Shown piece after piece: positions 1 through 64,000 of a DNA stretch of 64,000 nt. Location of the stretch: positions 2,976,001 to 3,040,000 of the forward strand of contig NZ_CP036259.1 of the NCBI RefSeq assembly GCF_007641255.1, read 5' to 3'. Numbering within the stretch: position 1 is the stretch's first letter; each line of letters starts with the position of its first letter. The notes beneath the pieces were generated by a model. That model did no database searches, had not been told where the DNA came from, and saw nothing but the letters and a program-made list of their open reading frames with translations. Position numbers and translations under genes: made by a program. The stretch is from Sporomusa termitida. Lineage in GTDB: Bacteria > Bacillota > Negativicutes > Sporomusales > Sporomusaceae.

Positions 1-1062
1 GGGCGCATTTGATTGCCCAAAAGCAGCAAATAATTGCAGATCTTTGGCAATAATCTTATCCGCACCAATTTCCCACAGCCTGATGCGATCGGCAAAGACC
101 TTGGCGTCGGCACCGTCACTGGTTAGGTGATGATAGGCAGCTTTAACATTAGCATCCCCGGCCAGCGCTGTATTAAACTCCAGGGCCGCATAGCGGTTAT
201 CGGTTGTGGAGGAAATAATGTACGGATTCGTCGCATTGCCGGCCCAGCTCTGTCTGAAATACCCGTAAGTCAATATTGTTTTCGATTTTTCGCCCACAGC
301 GAACTGCACACCCTCCACGCCTTTTCGTCCCGGGGCCACCATCAGGCCATAGGCAGCTCCATAATCAAATTTGCCGGCCTTAACCGTGGTAGCGCCCACA
401 AGGCCCTCCGCATACATCTGACCATAACGCTGGCTGGCGCTCACGGAACCATCGGCCGCACCACCGTTTGACCAATAGCCGCCGCTCCGGAAATCCCTGA
501 CGGCTTCATCTTCAATTTTTACCTGCCATTTATCATTGACCTTGTAATTAATGTACAAATCAATGCCCAGTGCCGGATAATGGCCATCGCGGGGATGCGG
601 GGTGTCGCCGGTCAGGCCGGTGCTGTTTTTAAAATCGCCGCTGTTATCCCAGACCTGCTCTGACAGGTGAAGGAAACCGTTGAAAGTTAATTTATCACTC
701 TTCTTTTCCACGGCTTCCATCCGCACGCCCAGGCTGTTCAGTTCATTGGTAAACTCAGTTGCAAGTTTGTCAATCAGGGCTTTGTCTTCCGCACCGGCTT
801 TTTCCGCATTCCACACGGCTCTCGCCACCATCTGCGCCATCTCATAGCGGGTAACTGTCCGTTCACCCTGGAAGCTGCCGGTACCGTCACCGTCAATCAA
901 GCCTTCCTGTTTTAACTTGTTCACTGCCTCATAGGCCCAATGCTTGGCAGGAACATCACCAAAAGGGTTGGGAGCGGCCGCCAGCGCGCTGGCGGTAAAA
1001 CCAGCTAAAGCGGCAAACGTCAGGGTAGCCAACAGTTTTTTCTTTAAGCTGTCCTTATTCAT
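1..1062 (-). CDS. SLH-domain outer-membrane porin (3' part lies beyond window edge)
   Basis: The frame is open from the ATG at 1062 to the window edge (354 codons, no stop), so the C-terminus is missing. A signal peptide with a basic start (MNKDSLKKK) and a run of Ala/Leu ends near ALA-AAP at about residue 27. An S-layer homology domain follows (FGDVPAKHWAYEAV, then GLIDGDGTGSFQGERTVTRYEMA). Next comes a short coiled-coil-like linker and a long stretch of alternating polar/aromatic segments typical of a beta-barrel. This SLH-plus-barrel architecture is known from Negativicutes, where the SLH domain tethers the porin to peptidoglycan. The ribosome site is an AGGTGGG-like sequence upstream. It lies 56 bp downstream of the UroD-fold gene and could be co-transcribed with it. 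Confidence 0.85.
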   Translation of the reverse strand, partial: MNKDSLKKKLLATLTFAALAGFTASALAAAPNPFGDVPAKHWAYEAVNKLKQEGLIDGDGTGSFQGERTVTRYEMAQMVARAVWNAEKAGAEDKALIDKLATEFTNELNSLGVRMEAVEKKSDKLTFNGFLHLSEQVWDNSGDFKNSTGLTGDTPHPRDGHYPALGIDLYINYKVNDKWQVKIEDEAVRDFRSGGYWSNGGAADGSVSASQRYGQMYAEGLVGATTVKAGKFDYGAAYGLMVAPGRKGVEGVQFAVGEKSKTILTYGYFRQSWAGNATNPYIISSTTDNRYAALEFNTALAGDANVKAAYHHLTSDGADAKVFADRIRLWEIGADKIIAKDLQLFAAFGQSNAP

Positions 1063-1117
1063 ATTTTTCCCACCTTTAACTTCTTGCTTTTTTATCTCTC
1101 TATAATAACCGTCAGCC

Positions 1118-2224
1118 TTATTTACCGGTAGCAGCCGCCACCATGGCTTTGACATTTTCCACTTTCGCGTTTGGCGGTATTGTGCAGCCGGAAGCAAGAA
1201 TAAACCCTGTTCCCATATCCTTAATTAATTTTGTACTATAGCCATAGACCTCATCGGGGGTGGCAAGCGTCAACAGCGCGGCCGGCACATCCCCTTTTAT
1301 GGCCATGTGGCCACCGAGTATTTCCCGGACTTTGTAAATATTGGTAGCGCCGTCCGACTCAAAGATACATTTATGCCGGGGCAGTGTCTTAAAATATTCC
1401 AGGTCCCGCTCCCAGTTGCCGTCAATATGCAGGTCAGCCACCGCTCCTTCCTCAATAATTACCTCGGCCGCCGCCTTGAGATATTTCCAGACAAAGCGCT
1501 CCCAAATCTTAGGAGAGTAGAACTCACTGGCCCCCCGGGCGGGTGAAATAAATACCACCAGCGGCTTCAAAGCCCGGATTTGCTGACGGAAATCGATCAG
1601 CGTCTCTGCCAGAATGACATCCAAAACAGCCTCTACCTTGTCCGGCATCTTAAATATGTCTCTCATAAATTTGGGGAACGACCGGCCGCCGCCCAGAAAT
1701 TCATTGACCGTAATCGACGCGCTGGGGGTATAAACCAGATAACCGGCCTCTTCAAAATTTCTGGCAAATTGAGGAACATCAGCCAACTGCGCCACCAGGG
1801 AATCAACATCAACGCCTAAGCGGTTTTTCAGGTAATCATAACTAAACTCATTCCAGCCTTTATTCAAAATGACGTCATAGTCTTCCACAGTCATCATTTC
1901 CTGTTCGTCAAGCTGCCACGGCGTGTCGTCAGGCAGCTCACGGCCGGGCAGTTTGATCCTGGTGTAAAACATTAACGGAAACATTGTCGCTGCGGCAAAG
2001 GTGCCGCCGGTGCCGTCGACATCGCCCAGATCTTTAAAGGAATTGAAAATCGCCTCATGGGAAGCTTTCATATTCGAGCAAAACTCGGACAGCTTCATGC
2101 CGACATGGCGGGCGCAGAAAGCATCGCCGGTCAGAATCACCGGGGTCCGGTCGGTTTTCTCAAATTGAATGGTTTTTTTCAGTCTCTCCGTACGCTCCTG
2201 CAGTAATTGTTGTGCTGTTTTCAC
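1118..2224 (-). CDS. Uroporphyrinogen decarboxylase-fold (MtaA/CmuA-like) methyltransferase family protein 1
   Basis: A 368-residue protein of the UroD/MtaA/CmuA superfamily, whose members include cobalamin:CoM and chloromethane methyltransferases. It is a paralogue of the product at 3455-4591: both have LPGRELPD near the N-terminal third, a DGATxIxKxxEIL segment, and GDVPAAxLT. The putative metal region reads LHIDGNW at about residue 266. A late Cys sits in ASGCTIPPN at about residue 345. The first Cys of the HxC zinc motif known from MtaA is not visible. True heme-pathway UroD is unlikely because the gene sits with an MFS transporter and a second copy, not with hem genes. The substrate is unknown. 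It is the third gene of the operon starting at 4591. Confidence 0.8.
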   Translation of the reverse strand: MKTAQQLLQERTERLKKTIQFEKTDRTPVILTGDAFCARHVGMKLSEFCSNMKASHEAIFNSFKDLGDVDGTGGTFAAATMFPLMFYTRIKLPGRELPDDTPWQLDEQEMMTVEDYDVILNKGWNEFSYDYLKNRLGVDVDSLVAQLADVPQFARNFEEAGYLVYTPSASITVNEFLGGGRSFPKFMRDIFKMPDKVEAVLDVILAETLIDFRQQIRALKPLVVFISPARGASEFYSPKIWERFVWKYLKAAAEVIIEEGAVADLHIDGNWERDLEYFKTLPRHKCIFESDGATNIYKVREILGGHMAIKGDVPAALLTLATPDEVYGYSTKLIKDMGTGFILASGCTIPPNAKVENVKAMVAAATGK

Positions 2225-2257
2225 GCTATTCCACCTCTCCCTTTGTATTTAAAAATT

Positions 2258-3433
2258 CTAACCTTTCAAGCCTGCTGTCCTGGGCTGTTGTGCATAGTTT
2301 TGCAACAGCAGCAGCATCCCTACAGTCAAAAACGCCATCGCACTGACCAACAAATAAAAGCGCCCCGGACCCTGATTAAAGGGAGCTGCAATTAATTCAA
2401 ACACGAACGGCGCGGCAAACTGGCCAATACCGCTCAGGGCTGAGGCCAATGCGATACTAAAGGCAACCCGTGACGGCGGTGACAGTATCGACAAGGCCAC
2501 AAAAAAGGCCGGGCAGGTTGTGGAAAAACCAATACCGCCGATTAAACACCCGGCCAACAGTACTCTAAAATCATGCACGCCGGCGACAAGTGACATGCCG
2601 ATACCGGTTATCAGCCACCCCAGGGGGATGGTAAAGCTTTTCAAGGTTTGCATAGTTTTGCCGAATAGTAATCCCCCCAGCAGCCCGCCGCCGGTAAAGA
2701 CGGTCAGGGCTAACCCGGCACTGGCCGCATTGCCCAGGTTTTCACCGACAACCTGGAGCGCCACATTCGTAAAAAAGGCAAATATCAGCAGGTTGTAGAT
2801 AAACACCAGGAATTCCGTAAAATACACCTGGCCTGATAGGGGCGCCTTCATCGTCGGCTTATCCGGGCCTGCAGCCGCTGTGACTCTGGCCGGTTCGGGC
2901 AGGTACGCGTAAACAAACAGGAAGACCACCAGCCCGACCGCATAGGCGAGGAAGGTATTATGCCAGTCGACCGTACAGAGCAAACCACCCAGCATGGCGA
3001 AAATGATCCCGCCAAGATTGACAGCAACACTTTGCAGCCCCATGATGGTGTCTCTTTCATTACCGTCAAAGAAATCGGAGATGAGAACAATGGACAGGGG
3101 AAAGATGATGCCCAGGCTTAATCCCAGCACAGCCCGCATGACTAAAATCAACGTTAAATCGTTCATAAAATAAGGACTTATGCCGCCGGTGAGAAAAAGT
3201 ACCATACCCAGCTGGAAAAGCCCCCGCCGGCTCACATACTCGCTCAGCTTGCCAAATACCAGCGACGCCAGCACCATTGTCATGGAGGGTAGTGCCACCA
3301 GCAGCATAATGGTCTGGGCACTTACCCCGGGAAAGGCCGCGCTGATATTGGCCAGGGCCGGCGAAACAGCAGTGGCTGCCAACAGCAGCAGAGAAATCGA
3401 TAATACCACCGCTTTCAGAAGCGTTCGATTCAT
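2258..3433 (-). CDS. MFS transporter
   Basis: A polytopic membrane protein of about 391 residues with roughly 12 hydrophobic segments. The MFS loop 2-3 signature is present in degenerate form (VFGKLSEYVSRRGLF). An ATG at 3433 is preceded by GAAGG at suitable distance; the frame also opens at a GTG nine bases earlier. It lies between two UroD-fold paralogues with gaps of 12 and 33 bp, so it is probably translated from the same message and may import the compound those enzymes handle, or export a product. Substrate cannot be read from the sequence. Confidence 0.8.
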   Translation of the reverse strand: MNRTLLKAVVLSISLLLLAATAVSPALANISAAFPGVSAQTIMLLVALPSMTMVLASLVFGKLSEYVSRRGLFQLGMVLFLTGGISPYFMNDLTLILVMRAVLGLSLGIIFPLSIVLISDFFDGNERDTIMGLQSVAVNLGGIIFAMLGGLLCTVDWHNTFLAYAVGLVVFLFVYAYLPEPARVTAAAGPDKPTMKAPLSGQVYFTEFLVFIYNLLIFAFFTNVALQVVGENLGNAASAGLALTVFTGGGLLGGLLFGKTMQTLKSFTIPLGWLITGIGMSLVAGVHDFRVLLAGCLIGGIGFSTTCPAFFVALSILSPPSRVAFSIALASALSGIGQFAAPFVFELIAAPFNQGPGRFYLLVSAMAFLTVGMLLLLQNYAQQPRTAGLKG

Positions 3434-3454
3434 GCTTTTCACACCTTCTCTTGC

Positions 3455-4591
3455 TTAATAGTAGCCGTACTTGGCCACAGCCTCAAAAAAGATTTTTACA
3501 TTTTCATGCCTGGCATTCATTGGCATACAACAGCCACAGGCATATAAAAAGCCGCCGCCCCTGCCGACAACAGTAATCAGCTTTTTGCAGTATTCCTCTA
3601 GTTCGCCGGGTGAGGCCACCGTAAGGTATGCGGCCGGCACGTCGCCGTGTATGGCGCAATGGCCCTTTAATATCTCCTTGGCCTTAAAAATATCGGTGGC
3701 CCCGTCCAGGGCCAGAATGAATTTTCCCCGGGGCAATTCCAGGAAGTACTCTAAATTCTTGGTCCAGTCACAATCAAAATGCAAGACCGGCACAATATTT
3801 CCGGCAACTAATCGTTCCACTAAATCTTTAAAATAGGGCCAAACCAGTCTGTCAAAATATTTCTTGGCGATAAACTGTCCGGCTGACCGGCTGCCGCCGA
3901 TAAAAACCCGGTTTACACCGGTTGCGGCCACTGTTTTTTCCGCGCCTGCCACAAAAGCGTCAACGAGAATAGGCATTAATTCTTCCAGCCGGTCAGGAAT
4001 CTGAAACATGTCTTTATAGTATTTTTCAATTGACCTGGTTAGAGAAAAAGCGTCAAAAGGGACCAGGCCGCCCAGATCGCCATACAGCGGCGTCTGACCC
4101 CGCTGCCGGATGGCAGCAAGTTCTGCCGCCCGCACCCGGCCTGCTTCAGCCAGGCCGGCCAGCACTTCCGCCCGGCTGATGCCGTTAGCCCGCTCCAGGA
4201 AATGTATATGGTATTCACCATACCCTTGGTCTGTAACGAGTTGATAGTCAGCCCGGGTCATAACCTCTGTTTCCAGTACCTGGCTGGGAGCATTGTCCGG
4301 CAGTTCCCGGCCTGGCAGCTTCATCTTCCCCATACCGGCTCTTGCGGCGACATAACCGCTGGTAATACCGTTAATATCACCACTGCAATCCCACAGGGGA
4401 TAGTCGCCGGCGAGTTTCTCAATCGCCGCCAGGCCTTTTGTGGCAAACTCCCAGACAAACTCTTTATTGGTTATGCCAGCATATTGTCCGGCGTAATTGC
4501 CAGTCTCCGGCGCACATACTATCCGGTCTACCGGCTTAAGATCAATTGTAGCCTGCAGACGCTCCTCAGCCGTCATGCTATCCTTTGTCAT
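3455..4591 (-). CDS. Uroporphyrinogen decarboxylase-fold (MtaA/CmuA-like) methyltransferase family protein 2
   Basis: A 378-residue paralogue of the product at 1118-2224 and first gene of the operon. The putative metal-binding stretch is LHFDCDW at about residue 272. It is followed by GHCAIHGDVPAAYLT and a Cys-rich end ACGCCMPMNA at about residue 353. Compared with copy 1 it has extra cysteines (HFDCDW, GHCAIHG, CGCC), so it is the better candidate for a zinc-dependent methyl transfer enzyme. A heterodimer of the two copies is possible (inference). Divergent from the LysR gene at 4872, with a shared 280-bp regulatory region. Confidence 0.8.
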   Translation of the reverse strand: MTKDSMTAEERLQATIDLKPVDRIVCAPETGNYAGQYAGITNKEFVWEFATKGLAAIEKLAGDYPLWDCSGDINGITSGYVAARAGMGKMKLPGRELPDNAPSQVLETEVMTRADYQLVTDQGYGEYHIHFLERANGISRAEVLAGLAEAGRVRAAELAAIRQRGQTPLYGDLGGLVPFDAFSLTRSIEKYYKDMFQIPDRLEELMPILVDAFVAGAEKTVAATGVNRVFIGGSRSAGQFIAKKYFDRLVWPYFKDLVERLVAGNIVPVLHFDCDWTKNLEYFLELPRGKFILALDGATDIFKAKEILKGHCAIHGDVPAAYLTVASPGELEEYCKKLITVVGRGGGFLYACGCCMPMNARHENVKIFFEAVAKYGYY

Positions 4592-4720
4592 TACATTCCC
4601 CCCACAGCTTTACGCCAAATGCTTACCGCCTTATATCCCCCCTCGCATCAATTTTTAGAATATTCTTTCTGGAGTCATGATAGCATGCAGGGTAAACCCC
4701 TGTGAAATTCAAAAATCGAC

Positions 4721-4744
4721 TTATGGTTGTGCAAAAAATCATAA
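4721..4744. promoter_or_regulatory. Candidate LysR operator between divergent genes
   Basis: The sequence TTATG-N14-CATAA is an interrupted palindrome with a T-N11-A type core. It lies in the 280-bp gap (4592-4871) between the divergent UroD-fold/MFS operon and lysR. LysR-family regulators usually bind such sites and control the divergent operon. The rest of the gap is AT-rich with a small CAGGG-TAAAC-CCCTG hairpin near 4689 and no gene. Confidence 0.4.
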
Positions 4745-4871
4745 CCAATATCCTGTAGCCTCTGTTGAAAATACGTACTGGAAGCGATATGATAAGTCTA
4801 GTCAGAAAATTTAGAACATATAATTTCTAGCAGGCACAACAGCAGATTATCCTGGATGGGGAGAGGATAGA

Positions 4872-5801
4872 ATGGAAGATATCAGGCATTTACGTTCCTT
4901 CATCTATGTGGCTGAATATTTAAATTTCACCAAGGCTGCTGAACAGCTTTATATAAGCCAGTCAACGTTAAGTAAACATATTGCCGAATTGGAGGAACAA
5001 TTGGGCGTTCAGCTGTTTGTCCGCACGCATCATTCGGTCCGTCTGACCCCGCCGGGAGCCACTTTGTTTGCCGAGTCCCGTTCACTCCTGACCAGAATCA
5101 GCGAGGTCTTCGAAAGAACCCGCAAATCACAGCTTGAGGTTTGGGGAACACTGCGTATCGGCTGCATGGGCCTCGAACATGTCTTTTTGCCCAAAATCCT
5201 GAAACACTTTACCGCCCTTTACCCCCATGTCAAGCTTGATATCCAGGTTATGCCTGTCCCCTTGATCAACGAAGCGTTAGCACGCCAGGAACTGGATATC
5301 GGGTTCGATACGTTCGTAGGCAGTGAATTTACTTCAAAATTTGAAACCTGTACAATCCGCCGCGCCCGTCTGTGTTTCTTATTGCCCCGCCATCATCCTT
5401 ATGCCAACAGATACTCGCTTGATCTGGCGGAGCTGAAGCAGGAACGTTTCATTCTTATGTCCCCCGCGGCTTTTCCTATTGGCCTGGAGTGGTTTACCCA
5501 ACAATGTAATGCCCGCGGCTTTGCCCCGAACATTGTCAGCCAGCCGGTTCGGGTGGAAACCCTCTTTTGGCAGGTTACGGCCGGGCTGGGTATTTCCTTT
5601 TGGGGCTTTGATCCGGTCTTTTGCCAAATGTTGCGCCATAACATCTCCCTGGTGGCAATGAACGGACCTAATGCCTACGGAAATATTGCCCTGATCTGGA
5701 AAAAAAGCAATCCCAATCCGGTTATCCCGCTTTTTATCAAGGAGTTTGATAACATAAAACCAACAGAGAAACCGGCCTTACGAAGGCTGGCTGCCCATTA
5801 G
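4872..5801 (+). CDS. LysR-family transcriptional regulator
   Basis: 309 residues. The N-terminal winged helix-turn-helix is clear (HLRSFIYVAEYLNFTKAAEQL, then SQSTLSKHIAELEEQLGVQLFVR). A type 2 periplasmic-binding-protein-like effector domain follows from about residue 90. The ATG is preceded by GGGGAGAGG. The gene is transcribed away from the UroD-fold/MFS operon, which is the usual arrangement for a LysR activator and its target. The inducer is not known; a methylated substrate or intermediate of that operon is the natural guess. A strong bidirectional terminator follows 25 bp after the stop. Confidence 0.9.
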   Translation: MEDIRHLRSFIYVAEYLNFTKAAEQLYISQSTLSKHIAELEEQLGVQLFVRTHHSVRLTPPGATLFAESRSLLTRISEVFERTRKSQLEVWGTLRIGCMGLEHVFLPKILKHFTALYPHVKLDIQVMPVPLINEALARQELDIGFDTFVGSEFTSKFETCTIRRARLCFLLPRHHPYANRYSLDLAELKQERFILMSPAAFPIGLEWFTQQCNARGFAPNIVSQPVRVETLFWQVTAGLGISFWGFDPVFCQMLRHNISLVAMNGPNAYGNIALIWKKSNPNPVIPLFIKEFDNIKPTEKPALRRLAAH

Positions 5802-5826
5802 CCGCGCCTTATTAACACAAATAAAA

Positions 5827-5865
5827 TAAACGCCCGGAACCTCGCTCAGAGGTTCCGGGCGTTTA
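5827..5865. terminator. Bidirectional rho-independent terminator
   Basis: A perfect 17-bp stem (arms 5827-5843 and 5849-5865, GC-rich core CCCGGAACCTC) has a 5-base loop. It is flanked by A/T on both sides. It separates the convergent lysR gene and the DUF1638 gene and should stop transcription from both sides. Confidence 0.9.
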
Positions 5866-5876
5866 TTCTATTTGTA

Positions 5877-6593
5877 TTATTTGTTGCCGCACAGTTGTAA
5901 AGCTGTCGTTTGATTAAAGCGGATCTGCCCACTGCTGTCCCGGCAAATATCCTGCATCGTCACGGCTTGCCCTGGAGCCAATACCAAAAACTCGTCATCC
6001 CAGGTACCCTGCAGCAGCTTATGGAATAGACGCAGCGACCCTGGCACCACCTCATGACACAAGTTAAGCTGTTCAGCAAAGTTTTGCGTCTGGGCCAGGA
6101 TGCTGTCCACGGCATAGGCGCCGGTATCAATCAGCATAAACCGTTTATAGTGACCCATCATAATTTTCATGATTTTCAGGGCTTTAGTCTGGCCGTAACG
6201 CTCAACACAGCGCTCATATTCACGGAGCAGGTTATTTTCATAATCCAGCCAGCCTTTGGTTAAAAAATAGGTGCCCGCTTCTTTTGATATATTTTTTCTC
6301 GTTTCGCAGGAACCTAACAGCAAGGGAATGCAATCATCCACCTTGGGCAGCACCAGTGTGGCCTTATCTGACTTTATATCAAGCAGACTATTACCGCAAT
6401 AGCCAAACACTAATAAGATTGTATCCACATTATCAATGCGATTGATCTCTTCCTGAATTCGCTTATGCAATAATTCCGGTGTATTATGCAGCCCTGATTC
6501 AATATAAAAAACCGGATAGCCGGCACCGGTGGTTTTAAGTGCCAGTGTAAGCTCATCCCGCAGGGTCTGACAGGCCAATATTGCCGTCCCCAT
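5877..6593 (-). CDS. DUF1638 domain-containing protein
   Basis: 238 residues covering a DUF1638 domain: the start GTAILACQTLRDEL, then LLVFGYCGNSL and LPKVDDCIPLLLGS. DUF1638 genes are commonly found beside corrinoid proteins and methylamine or methanol-type methyltransferases, but their biochemical role is not established. Conserved Cys residues in CQTL, GYCGN and DDCI could bind metal or corrinoid (inference). It is the last gene of the GntR-corrinoid-DUF1638 operon, 15 bp after the corrinoid gene, ending at a strong terminator. Confidence 0.8.
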   Translation of the reverse strand: MGTAILACQTLRDELTLALKTTGAGYPVFYIESGLHNTPELLHKRIQEEINRIDNVDTILLVFGYCGNSLLDIKSDKATLVLPKVDDCIPLLLGSCETRKNISKEAGTYFLTKGWLDYENNLLREYERCVERYGQTKALKIMKIMMGHYKRFMLIDTGAYAVDSILAQTQNFAEQLNLCHEVVPGSLRLFHKLLQGTWDDEFLVLAPGQAVTMQDICRDSSGQIRFNQTTALQLCGNK

Positions 6594-6608
6594 GCAATCC
6601 CCCTTCCT

Positions 6609-7265
6609 TTACGACGACTGAATAATTCGCTGATTTGCCACAAAAATATTGCGGCATAATTCTGTAACTTTAGTGCAATCAGTCGCCCAATAATCGGCGC
6701 CTGTATATTTCCTTACACTTTCATTAACTAAGCCGCCGATAATAACGATTGTCTGCGAACGAAGACCGGCCTCATCCAGCAGAATGATGGTTTTCTTCAT
6801 CGACTCAAAGGCCTCGGTAACAAGCCCGGTTAGACATACCACCCGGCTGTTGTACTGTTTTACAGCTTCAACAAATTTGGGTCCCGGCACATCAACCCCC
6901 AGGTCACAGATATCAAAACCGTTATAACGCATAATGCCGGTTGTAATATTTTTGCCAATATCATGGATATCATCCTCCACGGTCCCGAAAATAACCGTAG
7001 GATAAAGAGAACGCGGGATAACAGTCTGGTCTTTAATGACCAGGGTCAGCACATCTTTAAAAATCTCAGAAGCCATAATCAGATCTGATAAAAAATACTC
7101 GCCTTTGCTGTACAGCTCGCCGACCCGGTCGGTACCGGCCCTGATCTCATCCAGCAGCACATACGGACTAATTCCTATTTGCAGGCCTTGCTTGACTAAA
7201 TTAATGACCATGGCTTCATCCAGTCGGGACATCGCGGCAACAAGCATTTTCTGGGTCTTTAACAT
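6609..7265 (-). CDS. Corrinoid (B12-binding) methyl-carrier protein
   Basis: 218 residues with the two-domain layout of methyltransferase corrinoid proteins (MtaC/MtbC/MttC type). A helical cap occupies about residues 1-85 and a Rossmann-like B12 domain the rest. The cobalt-ligand motif is DDIHDIGKN near residue 100, with His as lower axial ligand; VCLTGLV and VIIGGLVNE follow as expected. It carries a methyl group between two methyltransferases. No methyltransferase partner lies in its own operon, so it may work with the UroD-fold proteins at 1-4.6 kb or with distant enzymes (inference). It is 4 bp downstream of the gntR stop. Confidence 0.9.
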   Translation of the reverse strand: MLKTQKMLVAAMSRLDEAMVINLVKQGLQIGISPYVLLDEIRAGTDRVGELYSKGEYFLSDLIMASEIFKDVLTLVIKDQTVIPRSLYPTVIFGTVEDDIHDIGKNITTGIMRYNGFDICDLGVDVPGPKFVEAVKQYNSRVVCLTGLVTEAFESMKKTIILLDEAGLRSQTIVIIGGLVNESVRKYTGADYWATDCTKVTELCRNIFVANQRIIQSS

Positions 7266-7269
7266 AGTT

Positions 7270-7998
7270 TCACAACCTTCCTGAAAGTGGATATGAGGTT
7301 GCCTTTAATTCAAACCGGTCTTTATGGCAAATCATGATCGAAACACCCAGTGGATTATCCCCCTTAGCATAAATGACTTGTTTAATAACAAGCGCCGGCA
7401 GGACTTCATCAGCCTCCAATAATCTGGCTTGTTCCGGCAGCAAAGCCGCCACCGATATAACCGTATCATTGCGGACAGGCACACTTTCCTGATGTTTGGC
7501 AACCAATTCGGGAAAATCAGCATATTCCAGCTGCGTTTCGAGCAGAGGTTTGCCTTTTTGATACCGTAAAAACTTTTCTTCAATCGCCACAGGCTGAGCC
7601 CCTTTAAACAGGAGGCGCTTGACTGTAATTACACTGGACTGCCCGGTAAACCCCAATTCACTGGCTAATTTCAGGTTATTGCGGATCAGGTTAACACTTA
7701 ACAGCTTATAACGTAACTGTTCATCATTAACACCGCTGTTCTTCAGATCAATGATCAGCTGATTCAGCCGGGGCCGGGTGACAAAGCTGCCCTTGCCTTT
7801 AATGGTATCAATCAAACCGGCTTCCGCCAGCAGCGCGATCCCCTGCCGTACAGTCATCCGGCTTATTCCATACTTTTCCCCTAATTGGGCCTCCGTTGGC
7901 AGCAATTCACCATCTTTAAGCTCGCCTGCTTCAATTTGCTGCTTTATATCTTCGGCTAACCGGTAATAAACAGGTATCAAATTCTCGCGACTTTTCAT
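7270..7998 (-). CDS. GntR/HutC-family transcriptional regulator
   Basis: 242 residues. The N-terminal GntR winged helix reads PVYYRLAEDIKQQIEAGEL, then LPTEAQLGEKYGISRMTVRQGI, then GLIDTIKGKGSFV. It is followed by a C-terminal UTRA ligand-binding domain of the HutC subfamily (VKRLLFKGAQPVAIEEKFLRY). A good ribosome site (AAGGAG) precedes the ATG. First gene of the operon with the corrinoid protein and DUF1638 protein, so it probably controls that operon and itself. A 22-bp GT(AT)nAC palindrome sits 37 bp upstream. Confidence 0.9.
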   Translation of the reverse strand: MKSRENLIPVYYRLAEDIKQQIEAGELKDGELLPTEAQLGEKYGISRMTVRQGIALLAEAGLIDTIKGKGSFVTRPRLNQLIIDLKNSGVNDEQLRYKLLSVNLIRNNLKLASELGFTGQSSVITVKRLLFKGAQPVAIEEKFLRYQKGKPLLETQLEYADFPELVAKHQESVPVRNDTVISVAALLPEQARLLEADEVLPALVIKQVIYAKGDNPLGVSIMICHKDRFELKATSYPLSGRL

Positions 7999-8034
7999 AA
8001 AACCGCTCCTTACCGTCCCACGTTAAGCGTTCAC

Positions 8035-8056
8035 GTATATATATATATATATATAC
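8035..8056. promoter_or_regulatory. (TA)n palindrome upstream of gntR, candidate GntR operator
   Basis: The tract reads GT, then alternating A/T, then AC: a perfect 22-bp palindrome containing ten TA steps. HutC-type regulators recognise GT-N-TA-N-AC centres, which this tract matches in several registers. It is also a simple-sequence repeat that could change length by slippage and alter promoter spacing. It lies in the 96-bp gap between lrgB and gntR. Both roles are inferred. Confidence 0.4.
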
Positions 8057-8094
8057 AGTTTACACAATAAATAAGAATTGTGCAATTACTTTCT

Positions 8095-8784
8095 TTAGCC
8101 ACCAAACAGAGTAACGAGAACAGGGGCTGCCAGGGCCGTAAACACACCGGCCAGAGCCATTGCCACCCCGGCCATCGACCCGGCTTGTTCCCCCTCCAGG
8201 AGGGCCATCGCCGTTCCCTGACCATGGGCTACCGTCCCCATAGCCAACCCCCGGGCAACCGGGTCATGGATCTTAAACCAGGTAAGCAAACTGAGTCCCG
8301 CCACAGAGCCAAAAGTGCCTGTGGCAACAACAAAGGCCACCGCCAGGGCCGGGTTGCCGCCAGCCAGTTGGGCAATCCCGACGGCAAAGGGGATTGTTGA
8401 TGACTTAGGAATGATGGAAACAATGATATCCCGTGCTAAACCGCCAGCTTGCGTAATAAATAACACCGTCGCCATTGACACAATGGTACCGGTGCCAACA
8501 CCAACAACAATTGCCAAACTATATTGTTTCAATAAATGCCGGTGGCGATACAGCGGTACTGACAGAGCAACGGTAGCCGGTCCCAGCAAAAAAGTCATGA
8601 TGTCTTTGGCCGGAACATAAGCAGCATAAGGCAGTTTGCAAATAATCAGGATCGCGATGATTACAGAAGTACTCAACAGTACTATATTAATCAAGGGATT
8701 ATTATATCTGAAATATAAATAGCGGCTAAAAAGATAAACCCCTACCGTAATAAGAATCGAAACAACGGTAATGACCGCTTGCAT
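8095..8784 (-). CDS. lrgB: LrgB-family membrane protein
   Basis: 229 residues, almost wholly hydrophobic, with the LrgB/CidB pattern NNPLINIVLLS, LLGPATVALSVPLYRH and KSSTIPFAVGIAQLAGGNPALAV. Members work with LrgA-type proteins in holin-like control of murein hydrolase activity, and some act in export of small organic acids such as pyruvate. The start overlaps the lrgA stop by one base, so the two are translationally coupled. Confidence 0.9.
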   Translation of the reverse strand: MQAVITVVSILITVGVYLFSRYLYFRYNNPLINIVLLSTSVIIAILIICKLPYAAYVPAKDIMTFLLGPATVALSVPLYRHRHLLKQYSLAIVVGVGTGTIVSMATVLFITQAGGLARDIIVSIIPKSSTIPFAVGIAQLAGGNPALAVAFVVATGTFGSVAGLSLLTWFKIHDPVARGLAMGTVAHGQGTAMALLEGEQAGSMAGVAMALAGVFTALAAPVLVTLFGG

Positions 8785-9140
8785 TACTTATCCCCCTTGC
8801 GCAACAACTGTGCCAGGCCCCCCACGGTAAAGAAGGGTAACACCGCGCCGGCCAGCAGCGCTGCTGCCAAAACCAGGCCATGCTCATAAAATACAGTTCC
8901 CCAGTCCATTAGGCCTACCGCTATGGGTATAAAGAAAAACAGCATATGCTTAAGCAAAAAGTCGGCAGCATCCTGAATATAGCGAAGCTTGATAATGCCG
9001 GACAGTAAGAGTAAAAACAGCAGCACCATTCCAAATACGGTACCGGGAATAGGCAAACCGGTAGTGGCAGTTATTTGGTTGCCCAGCCAGTAGACAATCC
9101 ATAAAAGCATTCCTTGCCCTATCATCTGTAACAGCTTCAA
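8784..9140 (-). CDS. lrgA: CidA/LrgA-family holin-like protein
   Basis: 118 residues with four hydrophobic segments and the family motif GLPIPGTVFGMVLLFLLL near residues 28-45. Ribosome site GGAGGGAG upstream of the ATG. It is the promoter-proximal partner of lrgB. It follows the his operon in the same direction after a 150-bp gap holding a hairpin. Confidence 0.9.
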   Translation of the reverse strand: MKLLQMIGQGMLLWIVYWLGNQITATTGLPIPGTVFGMVLLFLLLLSGIIKLRYIQDAADFLLKHMLFFFIPIAVGLMDWGTVFYEHGLVLAAALLAGAVLPFFTVGGLAQLLRKGDK

Positions 9141-9254
9141 TACTTTCTCCCTCCAGCGTTCTCAATAGTAAAAAAGGCCGCGCCTCCAGACTCAATATAC
9201 AAAGCGTAGCGGAGACAGGCAATTCTGTCAACATTTTTTGCGTCAAACTAATAG

Positions 9255-9287
9255 CACGCCGCATCCTGATTGTTGGGATGCAGCGTG
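9255..9287 (-). terminator. Hairpin after the his operon (weak terminator)
   Basis: A 12-bp stem with one mismatch (arms 9255-9266 and 9276-9287) lies directly after the hisIE stop. The T-tract on the transcribed side is poor (CTATTAGTTTG), so read-through into lrgA is possible. Confidence 0.55.
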
Positions 9288-9291
9288 TTGT

Positions 9292-9945
9292 CTATTTTCT
9301 GCGTTTTTTCAGTTCCTCCAGCAATTCACTGGGAGCAATGTTATGGTTAGCCAGCAATACCAGGCAATGATACCAGAGATCTGCCATCTCATACAGGATC
9401 TCGGCTTTATCATGATTCTTAGAGGCAATAATAGTTTCGGCCGCTTCTTCCCCAACCTTTTTCAGGATTTTATCCTGGCCTTTTGCAAACAGGTAATTGG
9501 TATAAGAACCTTCTTGAGGATTGTGCTTGCGGTCATTGATGATATGATACAGTTCAAATAAAATGCCGGCTAGCGGCTCTTTATACACAGTGTCCGGAGC
9601 AATCGGCTTTTCTGCCTGGCCTTCTCCTGTATCCAGCCTGCGGCTAAAACAGGAGAAGGTTCCCTCATGGCAGGCGCTTCCTGTCTGGATTACTTTTACC
9701 AGAATCGTATCGGCGTCACAGTCATAATACAGTTCTTTGACAGCCTGCACATGGCCGGAGGTTTCGCCTTTCTGCCAGAGTGTCCGGCGGCTGCGGCTGT
9801 AAAACCAGGTTACACCGGTTTCCCTGGTTTTGCGGAGCGCCTCGGCGTTCATGTAGGCCAGCATGAGCACAGTGCCGCTGGCTTCATCCTGAACAATGGC
9901 CGGTACTAACCCCTGGTCATCATATTTTATGTTGACATCATTCAT
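9292..9945 (-). CDS. hisIE: Bifunctional phosphoribosyl-AMP cyclohydrolase / phosphoribosyl-ATP pyrophosphatase
   Basis: 217 residues catalysing steps 2 and 3 of histidine synthesis. The HisI domain (about residues 1-110) shows [28 protein letters not shown], the metal-site DCDADT and [11 protein letters not shown]. The HisE domain (about 125-217) shows [24 protein letters not shown] and [11 protein letters not shown]. Last gene of the his operon; its start overlaps the hisF stop by 4 bp. Confidence 0.96.
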
Positions 9946-10700
9946 AATCTCACCTCTACCCCGCGGGCTTTTAAAAATTCTTTAACCTGACCAACGGAAA
10001 ACTGTCCATAGTGGAATACGGACGCCGCCAGTACCGCATCGGCCCTGCCGGCTGTCAATACCTCATAAAAATGTTCAAGCTCCCCGGCGCCGCCGGAAGC
10101 AATCACAGGCACATTGACGGCCTCAGACACCGCCCTGGTAAGGGGAATGTCATAGCCATCCTTAGTGCCGTCTTTATCCATACTTGTTAAAAGGATCTCC
10201 CCGGCTCCCAGTTCAGTGGCCTGCTTCACCCAGGCCAATACATCCATCCCGGTCGGTGTCCGGCCGCCGTTAATGTATACCTCCCATTGGCCGGGTACAG
10301 TCTGTCTGGCATCAACAGCCAGTACGATACACTGGCGGCCAAACCGCTTGGCGCCTTCAGCCAGCAGCTCCGGCTTTTTTACAGCGGCTGTATTCAGGGA
10401 AACCTTATCGGCCCCGGCTTTGAGCATCGTCCGGATATCCTCCACCGTACGAATGCCCCCGCCTACCGTAAAGGGTATGAACACCTCGGCCGCCACCCGT
10501 TCCACCACATCCACCATCGTCGTACGTTCATCAGAAGAAGCCGTAATATCCAGGAACACCAATTCATCGGCAAGCCTGATATCATAAACCTTTGCCAGTT
10601 CCACCGGATCACCGGCATCCCGCAGGCCGACAAAGTTCGTACCTTTTACCACCCGCCCGTCTTTCACATCAAGACAGGGAATAATCCGTTTCGTATACAT
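9942..10700 (-). CDS. hisF: Imidazole glycerol phosphate synthase cyclase subunit HisF
   Basis: 252 residues, a (beta/alpha)8 barrel. The catalytic Asp in [15 protein letters not shown] (residue 11) and the second in LAVDAR are present, as are the phosphate loops VGGGIR and ASGGAG. With HisH it forms imidazole glycerol phosphate and AICAR from PRFAR and glutamine-derived ammonia. The start overlaps the hisA stop (TAATG). Confidence 0.97.
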
Positions 10701-11437
10701 TATGCCGCCCCCTCCTTAGCCAGGTGAATGGCCGCGGCCAGATCGACGGCACCGGTATAAATGGCCTTGCCAACAATAACGCCCTCAATCCCCTGCGCCT
10801 GATTGGCCGCCTGCAGAGCCGTAATATCCGCCAGGCTTTTAACACCGCCCGAAGCAATGACCGGAATCCCGGCCGCTGCCGCCAGCGCCGCTGTCGCCGC
10901 GACATTAACCCCCTGCAGCGTACCATCGCGGGCAATGTCGGTATAAATAATGCGGGCCACACCGGCCGCAGCCATTTTCACAGCCAGCTCCTCGGCCCCA
11001 ATCCCGCCGTCAACCTCCCAGCCCTCAAGCGCCGCCTGGCCGTCCCGGGCATCAATCCCCACCGCAATTTTGCTGCCGAACTGCCGGCAGGCTTCCCGCA
11101 CCAAGCCGGGATTGCGGACCGCAGCCGAACCCAGAATCACCCGGCTGACGCCGGCCGCCAGCACTTGCTCAATGATCGCCAGCGACCTGATGCCGCCCCC
11201 GAGCTGCACCGGGATGGGCACAGCCTTAACGATGGCCCGGACAGCCTCAAGATTGACCGGTTTACCGGCTAACGCACCATCCAGATCGACAACATGCAGA
11301 TACTCAGCCCCGGCTGCTGCCCATTTGAGCGCCATCGCCGCCGGGTTATCGGCAAACACAGTCTCCTGGTCAAAACGCCCTTCCGTCAGACGGACACAGC
11401 GTCCGCCCCGGATATCAATTGCCGGATAGATAATCAT
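10700..11437 (-). CDS. hisA: ProFAR isomerase HisA
   Basis: 245 residues, a (beta/alpha)8 barrel homologous to HisF. Catalytic Asp in [14 protein letters not shown] (residue 8) and Asp in [14 protein letters not shown]; phosphate-binding LGGGIR and ASGGV. It isomerises ProFAR to PRFAR. An Ala-rich, GC-rich gene lying 6 bp after hisH. Confidence 0.97.
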
Positions 11438-11443
11438 GAATTT

Positions 11444-12076
11444 TCAACCCCTTAAAAAATTGGCTAAGATTTTCAGGCCGGCAGTGCTTGATTTTTCCGG
11501 ATGAAACTGCACAGCCTGCACATTGCCGCAGCCTACCGCGGCCGTAACCTCACCGCCATATTCGGCGACAGCCGTTACCAGCCGGCCATCTCCGGGTACA
11601 GCATGATAGCTATGGACAAAATAGAGAAAAGGGGCTGCCGGCAGGCCGGCCAAAAGCGGGCTGGGCGATTTCATGTTCAGACTGTTCCAGCCCATATGAG
11701 GAATTTTTAAACCGGGAGCCCTCAGCTTGCACACCATTCCCGGCAGAATTCCCAGCCCCGGCACCCCCGGGTCTTCTTCACTGCCATCAAACAAAAGCTG
11801 TAAACCCAGGCAAATTCCCAGAAACGGCGTATCCCGCCCGGCCACTTCTTTAATAGTGCTAATAAGGCCATAGCTGTTGAGATTAGCCATACAATCACCA
11901 AATGCCCCTACCCCGGGCAGCACGACCTTGACCGCACCGCCAATCACCGCCGGATCGCTGGTCACAACAATCTCATAGCCGCTGCCGGTTTCATCATTCA
12001 ATTTAGCAAAGGCTTTGGACACACTATGCAGATTGCCCATGCCGTAATCAATAATTGCCAACGTTTTGAGCGCCAT
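11444..12076 (-). CDS. hisH: Imidazole glycerol phosphate synthase glutaminase subunit HisH
   Basis: 210 residues, a class I glutamine amidotransferase. The nucleophile Cys is in LGICLGLQLLFDGSEE (about residue 85); the catalytic His-Glu pair is in QFHPEKS near the C-terminus; VLPGVGAFGDCM forms the oxyanion region. It supplies ammonia to HisF. The gene order H-A-F matches the usual his operon core. Confidence 0.97.
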   Translation of the reverse strand: MALKTLAIIDYGMGNLHSVSKAFAKLNDETGSGYEIVVTSDPAVIGGAVKVVLPGVGAFGDCMANLNSYGLISTIKEVAGRDTPFLGICLGLQLLFDGSEEDPGVPGLGILPGMVCKLRAPGLKIPHMGWNSLNMKSPSPLLAGLPAAPFLYFVHSYHAVPGDGRLVTAVAEYGGEVTAAVGCGNVQAVQFHPEKSSTAGLKILANFLRG

Positions 12077-12088
12077 CGCTTATCCTCC

Positions 12089-12676
12089 TTATAATATCCC
12101 CTTGCTGGACATAACGCCCTGTATCCGTTCGTCCCGGCGGGTGGCCTCAGCCAGAGCCCGGCCGCAGGCCTTAAAGATGGCTTCAATGATATGATGGGTA
12201 TTTTTGCCTGCCAGCAGCCGCACATGCAGGGTAATGCCGGCATGAACACACACTGCCCGCAAAAATTCCTCTGTCAGCTCACTGTCAAACTGGCCGACCC
12301 GTTCACTTGGCAATACCGCCTCAAACACCAGATACGGCCGCCCGCTGATATCCAGCGATACCATAGCCAGGGCTTCGTCCATCGGCACAAAGGCGGTGCC
12401 ATAGCGTTTGATGCCGGCCTTGTCCCCCAGGGCTTTAGCCAGGGCCTGCCCAAGAACAATGCCGGTGTCTTCCACAGTATGATGCCCGTCAACCTCGAGA
12501 TCACCCCGGGCGTCAACCCGCAGATCAAACAGCCCGTGTTTACTGAGCAGGATCAGCATATGATCAAAAAAACCAATGCCGGTGGCCGCCTTGGCCTGGC
12601 CGCTGCCGTCAAGGTTCAGGGAAACAGTTATGGCGGTTTCTCCGGTTACCCGCTCGATTACAGCAGTACGGCTCAT
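12089..12676 (-). CDS. hisB: Imidazoleglycerol-phosphate dehydratase (monofunctional HisB)
   Basis: 195 residues, the length of the dehydratase alone, so the fused N-terminal histidinol phosphatase of enterobacteria is absent. The duplicated manganese-site motifs are visible: GFFDHML with [10 protein letters not shown], and HAGITLHV with [13 protein letters not shown]. The start overlaps the end of hisC by 4 bp. Confidence 0.97.
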
Positions 12677-13716
12677 CCGGCAGCCACCTCCAATACAGCA
12701 TCGTTTTCCGCCGGTGTGCCAACACCAATCCTGATACAGCCGGCCAGTCCGGGCGCAGCACTAAAGTCGCGCACACCAATGCCCCGGCGGCGGAAGCGGG
12801 CCACCAGTTCAGGGGCCTGCTCACTCTTTACCAGCAGGAAGTTGGTTTGCGAAGGATATACATGGATGCCGGCAACAGCACCGAGGGCGGCGGTCAGCCG
12901 TTCCCGTTCCCGGCTGGTTTCAGCCAGACTGCCGGCAAACTCCCGGCGCATACCAAACACCGTCTCGGCGGTAATGAGTGTTAAGGCATTTATATTATAG
13001 GGTAAAAGCACCTTGCCGATCGTGCCGGCAACAGCCTCACTGGCTAACAGATAACCCACGCGGGCTGCGGCCAGGCCATAAGCCTTGGAGAAGGTGCGGG
13101 CAACCGCCACATGCGGATATTTGCCCAGCAGGCTGACTGCCGTCCGGCCATAAAACTCATGATAGGCCTCGTCAACTACCACCAGACTCCTGGTATTGGC
13201 GGCAATATATTCAATTTGCTCGGGCGGCATCACCGTGCCGGTTGGGTTGTTCGGATTACACAGCAAAATAACACCGGCCGCAGCCTGCTCAGCCGCCGTC
13301 AGCATTTTATCCGCATCCAGCGTATAATCGGCCTGCAGCGCCACCGGCACCGGCTGGCTGTCTGCCAGTTTGGCATAAATACCATACATGGAAAACGACG
13401 GACTGGGATAGACAATGCTGCGGCCGGCCCCGCCATAGGCAAAACACAGGGCCTCTAAGATCTCACTGGAGCCGTTGCCAATCAGAACATTGGCCGCCTG
13501 CAGGCCAAACTCCGCCGCAATCACGGCTTTTAACGATTGCGCACTGATCTCAGGATAACGGTTAAAGGGCAGTAGCCCCAGCCGTTCAATGATCCGGGCT
13601 TTAACCGCCGGCGGCAAATCTGTCGGCCGTTCATTGGCATCAAGGCGGATGGCCCAATCGGTGTCGGCCACCGAATATGTTTGTAATGCTTCCAGCCCGG
13701 CGCGGGGCATAAACAT
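12673..13716 (-). CDS. hisC: Histidinol-phosphate aminotransferase
   Basis: 347 residues, a fold type I PLP enzyme. The PLP lysine lies in [25 protein letters not shown] and VVDEAYHEF are the cofactor-contact motifs; the substrate-binding Arg is in [13 protein letters not shown]. It transfers an amino group from glutamate to imidazole acetol phosphate. It sits one base after the hisD stop. Confidence 0.97.
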
Positions 13717-13717
13717 A

Positions 13718-15058
13718 TTAATTCCCCCTTATCCTGACAGCACTGGCATGGGCAGCAAGCCCTTCGGCTTCAGCCAGCTGAATCACCTGGCTGCTGACGG
13801 CGGCCAAGGCCGCCTGTGTATAGGCGATAACACTGGTCTTTTTCATAAAGGTGTCCACAGTAAGCACCGAATAAAAGCGGGCTGTGCCGCCGGTGGGCAA
13901 TACATGATTGGGGCCGGCAAAGTAGTCGCCCAGCGGCTCCGGCGAATAAGGTCCCATAAATACGGCACCGGCATGCCGCACAAAAGGCAGCAGCTTGAAA
14001 GGCTCGGCTGTTAACAGTTCCAGGTGTTCAGGGGCCGCAAGATTGGCCAGTTCAACCGCCTCCTCAATATCTTTGGTAATAATAATCAGGCCGTTATCTT
14101 CAAGCGACTGAGCGGCAATAGCTTTACGTGGCAGTGCCGCCAGCTGACTTTCGACTGCCTGCGCCACCCGGCCGGCCAAATCAGCACTATCGGTAATCAA
14201 AATACTTGAGGCCAAAACATCATGTTCAGCCTGGCTCAGCATGTCTGCCGCCACATAACCGGGATCGGCCGTACTGTCGGCAATAATTAAAATTTCACTG
14301 GGACCTGCCAGCATATCAATATCGACATGCCCGTAGACGGCCTTTTTGGCCAAAGTTACAAAAATATTGCCGGGCCCGGTAATCTTGTCCACCCGCGGAA
14401 TCGTTTCCGTCCCAAAAGCCAGCGCTGCTACGGCCTGAGCCCCGCCCACCTTGAATATTCTAGTGACTCCGGCCAGCTTAGCTGCTGCCAGGACATAGGG
14501 ATTAACCCGGCCTTCTGCATCCGGCGGCACAACCATAATAATCTCCTGCACCCCAGCCACAGCTGCCGGCACGGCATTCATCAGAACAGACGAAGGATAG
14601 GCGGCGGTACCGCCGGGCACATAGATGCCCACCCGGTCCAGGGGCGTACATTTTTGTCCCAGAACAGCCCCGTGCTCGCGTTCGGTAAACCATGATTCAG
14701 GCACTTTTTCGGCATGAAACTGTTTAACATTGGCAGCCGCAGCCGCCAGGGCAGCCAGCACCCCTTGATCAATCCCGGCCACTGCGCTGTCAATCTCAGT
14801 CTGTGTTACCTCCAGCGTTGCGGCCGTAAAATCGGCACCGTCTATTAATCTCGTATACCTTAAGACAGCCTCATTGCCCTGGCAGCGCACATCATCGACA
14901 ATCCGCTGGGCAACCTGCACTGCCGGCAGTTCTTCACCAAACAGTTTTTTTACCTTGGCCTTGGCCCCGGCCCCGAGCGCCACCTTGTCAAAAGCCGGTT
15001 TTTCCATAATCTCTGCGATTTCTTCTTTGCTCAAATAACTGCTGTATATCCGTTTCAT
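13718..15058 (-). CDS. hisD: Histidinol dehydrogenase
   Basis: 446 residues. The family signature is complete: GPGNIFVTLAKK, the zinc/catalytic region MLSQAEHDVLASS, the catalytic Glu-His pair in LAAPEHLEL, and GDYFAGPNHVLPTGGTARF. The zinc-dependent enzyme performs the last two NAD-linked oxidations to histidine. A short additional N-terminal segment precedes the conserved core. The start overlaps hisG by 4 bp. Confidence 0.97.
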   Translation of the reverse strand: MKRIYSSYLSKEEIAEIMEKPAFDKVALGAGAKAKVKKLFGEELPAVQVAQRIVDDVRCQGNEAVLRYTRLIDGADFTAATLEVTQTEIDSAVAGIDQGVLAALAAAAANVKQFHAEKVPESWFTEREHGAVLGQKCTPLDRVGIYVPGGTAAYPSSVLMNAVPAAVAGVQEIIMVVPPDAEGRVNPYVLAAAKLAGVTRIFKVGGAQAVAALAFGTETIPRVDKITGPGNIFVTLAKKAVYGHVDIDMLAGPSEILIIADSTADPGYVAADMLSQAEHDVLASSILITDSADLAGRVAQAVESQLAALPRKAIAAQSLEDNGLIIITKDIEEAVELANLAAPEHLELLTAEPFKLLPFVRHAGAVFMGPYSPEPLGDYFAGPNHVLPTGGTARFYSVLTVDTFMKKTSVIAYTQAALAAVSSQVIQLAEAEGLAAHASAVRIRGN

Positions 15059-15720
15059 GCTTTTCCCTCACTTTCCACCAGCGCTTTTAATCCTGCCACC
15101 ATTTGGTTGATCCGGTCAAATTTCATTTTGAAACTGACCCGGTTAGCGATAAAGCGGGCGGTTGCGGTGTGGATTTGAGCCACTTCCAGCAGATTATTTT
15201 CTTTTAATGTCCGGCCGGTTTCCACCAGGTCAACAATAATTTCAGCCAACCCCACCATCGGCGCCAGTTCAATCGAGCCATTGAGTTTAATAATCTCCAT
15301 TTGGATACCATTACTGTGGAAAAAACGTTCTGCCACCCGGGGATACTTGGTAGCCACCCGCATATGGGCATAATCACTTAGTTTTTCCTGCCTGAGCACC
15401 TGCGGCACAGCTACCATCATCCGGCAAAAACCAAATTTCAGGTCGAGCAGCTCGTAAACATCTTTATTTTCCTCTGCCAGTACGTCTTTACCAATGATCC
15501 CGACATCAGCGGCGCCATATTCAACATAGGTGGGCAAATCAGCGGTCTTAGTAATAATAAACCGGATTTTTTCAGCCTCGTTCGCAATCACCAATTTACG
15601 CGAATTCTCGCTGAGGCCTTCGGCAGTATAACCGAGTTGGCCCAGGCGGCTTGCCGAAAGATCGAATAACTTGCCTTTCGGTAAGGCAATTGTTAAATAA
15701 TCCATATCATTTGAGGTCAT
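15055..15720 (-). CDS. hisG: ATP phosphoribosyltransferase, short form (HisG-S)
   Basis: 221 residues, the short form that lacks the C-terminal regulatory domain and needs HisZ, which is encoded at 17384-18568. Motifs: ALPKGKLFD, TYVEYGAADVGIIGKDVL and the PRPP loop ELAPMVGLAEIIVDLVETG. It catalyses the committed step of histidine synthesis. GGAGG lies six bases before the ATG. First gene of the eight-gene his operon, behind a promoter covered by a perfect palindrome. Confidence 0.96.
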   Translation of the reverse strand: MTSNDMDYLTIALPKGKLFDLSASRLGQLGYTAEGLSENSRKLVIANEAEKIRFIITKTADLPTYVEYGAADVGIIGKDVLAEENKDVYELLDLKFGFCRMMVAVPQVLRQEKLSDYAHMRVATKYPRVAERFFHSNGIQMEIIKLNGSIELAPMVGLAEIIVDLVETGRTLKENNLLEVAQIHTATARFIANRVSFKMKFDRINQMVAGLKALVESEGKA

Positions 15721-15753
15721 TTCATGCCTCCATTTTAACTTTAATTAATTAAA

Positions 15754-15798
15754 GTGTTAATATAATAATATATTAACACCATGCAGTAGGAGCGTCAA
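15754..15798 (-). promoter_or_regulatory. hisG promoter with palindromic operator over the -10 box
   Basis: On the minus strand a TTGACG -35 (15798-15793), a 17-bp spacer and a TAATAT -10 (15775-15770) form a good sigma-A promoter. The -10 is embedded in a perfect 11-bp inverted repeat, GTGTTAATATA-N4-TATATTAACAC (15754-15779). A repressor bound there would block polymerase. The obvious candidate is the TrpR-family YerC-like protein encoded at 18571-18888 in the hisZ operon; this pairing is inferred. Confidence 0.75.
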
Positions 15799-15910
15799 TC
15801 CCTATATATTCTTTTTTTACCTATCGTTGTCCTTACATTTTCTAGTAGGAAAAGTCTCTGCATATGTAGAACTAAATGGCAGGATAATAAACCTGATAAG
15901 GAGGTTCTGT

Positions 15911-16867
15911 ATGCCTGTACTTAATATAGTAGTGCTCAATCCGCTTGCCGACCGTCATCTGGCGGCCCTGCAGGCAGTGGATCCTGATATCACTATAACG
16001 GTCGCTGATGAGAGCAGCGCCCTCGAAAAAATGTCTACCTGCCATATACTCGTTACCTGGGGCTGGTTGGAAACCAGACCTCTGTATCAGGCCGCGCCGC
16101 ACCTTGAATGGATTCACGCCCTGAGCGCCGGTGTTGAAAGGCTGATTTTTCCTGAAATCCAGGCAGCTGACATCCTCCTGACCAATTCCAAGGGCATTCA
16201 TGGTATCCCCGTAGCGGAACACGTTTTAGCCCTGATGCTGGCCTTTAACCGGGGGCTGCCTGTCAGTATCCGCCAGCAGGAGGTGAAACAATGGCAGCGC
16301 ATGCCCACAAGCGAATTGCATGACCAAACAATTGCGATTGTCGGCTTGGGCTCCATTGGCCGGGAAATTGCAAAAAAGGCGAAAGCCCTGAGTATGAAGG
16401 TCCTGGCCAGCAAGCAGGAAATTACGACCGAGCTGTTTGTTGATAAACTATACCCTGCCGATAACGACAGCCTGCTTGAGATGCTGGGCCAGGCCGATTT
16501 TGTCGTCATTGCGCTGCCGCTCACCGAACATACTCATAACCTGATCGGCCTGCCTCATTTTGCAGCGATGAAACCCTCGGCCTACTTTTTTAATATTGCC
16601 CGGGGTAATATTGTTAACGAAGCCGACCTGATTGCGGCTTTGCAGCAGCAGCTGATTCAGGGCGCCGGCCTGGATGTGTTTACCACCGAGCCCCTGCCGG
16701 CCGACAACCCCCTGTGGGATATGCCCAATGTCATCATTACGCCGCATATGGCCTCCCTGTCACCGGCCTATCTCGACCGGGCGGTTAAGCTGTTTGCCGA
16801 CAATCTCACCCGCTTTGTCCAGGGGCGGGATATGATTAACCTTGTTGATAAAATAAAAGGGTATTAA
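15911..16867 (+). CDS. D-2-hydroxyacid dehydrogenase (NAD-binding)
   Basis: 318 residues from the ATG at 15911, chosen because AAGGAGG lies seven bases upstream; an in-frame extension back to 15827 has no ribosome site. The NAD-binding motif is VGLGSIGREIAKKAKAL. The family triad Arg (NIARGNIVNEADLI), Glu (DVFTTEPLP) and His (ITPHMASLSP) is present. It reduces 2-keto acids to D-2-hydroxyacids; the specific substrate is unclear. It lies between the two his transcription units on the opposite strand, and its stop overlaps the stop of the HD-domain gene tail to tail. Confidence 0.9.
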   Translation: MPVLNIVVLNPLADRHLAALQAVDPDITITVADESSALEKMSTCHILVTWGWLETRPLYQAAPHLEWIHALSAGVERLIFPEIQAADILLTNSKGIHGIPVAEHVLALMLAFNRGLPVSIRQQEVKQWQRMPTSELHDQTIAIVGLGSIGREIAKKAKALSMKVLASKQEITTELFVDKLYPADNDSLLEMLGQADFVVIALPLTEHTHNLIGLPHFAAMKPSAYFFNIARGNIVNEADLIAALQQQLIQGAGLDVFTTEPLPADNPLWDMPNVIITPHMASLSPAYLDRAVKLFADNLTRFVQGRDMINLVDKIKGY

Positions 16868-17391
16868 TGCCGGCTGTCGGCCAGGCGCAATATTACCAGT
16901 TCCGGTTCATCATCAACTGCCGGGGCCTGATGGTGCCGCTCCACAATCCTGATCATGGCCGGGGCAGCGCCGATAGCCTGCAGCATGACGGCCCCCCGGG
17001 CCGCATGCTGATAATAAATATATAGGGCATGGCGCAGATTGGCCACTTTGCCGCCTCGCCCCGGACGGGCCCAGCCTCTGGCCCAACCGGCAGCTACCTT
17101 ATCCAGAATAACTGTCAATACTTTATCAAAAGTGCTGACATCGCCCCGTACTTTGCCAACATCATGTAACAAGGCGCACTGCAGCAGCAGTTCCTGATCA
17201 ATCGTACAATCGCCGCTGCCAAGAGCAGACGCCGTATAGGCAACATTCAGGGCATGCCGCTGGTCAGGCAGGTTCATCTGCCAAAACAGCGCAGCCTGGC
17301 CGGCGGTTAAATGGCTGGCAACAAACTCCCGGTCCTGCTGGGTAATCCGGGCCGACAAGGCTGAGACCAGCTGTTTAACCCGTTTACTCAA
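16864..17391 (-). CDS. HD-domain protein (putative metal-dependent phosphohydrolase)
   Basis: 175 residues with an HD domain: H in DQRHALNVAYTAS, the HD pair in CALLHDVGKVRGD, and later HH in VERHHQAPAVDDEP. Such proteins hydrolyse phosphate esters or nucleotides with divalent metal. The start overlaps the hisZ stop by 8 bp, so it is translated with hisZ. No histidinol-phosphate phosphatase (HisN, PHP-type HisJ, or HisB fusion) is seen in this locus; a role for this protein in that step is conceivable but unsupported. The C-terminus ends abruptly in RLADSRH. Confidence 0.8.
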   Translation of the reverse strand: MSKRVKQLVSALSARITQQDREFVASHLTAGQAALFWQMNLPDQRHALNVAYTASALGSGDCTIDQELLLQCALLHDVGKVRGDVSTFDKVLTVILDKVAAGWARGWARPGRGGKVANLRHALYIYYQHAARGAVMLQAIGAAPAMIRIVERHHQAPAVDDEPELVILRLADSRH

Positions 17392-18568
17392 TATAAATCA
17401 ACTCTTCATAGCCGGACGCGGACGCCAGCAGCTCGGCCTTATCCCTGGCCGCCGGGGCCAGGGCCAGTTTGGTGCGCCGGCCGTCTTTACGGCATTGCTG
17501 CGCCGCCTCAATCGCCGGCGAGAGCCGGCCTTCCGCCCAGGCAATATACACCTCCGGCGCCGGCACACTGACACTGATCCCCTGCCGTTCCATCGCCAGC
17601 AGCACCCGTTCAATGCCCAGCGCAAAACCTGTGGCCGGATTGTCAACCCCAAAAGAAGCCAGCATCTTGTCATACCGGCCGCCACCGCAGAGCGGGAAGC
17701 CCAGGCCGGGTGTATAACCTTCCAATACCATGCCGGTATAATAATCAAAATCACGAATAATCCCTAAGTCAAAATTCACATACCGGTCAACACCGTAGCC
17801 GGCCAGCAGCCTGCGGATATCGGCCAGATTGTCCAGAGCCCTGCGGCTAAGGTCATTATTTACCAGCCGGCAGGCCTTGTTCAGCATTTCCTCCTGCCCA
17901 TGGAGCAAAGGGATTTGCTGCAGCAAAGCCTGTGCACCCCGGGTCAAGCCGCTTGTCGCCAAGATTTCACCAAGTCCTACTAAATCCCGTGATACCATAG
18001 CGCATTTGATCTGCTGCTGACACTGCGGGGTTAACCCGCTCTCAGCCATAAGGCCGTTGATAAAATCCACCTGGCCTAAACTGACCTGAAAATTAGCCAG
18101 ACCTGATTCCAGCATGGTTTCCACGGCCAGGGCCACCACCTCGGCATCAGCCGCCGGGCCGGGCGCACCCAAGAGTTCAACCCCGGCCTGATAAAATTCA
18201 CACTGCCGGCCGGCCTGAGCCTGTTCGTGGCGGAATACATTGGTCAGATAAAACAGCCGCAGCGGCAGCGGCCCATCCTTCAGCCTGGTCGCCGCCACGC
18301 GGGCAATGGGCGTAGTCATATCCGGTTTAAGCACTAAAATACGGTTGTTGTTATCAAAAAACTTAAATACATGCTGGTGCATATCACTGCCGGTACCGAC
18401 CGTAAGGGTTTCAATATATTCAAACGTTGGGGTTACCACTTCATCATAGCCCCAACGGGAAAATAGTTCAGCCAGCGAGCCTTCGACAATCCGCTTCTGC
18501 TTAGCTTCCCGCAGCAGCAGGTCCCGGGTACCGTAAGGGATTTGCGGTACAAACTGATTTTTGCTCAT
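17384..18568 (-). CDS. hisZ: ATP phosphoribosyltransferase regulatory subunit HisZ
   Basis: 394 residues, a class II histidyl-tRNA synthetase-like protein lacking the C-terminal anticodon domain of HisRS. Motifs: PYGTRDLLL start, motif 2-like FYLTNVFRHEQAQAGRQCEFYQAG, and GGGRYDKMLASFG with GFALGIERVLLAM. It activates the short HisG. It is separated from hisG by two genes here. It is the second gene of a yerC-hisZ-HD operon. Confidence 0.95.
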   Translation of the reverse strand: MSKNQFVPQIPYGTRDLLLREAKQKRIVEGSLAELFSRWGYDEVVTPTFEYIETLTVGTGSDMHQHVFKFFDNNNRILVLKPDMTTPIARVAATRLKDGPLPLRLFYLTNVFRHEQAQAGRQCEFYQAGVELLGAPGPAADAEVVALAVETMLESGLANFQVSLGQVDFINGLMAESGLTPQCQQQIKCAMVSRDLVGLGEILATSGLTRGAQALLQQIPLLHGQEEMLNKACRLVNNDLSRRALDNLADIRRLLAGYGVDRYVNFDLGIIRDFDYYTGMVLEGYTPGLGFPLCGGGRYDKMLASFGVDNPATGFALGIERVLLAMERQGISVSVPAPEVYIAWAEGRLSPAIEAAQQCRKDGRRTKLALAPAARDKAELLASASGYEELIYIE

Positions 18569-18570
18569 AA

Positions 18571-18888
18571 CTACACCCCCTTTTCGTCAGCCTTATTTCC
18601 CTCTAAATGGCCCAATACTGCCTTGTACCCGTCGGCACCATAATAAAGACAGCGTTTTACCCGGCTGATTGTCGCTGTACTGGCACCGGTCGAGGCCACA
18701 ATATCATCATAAATGACCCCTGCTTTTAATAAGCGAGCCACTTCCAGCCGCTGGGCCATGGCTTTGATCTCGCCGATTGTACAAACATCCTCAAAAAACT
18801 GATAACATTCCTCTTCAGTTTGCAGCGACAAAATACCCTTGAACAACTGATCTGTCAGTTCATCTTTCAATTTGGGATTTACCGGCAT
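18571..18888 (-). CDS. YerC/YecD family TrpR-related DNA-binding protein
   Basis: 105 residues of the TrpR-like YerC/YecD family: LFKGILSLQTEEECYQFFEDVCTIGEIKAMAQRL then the helix-turn-helix IVASTGASTATISRVKRCL. Two bases separate its stop from hisZ. A TrpR-fold repressor beside hisZ, plus a strong palindrome over the hisG promoter, suggests it is the local histidine repressor. The same palindrome is not seen upstream of this gene, so autoregulation by that site is not supported. Confidence 0.88.
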   Translation of the reverse strand: MPVNPKLKDELTDQLFKGILSLQTEEECYQFFEDVCTIGEIKAMAQRLEVARLLKAGVIYDDIVASTGASTATISRVKRCLYYGADGYKAVLGHLEGNKADEKGV

Positions 18889-19041
18889 GCTATGCGCCTC
18901 CCTGTAATACTTGCTATTGATATGCTTAGTTCGCTGTTAACCCGGATTTTCCTTCTTTAATCCTTTTTATCTTTATTTAATTAAAATAGGTTATATAATA
19001 AAATTTGTCTTCTTCACGTAAATAATACATTAATAATCCTG

Positions 19042-19070
19042 TTGACAGATACATTTTGCCATGTTATCAT
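19042..19070 (+). promoter_or_regulatory. Sigma-A promoter of the SAM riboswitch-metQ unit
   Basis: TTGACA (19042-19047), a 17-bp spacer and TATCAT (19065-19070). Transcription should start near 19077, just ahead of the riboswitch. Confidence 0.8.
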
Positions 19071-19090
19071 AAATTTTGTAAATTAAATAT

Positions 19091-19198
19091 ACTCATCAAG
19101 AGCTGGCTGAGGGAATGGCCCTATGACGCCGCGGCAACCATCGCGCAGGTGAAACGGTGCCAATTCCAACAGGATTAACTCCTGACAGATGAAGAACT
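19091..19198 (+). ncRNA. SAM-I (S-box) riboswitch
   Basis: Classic S-box features in order: P1 5' arm CTCATC, AGAGCTGGCTGAGGGA, GGCCCTATGA, the GCGGCAACC core, then CAGGTGAAACGGTGCCAATTCC, and the 3' arm GATGAAG. It binds S-adenosylmethionine. An antiterminator can form between GAAGAACTGG (19191-19200) and CCAGCCTCTTC (19205-19215), exclusive with the terminator that follows. High SAM should therefore switch the downstream metQ off. Confidence 0.96.
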
Positions 19199-19206
19199 GG
19201 ACAACC

Positions 19207-19241
19207 AGCCTCTTCACACTGTCGGAGAGGCTTTAATTATT
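19207..19241 (+). terminator. Riboswitch-controlled intrinsic terminator
   Basis: A stem AGCCTCT (19207-19213) with AGAGGCT (19226-19232) is followed by TTAATTATT. Its left arm also takes part in the antiterminator, giving SAM-dependent attenuation before metQ. Confidence 0.85.
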
Positions 19242-19320
19242 GGCCATGGAGGGAGGACCGCAAATCACTTCTGCCTGCTGTCAACAACCACATTATATTT
19301 TTATCCGGGAGGAATAATGT

Positions 19321-20142
19321 ATGAAAAAAATTACCTTATTACTGATTACAGTCTTATTGGCATTATCCGCGTTTATCAGCGGCTGCGGCGGCAAAGAGAC
19401 CCCGGCGCCGGCAGCTGTGGAAAAAAAGACGGTTAAGGTTGGCGCTACCGCTGTACCGCACGCCGAGATTCTCAATGTGATCAAGCCGGTTTTGGAAAAA
19501 GACGGAATTAATCTGGTTATTGTCGAAATGAGCGACTATGTCCGGCCGAACATTGCCGTGGCCGAAAAAGAGCTTGACGCCAATTTCTTTCAGCACATTC
19601 CTTACCTGACAAAATTCAGCAGCGAGCGTAATTTGGATCTAACCTATACCGCCGCCGTACATATCGAGCCAATGGGCATCTATTCCAAGAAAATCAAAAG
19701 CCTGGATGAGCTGCAAAGCGGTGCCCAGGTTGCCATTCCTAACGACCCTACCAACGGCGGCCGGGCGTTAGCCCTTTTAGAAAAAGCCGGCATTATTAAA
19801 CTGAAAGACGGTGCAGGGATTAATGCCACGGTAAAAGATATCGCAGAAAACCCCAAAAACGTTAAAATCAGCGAACTGGAAGCTCCCCAGCTGCCGCGCG
19901 CCCTGGACGACGTTGCTTTAGCGGTTATCAATACCAATTATGCCCTGGAGGCAAAACTGGTCCCGGCCAAAGATGCCCTTTTTATTGAGCAGAAAGACTC
20001 GCCTTATGTCAACATTCTGGCCGTCCGCAAAGGGGATGAAACCCGCCCTGAAATTCAAACGCTGACCAAAGCCCTGACTTCTGAGGAAGTTAAAAAATTC
20101 ATCAACGAAAAATATCAGGGCGCCATTGTCCCGGCCTTCTAA
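19321..20142 (+). CDS. metQ: Methionine ABC transporter substrate-binding lipoprotein MetQ/NlpA
   Basis: 273 residues. A lipoprotein signal ends FISGC with the lipidated Cys at residue 22. The NlpA/MetQ fold is clear: KVGATAVPHAEIL, ELDANFFQHIPYL, IAIPNDPTNGGRALALLEKAG-like segment, and a C-terminal YVNILAVR. GGGAGGA lies seven bases before the ATG. It is controlled by the SAM riboswitch, which supports methionine rather than another substrate. No metN ATPase or metI permease follows: a terminator lies directly after the stop, so the partners must be elsewhere. Confidence 0.95.
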   Translation: MKKITLLLITVLLALSAFISGCGGKETPAPAAVEKKTVKVGATAVPHAEILNVIKPVLEKDGINLVIVEMSDYVRPNIAVAEKELDANFFQHIPYLTKFSSERNLDLTYTAAVHIEPMGIYSKKIKSLDELQSGAQVAIPNDPTNGGRALALLEKAGIIKLKDGAGINATVKDIAENPKNVKISELEAPQLPRALDDVALAVINTNYALEAKLVPAKDALFIEQKDSPYVNILAVRKGDETRPEIQTLTKALTSEEVKKFINEKYQGAIVPAF

Positions 20143-20150
20143 CCAGTAGT

Positions 20151-20199
20151 AAAAAAAGGCTTGCACCCTTTCGCAGAGAAAGAGGCGCAAGCCTTTTTT
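20151..20199 (+). terminator. Rho-independent terminator after metQ
   Basis: AAAAAAGGCTTGC pairs with GCAAGCCTTTTTT across a 22-base middle section; T-rich 3' side. It closes the single-gene metQ unit. Confidence 0.9.
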
Positions 20200-20200
20200 G

Positions 20201-20241
20201 GGTCTGCCAGAACTCATAAATGAATTCTGTGGAAATAAGAA
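20201..20241. repeat. 41-bp palindromic intergenic repeat, copy A
   Basis: Matches 24317-24357 at 36 of 41 positions. Its core CAGAACTCATAAATGAATTCTG (20208-20229) is an inverted repeat with one mismatch. Against copy B, one stem pair changes from C-G to T-A in a compensating way, as expected of a selected structure. Dispersed intergenic element; function unknown. Confidence 0.6.
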
Positions 20242-20592
20242 TTTATAAGTTTTGACAGGCTAACAGTCCTATAGACTGCAGGGAACCAAGATTCAATGCC
20301 GGACTTGAGCAAGGGGAAGGGGCCCCCGTAACCCCGGTAACCCACCGGCCATTGCCGGAAAAAGCGTTCCGCAGGAGAAAAGCCGGGCGGTATTCCGTTA
20401 AAAAATCCGTCTGTTTGAGCGCAGCGAGTTTACGGATTTTAGGAATACTGTCCGGCTTTTCAGCTTTTGGAGGCTTCGGGCCTAGACCTTTTGTTACTTT
20501 ACTATGAAAACATCTCCTATGTGTCAGAAAAAAAGGGCGCACAAATACAAGCCTTATAGTCTAGGGCCCAAAAATTTATGGTATGTAGGCAA
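20242..20592. other. Gene-poor intergenic stretch with structured segments
   Basis: No convincing gene. A minus-strand frame of 99 codons (20542-20243) is open but rich in Pro/Lys/Arg, lacks a ribosome site and resembles no domain. The nucleotide sequence contains GCCGGGCGGTATTCC facing GGAATACTGTCCGGC (about 20384-20398 and 20442-20456), a near-perfect 15-bp inverted repeat around a 43-bp middle. That suggests a large structured repeat element rather than coding DNA. Confidence 0.5.
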
Positions 20593-20823
20593 TTAGGCCG
20601 TAGCTGTGGTGGGGAGCTCCCAACCCAAAGCCGCTAATTTTTTCAAATATGATTGTATTTTCTTCTCCCGGTTAAATCGATTGTAATACTCGGAACCTAA
20701 CTCTCGATAAGGAACGCCTGTTTTTAGTATGTGGTAGATCGCTATCAGTAGGGAATGGGCGACAGCTACGGCGGCTCTGCTCTCCCGAATGAGCTGGACA
20801 ATATGTGGTTCAAGCAGGAAGTC
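20593..20823 (-). pseudogene. IS110-family transposase remnant (C-terminal end)
   Basis: The minus strand encodes 76 residues ending in a stop at 20593. They include AAVAVAHSLLIAIYHIL, GVPYRELGSEYYNRFNR and SYLKKLAALGW, which are the C-terminal signature of IS110/IS1111 transposases (Transposase_20 end). The DEDD catalytic N-terminal part is missing; upstream (20824-21036) there is no continuation and no gene. It marks an old insertion and deletion event. Confidence 0.8.
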
Positions 20824-21036
20824 ATATCAATTTTGGGGTCGAGTTCTTAGCTCAAAAAGTATCGACCTTATGCCACACTTTAATTATACGACATTGTTTT
20901 CGTTTATGGTGATGCTACTGCGCGCGTTGCATCTGATTTTGGGGCGATGCCAAAAGTAAAATTATTCCCTTGTATTTCAAAAGTAACTGCTATACGCACA
21001 GCCTGCAAGACCACGTCAGGGGTTTTCTTGTTGCAT

Positions 21037-21627
21037 TCAACGCGCCACAACACCATAGAGAAAAATATCGGCAATATTATTAGCATTCGCCTCAATCGAA
21101 TCGGCCTGGGCATCGACAAAGCCCTGAAAAACCATCATTACGATGACACTAAACAGCCCGTGGGCCGCTTTATGCACATCACACGGGCGAATAGCCCCCT
21201 GCTCAATTCCGGCTTGCAAAATCGTTTCCAGTACGCCAATGGTATGGACAAATCTTTCCCGGTATTTTTCGCGCTGGGCCGCAGTAAAATTTGTTGATTC
21301 CTCATGGCCCAGACCGCGCATTTCATGCATGAGCACCCGCCATAAATCGGCATTAGCGACATAAAACTCTAAAAACACCTTGATCACTTTTTTTATTTTG
21401 ATGAGCGGCACTTCATCAAGACCGGCCAGCCGGTTGAGCTCAGTTTCAAATTTTGCGCTGCGCTCTTTGACCAGGGTATAAAAAAGCTGCTCTTTACTGG
21501 CAAAATAATTATATACCGTGCCTTTGCCGGTATCCGCCATGGCAATAATCTCATCCACAGTGGCCCGGTGATATCCCTTATGGGAAAAAACAGTATAGGC
21601 GGCATCCAGTATTTGCTGTCGTTTCAT
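21037..21627 (-). CDS. TetR-family transcriptional regulator
   Basis: 196 residues. N-terminal TetR helix-turn-helix: ILDAAYTVFSHKGYHRATVDEIIAMADTGKGTVYNYFASKEQLF. The remaining alpha-helical domain is the ligand/dimer part, of the YsiA/FadR-like size class. It follows the DUF456 gene by 13 bp as the last gene of the ydcF-like/purD/DUF456/tetR series. Its target is unknown. Confidence 0.9.
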   Translation of the reverse strand: MKRQQILDAAYTVFSHKGYHRATVDEIIAMADTGKGTVYNYFASKEQLFYTLVKERSAKFETELNRLAGLDEVPLIKIKKVIKVFLEFYVANADLWRVLMHEMRGLGHEESTNFTAAQREKYRERFVHTIGVLETILQAGIEQGAIRPCDVHKAAHGLFSVIVMMVFQGFVDAQADSIEANANNIADIFLYGVVAR

Positions 21628-21640
21628 ATGGTTCCTCCTG

Positions 21641-22159
21641 TCACCCTGCCCACGTTAGCCTGGAAATAATCAGCGCCACCATCCCGATGGCTATCGCTAA
21701 TTTGAAGATAAGACCCAATGCCTGACCGACAACAATGCTTTTTGCCACCCGTCCAGCCTTTTCCCGGTTGCCTGTAGCCGCATATTCTGCCAGATAGCCG
21801 GCGGCAAAAGAACCGCCGACGGCCCCGGCAATGGAACCCAGGCCCGGCATTATCCCCGTACCAAGGATCCCGCCGGCGATACCGCCGATAAAGGCGACTA
21901 TGATCGCCGTTTTCGAGGCATTTTCCTTTTTTGCCCCTAACGAACCGGCTACAAACTCAACCAGCTCCCCGGCCAGTACGGCGCCAAACAGAATGAGTAA
22001 GGCCGTATTATTCATAGCGGCAAAGGGTGCCAGATAACCATAACCCAGGGCCACGAAAAAAATCAGCCAATTCCCGGGTAAGCCGATAACAGTTAAGCCA
22101 ATGCCAATAACAGTCACAACAATGACCAGTAAATTAATGGCTGTTAAACCAGCATCCAA
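21641..22159 (-). CDS. DUF456 membrane protein
   Basis: About 172 residues with five to six hydrophobic segments. The DUF456 pattern is present: GLTVIGLPGNWLIFFVALGYGY near the start, FGAVLAGELVEFVAGSLGAKK, then a glycine-rich GGIAGGILGTGIMPGLGSIAGAVGGSFAAGYLAEY. I prefer the TTG at 22159 because AGAAGGAG lies eight bases upstream. An ATG at 22186 directly abuts the purD stop but has no ribosome site of its own. Function unknown. Confidence 0.8.
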   Translation of the reverse strand: MDAGLTAINLLVIVVTVIGIGLTVIGLPGNWLIFFVALGYGYLAPFAAMNNTALLILFGAVLAGELVEFVAGSLGAKKENASKTAIIVAFIGGIAGGILGTGIMPGLGSIAGAVGGSFAAGYLAEYAATGNREKAGRVAKSIVVGQALGLIFKLAIAIGMVALIISRLTWAG

Positions 22160-22186
22160 AGTATGCACTCCTTCTGCACCCTGCAT

Positions 22187-23458
22187 TTACTTCCGGTTGA
22201 ACGCCCGGTGAGCAATGTCGTTACGATATTGCATGCCGGCAAACTTTATCTCAGACACAGCCTGGTAGACCTTGGCCACTGCCGCCTGAATATCATTGGC
22301 TACCGCAGTCACGCCCAGCACCCGGCCGCCATTGGTTACAATCCGGCCGTCTTTGCAGCCTGTCCCGGCATGAAAAGCGATGGCCCCCTGGGCCTGGACC
22401 CGATCAAGACCGCTGATAGGATCACCTTTGGTATAGCTGCCGGGATACCCGTCAGCGGCCAGTACCACACACACGGCGGCTTGGTTTGCCCATTCCAGCG
22501 TGATATCTGCCAGCCGTTCGTCGACACAGGCTTCCATAACAGCAACCAAATCACTGTTCAGGAGCGGCAGCACAACCTGGGTTTCCGGATCGCCAAACCG
22601 GGCATTAAACTCAATGACCTTGGGTCCTTGTTCAGTAATTATTAAGCCCGCATACAAACAGCCTTTATAGATAATCCCCTCCTGGCGCAGGGCATCCACC
22701 ACCCGCTGCAATACCTCCCGCGTTACCTGCGCCCGCACCGCCTCGGTAACCACCGGCGCCGGCGCGTAGGTGCCCATCCCGCCGGTATTGGGCCCCTGAT
22801 CATTATCAAATATCCGCTTATGATCCTGGGCGGCGATCATGGGCGCGACGGTAAAACCGTCAGTAAAGGCCAGCAGCGAGGCCTCTTCCCCTGCCAGATA
22901 CTCTTCAATAACCACCAGATTGCCGGCACTGCCAAAGGCCTTATCCTGCATAATCATAGTCACTGCCGCAATTGCCTCTTCCACAGTCATGGCGACAACA
23001 ACGCCCTTACCGGCAGCCAGGCCGTCAGCTTTTACCACAATCGGCGCCCCCTGCTCCTGTATGTAGGCAATGGCCTTCTCCGCATCGGCAAAGGCGGCGG
23101 AGGCCGCAGCCGGAATGTTGTATTTATGCATAATCCCTTTGGCAAAAGCCTTGGAACCTTCTAATTGCGCCGCCTGCCGGGACGGGCCGAATACTTTAAG
23201 ATTAAGAGCGGTAAAATGGTCGACAAGGCCATTGGTCAAGGGCAGTTCAGGCCCGACCACGGTTAAACCGATGTCATGGGCTAAGGCAAATCTGCCTAAG
23301 GCTTCATTATCAGTTATATCCAGCGCCACACACTCTGCCAGCGAAGCCAGGCCGGGATTCCCCGGCACACAGTATAGCTTCTCCACCCGGGGACTCTGTT
23401 TCAGTTTCCAGGCTAAAGCGTGTTCACGCCCGCCGCCGCCAATAAGTAAAATATTCAA
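22187..23458 (-). CDS. purD: Phosphoribosylamine-glycine ligase
   Basis: 423 residues, an ATP-grasp enzyme of purine synthesis that joins phosphoribosylamine and glycine. Motifs: NILLIGGGGREHALAWKL start, APIVVKADGLAAGKGVVVA, VIEEYLAGEEASLLAF, NTGGMGTYAPAP and VIEFNARFGDPETQVVLP. It is detached from other pur genes here, lying between a YdcF-like gene and a DUF456 gene on the same strand. Confidence 0.97.
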   Translation of the reverse strand: MNILLIGGGGREHALAWKLKQSPRVEKLYCVPGNPGLASLAECVALDITDNEALGRFALAHDIGLTVVGPELPLTNGLVDHFTALNLKVFGPSRQAAQLEGSKAFAKGIMHKYNIPAAASAAFADAEKAIAYIQEQGAPIVVKADGLAAGKGVVVAMTVEEAIAAVTMIMQDKAFGSAGNLVVIEEYLAGEEASLLAFTDGFTVAPMIAAQDHKRIFDNDQGPNTGGMGTYAPAPVVTEAVRAQVTREVLQRVVDALRQEGIIYKGCLYAGLIITEQGPKVIEFNARFGDPETQVVLPLLNSDLVAVMEACVDERLADITLEWANQAAVCVVLAADGYPGSYTKGDPISGLDRVQAQGAIAFHAGTGCKDGRIVTNGGRVLGVTAVANDIQAAVAKVYQAVSEIKFAGMQYRNDIAHRAFNRK

Positions 23459-23479
23459 AATACCACTCCTCAGAATTCA

Positions 23480-24292
23480 TTAAAACCAGTTAACAGCCAT
23501 AAGGCCGAGATACTCTTTGACAGCCAGCTGCGAATTATAGAACGCATCCGCCCGGGGCCACAGCTGATGCCATTCAAAAATAAACTTTGTATTCGTTTGG
23601 TAATCGGTGGGATAGGGCACCACTGCCACCTGATATTTAGCAAAATGCGCCACAGACCGCTTCATATGGAACGCGGAGGTCACCAGGATCGGGCTGGTAA
23701 ACCCCTCCGCCGCCAAAATCATTGTCGTATATTTGGCATTGTCGGCGGTATTAAGGCTCTGTCCTTCCACAATAATTTTATCGGCGGCAATCCCCAGTCC
23801 CAGCAGAATATGCCTGGCAATTTCCGCCTCTTTGCCGGTATTGGCAAACACCTGGCCGCCGGATATGATAACAGGCGCCCCGGTTATATAATGCAGCTGC
23901 GCTGCCGTCAGCAGCCGGTTGGCAGCAAAGCCTGTCAAATGCCCCTGGCCATGAACATTAGGGGTATCTGCCGTTGCCCCGCCCCCCAGCATCACTATAA
24001 CATCCCCGCTGATGCGCGGTGGCGGCTGGTAACGGCTTTCCAGCGACCGCATCAGCCAGTCACCGACCAACGGAATGGAAATCAGGTACAGCAGGACGGC
24101 GATTACCGCCAGCGCCCCAGCCCCCTGCTGCCGGCGCCTGTACAGCCCCAGGCAGAGCATTGTCAAAATGGCAATAAACAAACCGGGCGGCAGCAGAAAG
24201 GTTATATACAGGAACTTAATCAAGACTAACACGGCAACATACCCCGCTTCGCAGATGGCAGAAAGACTTTTACCGGCAGGCCTGCCAGGCAA
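23480..24292 (-). CDS. YdcF/ElyC-like DUF218 membrane protein
   Basis: Up to 270 residues: two N-terminal membrane segments (LIKFLYITFLLPPGLFIAIL and GALAVIAVLLYLISIPLV) and a DUF218 domain (DVIVMLGGGA, APVIISGGQ, ILVTSAFHMKRSVAHF). DUF218 proteins such as ElyC and SanA affect envelope integrity. The ATG at 24292 lies inside a palindromic repeat (24261-24301) and has no ribosome site. The real start may be an alternative codon near 24231. Followed by purD after 21 bp. Confidence 0.8.
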   Translation of the reverse strand: MPGRPAGKSLSAICEAGYVAVLVLIKFLYITFLLPPGLFIAILTMLCLGLYRRRQQGAGALAVIAVLLYLISIPLVGDWLMRSLESRYQPPPRISGDVIVMLGGGATADTPNVHGQGHLTGFAANRLLTAAQLHYITGAPVIISGGQVFANTGKEAEIARHILLGLGIAADKIIVEGQSLNTADNAKYTTMILAAEGFTSPILVTSAFHMKRSVAHFAKYQVAVVPYPTDYQTNTKFIFEWHQLWPRADAFYNSQLAVKEYLGLMAVNWF

Positions 24293-24301
24293 AAGTCTTT
24301 C
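24261..24301. repeat. Long perfect-armed intergenic hairpin
   Basis: Arms GAAAGACTTTT (24261-24271) and AAAAGTCTTTC (24291-24301) enclose an inner palindrome GGCAGGCCTGCC (24275-24286). No T-tail follows on either strand in the usual form. It overlaps the first codons of the longest YdcF-like frame. Confidence 0.6.
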
Positions 24302-24316
24302 GTGCTGTTATTTCTT

Positions 24317-24357
24317 GGTCTACCAGAATTTATAAATAAATTCTGTGGACATAAGAA
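24317..24357. repeat. 41-bp palindromic intergenic repeat, copy B
   Basis: Second copy of the element at 20201-20241. Its core CAGAATTTATAAATAAATTCTG (24324-24345) is a perfect 10-bp inverted repeat. It lies between the ydcF-like gene and glnS, beside a GTCCTAAAGGAC palindrome at about 24394. Confidence 0.6.
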
Positions 24358-24410
24358 CGAATATACCCTACAGGGCACAGGCGGCTTCTGCCATCGTCCT
24401 AAAGGACTCG

Positions 24411-26144
24411 TCACAAGCCAAGTCTTTTCTTATCAAGCTTAGCCCAGGAATCTTTTAGGGATATAATACGGTTAAACACCGGCTTGCCTGGTACTGAATC
24501 CCGGTCCACGGCAAAATAACCGCAGCGTAAAAACTGAAACCGGCTTCCCACTGGCGGCATTTTAATACTAGGTTCAACAAGACAGTCAACCAGTCTTTCC
24601 AGGGAATTGGGGTTGAGCCTATCCACAAAATCCTTGGCCTCTGCGCCTTCGTCTTCCTGGTCCTGCTGGCTTGTCAGCAGGTAATCGTACAGGCGTACCT
24701 CGGCCTTCCCGGCATGTGCCGCCGACACCCAGTGCAATACGCCTTTGACCTTGCGGTTGGCAGTGCCGCTGCCGCTCCTGGTCTCAGGGTCATAGGTGCA
24801 GTGTACGGCCACAATCTCGCCGGTCTGCTCGTCCTTTACCACCTGTTCACACTTTATAATGTAAGCATGCTTAAGCCGGACTTCAGCTCCGGGCGCCAGG
24901 CGGAAAAATTTTTTCGGCGGATTTTCCATAAAATCATCTTGTTCAATATATATTTCCCGGGAAAATGGGATTGTCCGTGTCCCCATCGCCGGGTTTTCCG
25001 GATTATTTTCAGCTATAAGCTCTTCCACCTGCCCGGCCGGATAGTTGTCAATAATAAGCTTCAAGGGTTTCAGCACAGCCATAACCCGGCTTGCCTGCCC
25101 ATTGAGATCTTCTCTGATGCAATGCTCCAGCAAGGCCACATCTACAGTACTGTTGCTTTTGGCAACACCGATCCGGTCACAAAAGTCGCGGATTGCTGCC
25201 GGCGTAAAGCCCCGCCGCCGCAAACCGGAAATGGTGGGCATCCGCGGGTCGTCCCAGTCACTGACATATCCCTCTTCCACAAGCCGCCGCAGATAACGCT
25301 TGCTCATGATCGTATTAGTAAGATTCAGCCTGGCAAATTCAATCTGCTGGCACTGATAAATGCCTAACGCCGCCAGCGTCCAGTCATACAGCGGGCGGTG
25401 ATCCTCAAATTCAAGTGTGCAAATCGAGTGCGTCACACCTTCGATGGAGTCTGAGATAGGATGGGCATAATCATACATCGGATAGATGCACCAGGTGTCG
25501 CCGGTACGATGGTGCTTAGCGCGGATAATCCGGTAAAGAACAGGGTCCCGCATGTTAAGATTCGGGGAAGACATATCAATTTTCGCCCGCAGTACCCGGC
25601 TGCCTTCAGCGAATTCGCCGGCTTTCATTTTTTCAAACAGCGCCAGGTTCTCCGCTATTGTCCGGCTCCGGTAAGGGCTCTCTGTGCCCGGCTCAGTCAG
25701 GGTGCCGCGATACTGGCGCATCTCTTCGGCCGACAAATCACAGACATAGGCTTTACCCTTTTTAATAAGTTCTACCGTATATTGATAAATTTTTTCAAAA
25801 TAATCAGAGGCATAATATTTGCGGTCATCCCAGTCAAAGCCCAGCCACTTGACGTCTTCCTGAATAGAATCCACATACTCGACGTCTTCTTTGGTCGGGT
25901 TGGTATCATCAAAACGCAGATTGCATTTGCCGCCATATTTGAGAGCCAGTCCAAAGTTCAGGCAAATGGACTTGGCATGCCCGATATGCAGGTAGCCGTT
26001 CGGTTCCGGCGGGAAGCGGGTGTGAACGCGGCTGCCATATTTTCCTGTCTTTATATCTTCATTGATGATCACTTCAATAAAATTAGCAGGCATAGCAGGA
26101 TTGGCTTCAGCTTCTTTATCCATATAATCAGTTTCAGTATTCAT
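24411..26144 (-). CDS. glnS: Glutamine-tRNA ligase
   Basis: 577 residues, a class I synthetase. The HIGH motif is HIGH at residues 53-56 within [14 protein letters not shown]. The KMSKS equivalent is IMSKRYL at about residue 284. FDDTNPTKE and YDFAHP-like YDYAHPISD are the GlnRS-type substrate motifs. A C-terminal anticodon-binding beta-barrel part follows. Most Firmicutes make Gln-tRNA by the GatCAB route, so a direct GlnRS points to acquired or lineage-specific use. It stands alone, ending 118 bp before the next gene. Confidence 0.97.
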
Positions 26145-26249
26145 GCAAATCCTCCTTAGGGTATGTGTCCATTATATTATATCCTTATATTATACAACAT
26201 TCCTGCCTTTTCCAAAAGCGAGTACAGGGATTTATTACGTTTTTTTGTT

Positions 26250-26286
26250 AAAAAGGCCTAACTGCGTATGCGGTTAGGCCTTTTTT
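26250..26286. terminator. Rho-independent terminator
   Basis: AAAAAGGCCTAAC pairs with GTTAGGCCTTTTTT around TGCGTATGCG. On the minus strand the A-run at 26250-26254 becomes the T-tail, so it ends transcription of the chemotaxis gene; it is roughly symmetrical. Confidence 0.85.
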
Positions 26287-26301
26287 GCTAGTCTTGGTCT
26301 C

Positions 26302-28269
26302 TTAAACCCGGAACTTCAACACTGCCTGCTGCAGCTCAGCCGCCATGTGGGCCAAACTGGCGGCGGCGGCGGTGATCTCCTGTACACTGGCGTTTTGCTG
26401 CTGGCTGGCGGCCGCCACCTCCCCGGCACTGGCGGCATTAAGGCGGGCCGAATCAGCAATACTGTAAACTGCTGCTTCCACCTGACCGCTGCGCCGCTGC
26501 TGCTCTTTGGTCAGCGCCACAATCCGGCCGACTTCAGCCCGCACATTTTTAACCGCCCCATATATTTCTTTAAAAGCAGCTCCGGAGTTTTCCACTGCCC
26601 GGACACCGGCGGCTACTTCCCGCCCGCCCTGATCAATAGCATTGACAGTGGCTACCGTTTCCGTCTGGATCGCCTCGATAATACCGGCAATCTCCCGGGC
26701 GGCCGCTTCCGACTGTTCAGCCAGTTTGCGAACCTCATCCGCAACCACGGCAAACCCCCGGCCCTGCTCTCCGGCCCGCGCGGCTTCAATCGCCGCATTC
26801 AGCGCCAGCAGGTTTGTTTGCCCCGCAATCCCGGCAATTACATCAACAATCTGGCCAATTTGCCGCGATTTATCACCAAGGGCATGAATCATTTTCGTAG
26901 CCCTGTTAACATCCTGCTCGATCTCATTCATTTTAATGACAGCCAGGCCAATCTGCTCAGATCCGGCTTCAGCCACCTGCTCGCTTTGCTGCGATGCCGC
27001 CGCCACCGCCTGGGCGGCTCTGCCGGTGTTGGTCATTGCCGTCACCATTTCCCGGATGACCTGAACGGACTGCTCGGCACTATTCACCTGGCCGGCAGCC
27101 CCCGCGGCCACACCCTGGATGGTGACCGCCACTGCCTCAGCGGCTTTGCCAACCTCACCGGACGATGCCGCCAGTTCTTCCGATGACGCGGCCACCGTTT
27201 CAGCAGTAGCCGAGGTTTTGGCCACAAGCCCCCGGAGTGACCGGATCATGGCATTAAAGGCAGCGGTGAGCTGGTTAATCTCGGCCACCCCCCGCACTTC
27301 AATCACGTGGGCCAAATCCCCGGCCGCCACCTGGCCGGCCGCATTCACCAGCTTGTCAAGGGGGCGCACAATATTCCGCGCTGCATAATACGCACTAATC
27401 AAGGCAAGCAAGACGGCCAGCAGGGTTACAGCCCCGGTTGCCAGTGCAGCCTGGGTAACGGCGGCCATGACCTCTCCGATTGGTTCATAGACAATAACGC
27501 CCCAGCCATAGCCGTCAATCGACGAATACGTAACAAGAGACCTGTCGCCCCGGGTCGAGGCTGCCTCCTGCGAACCCTGGCGGCTGTTCATAGCCTGCGC
27601 AATATAATCATAAGCAGCAAAAGACTCTTTTTTCAGTACACGCTCTTTGTCTGGATGGGCAATCACCGTGCCTTTATTGTCCACAACATCAACATAGCCG
27701 GTTTGTCCAATACGTACCTCATCAACTATTTCCCAGATAGCCTGTAAACTGACGTCGGCCGCCATAACACCGGCAATCTGCCCGGAACTGTTTTTAATAG
27801 GAACGGCAATCGTAATACAGGGAGCATTGGTGAAAGATGATATATAGACATCGGTGAAAAAACTATTCCCTTTAATCGCTTCTTTAAAATAAGGCCTGTC
27901 GGCACGGTTAGCCAGACTGCCCGAGGTTCTGGCAATCTGCATGCCTGTGGCGTCCATAACAAAAATCAGTTCAAAGATGGACTGATTCTGTTGGGCTGCC
28001 AGTACCAGTTCTCTCATGGCCGCCGGATTCATTGACCTGGCAGTCGGTGTGTCGGCAAGCAGCTTTACAACCCCTTGGGCATCGTCTACCATCCGCGTAA
28101 TTTCGTTGCCGATTTGCTGGGCCGTATTAAGGTTGGCATGGATCGTGGACTCCCTAATCGCCTGTGAATTTATGTAACCGCCCACGCTGCCGCTGATACA
28201 GGCCGGAATCAGAGCAAATAAAACCAGCAGCACAATCAATCTTGCTTTTAAACTATTGCTGACAAACAA
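26302..28269 (-). CDS. Methyl-accepting chemotaxis protein with Cache sensor
   Basis: About 655 residues. First membrane helix [19 protein letters not shown]; an extracytoplasmic dCache-like domain (about 55-290) with [27 protein letters not shown] and [14 protein letters not shown]; a second helix [21 protein letters not shown]; a HAMP domain; then the signalling domain with the hairpin tip [42 protein letters not shown] choose the TTG at 28269, nine bases after GGAGG. An in-frame ATG at 28350 would add a Tyr/Asn-rich tail encoded by promoter-like AT-rich DNA. Ligand unknown; Cache domains often bind amino acids or carboxylates. Confidence 0.93.
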
Positions 28270-28432
28270 AGCCTTTAACCTCCGTAAATTATAATTATAA
28301 TATTCTCTATAATAATTATAGCTGCAACAATTATATTCAGCAATCGCCATTTCTCTGGGTTTACTGTAAGATCATGTAGGATTTTGTAGGTTTAGTGTCT
28401 TGACCACATTATCCTTTTAGTTTGCTGACGGC

Positions 28433-28518
28433 CAAAAGGGCAAATGGCGGCGTCAGCCCCTCCTGGCAGCCCCCTGCCAGTAGGCGTCGCCGGTGCTTCC
28501 TGGCCCTTTGCCCTTTTG
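28433..28518. repeat. Nested inverted-repeat element between mcp and gerKA
   Basis: Outer arms CAAAAGGGCAAA (28433-28444) and TTTGCCCTTTTG (28507-28518) are perfect. Inside are a CTGGCAG/CTGCCAG hairpin (about 28463-28480) and imperfect GGCGGCG/CGTCGCC arms. The 222-bp gap between the divergent genes holds no gene. The element may be a mobile palindromic repeat or structured 5' leader; it is not a simple terminator because T-tails are lacking. Confidence 0.55.
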
Positions 28519-28602
28519 TCTCGCCCTAAAACTAACACCTAACTTTGCAAGGTACTGGGCAATAACTTAACATTGCTGTATTTACCGGTTAACAGTATAA
28601 AT

Positions 28603-30558
28603 ATGCTAATAATGCTAAAAATATCCACAGAAGCAAAGGAGTGGTGCGCGCTGATCGATAACTCGATTTTTATAATATACCGCTATTTCAAGAGGCTGTT
28701 GCTCTATCAACCGCCCCCCCAGGCCGCACCGTTTATCCTTGAGGAAACACCGGCAGAAAAACCCCGGCCGGAAGAAGCCTCTGACCCGCACCAGGAAGCC
28801 GGCCGGGCCGGCCTCAAAGAGCAGCACTACGAGCTCAGTTCGCTGTTGCGGCAGGCTTACCGTATTACAAGCCTTATGGAAAAAGCCAAAGCGGCGTTAA
28901 CCCAAAAGCCGGATGAGGCAAGCCGCCTGGGGCTTGAGGCCGAGTTTCACCGCCTTGAGCAGCAGCAGCAAGAGTTAACCCCTCTGCTCCTGAGCTATGA
29001 TAGCCAGCAAGACCGTACAAGCCTGGGATCAGCCCCGCTGCGGCCAAGCCTGGAAGAAAATCTGCATGTCGTCAACCGCCTGTACGAGCTGCCTGCCAAT
29101 AAAGACCTTGTCGTCAGGGAGATTACCCTGCCGCTCCGCCCACCGGTGCCGGCAGTCCTGCTGTTTATTGACGGCATGGTAGACTCCAAGCTTTTGAACC
29201 TGGCTATTATGCAGCCATTACTGATGATGCCGCCCCCCCAGGGCATCCGCAACGGCACCGGGCTGATCAGTCATCTTAGAAAAGAAATACTGCCTGCCAA
29301 TCAGGTGGTGGCAGGAAAAACCTTCACCGATCTGCAGGATGGCATTAACAGCGGCGACACCGTCCTCTTAATTGATGGTGTCGATGAACTGCTTATTATC
29401 GGTTCCAAAGGCTGGGAGCACCGTGCTGTTGCCAAGCCCACCACCGAGCAGTCCATTCGCGGCTCCCAGATGGCCTTCAGCGAAAATCTGCGTGTCAATA
29501 CAGCCCTGATCCGAACCATGCTCCGCACCAGCGATCTTGTGACCGAAATGATTAAAATCGGCGAACGCAGCCGGGTCAATTGTGCCGTCATGTATGTAAA
29601 ATCAATTGCTAATGCCTCCCTGGTCACTGAAGTCAAACGCCGGATTGGCAGTATCAGGACAGATTACGTGGACGACATCGGCCTGTTGGAACAATTTATC
29701 GAAGATCATCCCAAGTTACCCTTTCCGCAGACAATATCGACAGAACGCCCTGACCGGGTATCGGTCCATCTCGCGGAGGGGCGGGTGGCCATTATCCTGG
29801 AAGGCAACCCCTTTGTGCTGGTAGTCCCGGTCGATATGTTTGCGCTGCTGCACTCGGCCGAAGATTTCAGCCTGAAGGTGCCGGCCGGGAGCTTTATGCG
29901 GGTGTTAAGAGTTGTCGGTACACTTATATCCACAATGCTGCCGGCCTTCTATATTGCCATCAGCTACTTTCACCAGGAGGCCCTGCCCACCGAATTAGTA
30001 CTGGCGATCGTCGGCGCCCGGGGCGATGTCCCGTTTCCGGCCTATTTTGAGGTTATTGTTATGGAAATATCCTTTGAGCTGATTCGTGAAGCCAGCCTGA
30101 GAATTCCGAATATCCTGGGCTCTACCATTGGCATTGTCGGCGCTATCATCCTGGGGCAGGCCGCAGTGGCCGCCCATATTGTCAGCCCGATTATGGTGGT
30201 CATTATTGCCATCACCGGCCTGGCCTCATTTACGATCCCGGAATACCGGTTTGCCTTTGCCGTAAGATCCGTCCGGTTCGGCCTGCTGCTGCTGGCGGCG
30301 ATAGCCGGACTGGTCGGGCTGTCGTCGGGGATTCTCCTGCTGATCACGACCCTGGCTTATATGAAATCCTTTGGCATGCCTTATCTCTCGCCGATCTCCC
30401 CGAAGTCAACGGGGGGCCTTGATGTATTCGTACGGGGCGCTGTTTTCCGGCAGGAATCCCGGCCGGATGCGCTGAACACCAAAGATCCCACCAGGCAGCC
30501 CCATATTAGCCGCAGGTGGACCACGGCTGCCCCGCAGGAAGGAGATGATCAACCATAA
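28603..30558 (+). CDS. gerKA: GerA-family spore germinant receptor subunit A
   Basis: About 651 residues. An N-terminal polar region of some 60 residues carries many Glu/Pro. Then come the GerA soluble domain (ALLFIDGMVDSKLLNLAIMQPLL-type core, VNCAVMYVKSIANASLV) and the C-terminal membrane domain with PAFYIAISYFHQEALPTELVLAI, VPFPAYFEVIVMEISFELIREASLRIP and GSTIGIVGAIILGQAAV. It sits in the inner membrane of spores and with KB and KC senses germinants. The start is uncertain: two ATGs (28603, 28612) and an earlier TTG (28573) lack a clear ribosome site. Confidence 0.94.
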   Translation: MLIMLKISTEAKEWCALIDNSIFIIYRYFKRLLLYQPPPQAAPFILEETPAEKPRPEEASDPHQEAGRAGLKEQHYELSSLLRQAYRITSLMEKAKAALTQKPDEASRLGLEAEFHRLEQQQQELTPLLLSYDSQQDRTSLGSAPLRPSLEENLHVVNRLYELPANKDLVVREITLPLRPPVPAVLLFIDGMVDSKLLNLAIMQPLLMMPPPQGIRNGTGLISHLRKEILPANQVVAGKTFTDLQDGINSGDTVLLIDGVDELLIIGSKGWEHRAVAKPTTEQSIRGSQMAFSENLRVNTALIRTMLRTSDLVTEMIKIGERSRVNCAVMYVKSIANASLVTEVKRRIGSIRTDYVDDIGLLEQFIEDHPKLPFPQTISTERPDRVSVHLAEGRVAIILEGNPFVLVVPVDMFALLHSAEDFSLKVPAGSFMRVLRVVGTLISTMLPAFYIAISYFHQEALPTELVLAIVGARGDVPFPAYFEVIVMEISFELIREASLRIPNILGSTIGIVGAIILGQAAVAAHIVSPIMVVIIAITGLASFTIPEYRFAFAVRSVRFGLLLLAAIAGLVGLSSGILLLITTLAYMKSFGMPYLSPISPKSTGGLDVFVRGAVFRQESRPDALNTKDPTRQPHISRRWTTAAPQEGDDQP

Positions 30559-30575
30559 GCTACCATGTCGGTCAT

Positions 30576-31658
30576 ATGGGGATCAGCGAAGGGCTGGCCC
30601 TGGTCTTTCTCAATACCTTCCCCCGGATCTTCCTCACCCGCCCGGCCCAAACGATTGAAGCTAATGCCGGCCTGGCCTGGTTTGCCGTTGCCTTGCCGCT
30701 CATTACGTTACTTATTCCGGTGTATATGTTACTGTACGTGTTCCAACGGAATCAGGGCGATATCTATGCGGTAACCCAGCAGCTGTTAGGCAAAGTTGGC
30801 GCCCGGGCGGTATCGCTGGTGCTGATCACAATGTTTGTTAGTGACGCCGCCCTGCTGCTCCGCCAGTTTGCTGAAAACACGCTGCTGACGGCGCTGCCGT
30901 TTATGGAGTTTAACAATGCGATCTCCTGGTATACAGTCAATGCCGTTATTCTCTGTTACCTGGGGATTGAATGCATCGCCCGCACCGCCTATATTATTCT
31001 GCCGTTTGGCGTTGCCAGCCTCGGGTTTGTCATGGCAGCACTCACCCCCTTTTATGATATCAACCTGCTGGGACCGTGGCAGGGGCATGGCTTCGGCACA
31101 GCCGTCCGGTCAGGGATAGCTGTTTCCGGGATCAATTTCGGCGTCCTGATCCTCTTTGTGCTGGGTCCGGTCTTGCAAAACCTGCGCACCATCAAACGGG
31201 CGGCGATTTTCGGCCTGGGTGGCAGCACCCTGCTAAAAGCACTGTCCATATTCGTGTTTACGCTCACCTTCGGGACCAAAATAGCCCTTGAGAAAACCAT
31301 CCCTTTTTTTGAAATGGCCCGCCTGGTCTATCTCAACCGCTATATCCAAAGGGTTGAATCGCTCTTTATCATGTTGTGGGTTATTGCCGGCATTATGAGC
31401 ATTGCTATTGATATCTATATTGCCTGCTACCTGTTAACAAGAGCCCTCAACCTTTCGACCCCGCGTCCGCTTATTGCCTCCCTGGCCCTGCTCGTAACCG
31501 GAATCGCCATGATCCCGCCGGATATTGCCAGCGTCATCCGGCTGGATACGATTGTAACCGTGACCCTGCACAATGCCGGTCTCTATGGGATACCTTTGCT
31601 ATTATTTGCGGCAACGGTATTTAAAGGAAGGAAGAAAAAATCGTGGACATCCGCTTAA
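30576..31658 (+). CDS. gerKB: GerB/GerKB-family germinant receptor permease subunit
   Basis: 360 residues with about ten membrane helices, of the APC-superfamily GerAB type. ISEGLALVFLNTFPRIFL replaces the usual N-terminal helix; LFMVSDAALLLRQFAENTLLTALP-like helices follow, and the C-terminus is short and basic. It is thought to bind the germinant. The ATG at 30576 lies well downstream of the GGAAGGAG site; the frame is open upstream without a normal start codon, so a few N-terminal residues may be missing. The end overlaps gerKC by 16 bp. Confidence 0.9.
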   Translation: MGISEGLALVFLNTFPRIFLTRPAQTIEANAGLAWFAVALPLITLLIPVYMLLYVFQRNQGDIYAVTQQLLGKVGARAVSLVLITMFVSDAALLLRQFAENTLLTALPFMEFNNAISWYTVNAVILCYLGIECIARTAYIILPFGVASLGFVMAALTPFYDINLLGPWQGHGFGTAVRSGIAVSGINFGVLILFVLGPVLQNLRTIKRAAIFGLGGSTLLKALSIFVFTLTFGTKIALEKTIPFFEMARLVYLNRYIQRVESLFIMLWVIAGIMSIAIDIYIACYLLTRALNLSTPRPLIASLALLVTGIAMIPPDIASVIRLDTIVTVTLHNAGLYGIPLLLFAATVFKGRKKKSWTSA

Positions 31659-32893
31659 AGCTTGCCGCCTGTTTGCTGTTGCTTACCGTATGCACTGCCG
31701 GCTGCAACGGGGGCAGAGAGATTGATGATTTTGCCTATGTGGTCAGTGTCGGCATTGACCCCGGGCCTGACAACCAGAGTATTATTACCTATCAGATCGC
31801 AACCGGTCAGGGGCAAGGCGGCAAAGAGAACGGCACAGGTGAAGCCAGTACTTTTCTTATCACCATTGTTGCCCCCTCGCTCGCGGAAGCCCGTAACCTG
31901 CTGAACTCGGTGGTTGCCCGCACCCCTAATCTGTCTCATACCAAAGCGGTGATCATCGGCGAGGATTTGGCCAGGCAGGGGATTGGTGATATACTGGGGC
32001 CGCTGCTGCGGTTCCGGGAATTTCGCGGTTCCATGTTTATCACGGTTACCCGGGGCTCCGCTCAGGAATTCATGCAAAAAAACAAACCCTCCATGGAAAA
32101 GCTTCCTTCCCGCTGGCTGGAAAACTCCCTGACGTCCCGGCAGGATACAGGCTATTTTCTAGCTTCCAATCTGCACCAGTTTTACACAAGATTGAAATCT
32201 ACCAGCGGTGCCCCCTATGCCACCTATATGGGCATTAACCCGCTGGATCTCCAGCCCAAGCCTGTTGACAACAAGGACAAGGGCGAAGAGGCAGTCGCTT
32301 ATTATCCTGCCGGGCTGGGTCGTGAAGGCGGTGACCCGGCCGAGGTAATCGGCACCGCCGTATTTGTAGCCGATAAAATGGTCGGTGCGCTGAACAATGA
32401 GGAAACACGGGTGGTTTCCATCCTCAGCGGGGACTTTGTCCGAGGGTTTATTACCGTGACCGACCCGCTAGCCCCGCAGCATGGCATCAATGTCCATCTG
32501 CGGCTTGGCCAAAAGCCGGAAATCAAGCCAGCCTGGCTGGAGGGCAGGCTGGTATTTACCATCAAGCTGCTGCTTGAGGGGGAAATAACCAGTATTCCCA
32601 GCGGCATTAATTACGAGAACAGGGAATATGGGCTGCTGCTTGAACAACACATCGCCAATGTTCTGACAAATCAGATGGAGAAAATGCTGGCCCACACCCA
32701 GGAGCTGGGTAGCGATGTGGTCGGCTTTGGCTTGCATGCCCGCAATCTTTTCAGCAATTTCAGTGAAGTTGATCAACTCAACTGGTATAAAATTTATCCG
32801 ACTGTCGGATTTAACCTCAATGTTTCAGTAAAGACCAGACGGACCGGGCTCATGTATAAGTCCTCACCCATCAAGACGGAGGCTGACGAATGA
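31643..32893 (+). CDS. gerKC: Ger(x)C-family germinant receptor lipoprotein
   Basis: 416 residues from a GTG preceded by GGAAGGAAG. The lipoprotein signal LLLLTVCTAGC puts the lipid Cys at residue 21. It is followed by CNGGREIDDFAYVVSVGIDPG (REIDDLAxVxxxGID family start), then ARNLLNSVVARTPNLSHTKAVIIGEDLARQG. The C-terminal GerAC domain (about residues 235-400) shows the typical W-x-x-Y-P end (LNWYKIYPTVGFNLNV). Its stop overlaps the start of a small membrane protein gene. Confidence 0.94.
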   Translation: MDIRLKLAACLLLLTVCTAGCNGGREIDDFAYVVSVGIDPGPDNQSIITYQIATGQGQGGKENGTGEASTFLITIVAPSLAEARNLLNSVVARTPNLSHTKAVIIGEDLARQGIGDILGPLLRFREFRGSMFITVTRGSAQEFMQKNKPSMEKLPSRWLENSLTSRQDTGYFLASNLHQFYTRLKSTSGAPYATYMGINPLDLQPKPVDNKDKGEEAVAYYPAGLGREGGDPAEVIGTAVFVADKMVGALNNEETRVVSILSGDFVRGFITVTDPLAPQHGINVHLRLGQKPEIKPAWLEGRLVFTIKLLLEGEITSIPSGINYENREYGLLLEQHIANVLTNQMEKMLAHTQELGSDVVGFGLHARNLFSNFSEVDQLNWYKIYPTVGFNLNVSVKTRRTGLMYKSSPIKTEADE

Positions 32894-33054
32894 CCGATAT
32901 AGCTTTTTTAATTGTAGCCATACTGGCAGGCATTCACTCCGGCAGCTACGCCCTGTATGAACACAAACAGGGCAACCGGTTTGGCGCCGGCGGTGTTATC
33001 CTCTTAGCCCTGGCCAGTACCGGGGTGTTTCTGTACCGGATCTTTACCGGCTAA
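32890..33054 (+). CDS. Small two-helix membrane protein, candidate germinant receptor D subunit
   Basis: 54 residues, starting at ATG in an ATGA overlap with the gerKC stop. Two hydrophobic segments: AFLIVAILAGIHSGSYALY (about 5-23) and AGGVILLALASTGVFLYRIF (about 33-52), joined by the charged loop EHKQGNRFG. Small two-helix D proteins encoded beside gerA-type operons in Bacillus have been reported to modulate germination. Size, topology and coupling fit that class; sequence homology cannot be judged by eye. Confidence 0.75.
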   Translation: MTDIAFLIVAILAGIHSGSYALYEHKQGNRFGAGGVILLALASTGVFLYRIFTG

Positions 33055-33063
33055 AAACAATGA

Positions 33064-33098
33064 CAGGCCCCCATTCCCGGGCAGGGAGCGGGGGCCTG
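33064..33098. terminator. GC-rich hairpin after the ger operon
   Basis: CAGGCCCCC pairs with GGGGGCCTG with a 17-base middle section. No T-tract follows, so intrinsic termination may be weak. Confidence 0.45.
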
Positions 33099-33131
33099 CC
33101 GTTCAGGAATATATTGACACTGAAATTATTC

Positions 33132-33159
33132 TTGACAGTTGCTGCCTATCACGTACAAT
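33132..33159 (+). promoter_or_regulatory. Promoter of the lipase gene
   Basis: TTGACA (33132-33137), 16-bp spacer, TACAAT (33154-33159), about 75 bp before the ATG at 33242. A vegetative sigma-A type promoter. Confidence 0.65.
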
Positions 33160-33241
33160 TAAAGTAATTACAACAGCCATACTTTACAATAGGTACAACT
33201 CGCCAGCTGACATAGAGACACGGTCAGCCGCCGGAGGGATT

Positions 33242-34567
33242 ATGAGAAAAATTCAGCTGCTTCTTTTAAGTGTTATCTTGTTTTGGAGTTCAGCCATTGG
33301 CTACGCCGGTCCCCGGGAGGATTATGAGGAAGCCCATGCCCTCTACATAGCCGCTGCCGCCAGCGTAGCTGCCTATCATGACCGGGTCGGGGAATTGGCC
33401 AGCCGTTATCTGGAACAGGAAGGGTGGCATATTGACCATTATGTTCAGCCCGGGTCCCGCAGCGGTGCCCGGTTCCTGCTGGCCAAGAAAGAAAATGAAC
33501 CGGGCAAAAACCTGTACGTCCTGGCCATTGTGGGGACAGAAACCACCGATGATATGAAGATCAATCTAAAATTCGACAAAGTTTATTTTGCCGGCAGCAC
33601 GGCTGAAGAATTTGCCCTCAATGCTGCCAACAAAAACCCACCCCGGACTGCCCCCCAGGTCCACAAGGGTTTTAACGAATTTATCCAGTCCGGCCCGTCG
33701 GCGGTCCTCCGCAATGCGGAAAACACGCCGCTTATGCTGCCTGATCTGCTGCACATGAATCCTAATGATAAACTCTATCTGACCGGCCACAGTTTAGGCG
33801 GGGCCGCAGCCACACTGGCCGGAGCCCGCTTGCTCAACCTGGGGACCAAAGCTAAGCAGCTGCAGGTAATTACCTTCGGTGCTCCGGCGATAGGGAATGA
33901 CGCTTTTGCTGCTGCCTATACGCCGATCCTGCCGTTAACCCGGGTTGTGATCGACGGCGATCCCGTAACCGGTGTCCTACAGACCTTAGTTGGCGGCTAC
34001 AAGCAGTTTGGCCGCGAAATCATTTGGCAAAAGCCGGCCACAATTAATGACCCCCACAAAATAACCGGTTACGTTGATGCCGCTTTAAAAAATTACTATG
34101 ATAAGCGGCAGCTGGCGCGGCAAGCCGGCGTCAGCATTGCTGAACCTGTTGCCAAAAAGGCAGCCAATCCCGGCCGGGTCTATATTGCCCCCATGAAAGA
34201 CAATCTGCCGGCTGCCTTGGCAGATGATTTTTGGTATATGCGTGAAGCGTTAATGGATGAATACCGCAAAACACTGCCTGATTGCCTGATTACCGCTGAA
34301 ACCAGCACCGGCAACTGGCGGGAAGAGGCCGTTGCCGCCGGCTGCCAATGGATCATTGTGCCGGAGGTAACCGGGATTCGTTTAAAAGAGCAAAAAGATT
34401 CCTATCTGATTACCTTCCATCAAATCGTTCTTGATGCCAACACCGGTGCGGCCGTTGATGCGGCTATATTTTCCACACGGACCTACAACCTAACCCCCCT
34501 GGAAGCATTTATCCACACCTTTAGAGGCATTAATGCCCATCAGGCTACCTGGTTAAAGGAACGGTAA
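33242..34567 (+). CDS. Secreted class 3 lipase-like protein
   Basis: 441 residues. A signal peptide (KIQLLLLSVILFWSSAIGYAG) ends near residue 23. A lipase class 3 domain (about 60-300) has the nucleophile elbow LTGHSLGGAAATLAGARLL near residue 183, VLAIVGTET upstream, and ITFGAPAIGN downstream. His candidates follow in DPHKITGY. The C-terminal 130 residues (from about 310) form an extra domain with VYIAPMKDN and WIIVPEVTGIRL. It is probably exported to the periplasm or cell surface. Substrate (glyceride or other ester) is unknown. Confidence 0.85.
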   Translation: MRKIQLLLLSVILFWSSAIGYAGPREDYEEAHALYIAAAASVAAYHDRVGELASRYLEQEGWHIDHYVQPGSRSGARFLLAKKENEPGKNLYVLAIVGTETTDDMKINLKFDKVYFAGSTAEEFALNAANKNPPRTAPQVHKGFNEFIQSGPSAVLRNAENTPLMLPDLLHMNPNDKLYLTGHSLGGAAATLAGARLLNLGTKAKQLQVITFGAPAIGNDAFAAAYTPILPLTRVVIDGDPVTGVLQTLVGGYKQFGREIIWQKPATINDPHKITGYVDAALKNYYDKRQLARQAGVSIAEPVAKKAANPGRVYIAPMKDNLPAALADDFWYMREALMDEYRKTLPDCLITAETSTGNWREEAVAAGCQWIIVPEVTGIRLKEQKDSYLITFHQIVLDANTGAAVDAAIFSTRTYNLTPLEAFIHTFRGINAHQATWLKER

Positions 34568-34573
34568 TGAAGT

Positions 34574-34613
34574 AAATAAAGGCGGGCGTGCAACAGCACG
34601 CCCGCCTTTATTT
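34574..34613. terminator. Bidirectional terminator
   Basis: A perfect 18-bp stem (34574-34591 with 34596-34613, GGCGGGCGTGC core) has a 4-base loop and A/T-rich flanks. It sits between the convergent lipase and FG-GAP-like genes. Confidence 0.9.
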
Positions 34614-34632
34614 ACCGTTAACACGGAACAGT

Positions 34633-35526
34633 TTACCTGGAGTCCGGGGTCAGGTGCAGGTTTATATGAAGACCGACGGACCGGGGCTGCCATTCCTGGC
34701 CGGTATAGGCCAGCACGATTTCCACAGTGGCGAGCCCATCGGCGTTATAAGCGCCGGTGATACGTTGCAGGCCTTTTAATTCATAAATGCCATCATTATT
34801 AACGTCAACTGGTTCCAGCCGGCCAAAGGGAGTAACCATGGCCCGGGTCTGTTGCTTGAGGGTTCCTTTATGATCATAAAGCCCCAAACGCACATAATCG
34901 GCTTTACGTTCGCCGACATCCAGCGTTACCGCCGAACCGGCCCCGGCTTCATTATAAAGTTCGATTTTATAACCATCCTTAAATTGACCGGACACAAAAA
35001 TTTTGCTGTTGTCCTGTTGATTAAAAATAACCGTATCCTTACTAATAAAGGTGACAACCCGGTTATCATACCAGCCTCCGCTGCCGCCGGTGGCGGCGGT
35101 AACCAGAACATCAGCCACATGATCCCCGGTAAAGTCGCCCAGGAATAAGCGGGCTTCATAGCCGCCCATTGATGCCAAATCGGTTTCAGTCCGGGTTTTA
35201 GCAGCCCCGTTCTCGACAATCAATTTAAAGGAATCGGCATAGCCAGAAGCAGTTGCCGGCTTCTGGCCGATCAGATAGACCCGGTCCGGCATTCCATCCC
35301 CGGTAATATCTTCGGCCTGTATATCCAGAACCTTAAACCCGGCCGGCAGCTGCCAATCAATCGCAAAGGCCGCGGCAGCCTCGCGGGTGGAGCCAAGGAG
35401 CCCGTCATTCCGGTTGCAACCCGGATTTGGCGTATAGCCAGTCTTATTTTGACCGGCCAAAGCCCCCACCGGCATGACTAATATACTTAATAGCAGCACA
35501 GCCGCGAGATAATGCTTGTTATCCAT
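34633..35526 (-). CDS. Exported FG-GAP/VCBS-like protein
   Basis: About 297 residues from the ATG at 35526, which has AGGAGGG seven bases upstream; the frame extends to 35583 without a ribosome site. A signal peptide (YLAAVLLLSILVMPVGALAG) is followed by calcium-loop-like repeats: DITGDGMPDRVYLIG, FLGDFTGDHVADVLV and VDVNNDGIYELKGL. These D-x-(T/N)-x-D-G loops are typical of FG-GAP/VCBS beta-propeller blades. It is 70 bp downstream of the sensor kinase gene and probably in the same operon. Function unknown. Confidence 0.8.
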   Translation of the reverse strand: MDNKHYLAAVLLLSILVMPVGALAGQNKTGYTPNPGCNRNDGLLGSTREAAAAFAIDWQLPAGFKVLDIQAEDITGDGMPDRVYLIGQKPATASGYADSFKLIVENGAAKTRTETDLASMGGYEARLFLGDFTGDHVADVLVTAATGGSGGWYDNRVVTFISKDTVIFNQQDNSKIFVSGQFKDGYKIELYNEAGAGSAVTLDVGERKADYVRLGLYDHKGTLKQQTRAMVTPFGRLEPVDVNNDGIYELKGLQRITGAYNADGLATVEIVLAYTGQEWQPRSVGLHINLHLTPDSR

Positions 35527-35595
35527 GGGTAAGCCCTCCTGGTCAATAACAATCAAGAATGCGTAATACCATTTAACCTGCAAACGTCAGCTCAG

Positions 35596-36756
35596 TCAAA
35601 AAGTAGCGGCCTTATAATTATCTTTTCTTAGCGTTTGTACAGGCAGCAAAACAGAAAAAACACTCCCCCGGCCGACTGTGCTTTCCGCCTGAACTTTGCC
35701 GCCATGAATTTCGGCAAGCTGTTTGACAATAGCCAAACCAAGACCTGTGCCGCCGCTTTTTCTGTCCCGTGATTTATCACCCCGGTAAAAATGGTCAAAT
35801 AAATGCGGCAAATCAGTACTATCGATCCCCTGGCCGTTATCGGCAACAGTAACCCTTACCCAGTTCTGCTCTTCCAGCCTGATTTGAGCAGTGGCAATCG
35901 TTACCTGTCCCCCGGCCGCCGTATAACGAATGGCATTGGTGATCAGATTGTAAAAGATCTGGCAAATCCGGTCGGCATCAGCCATAATTGGCGGCAGCCC
36001 CGGCAGCAGATTCCGTTCAATGGTAACACCCTTGTCATCGGCAAGGGGTTTCAGCATATATACGGCTTGCTCCACAGTCTGATTAACACTAAGCTCTGTA
36101 ACCTCCAGTGATAATTGACGGACTTCGGCCAGGGACAAATCTTTCAGGTCTTTGATCAGTCTTGATAGGCGAATCGCTTCTTCATGGAGGGAAGTCAGCT
36201 GTTTCCTGTTAGGCTCAATAATGCCGTCAATCATGCCTTCCAGGTGACCTTGGATAACAGCAAGCGGGGTGCGTAATTCATGAGCGATATTGGCTTGAAA
36301 CTGTTGCCTTAACTTACTGTTATTATCCAAAGTTTCCGCCATGCTGTTGAAAACTACGGCCAGCCTGCCCACTTCATCGGTCGAGGGCACAGGTACTTTC
36401 TGGGCAAAATTCCCCCGTTCGATCTCCAGTGCGGCAGCACTTAATTTACGCAATGGCGTGGTAATGCTGAGGGCTAAGACATAACTCGCCCCCAGCCCGG
36501 CGACCAACAGGGCCACGCCGACCCAAATGAGGGACTGGTGGACTGATGTCAAAAAATTCTGTTCTAAATTGCCCATCATAACAGACTGACCCTCACTGCC
36601 TGCGCTCATATGACGGTGCATTTCGACCTGCTGAACAGTCACATACTCCTGAAATAAACCGGTCATTTGCATGTTTGCCAAATAGATGAGCGAAAACACA
36701 GTCATCGCCACCGCGAGAAACATCAGGCCTGTAATCCGGTAGATAATGCTATTCAT
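35596..36756 (-). CDS. Two-component sensor histidine kinase with Met/His-rich sensor loop
   Basis: 386 residues. Two membrane helices (about 8-27 and 75-97) flank a short extracytoplasmic loop of about 45 residues rich in Met and His (QVEMHRHMSAG, SVMMGNLEQ). HAMP, then HisKA with the phosphorylated His in NIAHELRTPLAVIQGHLEG (about residue 160), then the HATPase with NAIRYTAAGG, VADNGQGI and GGTGLGLAIVKQLAE. The Met/His content suggests a soft-metal ligand such as copper or silver (inference). The start overlaps the end of the response regulator gene by 8 bp. Confidence 0.93.
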   Translation of the reverse strand: MNSIIYRITGLMFLAVAMTVFSLIYLANMQMTGLFQEYVTVQQVEMHRHMSAGSEGQSVMMGNLEQNFLTSVHQSLIWVGVALLVAGLGASYVLALSITTPLRKLSAAALEIERGNFAQKVPVPSTDEVGRLAVVFNSMAETLDNNSKLRQQFQANIAHELRTPLAVIQGHLEGMIDGIIEPNRKQLTSLHEEAIRLSRLIKDLKDLSLAEVRQLSLEVTELSVNQTVEQAVYMLKPLADDKGVTIERNLLPGLPPIMADADRICQIFYNLITNAIRYTAAGGQVTIATAQIRLEEQNWVRVTVADNGQGIDSTDLPHLFDHFYRGDKSRDRKSGGTGLGLAIVKQLAEIHGGKVQAESTVGRGSVFSVLLPVQTLRKDNYKAATF

Positions 36757-37444
36757 GGGGGGTGCCTGCCATACGGTAGCCTACACCGTAAACGGTCTGG
36801 ATATATACCGGTTCTCTGGGGTTGTCTTCAATTTTCCGCCGTAAATTTTTAATATGCGCATCAATCGTTCGCTCATACCCTTCAAAGGAATAGCCCTGAG
36901 CCTGTTCCACAATCTGCAGCCGGCTAAAAACCCGGCCCGGATTGGCGGCCAACAGCTCCAGCATCTTAAACTCGGTCGGCGTAAGCTCAACAGTCTGCCC
37001 GCCTTTTGTTACCTGATACTGTTTCAGGTCGATAACTACATCCCCCAGCCGGACCGATTCAGTCTTGACTGTCGTTCGCTTGGTCCGGCGCAGAATGGCT
37101 TTGACACGGGCCACTACTTCTTTAGGACTAAAGGGTTTGGTCACATAATCATCGGCACCAATTTCCAACCCCACTAATCGGTCGCTTTCTTCCGCCCTGG
37201 CGGTCAGCATTAAGATGGGAACCTCATTATCGCGCCGCAGAGCCCGGCAGATATCCCAGCCGTCCATCCCCGGCAGCATTAAATCAAGCACCAGAATATC
37301 CGGCTCTTTCTCGCGGGCGGTTTTCAGGGCCGTTAACCCGTCATTGGCGGTAAACACCACAAACCCGTCTTTTTCAAAATACAATTGCAGCAATTCAACC
37401 AGTTTTGTATCATCATCAACAATTAAGACTGACCGTTGTGACAT
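36749..37444 (-). CDS. OmpR-family response regulator
   Basis: 231 residues. The receiver has acidic DDD at 10-12, phosphoacceptor Asp54 in ILVLDLMLPGMDG, Thr in LMLTARAEESD and Lys in DYVTKPFSPKE. The OmpR-type winged helix follows (VELTPTEFKMLELLAANPGRVFSR, RTIDAHIKNLRRKIE, VYGVGYRMA). Partner of the kinase just downstream. A site made of 11-bp-spaced direct repeats, the kind bound by this family, lies upstream of tolC at 52.6 kb; a link is only a hypothesis. Confidence 0.95.
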   Translation of the reverse strand: MSQRSVLIVDDDTKLVELLQLYFEKDGFVVFTANDGLTALKTAREKEPDILVLDLMLPGMDGWDICRALRRDNEVPILMLTARAEESDRLVGLEIGADDYVTKPFSPKEVVARVKAILRRTKRTTVKTESVRLGDVVIDLKQYQVTKGGQTVELTPTEFKMLELLAANPGRVFSRLQIVEQAQGYSFEGYERTIDAHIKNLRRKIEDNPREPVYIQTVYGVGYRMAGTPHE

Positions 37445-37815
37445 TCTTCAACCCTCCAGTGGTTATTATTACTTACACATCCGTACCTTGTATATACCTA
37501 TAAATCTATTTATATTATAACATAGACCCCATCACCCGCGTGCAGCACATATTGCCAAGCCCTGCAGCCGGCAGCAGCAACCGGTAGCCCTTTTTATGAT
37601 AAATGTCTGCTCACTCTTAGACTACACCATTGAAATTTATTAATTGTGTGCTGGGCAAAAAAAAACCGGCTTTAGTGTCAATTAGCGGCCGTATCAAACT
37701 TATGTGATTTACTGCGCCTTGTTTTTCTGATAATATATGCCTATACACATATTGTGTTAACAATGACTATACTCTCTGACATTCAGAATACCAGTATACT
37801 AGTTGAGGTGATTTT
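37445..37815. other. Divergent intergenic region
   Basis: 371 bp between the response regulator and the DUF881 gene. I see no gene. It is AT-rich at both ends (promoter-like TATATTATAA near 37510; TATACT near 37768) with a GC-rich middle and an A9 tract near 37658. No clear hairpin terminator or known RNA motif was found. Confidence 0.5.
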
Positions 37816-38493
37816 ATGTTGCCCAAAAAAGGCCAGGTATCCATTAGTCTGGTATGTGTTGTGTTAGGTATCATACTAGCCGTACAGTTTAAAAACAATC
37901 AGGACTTCCGGTATTCCCTCCAGAATCAAAGAGTCGAAGATTTAACCCTCCGCTTAAGCTCGTCGGAAAAAGAAATTGCCATCCTCCACTCGCAAATCAG
38001 GGAATTGCAGTCTGCCGATGCGGCCCATAAAGAGGCACAGCGCATTGCCATGGGCGCAGGCACCCTCCCCCTGACAGGTCCGGGTATCATTGTCACGCTA
38101 GAGGAAGACCGCCGGCAACCGATAAATACCAAAAGCTCTGAGCTGTATTTAATCAGAGCCGAGGACATGCTTAAAATTCTGAACGAGCTGCGGGCCGGCG
38201 GGGCTGAGGCCATAGCCATCAATAATCAGCGTCTCATTACCGGTTCCGGCATCATTCAGAACGGACAATCAATGTCTGTCAACGGCACCGACTTTGCTGC
38301 TCCTTTTGAAATAAGGGCCATTGGCGATCCGGCAACACTGGAGAATTCGTTAAAAATGAGAGGCGGGGTTATCGAAACCTTATCCTTCTGGGGAATTAAA
38401 ATTACTGTTTCCCAGCAACCGGATATTCAGCTTCCGGCCTACACCGGCGTGTTTCATTTCCAGTACGCCAAACCGGTTGAGCAAACTGATTAA
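37816..38493 (+). CDS. DUF881 (YlxW/YlxX-like) membrane-anchored protein
   Basis: 225 residues. One N-terminal membrane segment (SLVCVVLGIILAVQF), a coiled-coil stretch (about 35-75, LTLRLSSSEKEIAILHSQIRELQ), then the DUF881 domain with LTGPGIIVTLEED, LIRAEDMLKILNELRAGGAEAIAINNQRL and IGDPATLENSL. DUF881 proteins are widespread in Firmicutes, often near division genes; function is not established. Ribosome site GAGGTG precedes the ATG. Confidence 0.9.
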   Translation: MLPKKGQVSISLVCVVLGIILAVQFKNNQDFRYSLQNQRVEDLTLRLSSSEKEIAILHSQIRELQSADAAHKEAQRIAMGAGTLPLTGPGIIVTLEEDRRQPINTKSSELYLIRAEDMLKILNELRAGGAEAIAINNQRLITGSGIIQNGQSMSVNGTDFAAPFEIRAIGDPATLENSLKMRGGVIETLSFWGIKITVSQQPDIQLPAYTGVFHFQYAKPVEQTD

Positions 38494-38586
38494 TTTCTTT
38501 CCCGCGTCAGCCGATCGCTGCGAAACCGCGCGCTCGTGGCGTGATCCAAATTGGCCGCTTTAAATCGCCTCTACGCTTTTCCCTGA

Positions 38587-40416
38587 TCAGCTTCCGGCCT
38601 CCTCAGCCGCGAACTGACTGTTGTAAAGGCTATGGTAAAACCCTCTTTGCGCCATCAACTCGGTGTGGCTTCCCTTTTCCACAATATCCCCGTCATTCAG
38701 TGCCAGGATGATATCGGCGTTACGAATCGTAGACAGCCGGTGGGCAATGACAAAGCTGGTCCTTCCCCGCATCATCCTCTGCATAGCGGTTTGAATGAGA
38801 ACCTCAGTGCGGGTGTCTACCGAACTTGTAGCTTCATCCAGGATGAGTATTGGCGGGGCGGCGATAATGGCGCGGGCAATGGTGATCAGTTGCTTCTGAC
38901 CTTGCGAAATATTGCCGGCATCCTCACTAATCCGCATATCGTAGTTGTTGGGCAATGTTTTGATAAATTGATGGACATGAGCGGTTTTGGCGGCATCAAC
39001 AACCTGCTGCCGGGTGGCTCCCTGCCGTCCATAGGCGATATTTTCTTCAATTGTTCCGTTAAACAGCCAAGTATCTTGCAGCACCATGCCAAAAATCCCC
39101 CGCACATCATCCCGTTTCATATCCCTGATATCAATACCGTCAATGTTAATACTGCCTTCATCCACATCATAAAAACGCATCAGCAAATTAATCAACGTTG
39201 TTTTGCCCGATCCGGTAGGACCGACGATGGCCACCGTTTGACCGCTTTTGACCTCCAGATTAAAATCATGGATGACAGGCTGACCGGGCAGGTAAGAAAA
39301 TCTTACCTGTTGAAAGGAAACATTGCCTTGGACGTTTTCCAGCTTTACCGGCTTGGCATGCTCGGCGCTTTCCTCCTCTTCATCAAGAATTTCAAAAATT
39401 CTTTCCGCCGCCGCCAGCGCGGCCTGCAAAGTTCCCGCCGCATTGGAAATGATACTGATCGGCTGGTTAAACTGTCTGACATATTGCAGGAAAGCCTGAA
39501 TTTGTCCAACTTCAATTTGTCCGCGAATAGCAAAAAAACAACCCATAACAGCAACGCCTACATAGCCGAGATTGCCTAAAAATGCGGCCAAAGGCGATAG
39601 TATTCCTGATAAAAATTCGGCCCGCCACGAATTATTCAGGATTTTTTTATTTAAGTCGCTAAAGCTGGCCTTGGCTTCATCTTCGTAATTAAAGCTGCTC
39701 ACAATGCTGTAGCCGGTATACATTTCTTCCACATGCCCGTTCATCGCCCCAATAAACTCCTGCTGATTAATAAAGTATTTCCGGGATGCTTTAATGATCA
39801 TTGACGAGCTAAAAAGAGCCAGCGGTATAACAGCAAAAGCGATTAGCGACATCCAGACATTGATAAGCACTATCATCAAAGATATCCCCGCCAGAGTGAC
39901 CAGGGAAGAAATAATCTGGGTAAAACTATGCTGCAAGGTAGAACTGACAGTTTCCACATCATTGGTAACCCGGCTCAATAGCTCGCCATGCGTTTTGCCG
40001 TCTAAAAACCGCAGCGGCAGGCGGTTGAGCTTTGTATTGAGGTCTTGTCTGATCAAATAAATAATCCGGGCTGTGACCTCGGCCATGAGGAAATTCTGCC
40101 CCAAGGAAAACAACTGGGAAATCAGATAGACAACGGTTAATAGCAGCAGCGTCCTTACCATCTTATCCCAGTGAAAAAGCCCTGTAGTCACCCCCTGGTA
40201 AAGCAGCGTCGTCACCTGGCCTAAAATTTCCGGCGCCAAAACAGTAAACAGTGTGCTTAACACCGTCATTAAAACAGCAGTAAGTAATTTTCCTTTTAAT
40301 TGTTTAAAATAGAGCAACAGACGTCTGCCTGTATTGCCGAAGTTTCGCGGCTTCTTAGTATCTCCGTCGCTGATTGCCGGGCCATTTGAATAAAGACTGG
40401 GCTTGTTGTTGCTCAC
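38587..40416 (-). CDS. ABC exporter half-transporter, catalytically complete subunit
   Basis: 609 residues: type IV exporter membrane domain (six helices, about 30-340) and nucleotide-binding domain. Walker A GPTGSGKTTLINLL, Q-loop VLQDTWLFNGTIEENI, signature NISQGQKQL (variant of LSGGQ), Walker B with catalytic Glu ILILDEATSSVD, and H-loop VIAHRLSTI. It overlaps the upstream half-transporter gene by 4 bp and likely forms a heterodimer with it (YheI/YheH, BmrCD, TM287/288 type) for multidrug or lipid export. Confidence 0.93.
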   Translation of the reverse strand: MSNNKPSLYSNGPAISDGDTKKPRNFGNTGRRLLLYFKQLKGKLLTAVLMTVLSTLFTVLAPEILGQVTTLLYQGVTTGLFHWDKMVRTLLLLTVVYLISQLFSLGQNFLMAEVTARIIYLIRQDLNTKLNRLPLRFLDGKTHGELLSRVTNDVETVSSTLQHSFTQIISSLVTLAGISLMIVLINVWMSLIAFAVIPLALFSSSMIIKASRKYFINQQEFIGAMNGHVEEMYTGYSIVSSFNYEDEAKASFSDLNKKILNNSWRAEFLSGILSPLAAFLGNLGYVGVAVMGCFFAIRGQIEVGQIQAFLQYVRQFNQPISIISNAAGTLQAALAAAERIFEILDEEEESAEHAKPVKLENVQGNVSFQQVRFSYLPGQPVIHDFNLEVKSGQTVAIVGPTGSGKTTLINLLMRFYDVDEGSINIDGIDIRDMKRDDVRGIFGMVLQDTWLFNGTIEENIAYGRQGATRQQVVDAAKTAHVHQFIKTLPNNYDMRISEDAGNISQGQKQLITIARAIIAAPPILILDEATSSVDTRTEVLIQTAMQRMMRGRTSFVIAHRLSTIRNADIILALNDGDIVEKGSHTELMAQRGFYHSLYNSQFAAEEAGS

Positions 40417-42137
40417 CTTAACTCCTCCTGCTGAAACTGCGACCTGACAATTTCCTGATAAATGCCGCAGCGTTCCATCAATTCTTCATGGCTGCCGGCA
40501 TCGGCTACCTGACCCTCGTTGAGAACGACAATGCGGTCAGCATGAATAATCGTGCTGATGCGCTGGGCAATAACAATCAGCGTCGCGTCTTTTGTTTCAG
40601 CCTTTAACGCCTGGCGTACCGCTCTATCGGTCGTATAATCCAGTGCGGAAAAACTATCGTCCAATAAATAGACAGCCGGCTTTTTTACCACCGCCCGGGC
40701 AATGGCCAGACGCTGTTTCTGACCGCCCGACATATTGGCTCCACCCTGCGCAATGAGGGTATCAAGCCCGGCCTCTTTCGCCTGGATAAACTCGGTTGCC
40801 TGGGCAATACCGGCAGCCTTAAGCAGTTCCTCCCTGCTGGCACTTCTTTTGCCGAAGCGGAGATTTCCCGCAACGGTATTGGAAAACAACACTGCCTTTT
40901 GCGGAACATAACCGATTTTCTCACGCAGATTATGCAACGTATAATCCCTGACATCTACGCCATCTATCAGTATCTGACCGGCCGTAGCATCATAAAAACG
41001 CAGCAGCAGTTTGGCAATGGTGGATTTTCCGCTGCCGGTGCTGCCGATAATGGCCGTCATTTGATTAGGCTGAGCAGTAAACGATACATTATTTAACACC
41101 GCCGCCTCCGCCTGCGGAAAACTAAAACACACCTGTTTAAATTCTACAATTCCTGTATGAATTCTGGCTTCAGGCCGGCAGCCGTCAACAACGCTGGACC
41201 GGGTTTCCAATACGGCGACAATCCGGGTGAGCGAGGTAATCAGCCGTGGATACATCATAAATAGCATAGATGTCATCATCACCGACAAGAGAATCTGGTT
41301 GATATACTGCACATAAGCGACCAGACTGCCGACATCCATTGTTGCATTCATGATAAGTCTGCTGCCAAAGAACATGACCGTAACGGTGGTTATACTCATA
41401 AGCACCGTTACCGCCGGCATTAAAACGCCTATCCGCCGCTGAGTATGTATGGACAATCGGGTGTATTCGGAGTTGACTCCCTCGAACCGCTCCATTTCAT
41501 GGCCGGCCTGCTTAAAGGCTCGAATGACGCGTATCCCGGTAAGATTCTCGCGTAATACCAGGTTGAGCAAATCAAACTGAGCTTGCATACTTCTGTAGTA
41601 GCCGATCATACTGGCCAGAATCCAGGCAATAACAAAGGACATGACCGGCAAAGTAACAATAAGAACAAGCGACAGCTTGCCACTGGTAAAAACAGCCATG
41701 ATGATGCCGCTAACCATCATTAACGGAGTAAGTATACCCATCTTCAACAAATACAGTAAAAAAGTTTGAATCCGGGTAATGTCATTGGTGGTACGAGTGA
41801 TCAGCGAAGAAACCCCGAATAAGTCGATTTCATTGGACGAAAACTCCTGCACTTTAAAAAAAATCCGCTGCCGTAAGTCAGAACTAATCCTGGTGGAGAT
41901 ACGGGCTGAAATTAAACCGGAGGCCAAAGAGCAAATCATGGCGGCTATGGCGGCCAGCAGCATGTATATTCCTGTTGTTTCAATAAAATCGGCATCAGCC
42001 TTTTGAATGCCCTGATTAATCAAGCCCGCTACCAGGGTTGGCAGCAGAATTTCACAGGCTGACTGAATAATCAAAAACAGCAAAAGTGCAAAGACCGCCA
42101 GTTTATACGGTTTTAAACAGTCCCAAAGTAATCGCAC
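40413..42137 (-). CDS. ABC exporter half-transporter with degenerate catalytic site
   Basis: 574 residues, membrane domain plus nucleotide-binding domain. Walker A GSTGSGKSTIAKLL, canonical signature NMSGGQKQRLAIARA, Walker B VYLLDDSFSALD where Asp replaces the catalytic Glu, and VIAQRISTI where Gln replaces the switch His. This is the pattern of the degenerate-site subunit in heterodimeric exporters, and complements the partner, which has Glu and His but an altered signature. First gene of the two-gene operon. Confidence 0.93.
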   Translation of the reverse strand: MRLLWDCLKPYKLAVFALLLFLIIQSACEILLPTLVAGLINQGIQKADADFIETTGIYMLLAAIAAMICSLASGLISARISTRISSDLRQRIFFKVQEFSSNEIDLFGVSSLITRTTNDITRIQTFLLYLLKMGILTPLMMVSGIIMAVFTSGKLSLVLIVTLPVMSFVIAWILASMIGYYRSMQAQFDLLNLVLRENLTGIRVIRAFKQAGHEMERFEGVNSEYTRLSIHTQRRIGVLMPAVTVLMSITTVTVMFFGSRLIMNATMDVGSLVAYVQYINQILLSVMMTSMLFMMYPRLITSLTRIVAVLETRSSVVDGCRPEARIHTGIVEFKQVCFSFPQAEAAVLNNVSFTAQPNQMTAIIGSTGSGKSTIAKLLLRFYDATAGQILIDGVDVRDYTLHNLREKIGYVPQKAVLFSNTVAGNLRFGKRSASREELLKAAGIAQATEFIQAKEAGLDTLIAQGGANMSGGQKQRLAIARAVVKKPAVYLLDDSFSALDYTTDRAVRQALKAETKDATLIVIAQRISTIIHADRIVVLNEGQVADAGSHEELMERCGIYQEIVRSQFQQEELR

Positions 42138-42160
42138 TGAATCAATCTCCCCCCATATTT

Positions 42161-42197
42161 GCTGGGCCGGCGCGTAAACGCACTGCGTTAGCCCAGC
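42161..42197. repeat. Hairpin in the divergent abc/pps intergenic region
   Basis: GCTGGGC (42161-42167) pairs with GCCCAGC (42191-42197); inside, AACGC and GCGTT form a second small stem. It lies in the 5' region of the ABC genes on one strand and upstream of the PEP synthase gene on the other. Role unknown. Confidence 0.4.
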
Positions 42198-42305
42198 TTA
42201 GTTTTCAACTTCATATCCGAGATTATGCAATTATGCGAATACATTTGTTATGACAGAAGAATACTAAAAAGCATTGATATGTTCTCAGATACCGGGAGGA
42301 AAAGC

Positions 42306-44947
42306 ATGCCAACTTATACACTTTTGTTTACTGAAATCAGTAAACAGGATTTACCAATGGTAGGCGGCAAAGGGGCAAACTTGGGAGAAATTTCTAAAAT
42401 AGACAAAGTGAACGTACCGCCGGGGTTTTGTGTCACCACAGAAGCATATCAATCTTTTGTCACGACAAGCCCGGCGTTAGCCGGTTTTTTAGACCAACTC
42501 TACGATTTAGAGGTTGAAAACTCCGACACGGTCCAATTGTTGGGGCAGCGCATCCGTCAGCATATGGAAAGCCTGCCGGTGCCAGACGATATCCGGCGGC
42601 AAATAAATCAAGCCTGGCAGGAAACAGGCGGAGATTATGCTTATGCCGTTCGCTCCAGTGCGACAGCAGAAGACCTGCCCGGCGCATCATTTGCCGGGCA
42701 GCAGGATACTTACCTGAACATTCAAGGGATTGACGCCATTGTCGATCATGTCCAGAAATGCTGGGCCTCTTTGTTCAGCGACCGCGCCATCGTGTATCGC
42801 GCCCGCAACGGCTTTGATCATAAAAAAGTTTTGCTGGCCGTGGTTGTACAGCAGATGATTGCCCCGGAAGTATCGGGGATTATGTTTACTGCCGACCCGG
42901 TAAACGGCAATCGCAGGGTTATCTCCATTGACGCCGGCTTTGGCTTGGGCGAAACATTGGTGAGCGGCACGGTTACCGCCGACCTCTACAAGGTGAAAGA
43001 AAATAACATTCTGAAAAAACAGCTTGGTGATAAAAAAATCGCTGTATATGCCGTACCGGAGGGTGGTACCAGGGAAAGATCACTGCCTGTCGAAATGTCC
43101 AAGTGCCAGGCGCTCACCGACGAACAAACGCTCGTATTGGCGGCAATCGGCAAAAACATTGAACGCCATTTGTCTTCCCCCCAGGACATTGAATGGTGTT
43201 TTGCTGACGGCATTTTCTATATTGTGCAAAGCAGGCCGATTACTACGCTCTACCCATTGCCTGAACTTGCCGATAACCGGTTTCGTGTATTCGCCTCCCT
43301 TGGGCATCAGCAAATGATGACCGATCCCATGAAGCCGCTTGGACTTTCACTGTTTCATTTTTCGGAACCCTATGCTCAGATCCTGGTTCCCGTCGGAGGA
43401 CGTTTATTTTGTGACATTACCTCTACCTGCTCCCCTGGGCAGAAACAGTCAATCGTCATGGGAACAATGGATGTTTTGATGGGCAGCGCCATCGACGAGG
43501 TCAAAAACCGCCGTGATCTTGTCGCCTTGCTGCAACCGGAAGCAAAACAAACGTTTAGCTTTGCCGGACTAAAAAAGCTGGCTGGGCCAGTGTTTAAAAT
43601 CTTAGAAAATCTGACGGCCAAAGATCCAAGCCAGGCCTATAATTTTTATGGTTTGTCTGAGGAAAAAATTGCTGAAGCGCAACAAACGTTAGAACAGCTT
43701 GCCGGCGGCGACAAAATCAGGTTTATTGACCGGGATAAAATGGAAATGTTCAAATGGGTCCTGCAGGGCAATATGATGGGACCGTTTATCGCCAGTATCC
43801 TGGCCTTTGAATTAATTGACCGCTTTTGTAAACGCTGGCTGGGAGACAGCAAAGAGGTCGAGCATTTAGGCAAATCACCGCCCAGGAATGATACCAGTGA
43901 AATGGGCCTGGCGCTTGGCGATCTCGCCGATATTATACGTCAGTATCCCGCCGTTATCGCTTATCTGCCTCAGGCCGGCGACAACACGCTGTTGGCAGGA
44001 CTGGAAACGGTCGAAGGCGGCCGCATTGTTAAACCGGTTTTTGAGGAATTTCTCCAGCACTATGGCATGCGGTGTACCGGAGAAATTGATATTACACGGC
44101 CCCGCAACCCAGCCAGCTTATCCCGGCAATCCTAAGCCATATTCAAAGCGTACAGCCAGGTGAACATCGCCGTAAGTTTGCCGAAGGCGAAAAACGGGCA
44201 GAAGAAGCGGCCAAAATGCTGTCAGCCCGCTTAAAAAAAATAAAGGGCGGCGCCGTAAGAGCAAAAATCATGGACAAGCTCGTTAAAACCTATCGGGGAC
44301 TGGCCGGCTTTAGAGAATACCCCAAATATTTCATTGTCGCCCACTTTAACTTATATAAACAAGCCATTATGAAAGAAGCGGAAAAGCTTGTTTGTCAGGG
44401 AGTGCTTAACCAGGCCGAAGATGTGTATTATCTGTCCCTTACTGAACTGGAGCAAGTTATCCGGGCAGCTCATGCCGATCAGCAATTGATTGCTGACCGT
44501 AAGGAAAAATACCGGGAATATGAAAAACTAACGCCGCCCAGGGTGATGACCAGTGAAGGTGAAATCATCAATGGCAGCTATGGCGAACAGGCTGCACCGC
44601 CGGGAGCGCTGCCCGGAATCCCGGTATCGGCCGGAATCGTGGAGGGACGCGCCCGGGTCATTCTAAAACCGGAGCAAGCAAAGCTGGACAAAGGGGATAT
44701 CCTGGTGGCCGCCTTTACAGATCCTGGCTGGACTCCGTTTTTTGTATCGGCAAGCGGCGTAGTTACCGAAGTGGGCGGACTAATGACCCATGGTGCGATT
44801 GTAGCCCGCGAATATGGTATTCCAGCCGTTGTGGGCGTCCAGCAGGCTACCAGTCTCATTCGGGAGGGGCAGCGAATTCGCGTGAACGGGACCAAAGGCT
44901 ATATTGAACTACTGGATGATTTGCCGCCTGCCAGCCCGGTACATTAA
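42306..44947 (+). pseudogene. PEP synthase / rifampicin phosphotransferase family gene, frameshifted
   Basis: Start ATG at 42306 after GGGAGGAAAAGC. Frame 1 runs to a stop at 44135: an N-terminal PPDK-type ATP-binding domain (LPMVGGKGANLGEI, AYAVRSSATAEDLPGASFAGQQDTYLNI, GIMFTADPVNGN, DIEWCFADGIFYIVQSRPITTL) and a middle domain to YGMRCTGEIDITRPR. Homology then continues in another frame from about 44108 (PSQLIPAILSHIQSVQPG) to 44947, ending in the swivelling phosphohistidine domain (GGLMTHGAIVAREYGIPAVVG). Family members read about WNEDP at the junction, so a loss of roughly ten bases at 44105-44108 is likely. Together the parts give about 880 codons, normal for the family. A functional split pair cannot be excluded. 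Confidence 0.85.
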
Positions 44948-45022
44948 AATCAGCCTTTAGGGTAAAGATTTTCTTATCCCTTAGGTACTAGCAGCGAATT
45001 TTTAATTCTGATGGGACAATAA

Positions 45023-45050
45023 AAGACGGCTGCCGGTTGCCGTCTTTTGG
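45023..45050. terminator. Rho-independent terminator
   Basis: AAAAGACGGC pairs with GCCGTCTTTT around TGCCGGTT. It lies between the converging PEP synthase-family gene and the copper operon end, and can serve both strands. Confidence 0.85.
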
Positions 45051-45130
45051 TTTCCTATCAGACTCTCTTAGTGCGATAGCCCCTTTTGTTTGTATGACCA
45101 GCTTTATAAAACAGATCGGGCCGGCCCGGT

Positions 45131-45568
45131 CTATCCGTGATGCCAACTATGACCGGCAGGAAAACTGTCGCCGTCCTGCTCAGCCGGTTGCGGCGCGCCG
45201 TGATCGCTGTCCATATCCACAGAATTTACCAAGTCGGCCATGATTTGATGAAAGGCCATATCCTGCTGAAGCATTTGCTTCATGACCCCCTGCAGCTCGG
45301 GCGTTTTCATCATATCCTTCATTACCTGCTGCATGGCGGGGTCTTTCATCATGTCCAGGCACTGCTTTTGCATCGCCGGTGTCTTCATCATTTCAGCCAT
45401 GGCCTGGGGGTTCATTTTTCCCGGCATCACCCCGGGCTGATTGGCCTGCGTTCCCCAGGCCTGCGTCGATTTTTCAGGCGCCCCGGCGATTGCCGGGCTG
45501 ACTCCTACAGCCAGCACCGCCGCAGTTAACAGGCCGCCAACAGCCCAAACGCTAAACTTTTTGTTCAC
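45131..45568 (-). CDS. Exported Met-rich repeat protein at the end of the cus operon
   Basis: About 145 residues from a GTG at 45568 with GGGAGGG upstream; an ATG at 45604 lacks a ribosome site. Signal peptide (VWAVGGLLTAAVLAVGVSPAIAG). The mature part has tandem degenerate repeats of about 11 residues: MAEMMKTPAMQ, LDMMKDPAMQQ, VMKDMMKTPELQ, then QMLQQDMAFHQIM. It ends in an acidic/His tail (DMDSDHG, HSWHHG). About 18 Met in the exported part would suit Cu(I) or Ag(I) binding through thioethers. No named domain is recognised. Last gene of the tolC-cusBA operon. Confidence 0.8.
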   Translation of the reverse strand: MNKKFSVWAVGGLLTAAVLAVGVSPAIAGAPEKSTQAWGTQANQPGVMPGKMNPQAMAEMMKTPAMQKQCLDMMKDPAMQQVMKDMMKTPELQGVMKQMLQQDMAFHQIMADLVNSVDMDSDHGAPQPAEQDGDSFPAGHSWHHG

Positions 45569-45613
45569 CCTAAACCCTCCCAGATAATTATTGTTGCTAT
45601 TCATAGGTTCTTA

Positions 45614-46168
45614 TTATAATACCCGCTTGGCCCCATAATAGCGGTTGACAAAATAAGTGTCGCTCATATCACCAAATGCTACAATGCCCTGGCCAAAAGA
45701 GGTATGGATAAATTTGCCGCCGCCGGTATAAATGCCCACATGGGAGGCACCCTGTTCATAAGTGCTGAAATACACCAGGTCACCTGGCTGCAGGTCTGCC
45801 GGCGCAACCGTCCGCCCGACCATAAACTGCAAGTCGGCGGTCCGCGACAAGTTGACACCGGCCTGCCTGTAGACATACTGCACCAGGCCGGAGCAGTCAA
45901 ATCCCTGGGCCGGTGAAGCCCCGCCCCACACCACCTGCCGGCCGAGCAGATTCCGGGCAGACGCTACAACAAGGGCCGTCCGGCTGGCTATAGCCGGGCT
46001 GAAAACAGGGATCTGCCGCTCTGCGGCGACAGGCATAACGGCACCGGCCAAAATCGCCTCAAGCGACTGCAGAAACTGGTTATAGCCGGGAGCCGGAGCG
46101 GCTGCCGCCACAGCCGTGCCGCCAAACAGGACTCCGGCCAGGATTATGGGCAGTATCCATTTACGCAT
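45614..46168 (-). CDS. NlpC/P60 cell-wall hydrolase
   Basis: 184 residues. A signal peptide (ILAGVLFGGTAVAAAAP) and a C-terminal NlpC/P60 domain: VVWGGASPAQGFDCSGLVQYVY with the catalytic Cys at about residue 91, SHVGIYTGGGKFIHT with the two His residues. It cleaves peptide crosslinks in peptidoglycan. Its place inside a copper efflux operon is unusual; it may open the wall for assembly of the trans-envelope pump (inference). Confidence 0.92.
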   Translation of the reverse strand: MRKWILPIILAGVLFGGTAVAAAAPAPGYNQFLQSLEAILAGAVMPVAAERQIPVFSPAIASRTALVVASARNLLGRQVVWGGASPAQGFDCSGLVQYVYRQAGVNLSRTADLQFMVGRTVAPADLQPGDLVYFSTYEQGASHVGIYTGGGKFIHTSFGQGIVAFGDMSDTYFVNRYYGAKRVL

Positions 46169-46191
46169 GCTCCGTCCTCCTGCCGGGTCAA

Positions 46192-46653
46192 TTAATGACT
46201 CATAGTCTGCAGGTGAGCTGTCGTTTGCTTCATCAGGTCCTGCATAGCTTTTGCCTGGTCCTCGATAACTGCCGGGTCCACCTTGCCGGCATTAACCTTA
46301 TCCTTAATGTCAACGGCCGCTGTGCGCAATTTATCTTTTAATCCGGCATCCATCATATGCGGCATAACCTTATCGGTAATACTCACAAGCTGCCCGGCGC
46401 TGTTTTGCGCCGCCATGATCTGTCCGGCCTGCACCTGCTTGACAACGTCCTGCAGGTTTTTTTCCATGTCTTTCATCATGGGCATCGGATCTTCCTTCGG
46501 CATCGAGGCACTATGACTCTGGTGGCCGGCCGCCTGCTCCTGGGCGGCCGGAGGCGGCGCCGCCGCTTTCTGACCGGCGCCACCGCAGCCTGTTACCAGA
46601 ACAACGGCCGCCGTGATGGCTAACAGGCCCAGAACTATTTTACTTTTTTTCAT
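46192..46653 (-). CDS. Met/His-containing lipoprotein of the cus operon
   Basis: 153 residues. Lipoprotein signal VVLVTGC with lipid Cys at residue 23, then a Pro/Ala linker and GHQSHSASMPKEDPMPMMKDME. The rest is predicted mostly helical with scattered Met and His (VMPHMMDAG, HLQTMSH). It may capture copper or silver outside the membrane like CusF, though it has no CusF fold motif. It lies 26 bp after cusA. Confidence 0.8.
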   Translation of the reverse strand: MKKSKIVLGLLAITAAVVLVTGCGGAGQKAAAPPPAAQEQAAGHQSHSASMPKEDPMPMMKDMEKNLQDVVKQVQAGQIMAAQNSAGQLVSITDKVMPHMMDAGLKDKLRTAAVDIKDKVNAGKVDPAVIEDQAKAMQDLMKQTTAHLQTMSH

Positions 46654-46679
46654 ATTTTGCAGTCTCCTTGCTTAATAAA

Positions 46680-49600
46680 TTATTTGGCGACAGGCTCCCT
46701 GCCGGCAGCAGCCGTCTGCTTGCGCTCCCGCCACTGGTTCCAGACCAGGTAGATGCACGGCAGCACGATCAGGGTCAGCACCGTGGAAGTGACCAGACCG
46801 CCCACGACAACGGTGGCCATTGGCCGCTGTACCTCGGCCCCGGTACCGGTGGCAAACAGCAAGGGGAACAGCCCCAGGCTGGCGACAAGCGCGGTAATCA
46901 TAACTGGCCGCAGCCGGGTTAAGGCGCCTTCAATAATGGCTTCCTCCAGCGTCCGGTGGTCGCGCAGGTGTTTAATATACGTTACCATAATGACCCCGTT
47001 TTGCACAGCAATACCAAACAGGGCAATGAAGCCGACAGCCGCAGCGACCGTGAGGTAGGTGCCGGTGAGATACATGGCCACAATGCCCCCCACCAGGGAG
47101 AAGGGGATGTTCAGCAGAATAAGAAAGGCATCGCTGGCAGACTTGAAGGTCAAATACAATAAGAAGAAAGTCAGGATAATGACTGCCGGCACGACCAGTG
47201 ACAACCGGTCTTTCGCCCGCTGCTGGTGCTCATACTGGCCGGTCCATTGCAGGGAATAACCGGCAGGCAGGTCGACTTTTTCTTTAATCACCTGATTGGC
47301 TTCATTAACAAAGCCGACAATATCCCGGTCCCGGGCATTCATTTGAATAATCATCCGGTACACGCCATTATCGCTGCTGATCATGGACGGTCCGTCCACA
47401 ACCTGGAACCGGGCCACCTCGCCCAGCGGTACATAAGCCCCGCTGACCGGCGCGGCTGGGGCGGCAGGTACGCTATCGCCCATGCCGTCCATCCCGTCGC
47501 CGCCGGTTTTGGCCATAGCCCCGCTGCCGGTTACGGGAATAAGGATATTTTGCATGGCTTCGATTGTCTCCCGGTTTTCCCGGTTATAACGGACGAGAAC
47601 ATTAAAGCGTTTGCGGCCTTCAATCGTGGTCGTGGCGGTTTTGCCGCCGACTGCCAGTTCGACGGCGTCTTCGACGTCGGCAATGTTCAGGCCATACCGC
47701 GCCGCCTGTTCCCGGTTGACCTCAATCTCCAGATAGGAAGCGCCAAAGACCCGCTCGGCTAAAAGATCGCTGACCCCCGGCACCGTTGCCAGGGCTTGCT
47801 CAATAGCAAAGGCTTTTTGCTGCAATACCTGCAGATCTTCCCCATAGAGTTTGATCCCCAATTCGGTGCGGACGCCGGTTGTCAGCATGGCCAGCCGGCC
47901 GGCAATCGGCTGGGTAAAAGCTAAGTTGAGTCCGGGAATATTGGCCAGTTTAACCATCATTTCCTGCTCAATGGCCTCTTTGGTCATCCCGGCCCGCCAC
48001 TGCGCTTGGGGTTTGAGGGTAACAATCGTCTCAATCATGCTGATGGGTGCCGGGTCCATGGCCGACTCGGCCCGGCCAACCTTGCCCACAGACATCTCAA
48101 TCTCCGGAATTTCCTCAATAACCTTATCCATCGTTTTGGCCGCTGCCACCGCCTCGGTGAGGGACACACTGGGCAGCATAGTCGGCATAACCAGGAATGT
48201 CCCTTCATCCAAAGCCGGCATAAAGCTGGTGCCAATGAGCGGCAGGAGTGAAAAGCCGGCCAGCATGACAATAACGGCAATGGCAATCGTGGCCTTGCTG
48301 TGCCGCAGCACTGACTTGACCGCAGGCCGATACCATTGATGCAGCCTGGCGACAATCCAGGTATCTTTTTCCTGGATTTTTCCTCTGAGCAACAGGGTGC
48401 AGAGTACCGGCACCAGCGTGAAAGCCAGCAGCAGTGACCCGCTCATAGCGAAGGATTTGGCCCAGGCCATCGGCGTATACAGCTTGCCCTCGGTGCCGGT
48501 CATGGTAAATACGGGCAGGAAGGTGACGATGATAATCATAATGGAAAAGAAAATCGGGGCTGCCACTTCTTTGGCCGCTTCCAGGGTCACCTCGACAATA
48601 TCACGGCGGCCCCGGTCTTCAGCCAAATGGCGGTAGATATTCTCCACCATAACAATAGCCGCGTCGGTCATAACACCGATGCCGATGGCGATACCGCCAA
48701 GGGACATCAAATTAGCCGACAGGTGGATCTGCTGCATGGCAATCAGCGCGATAAGAATCCCCAGGGGAATGGCGCTGGTCACAATCAGGCTGGACCGCAG
48801 GTTGCCCAAAAAAGCGACGACAATAATTGACACAAGGATGAATTCTTCCACCAGGGCCCGGGTCAGGGTATTGACCGCTTTTTTTACCAGGTCGGTTTGA
48901 TCATAAAAAGGCACAATCCGCATGCCTGCAGGCAAGGTTGGCTCGATTTCAGCAATCTTGGCTTTTACCTGATCAATCACATTCAGCGTATTTTCGCCCA
49001 TCCGCTGAATGACAATCCCCCCGGCCGCCTCATAACCGGATTTAGTCAGCACACCCCGGCGGAAATCGGGCCCGGTGGTTACCTGGGCTACATCTTTAAT
49101 ATAAACAGGCACATTGTTATTCTGGGTAAGGACAATATTCTTAATATCGTCAGGCGACTGGATTAAGCCCAGCCCGCGGACGATAAACTCCTGACCGTTT
49201 TGCTCGACCACCTTCGCCCCGATATTGGCATTGTTGGCGCCAAGGGCGGCAAATACCTGGTTGAAGCTGACCCGGTAGCTTTGCAAAAGCTGGGGGTCCA
49301 GATTAATCTGGTATTGCATTACATAACCGCCAATGCTGGCAACTTCGGCTACCCCCGGCACGGCGCTCAACTGCTGCTTAATGGTAAAGTCTTCGACAGT
49401 TCGTAAATCAGCCAGATTGTGGCGGTCACTTTCCACGGTATACATAAAGACCTGGCCCATCGGGGTGCTGACAGGTCCTAAAGCCGGCTGCACACCCCGT
49501 GGCAATTGGGGAATAGCCTGCTGGACTTTTTCATTCACCACCTGGCGGGCAAAGTAAGGATCTACCCCGTCTTCAAAAATAACAGTGATGAGTGACATCC

Positions 49601-49865
49601 CAAACGAAGAGGCAGAGCGTACTTCCTTCACGTCCGGCAGCCCCCGCAGGGCCGTTTCCAGCGGATAAGTGACCTGATCCTGAATTTCCTGCGGCCCCCG
49701 CCCCATCCAGTCAGCCGCGACAAGTACCTGATTCTCACTGAGGTCAGGAAACGCGTCAATGGGGGTATCGCGGACCACAAAGATTCCCCAGACCAGGACC
49801 AGGGCCGATAAAGCCAGGATAATCACACGATTGTGTATGGAAAACTCGATGATTCTGTTTAACAT
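46680..49865 (-). CDS. cusA: Heavy-metal RND efflux pump, CusA type
   Basis: 1061 residues, an HME-RND inner-membrane pump with about 12 membrane helices in two repeats. Markers: DAFPDLSENQVLVAADWMGRGPQEIQDQVTYPLE-type N-terminus, GVMTDAAIVMVEN in helix 4 and the CusA-like GRAESAMDPAPISMIET with Met residues of the porter domain. Monovalent copper or silver is the likely substrate. An insert of about 30 residues near 790-815 (AKTGGDGMDGMGDSVP) is Gly/Met-rich and not usual. It works with the adaptor and TolC encoded upstream. Confidence 0.94.
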   Translation of the reverse strand: MLNRIIEFSIHNRVIILALSALVLVWGIFVVRDTPIDAFPDLSENQVLVAADWMGRGPQEIQDQVTYPLETALRGLPDVKEVRSASSFGMSLITVIFEDGVDPYFARQVVNEKVQQAIPQLPRGVQPALGPVSTPMGQVFMYTVESDRHNLADLRTVEDFTIKQQLSAVPGVAEVASIGGYVMQYQINLDPQLLQSYRVSFNQVFAALGANNANIGAKVVEQNGQEFIVRGLGLIQSPDDIKNIVLTQNNNVPVYIKDVAQVTTGPDFRRGVLTKSGYEAAGGIVIQRMGENTLNVIDQVKAKIAEIEPTLPAGMRIVPFYDQTDLVKKAVNTLTRALVEEFILVSIIVVAFLGNLRSSLIVTSAIPLGILIALIAMQQIHLSANLMSLGGIAIGIGVMTDAAIVMVENIYRHLAEDRGRRDIVEVTLEAAKEVAAPIFFSIMIIIVTFLPVFTMTGTEGKLYTPMAWAKSFAMSGSLLLAFTLVPVLCTLLLRGKIQEKDTWIVARLHQWYRPAVKSVLRHSKATIAIAVIVMLAGFSLLPLIGTSFMPALDEGTFLVMPTMLPSVSLTEAVAAAKTMDKVIEEIPEIEMSVGKVGRAESAMDPAPISMIETIVTLKPQAQWRAGMTKEAIEQEMMVKLANIPGLNLAFTQPIAGRLAMLTTGVRTELGIKLYGEDLQVLQQKAFAIEQALATVPGVSDLLAERVFGASYLEIEVNREQAARYGLNIADVEDAVELAVGGKTATTTIEGRKRFNVLVRYNRENRETIEAMQNILIPVTGSGAMAKTGGDGMDGMGDSVPAAPAAPVSGAYVPLGEVARFQVVDGPSMISSDNGVYRMIIQMNARDRDIVGFVNEANQVIKEKVDLPAGYSLQWTGQYEHQQRAKDRLSLVVPAVIILTFFLLYLTFKSASDAFLILLNIPFSLVGGIVAMYLTGTYLTVAAAVGFIALFGIAVQNGVIMVTYIKHLRDHRTLEEAIIEGALTRLRPVMITALVASLGLFPLLFATGTGAEVQRPMATVVVGGLVTSTVLTLIVLPCIYLVWNQWRERKQTAAAGREPVAK

Positions 49866-49876
49866 GCCGTGCCCCC

Positions 49877-51148
49877 TTAATGACCGCTATGGCCGCTGTG
49901 TTCGCCGCCGGCAGCGGGCGCAGCCGGCACGCTCGGGGCAGGTGCCGGCGCTGCCGGCGGTGCGGTTCCCGCGGCCGTGCCGCCGCCATGGCCGGCGTGG
50001 CTGCCAAAGCTGCCTAACTTGGTCTGAGAATCAATCAGGAAGGCAGCCGCGGTAACTACAGGTTCACCAGGCTGCAATCCGGACAGGATTTGCACATAGC
50101 CGTCTGTTTGTTGCCCGGCAACCACCTCGCGTTTGACAAAGGTATCCTCACTTTGGGCCACAAAAACAATTTTCCGGCTGCCGGTATCAAGGAGAGCCGA
50201 TTCCGGTATGACCAGGCCCGCCGCTAATGGGGTCTGCACCCTGGCGTTAACGAACATATTAGGTTTTAGTTTGCCGCCGGGATTAGCCATCTCGACCCGG
50301 ACTTTGACGGTCCGGGTGGCATCATCAAGTATCGGATTAATAAAAGTTATCCGGCCGGCAAACTCCTGACCCGGATAGGCGCCGCTGGTTACCACAACCG
50401 CCTGGCCGGGAGTAATGCCGGCAATATCTTTCTCATAAATATCGGCATACAGCCAAACAGTAGATAAGTCCGACAGACTGTATAATTTATCCCCGGGCAT
50501 AATGAAGGCCCCGGGCAGCAGCTGTTTTTCCAGCACCGTACCACCAAACTGGGCATAAACAGTCATCTGCTCCTGCGCTTTCCGGGTGTGCTCCAGATGA
50601 ACGATCTCACTGTCAGGCACATTGAGGAGCTGTAGTTTGCGCCGGGCCGCCTCCAGCAGGCGGTTGTTGAGCTGGACTACATCCTTGCCGGCATTTTTCA
50701 GCTTTTGCACAGTCTCCAGGGCTAACAAATATTCTTCCTGGGCGGCGATGTAGGTGGGACTGTAGACGACGGCGATGGCCTGGCCGGGGGCAATAGTCTC
50801 GCCCTCGGCCGTTACGTACAGTTCATCCACCCGCCCTTCAACCCGGGAAGTGATATAGGTCCGGCCGTTTTCATTCATGGCAATCTTGCCGGTAGTCTTA
50901 ATTTCTTTGGTCAATGCTTTAACAACCGCTTGCGCGGTTTGTACCCCGGCCAGCTGCCTGGCCCTGGCGTCAAGGGTTACGGTATCACCCATCGCCATAA
51001 CCGGCCCGGACATTTGATGTCCGGTATGGTCTGCCGCCACTGGTTTATTGTGTTGCAGGGAATAATAGTAGCCGGCACCGCCAATGACCAGGACACCGGC
51101 GGCCATGCCGATGATAAGCTTTTTTTGGGCCTGTAGTTTTTCGATCAT
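49877..51148 (-). CDS. cusB: RND efflux periplasmic adaptor, CusB type
   Basis: 423 residues. N-terminal membrane anchor (LIIGMAAGVLVIGGAGYYY), then HTGHQMSGPVMAMGD with soft-metal ligands. The barrel-sandwich and hairpin domains follow (SRVEGRVDELYVTAEGETIAPGQAIAVVYSP, TVYAQFGGTVLEKQLLPGAFI, DLSTVWLYADIYEKDI). A C-terminal Ala/Pro tail ends in His-rich GEHSGHSGH. It links CusA to TolC. 11 bp before cusA. Confidence 0.93.
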   Translation of the reverse strand: MIEKLQAQKKLIIGMAAGVLVIGGAGYYYSLQHNKPVAADHTGHQMSGPVMAMGDTVTLDARARQLAGVQTAQAVVKALTKEIKTTGKIAMNENGRTYITSRVEGRVDELYVTAEGETIAPGQAIAVVYSPTYIAAQEEYLLALETVQKLKNAGKDVVQLNNRLLEAARRKLQLLNVPDSEIVHLEHTRKAQEQMTVYAQFGGTVLEKQLLPGAFIMPGDKLYSLSDLSTVWLYADIYEKDIAGITPGQAVVVTSGAYPGQEFAGRITFINPILDDATRTVKVRVEMANPGGKLKPNMFVNARVQTPLAAGLVIPESALLDTGSRKIVFVAQSEDTFVKREVVAGQQTDGYVQILSGLQPGEPVVTAAAFLIDSQTKLGSFGSHAGHGGGTAAGTAPPAAPAPAPSVPAAPAAGGEHSGHSGH

Positions 51149-51169
51149 GCTGTCCTCTCCTTCTCCGGC

Positions 51170-52516
51170 TTATTCAAGCGAGCCATCCACACTGGTAAAC
51201 AAGGGCTTGCCTACCGCTTTTTCCAGATTAGCCGCCGCTTTTTCATAATCCACCTTGGCCTTGTACAAACCAAGCTTGGCATTGCGCAGGGTATTAACCC
51301 CTTCCAGGACAGTCATGAAGTCAACCTTGCCGTTGGTATACCCGACTACCGCCGCCTGGTAAGTCTGCTCAGCCTGGGGAATGATTGTGTTTTTATACAA
51401 TTCAATCTGCCGCCAGGCTGCCTGCGCTTCCGTAAGAGCCATCTGGACATCAAGCTCGGCCATGTTTTTCATATTCTGGAGGGCCGCCTGCGAAGCCTCG
51501 AAGCCGGCCTGGGCCGCTTTGATTTCGGCTTTGTTTTTGCCTTGCCAGATAGGCAGCATCGCCATAACCTCAATCTTCCAGGTTGGTTTTCTCTCCTCCA
51601 GCATGAGTGTGGTATTCATCGGATTCATATGATCCACCTGTTCTTCCACCATCGGTTCTTTGTTTTTTTTGTAGCCCAGCCGGACCTCAAAATCAGGCAG
51701 CCGCTGCTTCTTGGCCAGTTCAATGCCGTTTTGGGCCATTTCCACCTGATACTCCATGCCGGTTACGGCCGGCTTGCTTTCAGCGGCTTTAACCAGGTAG
51801 GCCAGATCAAAGTTAGGCGGCGGTGCCGTAAACTCTTCCTTCACCGCCAGACCCGTATTGGTGCTGCGGCCCATCAGGTTGTTAAGCTTGGCTTTGGCCA
51901 CCGCCTCCATTGACGCCATATCTAACAGATCGATTGTCATCTGCGAAAACTCGGTCTGGGCTTTCAGGGTATCCTGCAGAGGCACCATACCGGTAGCGTA
52001 ATTGATTTGGGCCAATTGTACCAGCTGGCCCATAAGCTGCTGGCTTTCCTTGCCGATGCTCAGCGCCTGCCGGAAATACAGATAATCGTAATAAGCCTGT
52101 TTGGCCTGGGTATATACCTCAAGCTGTTTGTCATTCCAGCCGGCTCTGGCCATATTGGCCTCACTGCCGGCCATCTTCCCCATCGCTTTCAGCTTAGACG
52201 GATTCATAAACTCCTGGCTGAGGCCAAACTCGGTCATCATCCCCTGGCCGGGATTCAAGCTGGAGGTAGGAATGTCGTCCTTCATAATCCCGAATTTGAG
52301 ATTGGGCTGGGCCGTAACAGCGGGAATCCGGCTGGCTTTCTCCTCCCATTGCTTTTGCGTCTCGACAACGGCCGGATTATTGCGGACAGCATAATTCACA
52401 ATCTCCTGCAACGTCAGGGGCTGCTCGGCCGCAAGCACCGGCTGCAAATTAGCGGTGACCATAATCGCAAAGACGATAAGTGCGCTTAAAATACCAGGTT
52501 TGGCCATGCTGCTCAT
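51170..52516 (-). CDS. TolC-family outer-membrane efflux protein
   Basis: 448 residues. A signal peptide ends LQPVLAAE near residue 30. Two TolC repeats follow: LTLQEIVNYAVRNNPAV and LAYLVKAAESKPAVTGMEYQVEMAQNGIELAKKQRLPDFEVRLGYK, with a long coiled-coil half ending AAANLEKAVGK. It forms the outer-membrane channel of the copper/silver pump and is direct evidence of a diderm cell. First gene of the operon. Confidence 0.93.
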   Translation of the reverse strand: MSSMAKPGILSALIVFAIMVTANLQPVLAAEQPLTLQEIVNYAVRNNPAVVETQKQWEEKASRIPAVTAQPNLKFGIMKDDIPTSSLNPGQGMMTEFGLSQEFMNPSKLKAMGKMAGSEANMARAGWNDKQLEVYTQAKQAYYDYLYFRQALSIGKESQQLMGQLVQLAQINYATGMVPLQDTLKAQTEFSQMTIDLLDMASMEAVAKAKLNNLMGRSTNTGLAVKEEFTAPPPNFDLAYLVKAAESKPAVTGMEYQVEMAQNGIELAKKQRLPDFEVRLGYKKNKEPMVEEQVDHMNPMNTTLMLEERKPTWKIEVMAMLPIWQGKNKAEIKAAQAGFEASQAALQNMKNMAELDVQMALTEAQAAWRQIELYKNTIIPQAEQTYQAAVVGYTNGKVDFMTVLEGVNTLRNAKLGLYKAKVDYEKAAANLEKAVGKPLFTSVDGSLE

Positions 52517-52604
52517 TGTTCAACCTCCCTTAAGATTATATATTTATCAACTCTCGATGTAAGAGCCTATGTAGAGGTGCCTGTCTGTACTATAGCGTAA
52601 AGTT

Positions 52605-52642
52605 TTGAAGAACTAATGAAGAAACTATGAAAATGTTATGAA
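52605..52642 (-). promoter_or_regulatory. Four 11-bp-spaced direct repeats upstream of tolC-cusBA
   Basis: TTGAA at 52605 and ATGAA at 52616, 52627 and 52638 are spaced exactly 11 bp apart (TTCAT-N6 repeats on the minus strand). They lie about 90-125 bp upstream of the tolC start. One-turn-spaced direct repeats are typical of OmpR/PhoB-family binding sites. No CsoR palindrome is seen here, so this operon is probably under separate control from csoR-copA-copZ. Confidence 0.6.
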
Positions 52643-52703
52643 TTTCCGTAAAATCCAGTGAAATCTTGAGACCAGAGCATTGAGCTTTCTATAAATTCTG
52701 GGG

Positions 52704-52747
52704 GTAAAAAAATACGCAAGCGCCTGAAAATCAGGTTCTTGCGTATT
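52704..52747 (-). terminator. Rho-independent terminator after copZ
   Basis: AATACGCAAG (52711-52720) pairs with CTTGCGTATT (52738-52747) plus an inner CCTGA/TCAGG stem. On the minus strand it is followed by a seven-T run. It separates the csoR-copA-copZ unit from the tolC operon. Confidence 0.92.
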
Positions 52748-52764
52748 GGCAGCCGGTTATTCAA

Positions 52765-52968
52765 TTACACTACGTCAAAGCCGGTATCTTCGACCGCCTT
52801 AACCAGTGCCGCCCGGTCAGCAGTGCCGGTGACCAGTGCTTCCTTTTTGGCCAGGTCAACACTGGCGCTTATAACGCCGGGAACAGCCTGCAGGGCCTTT
52901 TCCACACTCATTTTGCAATGTCCGCAGGACATTCCCTCAATTTTCAATATCGTTTGTTCTTGGCTCAC
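52765..52968 (-). CDS. copZ: Copper chaperone CopZ
   Basis: 67 residues, a single heavy-metal-associated domain with the GMSCGHC site (Cys15, Cys18). The ferredoxin-like fold is completed by VEKALQAVPGVISASVDLAKKEALV. It carries Cu(I) to the ATPase CopA encoded 46 bp upstream. Confidence 0.95.
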   Translation of the reverse strand: MSQEQTILKIEGMSCGHCKMSVEKALQAVPGVISASVDLAKKEALVTGTADRAALVKAVEDTGFDVV

Positions 52969-53014
52969 AACCTCACCTCCCCTCGCACCGGCTTACACCA
53001 AACCCAGCCCGGCC

Positions 53015-55441
53015 TTAGGGCTTATAGGGGTTAAACCGTTTCAGTCGCAGGGCATTGGTAACCACCGATACCGAACTGAAGGCCATGGCCGCACCGGCCA
53101 GCACCGGTGACAGAAACCCGGCTGCCGCCACGGGAATACCTAGTGAATTATAAACCAGCGCCCAGAACAGATTCTGTTTAATGTTCCGCATCGTTGCCCG
53201 GCTTAAACGGATAGCCGCCACAATTCCGGTCAGGTCGCCCCGCATGAGGGTAATATCGGCCGCCGCAATCGCCACATCGGTGCCGGTCCCGATTGCAAAG
53301 CCCACATCGGCCGTAGCCAGCGCCGGCGCATCGTTTATGCCGTCACCAACCATAGCGACAATCTTGCCTTCCTGTTTTAGCGCCGCAACCTTTTCCGCCT
53401 TATGTTCCGGCAATACCTCAGCCATAACATTGGTTATGCCGACCGCGCCGGCGATGGCCCGGGCGGTCCGGCTGTTGTCCCCGGTTATCATCCATACTTC
53501 GATACCCATGTTTTGCAGCCCGGCCACCGCTTCGGCCGAATTCGCTTTCACAGTGTCAGCCACCGCAAATAACCCGCTGAGCTGGTTTTCCAGGGCGAAC
53601 AACATGACTGTCTTGCCCTGAAGCTCCAGCTCTTCCATTGGCCCGATCGCGCCGGCAATATCAATCGCGTTGTCCTGCAGCAGTTTCCGGGTGCCTACCA
53701 GAATTCTCTGCCCGTCAACGGTAACCTCGACCCCGTGCCCCGGTATGGCCGTAAAGGAGGCCGGATCTTCCGGCACAAGCCCCTGCTGTTTGCCATAGCT
53801 GACAATCGCCTGCGCCAGGGGATGCTCGGAGTTTTTCTCGGCCCTGACCGCCAGCTGCAGGAGCGTCGCCGCATCCAGACCGGCCATGGGTATAATATCG
53901 GTAATTTCCGGTTCCCCTTTCGTGATGGTGCCGGTTTTATCAAGGACAATGGTTGTCAGCCGGTGGGCATGCTCTAAATGCTCGGCCCCCTTGATCAGAA
54001 TACCATGCTCGGCGCCTTTGCCGGTGCCCACCATAATGGAGGTCGGCGTGGCTAGGCCCAGGGCACAGGGGCAGGCGATAACCAGCACGGCCGTAAAATT
54101 AACCAAGGCCCGCGAAAAATTGCCGGCGTCCAGGAGGAAGAACCAGGCGGCAAAGGTTAGCAGCGCTAACCCGACGACAGCCGGCACAAAATAGGCCGAC
54201 ACCACATCGGCAAAGCGCTGGATGGGCGCCTTCGAGCCCTGGGCCTCTTCGACAATCCGGACAATCTGGGCCAGGGCCGTATCTTTGCCGACCTTGGTAG
54301 CCTCAAATTTGAAGGTGCCTAATTTATTGATGGTGGCACCAACCACCTGGTCACCGGCCTTTTTATCAACAGGCAGGCTTTCGCCGGTCAGCATCGATTC
54401 ATCAATTGTCGATGTCCCGTCCACAATCACACCGTCGACCGGCACTTTTTCCCCCGGGCGCACGACAACAATATCACCGGTCAGGACCTCGGCAATGGGA
54501 ATGTCCAATTCCCGGCCGTCGCGCACCACCCTGGCCGTCTTGGCCTGCAGCCCCATGAGCGCCTTAATCGCCTCCGAGGTCCGCCCCTTGGCCGTCGCTT
54601 CCAGCAATTTTCCTAAAATAATCAGCGTGATCAAAATAGCCGAGGTTTCAAAATACAGATCCGGGTCCTGGCGCAGCACATTCGCCACACTGTAAAAATA
54701 AGCCGCCGAGGTGCCCAGTACTACCAGGACATCCATATTGGCACTGCCATTCTTCAGTACGATATAGGCGCCCCGGTAAAACTGCCAGCCGGCAATGAAC
54801 TGAACAGGCGTAGCCAATACCCATTGCAGGTAGGGATTCATCAGGAAATGGGCAACGCTGTCCATTACCCCCAGCATATGCAAAACCATAGCCAGCAGCA
54901 GCGGCAGGGAGAATACGGCCGCCACCAGCAGCCGCAGGCGCTGTCTGGTTACCTCGGCCTCCCGGGCCTCCTTTTCCCTGTCGACCGCGGCGGTATCGGT
55001 TAGATCATGCGCGCCAAACCCCAGCTGCTCGATCTTAGCCTTGATATCGGCGATGCCGCTAACCCCCGCATAATATTCTACCGTTGCTTTTTCCACCGCC
55101 AGATTAACAACCGCGCTGGTCACCCCGGGCAGTTTGCCCAGGCCTCTTTCTATCCGGCCGGAGCAGGCGGCGCAGGTCATGCCGGTAATCTTTACCTCCA
55201 CCTTGTCCCTGACCACCTGATAGCCCAGAGCTTCAATCTTGTGCACGATTTCGCCCAGGCTGGTCCGGGAACTGTCATAGGTTACAGCGGCCTTCTCCGT
55301 CGCCAGGTTAACCGCCGCCTTTTCCACCCCCGGCAGCTTGGCGAGCCCCCGTTCCACCCGGCCCGAACAGGCCGCACAGGTCATCCCACCCACCTTTAAA
55401 AACACGGTTGCCAGCGGCAACGACGCCTTGGCCTCAGACAT
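53015..55441 (-). CDS. copA: Copper-exporting P1B-type ATPase CopA
   Basis: 808 residues. Two N-terminal metal-binding domains, each with GMTCAAC (about residues 19-25 and 89-95). Eight membrane helices, with the transport motif CPC (VIACPCALG) at about residue 455; TGES in the actuator domain; phosphorylated Asp in DKTGT at about 499; HP locus SEHPLA; and GDGINDAP hinge. Cu(I) export from the cytoplasm, and in a diderm into the periplasm, where the Cus pump can take over. The second gene after csoR. Confidence 0.97.
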
Positions 55442-55511
55442 TATGCCTCACTCCCCTGCTTGTAGTTCTTCCCCTGCCGCTTGGGCAGAATATACACCGG
55501 CACGATCCGGC

Positions 55512-55781
55512 TTACTTTGTAAATTTGGATAAAACGCCCATTAATTCATCGATGGCTTCCTCAGTACGGTCTTCCCTGATGGCATTGACCACACAGCTCT
55601 TCGTATGGCTCTCAATCATAATCAGGGCAACCTGATTGAGGGCCGCCCTGGCCGCCATAATCTGCTGCAGAACCTCCACACAATAGCGGCTCTCATCAAT
55701 CATTTTCTCAATACCGTTGATTTGGCCGCTGATCCGCCGCAGCCTTTTTTTTATATCAATTTTTTCTTTATCATCCAGCAT
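55512..55781 (-). CDS. csoR: CsoR copper-sensing repressor
   Basis: 89 residues from the ATG at 55781, which has GTAGGAGGG upstream; the frame extends to 55913 across the promoter without a start signal. All-helical CsoR/RcnR-family protein (KKRLRRISGQINGIEKMI). The copper ligands Cys34, His59 and Cys63 keep the same spacing as the Cys-His-Cys triad of CsoR and so predict Cu(I), not nickel, sensing. First gene of csoR-copA-copZ. Confidence 0.95.
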   Translation of the reverse strand: MLDDKEKIDIKKRLRRISGQINGIEKMIDESRYCVEVLQQIMAARAALNQVALIMIESHTKSCVVNAIREDRTEEAIDELMGVLSKFTK

Positions 55782-55792
55782 ACAGACCCTCC

Positions 55793-55844
55793 TACTATAC
55801 CCCCGTATAGTATATATTTTAATCCGGCTGCAATATATTGTCAA
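55793..55844 (-). promoter_or_regulatory. csoR-copA-copZ promoter and CsoR operator
   Basis: On the minus strand: TTGACA (55844-55839), 17-bp spacer, TAAAAT (55821-55816). Immediately downstream is a perfect 8-bp inverted repeat with a G/C-rich centre, TACTATAC-GGGG-GTATAGTA (55793-55812). This matches the TATAC-G/C-GTATA type of operator bound by CsoR. The site covers the start of transcription, consistent with copper-relieved repression. Confidence 0.85.
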
Positions 55845-55871
55845 TACTTTGATAGTATTCCCCGGCCGCGC

Positions 55872-55926
55872 GCAAAAAAGAGTAAGCAGCCATCCCCTGA
55901 TTTTCAGGTGCAAGGCTGCTTACTCT
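55872..55926 (-). terminator. Rho-independent terminator after the malic enzyme gene
   Basis: AGAGTAAGCAGCC (55879-55891) pairs with GGCTGCTTACTCT (55914-55926), with a CCTGA/TCAGG inner stem. A T-run follows on the minus strand. It ends the 62.8-56 kb operon before the csoR promoter. The inner stem resembles that of the terminator at 52704-52747. Confidence 0.92.
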
Positions 55927-56028
55927 CATTTGAACTTGCCAACCGTGTCCGCCTGCCAAAGCCGGCACTACGGCTTATCCCGCTGAACAGACCTCACTTC
56001 AATTACCGGCCGGCAGCGCCGCCGCCTC

Positions 56029-57258
56029 TTATTGGCCCAGTTTCACCCGGGCGGCAGTTTTGGCTCTCACGGTCTCCGGATCAACGGTAATTCTGGCAAC
56101 GCCTGTTGCCATAGCCGCCCGCGCCACTGCGGCAGCCACGGCCGGAGCTACCAGGGGATTAAATACGTTGGGAACAACATAGTCCTCACTCAGTTCGTCC
56201 GCAGGGATGATATTAGCGATGGCGTATGCCGCCGCCAGTTTCATCTCCTCATTAATCTGCCGGGCCCTTACGTCCAGGGCACCGCGGAACAGCCCTGGAA
56301 AAACTGAGGAGTTGTTGACCTGGTTCGGCGCATCCGACCGTCCTGTTCCGGCCACTTTTGCCCCGGCAGCTTTGGCGTCGGCGTAATAGACTTCCGGGAC
56401 CGGGTTGGCCATTGCAATTACAATTGAGTCTTTCGCCAGGCTGCCTATGATTCCCCCGGTAAATACGCCGGGAGCTGAAACACCGATCAGAACATCCGCC
56501 CCGGCGGCAATCTCCGCCAGCGTTCCCTGCCGCTTGTTTTTGTTAGTGTCTTTCGCTAATGCAGCCTGTACCCGGTTTAATCCAGGCATTCCATCATAGA
56601 GTGCTCCCCCTATGTCCACCATAGTAATGTTCCGGGCACCGGCATTGACCAGTATCCGGCCGATAGCCGTGCCGGCCGCCCCGGCGCCATTAACCACAAT
56701 ACTAGTGTTTGCCAGGTCTTTTTTTACAAATCTTAATGCCCCGAGAACGCCGGCAAGAGCCGCAATTGCCGTACCATGCTGGTCGTCATGAAATACGGGA
56801 ATATCCATTTCCTTTTTCAGACTGTCTTCAATATCATAGCATTTAGGCGAAGAGAAGTCTTCCAGATTGATCCCCGCAAAACTGGGTTCCAGCAGCTTTA
56901 TTGTCGCAATAATTTTTGCCGGGTCTTTCGTGCCGAGACAGATGGGTACGGCATCTACGTCGGCAAAGGTTTTATAGATTACACTTTTGCCTTCCATCAC
57001 CGGCATGGCGGCTTCCGGCCCGATGTCACCAAGACCAAGAACGCGGGTGCCGTCGGAAATAACCGCAATCATGTTGCCGCGGCAGGTATACTCAAAAGAA
57101 AGCTCTTTGTTCTGCTTTATTTCCCGGCAGGGTTCTGCAACCCCGGGCGTATAGGCAATGCTGAGGTCATGCATGTTTTTAAGCGGCATCTTGCTGCTAA
57201 CCTGTAATTTGCCCTGATGCTCTTTATGTGCTTTTAATGCTTCTTCTCTGATATCCAT
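56029..57258 (-). CDS. NAD(P)-dependent malic enzyme (decarboxylating)
   Basis: 409 residues from the ATG at 57258, seven bases after AGGGG; another ATG two codons earlier is less well placed. Short bacterial malic enzyme type: [34 protein letters not shown], the metal site [14 protein letters not shown] and [17 protein letters not shown]-binding [16 protein letters not shown], and [10 protein letters not shown]. Converts L-malate to pyruvate and CO2. No terminator separates it from the LarA-family gene upstream, so it may be the last gene of the corrinoid operon. Confidence 0.95.
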
Positions 57259-57346
57259 GTACATTCCCCTAACTTTGTTTAATTGCGGCCCTGCACCGCC
57301 GCTATTACCTTTACCCTTTCAACAGCTTTCATCCAATACCTGTATG

Positions 57347-58639
57347 CTAATCGCCGGTGTTGCCGCACTTGCTTTTATTGATTAAGGGCACGGTGATGCT
57401 TCCCATTGGCATCAGAATGATGCGCGGCTGTATCAAATTAAATTTATTTACAGCAAGCTCCATCGCCTCCTCCATGTCCCTGGCCGGCGTGAAAAGCAGC
57501 AGTCTGGCAAGCTCCGGCAGCATGGAGGAAACTAAAATAAAGTGCGCTTTTTTCATTAGCCGGGTAACTGCATAGGCCTTATGCGCGCCTATTTGAAAAT
57601 CAGCTTTAACAGCGGCTTCCACCTGTTCGGGCGTCGTATATTTTTGCATAGTTTTTTCGTAGATTGCCGAACCGGAGCCTTCTGCACATTCGCCAAGGAT
57701 AATCACCACGCCGCCCTCCCTCACCGCGCACCAGGCATTATCCATGGTCTTCTGCAGCTGATATACATTAATATCCTTAGGATAGCCGCCACAGGAAGCA
57801 ATAACTAAATCAGCCTCTTTCTCCACGGGAACCCCATAGACGCCGTTTACAAACTCACAGCACTCCCGGTGCGCCTGAATATAGTCACCGGCAAACACTT
57901 TTAAAAACTCTTTTTTTTCGTTTAATACGACATTAAGCAGGAAGGATGGCCGGCACATTTCCGTTCCTTCCACCTGGTCATGGTATATGGGGTTGCCGTC
58001 CAGTTTACCGATCACGGCATTGGCGTCCAGCATCAAGCTATGATTTTTGCGAACAGTTTCGTAGTGGGCGACACCCGGCAGCATGGCTTTGCGACCGCCG
58101 CCGAAACCGGCAAAAAAGTGGTGTACCACACTGCCTGTACAGATAATGTGATCGGCTTCCACAACCTTGTTGTTAAAATAAACAGGCGTCCCATAGGAAG
58201 TAGTCCCAAAATACCGGAACTGACCTGCATCCCGGCAATCACTGTTATACAGCCTCACCCTTTGCGACACTGAGCTGCCGACTTCACCAACCATCTCTTC
58301 TTCGGTCATCAGCCGGTGCGTCCCCAGCGCGAACACAATCCACATATCCTGGTCCGGAATCCCCGCGCTGTTAAGCTCATCCAGCAATATAGGCATAAAA
58401 ATGTGGCTATTGGCTATCCGGGTAGTATCATTAACAAGGAAAACCACGGTTTCACCGGTCTTGACGATATCCCGCAGCGGCTTACACCCGATCGGGTTGC
58501 GAATTGCCTCTCTGACAGACTCCGCCGGGTCAGACAGAACCGGACACTGCCTGATATATAGTTCGTCAGTTACCAACGATTCATCAACAGTAAAGTTGAC
58601 TGTGCCTTTGCCATACTTGTAGGTATATTTTTTTTGCAT
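57347..58639 (-). CDS. LarA-family (nickel-pincer) 2-hydroxyacid racemase
   Basis: About 430 residues from the ATG at 58639; in-frame codons to 58696 lack a ribosome site and precede the conserved YKYGKGTVNFTVDE start. LarA family marks: LVNDTTRIANSHIFMPILLDEL, FALGTHRLMTEEEM, HHFFAGFGGGRKAMLPGVAHYETV (pincer Lys and His region), and VIASCGGYPKDINVYQLQKTM. LarA racemises lactate; homologues act on malate and other 2-hydroxyacids. Cofactor genes larB, larC and larE are not in this window. Its neighbour malic enzyme makes malate an attractive substrate (inference). Confidence 0.9.
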   Translation of the reverse strand: MQKKYTYKYGKGTVNFTVDESLVTDELYIRQCPVLSDPAESVREAIRNPIGCKPLRDIVKTGETVVFLVNDTTRIANSHIFMPILLDELNSAGIPDQDMWIVFALGTHRLMTEEEMVGEVGSSVSQRVRLYNSDCRDAGQFRYFGTTSYGTPVYFNNKVVEADHIICTGSVVHHFFAGFGGGRKAMLPGVAHYETVRKNHSLMLDANAVIGKLDGNPIYHDQVEGTEMCRPSFLLNVVLNEKKEFLKVFAGDYIQAHRECCEFVNGVYGVPVEKEADLVIASCGGYPKDINVYQLQKTMDNAWCAVREGGVVIILGECAEGSGSAIYEKTMQKYTTPEQVEAAVKADFQIGAHKAYAVTRLMKKAHFILVSSMLPELARLLLFTPARDMEEAMELAVNKFNLIQPRIILMPMGSITVPLINKSKCGNTGD

Positions 58640-58714
58640 ACTCCAGTACACTCCATTATGTTTTGTCAACTTACCCTCTGGCTCTGACATTAGCAATTCA
58701 ACTGGGGCAGGTAA

Positions 58715-60022
58715 CTATTTATTTCCGTTCCCTGGCAGCACTACCCGCTCAATGTCCTGCACAATAAACAGATAGCATAGGGCACCAAGCAGCGCCAAAG
58801 TTCCTACATATACCAACGCTAACTCAAATGAATTCGTAGCATACAAAATATAACCAATAACGATCGGCGTGGCGATGCTGGCCATCTGACCACAAAAATT
58901 GAAAATCCCGCCACTCAATGCCACCATTTCCTTAGGCGAGGTATCACCTACTACACACCAGCCTAGTGCCCCCAGTCCTTTGGAGAAAAAGGCTAGTGAC
59001 ATAATAGCAATAACCACGATCTCTGATTCAACATAGTTGCACAAAATGATACTGCTGGACATAACCAATCCCAAAACGATGATAAACTTTCGTGAAAAGG
59101 TAAGGGAATGCCCCCGTTTGAGCAGCCAATCCGACCAGGTTCCGCCCAACACACCGCCGATAAAACCTGCTATAGCTGGAATAGCGGCATAGATACCCAC
59201 TTTTAAAATGGACATCCCTTTGACAGTGACCAAATAAGTGGGAAACCAGGTCAGAAAGAACCAGGTAATGGTAACCACACAGAATTGAGCAAGATATATC
59301 CCGATCATCTGCCGGTTGGTGATCAGCACCTTAACGTTGGCCCAGGTCACCGGGGTTTTTTGTGCGCCGATATCCGCTAAGCCGCCGCCTTGACGGATAT
59401 GATCAAGCTCTGCCTGATTTACACCTTTATGCTCATGAGGGTCACGGACTACTTTAAACCAGATCAGCGCTATCAGAATTCCCGCAAGGCCGCTGAAATA
59501 AAATACATACGGCCAGCCATAGCTTGACAGAATCCAGGCCATCAGCGGAGTAAACGCAGCCAGTGCAAAATATTGGGCCGAACTGAAAATTGCCGTCGCA
59601 AAGCCGCGTTCCTGAACCGGAAACCACATCGCCGCAATACGGCTATTGGCGGGAAACGCCGGTGCCTCAAATAGCCCCATAAGAAACCGCAAAACAAATA
59701 ACATTAGAAAACCGGTTGAAAACCCCTGCAAAAAGGTAAAGATCGACCACATTAACAATCCCCAGCCATAAACCAGCCGCGAACCCCACTTGTCCAATAC
59801 CAAGCCGCCGGGTATCTGAAACCAGGTGTATGCCCAGCCAAAAGCGGAGAACGCTAATCCCATGGACACTGCATCCATTCCCAGATCCTTGCTGATAATA
59901 GGTGCGGCAATGGAAAGAGTTGTCCGATCAACATAATTGAAAGTGGTGACTATAAACAGCATAGCCAACATGACATAGCGGACATTTGTTTTTTTCGTTA
60001 CACTGTTTCCGGCATTTCCCAT
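58715..60022 (-). CDS. ACS-family MFS transporter (organic/sugar acid type)
   Basis: 435 residues with 12 predicted helices. The anion:cation symporter family pattern is visible: FNYVDRTTLSIAAPIISKDLGMD, FSAFGWAYTWFQIPGGLVLDKWGSR, GLFEAPAFPANSRIAAMWFPVQERG. Relatives import glucarate, galactonate, hexuronates and similar carboxylates. The gene lies between the LarA-family and UroD-fold genes. It follows a 103-bp gap with an AT-rich repeat but no strong terminator. It likely imports the acid metabolised by the operon. Confidence 0.9.
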   Translation of the reverse strand: MGNAGNSVTKKTNVRYVMLAMLFIVTTFNYVDRTTLSIAAPIISKDLGMDAVSMGLAFSAFGWAYTWFQIPGGLVLDKWGSRLVYGWGLLMWSIFTFLQGFSTGFLMLFVLRFLMGLFEAPAFPANSRIAAMWFPVQERGFATAIFSSAQYFALAAFTPLMAWILSSYGWPYVFYFSGLAGILIALIWFKVVRDPHEHKGVNQAELDHIRQGGGLADIGAQKTPVTWANVKVLITNRQMIGIYLAQFCVVTITWFFLTWFPTYLVTVKGMSILKVGIYAAIPAIAGFIGGVLGGTWSDWLLKRGHSLTFSRKFIIVLGLVMSSSIILCNYVESEIVVIAIMSLAFFSKGLGALGWCVVGDTSPKEMVALSGGIFNFCGQMASIATPIVIGYILYATNSFELALVYVGTLALLGALCYLFIVQDIERVVLPGNGNK

Positions 60023-60068
60023 ATTTAATCCCTATCTCCTTTTTGCAAATATTCTAAAAACATTTTAT

Positions 60069-60093
60069 ATTTTGTAACCATTTGTAACAAAAT
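60069..60093. repeat. Tandem TTTGTAAC repeat within an inverted repeat
   Basis: TTTGTAAC at 60071 and 60081 are direct repeats at 10-bp spacing; ATTTTGT (60069-60075) and ACAAAAT (60087-60093) are inverted. It lies in the gap between the UroD-fold gene and the MFS gene. It could be an internal regulatory site or a weak attenuator. Confidence 0.35.
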
Positions 60094-60125
60094 CCTTGTT
60101 AAGCCAATTCATGTAATTATACAAA

Positions 60126-61319
60126 TTATGGATTTACCGGTCCGAATTCTTTGGCAATTTTAATAATTCTTTCCAGACGGGAGAACTTCATGGCCGTGGG
60201 AGCCGTGTCAGCTATACTTAAAATCAGGTGATCACCCTTGCCCATCTGCAAAAACAGGTCGTCAATAAATTTGTCAAATTCATAGTCAGACATACTGCTT
60301 TCTAAAACGGATACAGCCGGAATACCACCCCAGATGGTTATTTGCCCATCAAAGGCCGCTCTGATTTCGGCAAGCGTATGGGAAGTCATGGGCGCCGGAC
60401 AAATGGAATCGGCAATATCAAATTTAGCCTGTGAATAGTAGGGCAATAAGCTTTTATTTTCCCCGTCTGTATGTGTCATCAGAAATTTACCGCCGGCATG
60501 TGCTTTGTCAACCGCGGTCGACAAATATGGCAGTATATGACCTGCAAAAAAAGCCGGCCATGTTATCTGGACATCGTAGTTGGCGCCGGAATAGATCCAG
60601 TCAGCCGGACTTTTTATCGTTACATCAAGAACCTGTTCATAATAAGGCGTCATTTGCCCGGCAAGCTTTTTCAACTCTTCTTCATGATCATAGTAAGCAT
60701 AAAAGAACTGATCATAAGGCATCAACTCATGTAAAATTTCATGCATGGGGGAACCCTGGGCCGCTCTGCCGCAGATTACCCCCAAATCGCCCACATACTC
60801 TTTGAATTCCGCAAGATACTCATAATTCGGCTGAATCTCAATATTTTCAAAAATATAGCCAACCGCTTCATAATCCGCAACACTCTTAATCGCCTTTTCC
60901 GAAACGTGGGAAATAGTAATGCCCGCCTTACGCATTGATTCATCAAAAACGGTTGCGGTGGTTATATTACCATAGGGTGTAATATATTCGACCTTGGTCG
61001 TATCGCCACAGTAAGAAATATTGCGCTTGATGTTGCGGAACGAATGCTTCCACGGCAGTGTGTCTGTGCCCCAAAGCCCCAGCGCCCTGTCAACGATGTC
61101 CAGGGAATCACCGTAAATATTGTAATCAGGGATTGCGGTATGATAGCCTACGTCCAAATCCAGCAAAATTTCCTTAAGAGTGGCATTGCGGTATTTGTCA
61201 GGCAGGGTACCTTTGGCTTTATTACCCTTGTACCATATATCCAGACGTGGAACCATAGGCAAACGGTCAGTTGGCTCACCCCGCAGGGTAGCTAACATTC
61301 TCTCACGGTGTGTCATCAT
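60126..61319 (-). CDS. Uroporphyrinogen decarboxylase-fold methyltransferase family protein 3
   Basis: 397 residues. N-terminal THRERMLATLRGEPTDRLP is typical of methyltransferase-associated UroD-fold proteins, followed by YITPYGNITT and VICGRAAQGSPMHE. The candidate metal site is MTHTDGENK (about residue 284) with DSICPAPMTSHTLAEI (about 305); the C-terminal Cys of MtaA is replaced (LSIADTAPTA). Distant from copies 1 and 2. Being beside a corrinoid protein and a folate methyltransferase, it is the best candidate for the enzyme that demethylates the substrate onto the corrinoid. Confidence 0.85.
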   Translation of the reverse strand: MMTHRERMLATLRGEPTDRLPMVPRLDIWYKGNKAKGTLPDKYRNATLKEILLDLDVGYHTAIPDYNIYGDSLDIVDRALGLWGTDTLPWKHSFRNIKRNISYCGDTTKVEYITPYGNITTATVFDESMRKAGITISHVSEKAIKSVADYEAVGYIFENIEIQPNYEYLAEFKEYVGDLGVICGRAAQGSPMHEILHELMPYDQFFYAYYDHEEELKKLAGQMTPYYEQVLDVTIKSPADWIYSGANYDVQITWPAFFAGHILPYLSTAVDKAHAGGKFLMTHTDGENKSLLPYYSQAKFDIADSICPAPMTSHTLAEIRAAFDGQITIWGGIPAVSVLESSMSDYEFDKFIDDLFLQMGKGDHLILSIADTAPTAMKFSRLERIIKIAKEFGPVNP

Positions 61320-61354
61320 CTTCTCATTCTCCTCTCAGCTTTAAAACAGTCTAA

Positions 61355-62149
61355 TTATCCCAGTTTACCCTCCCGGTAAGCAGCTAAATAATCACAGCAA
61401 AATTCGTCGCTTCCCATCAAAGCATTCATACTGTGTATTAAGGCCATCAGCTTTTCATCAAGCGGATCAATAAACAAGGCGTCCATCCCGTTCGCGGTAA
61501 GGGCAATCGCATATGCCTGATTTAGTAGCCGCCGCTTGGGTAAGCCAAATGATACATTACTTAATCCGCAAGTAATATGAACCCCCTTTAATTCACGGTG
61601 AATGCACTGAACAGTTTCCAGGGCAACCTTTCCCGACGTACTTTCGGTTCCTATCGGTTGAACCATAACATCCAGATAGATGTCATCCCGCTGAACTCCG
61701 TCCTGCGTCAGTCTTTCAACCAAGCGGCGGGCTATGACCATCCGCTCTTCAGTAGTAGACGGAATGCCTTGGTCATCCATAACCAGGGCTATAACCCCGG
61801 CTTTAGCTTTCTTAATTAACGGTATAACACTTTGATAGCGGGCTTCCTCTGCTGAAATTGAATTCACAATAGGTTTCTGACGCGCTAATGGCAAAGCAGC
61901 CTGCAAAGCCAGTACATTGGGACTGTCAATGCAAAGAGGAACCTCGACCGCTTCCTGGACTGTCTCTACCAGCCAGGCAAGCAGTTCCACTTCTTGTGTT
62001 AGAAAGGTGCCGGCATTGACGTCAATTACATCAGCCCCAGCCGCAACCTGCTCTAAAGCCAGTTTCTGAACAAACGCCTTATCACGTTTTTCAATGGCTG
62101 CCGCCGCACTCGGGATACTGCTGTTCAGCTTTTCTCCAATTATAAGCAA
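61355..62149 (-). CDS. Methyltetrahydrofolate:corrinoid methyltransferase (MtgA/AcsE-like)
   Basis: 264 residues, a pterin-binding (dihydropteroate synthase-like) barrel. Start TTG with AAAGGAG upstream. Motifs: IIGEKLNSSIPSAA, GADVIDVNAGTF, LCIDSPNVLALQAAL, KPIVNSISAEEARY, and GLSNVSFGLPKRRLLN. It should move the methyl group from the corrinoid protein to tetrahydrofolate, or the reverse, feeding the Wood-Ljungdahl methyl branch. It is 18 bp after the corrinoid gene. Confidence 0.93.
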   Translation of the reverse strand: MLIIGEKLNSSIPSAAAAIEKRDKAFVQKLALEQVAAGADVIDVNAGTFLTQEVELLAWLVETVQEAVEVPLCIDSPNVLALQAALPLARQKPIVNSISAEEARYQSVIPLIKKAKAGVIALVMDDQGIPSTTEERMVIARRLVERLTQDGVQRDDIYLDVMVQPIGTESTSGKVALETVQCIHRELKGVHITCGLSNVSFGLPKRRLLNQAYAIALTANGMDALFIDPLDEKLMALIHSMNALMGSDEFCCDYLAAYREGKLG

Positions 62150-62167
62150 GATGAATTCTCCTTTCGA

Positions 62168-62800
62168 TTAGTTTTCAAATACCACATTGGCTCGCTCGAC
62201 AGCCATTGCCGCATCACCAGCATAAATATCGGCCCCGATTTCATTGGCAAAGGCCTGGGTAATCGGTGCCCCGCCGACAATAACTTTTATATGAGGATAT
62301 TTTTCCTTAATGGCTTTGGTGGTATCGCGCATATGCGGCATTGTCGTTGTCAATAGCGCCGCAAGACCAACAAAATCTGGTTTGTGCTCGTCTATGGCAC
62401 TAATATATTTTTCTGTTGACACGTCAAGTCCCAGATCAACCACTTTATAGCCCGCACCTTCGAACATAATTGTGACGATGTTTTTACCGATATCATGAAG
62501 GTCTTCCTTCACAGCGCCAATCACCAGCAGGCCTTTTTCCTTAACTCCGGCCTCTAACAATAAGGGCTTAACAACCGCCATGCCTGCCATCATTGCCCGA
62601 GCTGAAATCAAAACTTCCGGGATAAATACATTACCGCTTTTAAATTTTTCTCCAATCTGGTTCATGCCTTCAACCAACCCGTGATTAACAATCGTGGTTA
62701 CCTCAATTTTTTCGGCAACTGCTTGCTCTGTCAGTGCTTTTACTTTTTTTGCATCATGCTCCCATATCGCACTCCGAATTTGTTCCAGTAATTTTTCCAT
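62168..62800 (-). CDS. Corrinoid methyl-carrier protein (MtaC/MtgC type)
   Basis: 210 residues. Cap domain (about 1-85), then the B12 domain with the cobalt-ligand motif KEDLHDIGKNIVTIM (His at about residue 101), VDLGLDVSTEKYI, VGLAALLTTTMPHMRDTTKAI and KVIVGGAPITQAFANEIGADIY. Good AGGAGGAA ribosome site. First gene of the methyltransferase operon. A reductive activator (RACo/RamA type) that such proteins need is not in the window. Confidence 0.95.
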   Translation of the reverse strand: MEKLLEQIRSAIWEHDAKKVKALTEQAVAEKIEVTTIVNHGLVEGMNQIGEKFKSGNVFIPEVLISARAMMAGMAVVKPLLLEAGVKEKGLLVIGAVKEDLHDIGKNIVTIMFEGAGYKVVDLGLDVSTEKYISAIDEHKPDFVGLAALLTTTMPHMRDTTKAIKEKYPHIKVIVGGAPITQAFANEIGADIYAGDAAMAVERANVVFEN

Positions 62801-62849
62801 CCAAATTCCTCCTGATAGTTAATATTGACAAAAAATTTGTTATATTTTC

Positions 62850-62878
62850 AATATATAGTGAAATTTGATATTTGTAAA
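62850..62878 (-). promoter_or_regulatory. Promoter of the corrinoid/methyltransferase operon
   Basis: Minus strand TTTACA (62878-62873), 17-bp spacer, TATATT (62855-62850). Just downstream are inverted arms ATATTGA (62822-62828) and TCAATAT (62848-62854), which could be an operator overlapping the -10. Confidence 0.6.
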
Positions 62879-63136
62879 ACGACTTATTTCGATTTAACTT
62901 ATCACTATTTAGAATATGTTAGTTAGTGTTGAAAGTAAAAACAAAGACCATCTAATGAAAGTCAAGCCCTAAATCTTATTTTTTACTCTAAAAACAGGCA
63001 TAACAAGCAGACTATCCCTATATAGTGAGCTTTAATAAGGGGTAGCCTAGGAATATTCCAAGTTTTTCGTAGTGTTAAGCCGCTTTCGATAACCGACCCT
63101 AATATATTTGAATCTGCGGTGTTCTATTACATCGCA
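62879..63136. other. AT-rich intergenic region without genes
   Basis: 258 bp between the corrinoid operon promoter and the DUF401 gene. I see no open frame with a start, no clear terminator for the DUF401 gene and no known RNA motif. The sequence is strongly AT-rich compared with its neighbours. Confidence 0.5.
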
Positions 63137-64000
63137 TTAAACAGTTGCTTTGATTGTCAGAACCAACAGCAGGAAAAGAGACAGCATGACAATACTTCGC
63201 TGGGATCTCAAAAAATCGGCTTTAAAGTAATCCAGGGTTACCAAGAGGCATAAGTGGGCCGGCGAGAGCATATGTCCAACAAAACTGGCAATATAGGCAA
63301 TGACAGCTACAGAAACGTTTTGGCTCGCAACGGCGGCAACAAGGGGAAAAGCAATGGCCACAGCCCCTTGTGAGGAACCGGTAAGTAAACCGGCCGTAAA
63401 ACCGACGATACTGATAACCATCACTACAGGCACACCGGATTGTTGCAGAATCGCTGCCACTTCGCCGATAATTCCGGTCGCTGTCAGTACATATTGAAAA
63501 AATAAGATACCGGTTACTCCCCAGAGCAATTTATAGGCAAAAGCATGTTTTAGCATACCGGTTATATTCGCCAAAGGTAAGCGGAGTACCACCGTCATAG
63601 CGGCAACTACCAGAAACATAGCTATTGCCGGACTCAGCTTAAAGCCAATCACCATGATTAAATTGGCAATAATCGGACCACCTGCCAGCAATAAATAACG
63701 ATAACTATGTGCTTGCTCCAGCGGGCTCTCCATTGAATTTGCACTTACCCGACTTTCCAGCGGGTAAATGTAGTAAAACCAGCCAATGAACAGCCATAAA
63801 CCGGTAACCCAAAGCATATTGGCGATAAGGTTTCCCAACGGCACATTGGCAATATTACTTGCCAACAATAATGCTGGTATAATCGGATTGGTACATTCCC
63901 ACGAATGCCGGAACCAATAATTAATGGCTGTTTTTCGTTCCTGTGAAAGCGAGTACGGCTTCCCGGCCGCTTCCACCAGCGGCGCAGAAAAAATAGCACC
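63137..64000 (-). CDS. DUF401 family membrane protein (5' part beyond window edge)
   Basis: The frame is open to the window edge; residues GAIFSAPLVEAAGKPY show the coding continues upstream of an internal GTG at 63976. At least 288 residues with nine or so hydrophobic segments. NYWFRHSWECTNPIIPALLLAS and GFTAGLLTGSSQGAVAIAFPLVAA fit the DUF401 transporter-like family. The latter resembles the helical-hairpin regions of ion-transporter superfamily carriers. Substrate unknown; carriage of an organic acid for the neighbouring operon is possible. Confidence 0.8.
   Translation of the reverse strand, partial: GAIFSAPLVEAAGKPYSLSQERKTAINYWFRHSWECTNPIIPALLLASNIANVPLGNLIANMLWVTGLWLFIGWFYYIYPLESRVSANSMESPLEQAHSYRYLLLAGGPIIANLIMVIGFKLSPAIAMFLVVAAMTVVLRLPLANITGMLKHAFAYKLLWGVTGILFFQYVLTATGIIGEVAAILQQSGVPVVMVISIVGFTAGLLTGSSQGAVAIAFPLVAAVASQNVSVAVIAYIASFVGHMLSPAHLCLLVTLDYFKADFLRSQRSIVMLSLFLLLVLTIKATV

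Follow-up and report, generated by a model that had tools for sequence, protein, structure and literature searches.

How does a copper pump of the Cus type operate in Sporomusa termitida in the apparent absence of CusF, and why is a predicted peptidoglycan hydrolase encoded in its operon? The question arises from a window of 64,000 nucleotides (positions counted from its first letter), whose source genome is of complete grade and measures 5.3 Mb. On the minus strand, a unit of six genes runs from 52516 to 45131 in the order tolC-cusB-cusA-lipoMH-nlpC-metRep:

51170..52516, minus strand: tolC, tolC/cusC-like outer membrane channel, 448 aa (PF02321, 148 bits; TIGR01844)
49877..51148, minus strand: cusB, CusB-type periplasmic adaptor, 423 aa (HlyD_D23, 246 bits)
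46680..49865, minus strand: cusA, heavy-metal RND pump, 1061 aa (TIGR00914, CusA/CzcA, 1148 bits against a cut-off of 701)
46192..46653, minus strand: lipoMH, 153-aa Met/His lipoprotein, predicted to fold as a four-helix bundle (lipobox Cys23)
45614..46168, minus strand: nlpC, secreted NlpC/P60 peptidase, 184 aa (PF00877, 95 bits against a cut-off of 23)
45131..45568, minus strand: metRep, exported protein built of Met repeats of 13 residues, 145 aa, GTG start (repeats, ribosome-binding site, homologues)

A preliminary description, made from this DNA alone, had listed the same six genes, separated by gaps of 11-46 bp, and all of them were recovered where it had placed them. Its range for the gaps is correct, as they measure 21 bp (tolC-cusB), 11 bp (cusB-cusA), 26 bp (cusA-lipoMH), 23 bp (lipoMH-nlpC) and 45 bp (nlpC-metRep, counted from the metRep GTG start). 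The tolC gene has the ribosome-binding site AGGGAGG. Upstream of the operon lies a second unit with copper genes, and both units are associated with candidate transcription signals:

55512..55913, minus strand: CsoR/RicR-type metal-sensing repressor, neighbouring unit (PF02583, 97 bits against 22.8)
53015..55441, minus strand: copA, Cu(I) P1B-ATPase, neighbouring unit (TIGR01511, 630 bits against a cut-off of 397)
52765..52968, minus strand: copZ, cytoplasmic copper chaperone, neighbouring unit (NF047957, 96 bits against a cut-off of 85)
52690..52750, minus strand: terminator hairpin 3' of copZ, a stem followed by a U run (-21 kcal/mol, z = -4.2)
52535..52563, minus strand: promoter-like site CTTACA-17-TATAAT 5' of tolC (10/12 consensus positions; a consensus match only)
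45020..45049, both strands: bidirectional terminator hairpin at the operon end, 10-pair stem (z = -6.1; also found by the scan of the plus strand)

The strong hairpin 3' of copZ and the promoter-like site 5' of tolC make it unlikely that a single transcript spans csoR-copA-copZ and the pump operon.

For comparison, orthologous cusA was sought in an even draw of 300 Negativicutes genomes, and was found at 37 loci in 35 of them. The relatives belong to Sporomusa, Pelosinus, Propionispora and Anaerospora, in agreement with the host having been taken for a diderm Firmicute. To look for relatives outside the class, 348 genomes of the phylum were searched, and at E 1e-180 only the genome of the window itself matched.

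The pump had been described as a trans-envelope exporter of copper or silver, and the conserved methionines bear this out. The methionine triad of CusA (M560/M610/M660, equivalent to E. coli M573/M623/M672) is kept in 37/37 relatives. Out of the E. coli relay methionines M391, M403, M410, M486, M501, M271 and M755, four are retained in CusA (M387, M399, M406 and M474), together with the proton-relay aspartate (D401; also cited as D405). M501 is replaced by Cys, the outer positions M271 and M755 by Phe and Thr, and M1009 is not aligned. The adaptor matches the E. coli CusB structures at E = 1.5e-30 and exceeds the cut-off of the general RND adaptor family TIGR01730 (139.6 vs 94.9), but not the curated cut-off of NF007303 (127 bits vs 390). 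The adaptor and its relatives carry an N-terminal His/Met segment, which has the form HxxHQ...MAM in the protein of the window and in most close relatives. A C-terminal His-rich tail (HAGH/HSGH) is present here and in most of the 36 orthologues, and is replaced by a Met tail in three. The tolC gene is found 5' of cusB in 35/37 relatives.

The scores of the adaptor, which is below the cut-offs of both curated CusB and CzcB families, and the exchange of the outer relay methionines could also be expected if the pump exported another metal (Zn, Cd or Ni), like CzcA or ZneA. We regard this as very improbable, since the triad is universal among the relatives, most relay methionines are retained, the copper genes adjoin the operon, and E. 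coli CusA is the best match among solved structures (E 1e-241), ahead of ZneA (2e-207). The sequences thus support the assignment to a TolC-CusB-CusA pump of predicted Cu(I)/Ag(I) type with a methionine triad.

The preliminary description had noted the lack of CusF in the operon. The absence is more general, as CusF (PF11604) could be detected neither elsewhere in the genome nor in any of the 300 Negativicutes genomes (0/300), although the same search identified it in E. coli and Caulobacter, which served as positive controls. Its role is probably taken by LipoMH and by the His/Met tails of CusB.

If the accessory genes serve the pump, they should accompany it. The synteny comparison in Negativicutes, set beforehand, upheld the claimed conservation with cusA for lipoMH and nlpC, and showed metRep to be more loosely attached: directly 3' of cusA, lipoMH is found in 31/37 loci, nlpC in 27/37, and metRep in 11/37. 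Unsupervised clustering of the neighbours at the 37 loci gave a similar picture, with cusA at 37, cusB at 36, tolC at 35, lipoMH at 29 and nlpC at 26 loci, followed by a response regulator (17), a kinase (17) and metRep (15), and everything else at nine or fewer. The 265 genomes that lack orthologous cusA contain neither a strong lipoMH match nor a full-length nlpC of the cassette type. Fisher tests for the restriction to cusA genomes give 2e-36 for lipoMH and 3e-30 for nlpC, values that are inflated by relatedness and should be read as descriptive. Across the loci, the identity of cusA lies between 67 and 90%, and the flanking genes mostly vary. The dN/dS ratios of lipoMH, nlpC and metRep are mostly 0.04-0.2 in informative pairs, which indicates purifying selection. 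By these comparisons, lipoMH and an nlpC of a separate type go together with the pump and are maintained by selection. The association is not strict for nlpC. In S. ovata (G123) and at nine other loci, cusA is present but an intact nlpC of the cassette type is missing, and the gene is therefore inessential to the pump. Beside its cusA, S. ovata has lipoMH, and neither nlpC nor metRep; the full cassette is found, for example, in Sporomusa sp. KB1 and S. silvacetica.

LipoMH had been recognized as a Met/His lipoprotein, and its homologues confirm this. It has a signal peptide and a lipobox, with Cys23 in 28/29 sequences and G22 invariant, followed by a flexible linker that contains H44 and H47, and finally a four-helix bundle, modelled with pLDDT >90 for most of residues 51-150. 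M51, P52, D55, H99, Q149 and H153 are invariant in the 29 sequences, and M57, M60, M100, M101 and M151 are mostly kept. M51 and D55 are located at the start of helix 1, H99 at the end of helix 2, and H153 at the end of helix 4. By the topology of the model, the conserved residues would thus share one end of the bundle, which suggests a single putative metal site.

By sequence, LipoMH and MetRep have no match to a named copper-protein family in Pfam or NCBIfam, and membership in the CusF, DUF305 or SilE/PcoE-like groups was rejected on this ground; for DUF305, the CopM family, there was no Pfam match at E up to 1. LipoMH also matched Ndr at E 5e-4, short of the cut-off; this and comparable weak matches were judged to be due to chance. 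The structure search with the LipoMH model gave no significant match (best E 0.07). The small metal-binding protein SmbP (PDB 3u8v), the nearest match among metal-binding folds, has the same four-helix bundle architecture (TM-score 0.79 by target, rmsd 2.2 over 87 columns), but the E-value is 0.2, the identity 9% and the fold a common one, and there is no evidence of kinship. A scan of genome contigs with a single peptide pattern for lipoMH identified 17 loci. Those with a genus or family assignment are from Negativicutes, and one is assigned to Bacillota only.

MetRep required some revision. The repeat was originally given as 11 residues long, but the period is 13 (autocorrelation z = 5.9 at lag 13, and -1.1 at lag 11, which rules out the shorter unit), and the consensus reads MMKxPxMQxxMxx. 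Translation begins at the GTG at 45568. A strong ribosome-binding site (GGGAGG) precedes this codon, and the start agrees with the homologues. The alternative start, ATG 45604, has neither a ribosome-binding site nor support from homology. Cys82 (ATG numbering) is invariant, and the protein ends in HHx; its structural model is poor (pLDDT 54). With respect to genomic context, metRep is a looser partner of cusA: 11 further copies are located away from cusA, several of them beside lgt or a two-component system, and two genomes have metRep without orthologous cusA. MetRep is a probable copper buffer.

MetRep also resembles the core of the spore germination protein GerD in its Met-rich helical repeats (Pfam E about 1e-5 to 1e-7; PDB 4o8w, E = 7e-4), and Sporomusa forms spores. 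The last genes of the operon might then be present by chance, and act in spore formation or germination as a GerD-like protein and a cortex hydrolase. This explanation has little to recommend it. The MetRep of the window stays below the Pfam cut-off for GerD (PF17898, 25 bits vs 29.5), it lacks the lipobox of the lipoprotein GerD and has an additional Cys and His tail, and the nlpC and lipoMH clades are restricted to genomes that have cusA.

A more substantial alternative is that LipoMH and MetRep act mainly as copper sponges or sensors in the envelope, beside the pump and without handing metal to it. There is a precedent in Synechocystis, where the periplasmic Cu(I) protein CopM is encoded apart from its HME-RND pump CopBAC, and confers resistance independently of it (PMC4335983). 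The copies of both families away from cusA, some of them near two-component systems, would be in line with such a role. However, strong lipoMH copies are nearly always immediately 3' of cusA, and the conserved site of LipoMH is small and clustered, not spread out. We therefore consider the sponge or sensor role possible, but rather unlikely.

The assignment of NlpC to the NlpC/P60 family was confirmed by the Pfam score and by an intact Cys-His-His site, as C92, H143 and H155 are invariant in 14 aligned sequences. In a Pelosinus fermentans MAG (G066), the catalytic codon is a TGA; selenocysteine was set aside as an explanation, because the gene also appears frameshifted. The cassette NlpC proteins form a clade of their own (support 97/92), separate from the other NlpC proteins that these organisms encode. 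They have no wall-binding module; a conserved stretch of about 35 residues at the N-terminus (GYxQFxxSLDSI...PVADE) stands in its place. The aligned paralogues from the same genome are longer, and by eye, their N-terminal region resembles a peptidoglycan-binding module. The fold and the catalytic site are shared with endopeptidases of the MepS/Spr and LytE types, but the cassette NlpC is not a lipoprotein, lacks LysM or any other wall-binding domain, and is encoded in a pump operon.

The genome encodes seven other RND pumps, all of them without an NlpC gene in the vicinity, and a hydrolase is therefore no general requirement of such pumps. A wall role that is specific to copper is nearly as likely. 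NlpC may serve the wall metabolism of the copper-stressed cell, not the pump, if a copper-induced endopeptidase balances the turnover of cross-links while copper blocks other wall enzymes. According to one paper (PMC11390936, citing Peters 2018), copper inhibits LD-transpeptidases and alters the wall make-up in many diderms. The seven pumps without a hydrolase and the loss of nlpC from some pump-bearing loci also fit this explanation. On the other hand, nlpC follows the pump in 27/37 loci, and not the separate csoR-copA-copZ unit, a catalytic Cys would make the enzyme sensitive to copper as well, and the N-terminal segment looks as if made for docking. On balance, the wall-stress role is plausible, without being the one we favour. 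Judged from the sequences, NlpC could either open the wall for the pump or sustain wall turnover under copper.

Taken as a whole, the locus is probably an operon for Cu(I)/Ag(I) efflux of the Cus type, proper to Negativicutes of the Sporomusa group and equipped with a conserved accessory cassette of its own. In this operon, LipoMH, tethered by lipid in the periplasm, would capture Cu(I) via the Met/His cluster at one end of its bundle. From LipoMH, the metal would move to the His/Met arms of CusB and then to CusA, so that LipoMH would act in place of CusF. In MetRep, the MMKxPxMQ repeats, the Cys and the His tail would serve to buffer Cu(I). NlpC, guided by a pump-specific N-terminal segment in place of a wall-binding domain, would cut D-Glu-mDAP bonds of the stem peptides, which would most likely let the copper-induced pump span the wall, or insert through it. 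A stronger interpretation is that the operon encodes an RND pump with a dedicated peptidoglycan endopeptidase, recruited via the pump-specific segment, and a new family of lipid-anchored, four-helix-bundle Cu(I) chaperones in place of CusF. We put it forward tentatively, as a conjecture that may well fail.

In comparison with known systems, the Sporomusa pump resembles E. coli CusCFBA and plasmid-borne SilCFBA, with which it shares the tripartite Cu(I)/Ag(I) RND organization, the Met triad and most relay methionines, a channel of the TolC family, and an HlyD-type adaptor with an N-terminal Met cluster. It differs in the lack of CusF/SilF, in the tolC-cusB-cusA gene order, in the additional lipoMH, nlpC and metRep genes, in the His-rich C-terminal tail of CusB, and in the replacement of two outer relay methionines of CusA. 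Synechocystis copBAC and CopM (DUF305) likewise combine an HME-RND pump with a Met-rich periplasmic protein other than CusF, and a two-component system is found near many of the relatives as well. In contrast to CopM, LipoMH is lipid-anchored and encoded inside the pump operon, a hydrolase is present, and neither LipoMH nor MetRep matches DUF305. No description of an association between pump, hydrolase and lipoMH was found in the open-licence literature searched, and the accessible part of a review on tripartite pumps mentions peptidoglycan hydrolases only for FtsEX. The system seems to be a variation on the Cus type of pump, with two apparently undescribed protein families and a hydrolase in an unusual place.

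Little work has addressed the passage of long trans-envelope pumps through the wall, or a possible need for wall enzymes of their own. In diderm Firmicutes, a conserved endopeptidase goes with one copper pump, which opens the question to experiment, and close relatives with and without nlpC provide natural pairs for comparison. LipoMH would be a substitute for CusF that is unrelated to it in sequence, and probably also in fold. If the stronger interpretation is true, an RND pump would have its own wall-remodelling module, much as secretion systems and flagella do.

In 17 of the 37 orthologous cusA loci found among 300 Negativicutes genomes, genes for a response regulator paired with a histidine kinase lie a few kb or less from cusA. 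No such pair lies near cusA in the window, where the neighbour is csoR-copA-copZ. Additional small exported Met-rich proteins are found close to the pump, +3.9 to +4.9 kb of cusA in L039, L042 and L048, and on the upstream side in L041; one such family, of about 104 amino acids, is present in nine loci. In loci L104, L105, L107 and L108, a cluster of five genes ends with a more remote relative of the Met/His lipoprotein; most of the cluster's proteins are unassigned, and one weakly resembles cytochrome b561.

L104, 13318-17417: five-gene cluster with the distant lipoprotein relative

Some copies of the operon genes are damaged. In L048 (G066, the Pelosinus fermentans UBA6563 MAG), nlpC has TGA at the catalytic Cys codon and an apparent frameshift further along the gene. 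This is probably a decaying copy or the product of assembly errors, and a selenocysteine reading of the TGA is less likely. The second S. acidovorans cusA copy (G115:C50) has an internal TAG and a truncated nlpC, and belongs to a duplicate operon in decay. Beside the operon in the window, another gene is split.

42225-44947, plus strand: phosphoenolpyruvate synthase/rifampicin phosphotransferase-like gene in two frames, both matching NF004877

As the two frames cover profile positions 2-595 and 639-869, the gene is either frameshifted or affected by a sequence error.

In L044, L054, L101 and L098, two genes come after the copies of metRep, the gene for the exported Met-repeat protein: an additional lgt, encoding prolipoprotein diacylglyceryl transferase, and an isoprenylcysteine-methyltransferase-like gene.

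L044, +5204 to +6669 relative to cusA: metRep/lgt region, lgt matching TIGR00544

In a profile search, this lgt scored above the TIGR00544 cut-off. The acylation of lipoproteins in E. coli is reportedly blocked by copper (PMC6538781), which makes an additional lgt in a copper context of interest.

Follow-up and report, generated by a model that had tools for sequence, protein, structure and literature searches.

Four short boxes, set at exact 11-bp steps, precede the tolC-cusBA copper-pump genes in the window, the stretch of 64,000 nucleotides of the Sporomusa termitida genome analysed here. They form a real and widely conserved site which, judged by comparison with relatives, most probably serves a two-component copper regulator as its binding place. 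Very probably, the boxes act as a tandem operator of the response regulator encoded at 36749-37444, which would be switched by copper via its sensor kinase and activate tolC-cusBA; csoR-copA-copZ would be under the control of CsoR. A predicted regulator, box and promoter geometry are supplied for copper export in this group, and a search of the open-access literature found no published copper two-component system for it. Spo0A and LpxC in the genome suggest a relative of the spore-forming Firmicutes that bears an outer membrane, presumably of the class Negativicutes.

Box array and promoter of tolC

The array and its -10 are located as follows.

52638..52642, minus strand: box 1, promoter-distal TTCAT (plus-strand ATGAA); sequence, profile match
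52627..52631, minus strand: box 2, TTCAT (plus-strand ATGAA); sequence, profile match
52616..52620, minus strand: box 3, TTCAT (plus-strand ATGAA); sequence, profile match
52605..52609, minus strand: box 4, promoter-proximal TTCAA (plus-strand TTGAA); sequence, profile match
52589..52594, minus strand: -10 hexamer TATAGT, 15 bp from box 4 (start to start); sequence

An earlier note on this DNA had described four (A/T)TGAA boxes at 11-bp steps upstream of tolC-cusBA, of a kind bound by OmpR/PhoB-family regulators. The boxes are read directly in the sequence: the minus (coding) strand from 52642 to 52605 is TTCAT-N6-TTCAT-N6-TTCAT-N6-TTCAA, and the -10 TATAGT lies about 70 bp from the tolC start. 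Inspection of the array promoter in the window and in the printed relatives revealed no -35. The family assignment is supported as well. Conserved tandem direct repeats with an 11-bp period, about one helical turn, are typical of OmpR/PhoB sites, and the fixed phase of 15 bp to a -10 that has no -35 is that of a class II activator. The array looks like a PhoB-type activator promoter without a -35. In the pho box of PhoB, the -35 is replaced by 11-bp direct repeats, which lie some 10 bp ahead of the -10. The promoter of tolC shares the 11-bp direct repeats replacing the -35; it differs in box sequence and partner genes, and the window regulator scores under the PhoB cut-off.

A genome scan found the array to be the sole exact three-box match in the 5.3-Mb genome; the exact pattern gave 2 matches, both overlapping registers of the tolC array. 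When up to one mismatch was allowed, the whole genome gave 6 matches and the reversed control 2; three boxes combined with TANNNT at the fixed distance matched once in the source genome and not at all in the control. The relatives supplied 37 sites for a site profile from which the window was excluded. It matched the tolC array (52588-52641, minus strand) with 41.8 bits and a whole-genome E of 4.4e-10; the runner-up inside the window reached 8.9 bits. A second genomic site (24.7 bits, E = 1e-4) is located upstream of a gene for a DUF6803 membrane protein on contig 1 at about 577,750 (L097:1590-2093). DUF6803 homologues also stand behind arrays in three relatives' loci (L055, L077 and L078), immediately preceding the regulator.

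The boxes are conserved in orthologous promoters, a point on which the earlier note had made its reading depend. A strict test, which asked for a three-box score of 13/15 or more no further than 450 bp from tolC, was passed upstream of the orthologous tolC in 19 of 27 relatives (20/28 with the window). It failed in the other 8 of the 27. In six of these (L008, L014, L015, L023, L026 and L029), an array or two-box site is present but weaker or more distant upstream; the tolC promoter of L032 is interrupted by the contig end, and L031 is the one among the 27 relatives in which no array was found near tolC.

The spacing is equally specific. In 29 relative loci (stretches of up to 20 kb) and the window, 96 arrays had 11-bp spacing, against 3, 4, 2, 15, 0, 1 and 7 at spacings of 8, 9, 10, 12, 13, 14 and 15 bp; three Markov-1 controls gave 5, 2 and 2 arrays. 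Although the arrays had been chosen without requiring a -10, 75 of the 96 showed a -10-like hexamer, matching TATAAT at 5 or more of 6 positions, exactly 15 bp away from where the last box starts; the next commonest offset accounted for 10 arrays. Across 24 genomes, three boxes with a phased TANNNT gave 72 matches, overlapping registers included, and 1 in the control.

A chance repeat in an AT-rich spacer has a negligible probability. A loose scan of the window alone, allowing 2 mismatches in three boxes, found 3 matches, a level that 6 of 100 shuffles equalled, and is the weaker evidence; chance origin was nevertheless rejected on the uniqueness of the array in the genome, its class-wide conservation, and the spacing and profile statistics.

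Pump unit, regulator and signal

The array heads a likely operon of six genes.

51170..52516, minus strand: tolC-like outer-membrane channel (OEP), first gene of the unit; Pfam PF02321
49877..51148, minus strand: cusB-like adaptor; Pfam HlyD_D23, NCBIfam RND_mfp above cut-off
46680..49865, minus strand: cusA-like HME-RND pump; TIGR00914 with 1148 bits, cut-off 701
46192..46653, minus strand: Met/His-containing lipoprotein, downstream in the likely operon; ORF sequence
45614..46168, minus strand: NlpC/P60 protein, downstream; domain match
45131..45604, minus strand: Met-rich secreted protein, downstream; ORF sequence

The product of 46680-49865 is placed among the HME-RND pumps by the TIGR00914 cut-off and the Met triad of CusA. 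Its best PDB match is E. coli CusA, and it has methionine at all three positions aligned to the Met ligands of that protein, at the residue numbers that we take to be those of the ligands. Homologues of the lipoprotein come after cusA in many relatives. Homologues of the Met-rich secreted protein stand directly behind an array in L045, L046 and L047, and those of both proteins carry their own array promoters in G011, G036 and G022. Other gene families behind arrays in relatives are annotated as DUF2933-like or encode small secreted proteins rich in Met or His; further array-driven genes are presumably LemA-like, Lgt-like and TPM-like. Beyond the unit in the window, a PEP-synthase-like enzyme appears as two consecutive ORFs, 42225-44135 and 44216-44947, which may reflect a broken gene or an error in the sequence.

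The proposed regulator and its kinase are encoded apart from the pump.

36749..37444, minus strand: response regulator, putative box binder; receiver and winged-helix domains, relatives' loci
35596..36756, minus strand: cognate sensor kinase with a short Met/His-rich extracytoplasmic loop; HAMP, HisKA, HATPase

The domain match identified 36749-37444 as the OmpR/PhoB-type response regulator that had been named as the candidate. Comparison with relatives supports it as the right one for the array, since it is the sole member of its subfamily found, its homologues lie beside tolC-cusBA, and array and subfamily occur together. Regulator homologues are present in 17 of 29 tolC loci (15 of the close type), and regulator-kinase-tolC-cusB-cusA is a common gene order. 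Of the genomes with a regulator at least 60% identical, 39 of 40 had an array at E <= 1e-4, as did 2 of the 20 genomes that lack such a regulator, namely G024, which is 65% complete, and G033 (Fisher 3.7e-12, with kinship ignored and the 1e-4 cut chosen after the table was viewed). At E <= 0.01, the counts were 40/40 and 6/20.

A genuine OmpR/PhoB-family operator could also be read here by a different regulator, the one at 36749 having lost its link to the array. The latter is encoded 15 kb from the boxes, its own promoter has no array, and the genome has many other response regulators. We consider this unlikely. No other regulator at least 60% identical was found among the 48 of 53 first-look candidates scored, the next being at most 49% identical among the matches listed, and the subfamily goes with the array across genomes. 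The recognition helix RTIDAHIKNLRRK is identical to that of array-bearing relatives. In G007, of the same genus, the gene order is tolC-cusB-cusA-lipoprotein-regulator-kinase, so that a regulator 86% identical to that of the window (kinase 79%) lies right behind the pump genes.

Many relatives of the regulator appear to control themselves. An array, here two exact TTCA boxes with a phased TA...T at most 900 bp upstream, precedes the gene of 25 of 43 distinct regulators at least 60% identical; 7 of the 18 array-free regulators offered less than 900 bp of upstream sequence. The same was seen for 6 of 12 members of the clade of the window regulator (support 100/99) and for most of its nearest relatives with enough upstream sequence. 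The 900 bp upstream of the window regulator, including the gap at 37445-37815, held no array. The positive autoregulation of the relatives is therefore absent here: the autoregulatory loop was lost from the source genome or never existed in it, and two target sites were retained.

Copper is the probable signal. The extracytoplasmic loops of 35 kinases (about 46 residues, with borders set crudely) contain 11.6% Met, 5.7% His and no Cys. An alternative reading keeps the regulator and array but makes the main signal silver, a further metal or envelope stress; among the nearest curated families are BaeR/BaeS and MtrA, none of which is matched above its cut-off. There is some chance of this, but a small one, against which stand the Met triad of CusA, the Met/His-rich sensor loops without Cys and the copper genes around related regulators.

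In the mechanism that we infer, excess Cu(I), perhaps also Ag(I), would be sensed outside the inner membrane by the kinase (35596-36756). Once phosphorylated, the regulator would occupy the four boxes in a head-to-tail arrangement, with one box for each helical turn, from about -22 to -60. It would replace the missing -35 and touch RNA polymerase beside the -10 at 52594-52589. This would switch on tolC-cusB-cusA, probably together with the three small envelope genes behind.

The csoR-copA-copZ circuit

A second copper unit lies upstream of the array.

55816..55844, minus strand: csoR promoter TTGACA-17-TAAAAT; sequence
55793..55812, minus strand: CsoR-like operator TACTATAC-GGGG-GTATAGTA, inverted repeat with 8-bp perfect arms (plus-strand centre CCCC)
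55512..55781, minus strand: csoR-like repressor; Pfam Trns_repr_metal, start codon checked
53015..55441, minus strand: copA copper P-type ATPase; TIGR01511 with 630 bits, cut-off 397
52765..52968, minus strand: copZ-like HMA protein; domain match
52706..52747, minus strand: hairpin and T run, probable terminator, between copZ and the array; fold

A separate CsoR site at 55793 had been claimed, and an inverted repeat of the CsoR type does occupy 55793-55812, just downstream of the csoR -10. Similar operators were seen in L037, L038 and L064. The copper ligands of CsoR are Cys-His-Cys. The csoR product has the metal-repressor fold and a C-H-C in its ORF, and the operator is GC-centred; its scores are under the cut-offs of all 3 listed NCBIfam models, RicR, RcnR and FrmR.

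The hairpin folds at -21 kcal/mol (z = -5.17), which none of 200 shuffles equalled, and L037 and L038 have similar hairpins. The earlier suggestion that the Cus and Cop systems answer to different sensors gains support from this arrangement. With a promoter and CsoR-like operator ahead of csoR and a hairpin with T run ahead of the array, the two units are best read as controlled separately, one by CsoR and the other by the two-component system, beside possible read-through. The csoR-copA-copZ genes would then answer to CsoR as a sensor of cytoplasmic copper.

Expression of tolC-cusBA could come mainly from read-through out of csoR-copA-copZ or from a sigma-70-like promoter, with the array only modulating it. 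A consensus scan found CTTACA-17-TATAAT, scoring 10/12, at 52563-52535 between array and tolC, and its terminator counterpart had no entry between copZ and the array. This is quite improbable: a transcript started from 52563-52535 would begin in or beside the ribosome site, the hairpin with its T run has a fold far more stable than those of shuffled sequences, and the array promoter is conserved, whereas CTTACA-17-TATAAT was not common by eye in the printed leaders of relatives. Activation through the array is preferred.

Known copper systems and sister regulators

There is precedent for a copper two-component system whose 11-bp TTCAT direct repeat stands ahead of an RND pump, as seen from the CopR box of C. 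glutamicum and the plasmid repeats of Synechocystis. The published CopR box is TGAAGATTTgaTGAAGATTT, a direct repeat with an 11-bp period (PMC3140484). CopRS is likewise an OmpR-family copper activator, and its box is near the window unit ATGAAGAAACT. It differs from the window in having two repeats per site instead of four, and its targets are a P-type ATPase and a multicopper oxidase, with no RND pump. TGAAG recurs with the 11-bp period in the window, in full in the boxes ATGAAG and TTGAAG; ATGAAA and ATGAAT share TGAA only. The YclJ box of Bacillus subtilis, TTCATANTTTGTTCATA, is nearly identical to the window box, and to our knowledge YclJ is not known as a copper system.

In Synechocystis, the two-component copper system CopRS-copBAC drives an HME-RND pump (PMC4335983; PMC13421787). 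The sequence of plasmid pSYSX contains TTTCAT-N5-TTTCAT with an 11-bp period before copM (DUF305) and before the pump genes, so that the repeat period and the place ahead of an RND pump are shared with the window. Unlike in the window, there are two boxes, the regulator is only 33% identical and the sensor domain is large. The pSYSX repeats (L203:6700-6740 and 9420-9450) may be a shared box or a convergence.

CusRS provides two-component control of the CusCBA pump with periplasmic copper sensing in E. coli and relatives (PMC10100754), and the window also combines a two-component system with a CusCBA-type pump. The sites differ: CusR, the Pseudomonas CusR/CopR/CzcR proteins and AgrR bind palindromes (PMC11195947, PMC7380067), whereas the window boxes are direct repeats. 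Membership of the window pair in CusRS was rejected on NCBIfam cut-offs. The regulator scored 183 bits against TIGR01387 (heavy-metal regulator, cut-off 279) and 166 bits against PRK09836 (CusR, cut-off 420); the kinase scored 194 bits against TIGR01386 (heavy-metal sensor kinase, cut-off 293) and 133 bits against PRK09835 (CusS, cut-off 423).

More distant relatives of the regulator are encoded on plasmids. One of C. comes is 47% identical and belongs to a copper locus with TGAAGACTTGATGAAGATTT before the regulator gene; the tree placed it outside the clade of the window regulator, on a long branch that makes the position unsure. Plasmid relatives in Rubrobacter and Carnobacterium also lie among copper genes, that of Carnobacterium behind TCCAT boxes. 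A wider contig search drew 80 relatives, near ones excluded, from a total exceeding 588; among these and the plasmid loci, a three-box array with an in-phase -10 before the regulator was found only in L103 (Desulfosporosinus).

A sister group of 6 regulators (tree support 100/100) has the recognition helix RT[VI]DSHIKNLRKK, and the group of the window has mostly RT[IV]DAH[IVM]KN[LI]RRK. All 4 loci that hold a sister regulator, and none of the 26 others, contained a pair of adjoining TCCA boxes with a phased TA...T (Fisher 3.6e-5 over 30 stretches, kinship ignored). The match of box and regulator is not clean, because directly before the genes of the sister (DSH) regulators TTCA boxes stand in 4/6 cases, TCCA in 1/6 and none in 1/6. 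Genome-wide TCCA counts were near background, with 1-5 matches per genome and 0-6 in controls, and are given no weight; what counts is the proximity of TCCA boxes to the sister regulators. Three genomes have only a sister-type regulator (54-56% identical); the genome scan showed a convincing TCCA site in G055 and none in G029 and G059. Such paired variants of regulator and box offer a natural test of how DNA specificity changes in the OmpR family.

We lean, with little more than even confidence, towards a single promoter code that would be read by a non-CusR subfamily and make up a class-wide copper regulon of outer-membrane-bearing, Spo0A-bearing bacteria: TTCATA repeated every 11 bp, with the last repeat ending 9 bp ahead of the -10. 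The code would scale from two sites here to dozens in metal islands of relatives, and the DSH sister would have begun to read TCCA. The spread from two to dozens of sites would represent regulon growth by copying of one promoter module.

Large metal islands with many array promoters were observed in relatives, with 43, 35 and 25 profile hits in G005, G006 and G011. They are located on contigs G005:C20, G006:C36 and C34, and G011:C1. On G005:C20 (207,755 bases), the hits listed extend from base 439 to 203849.
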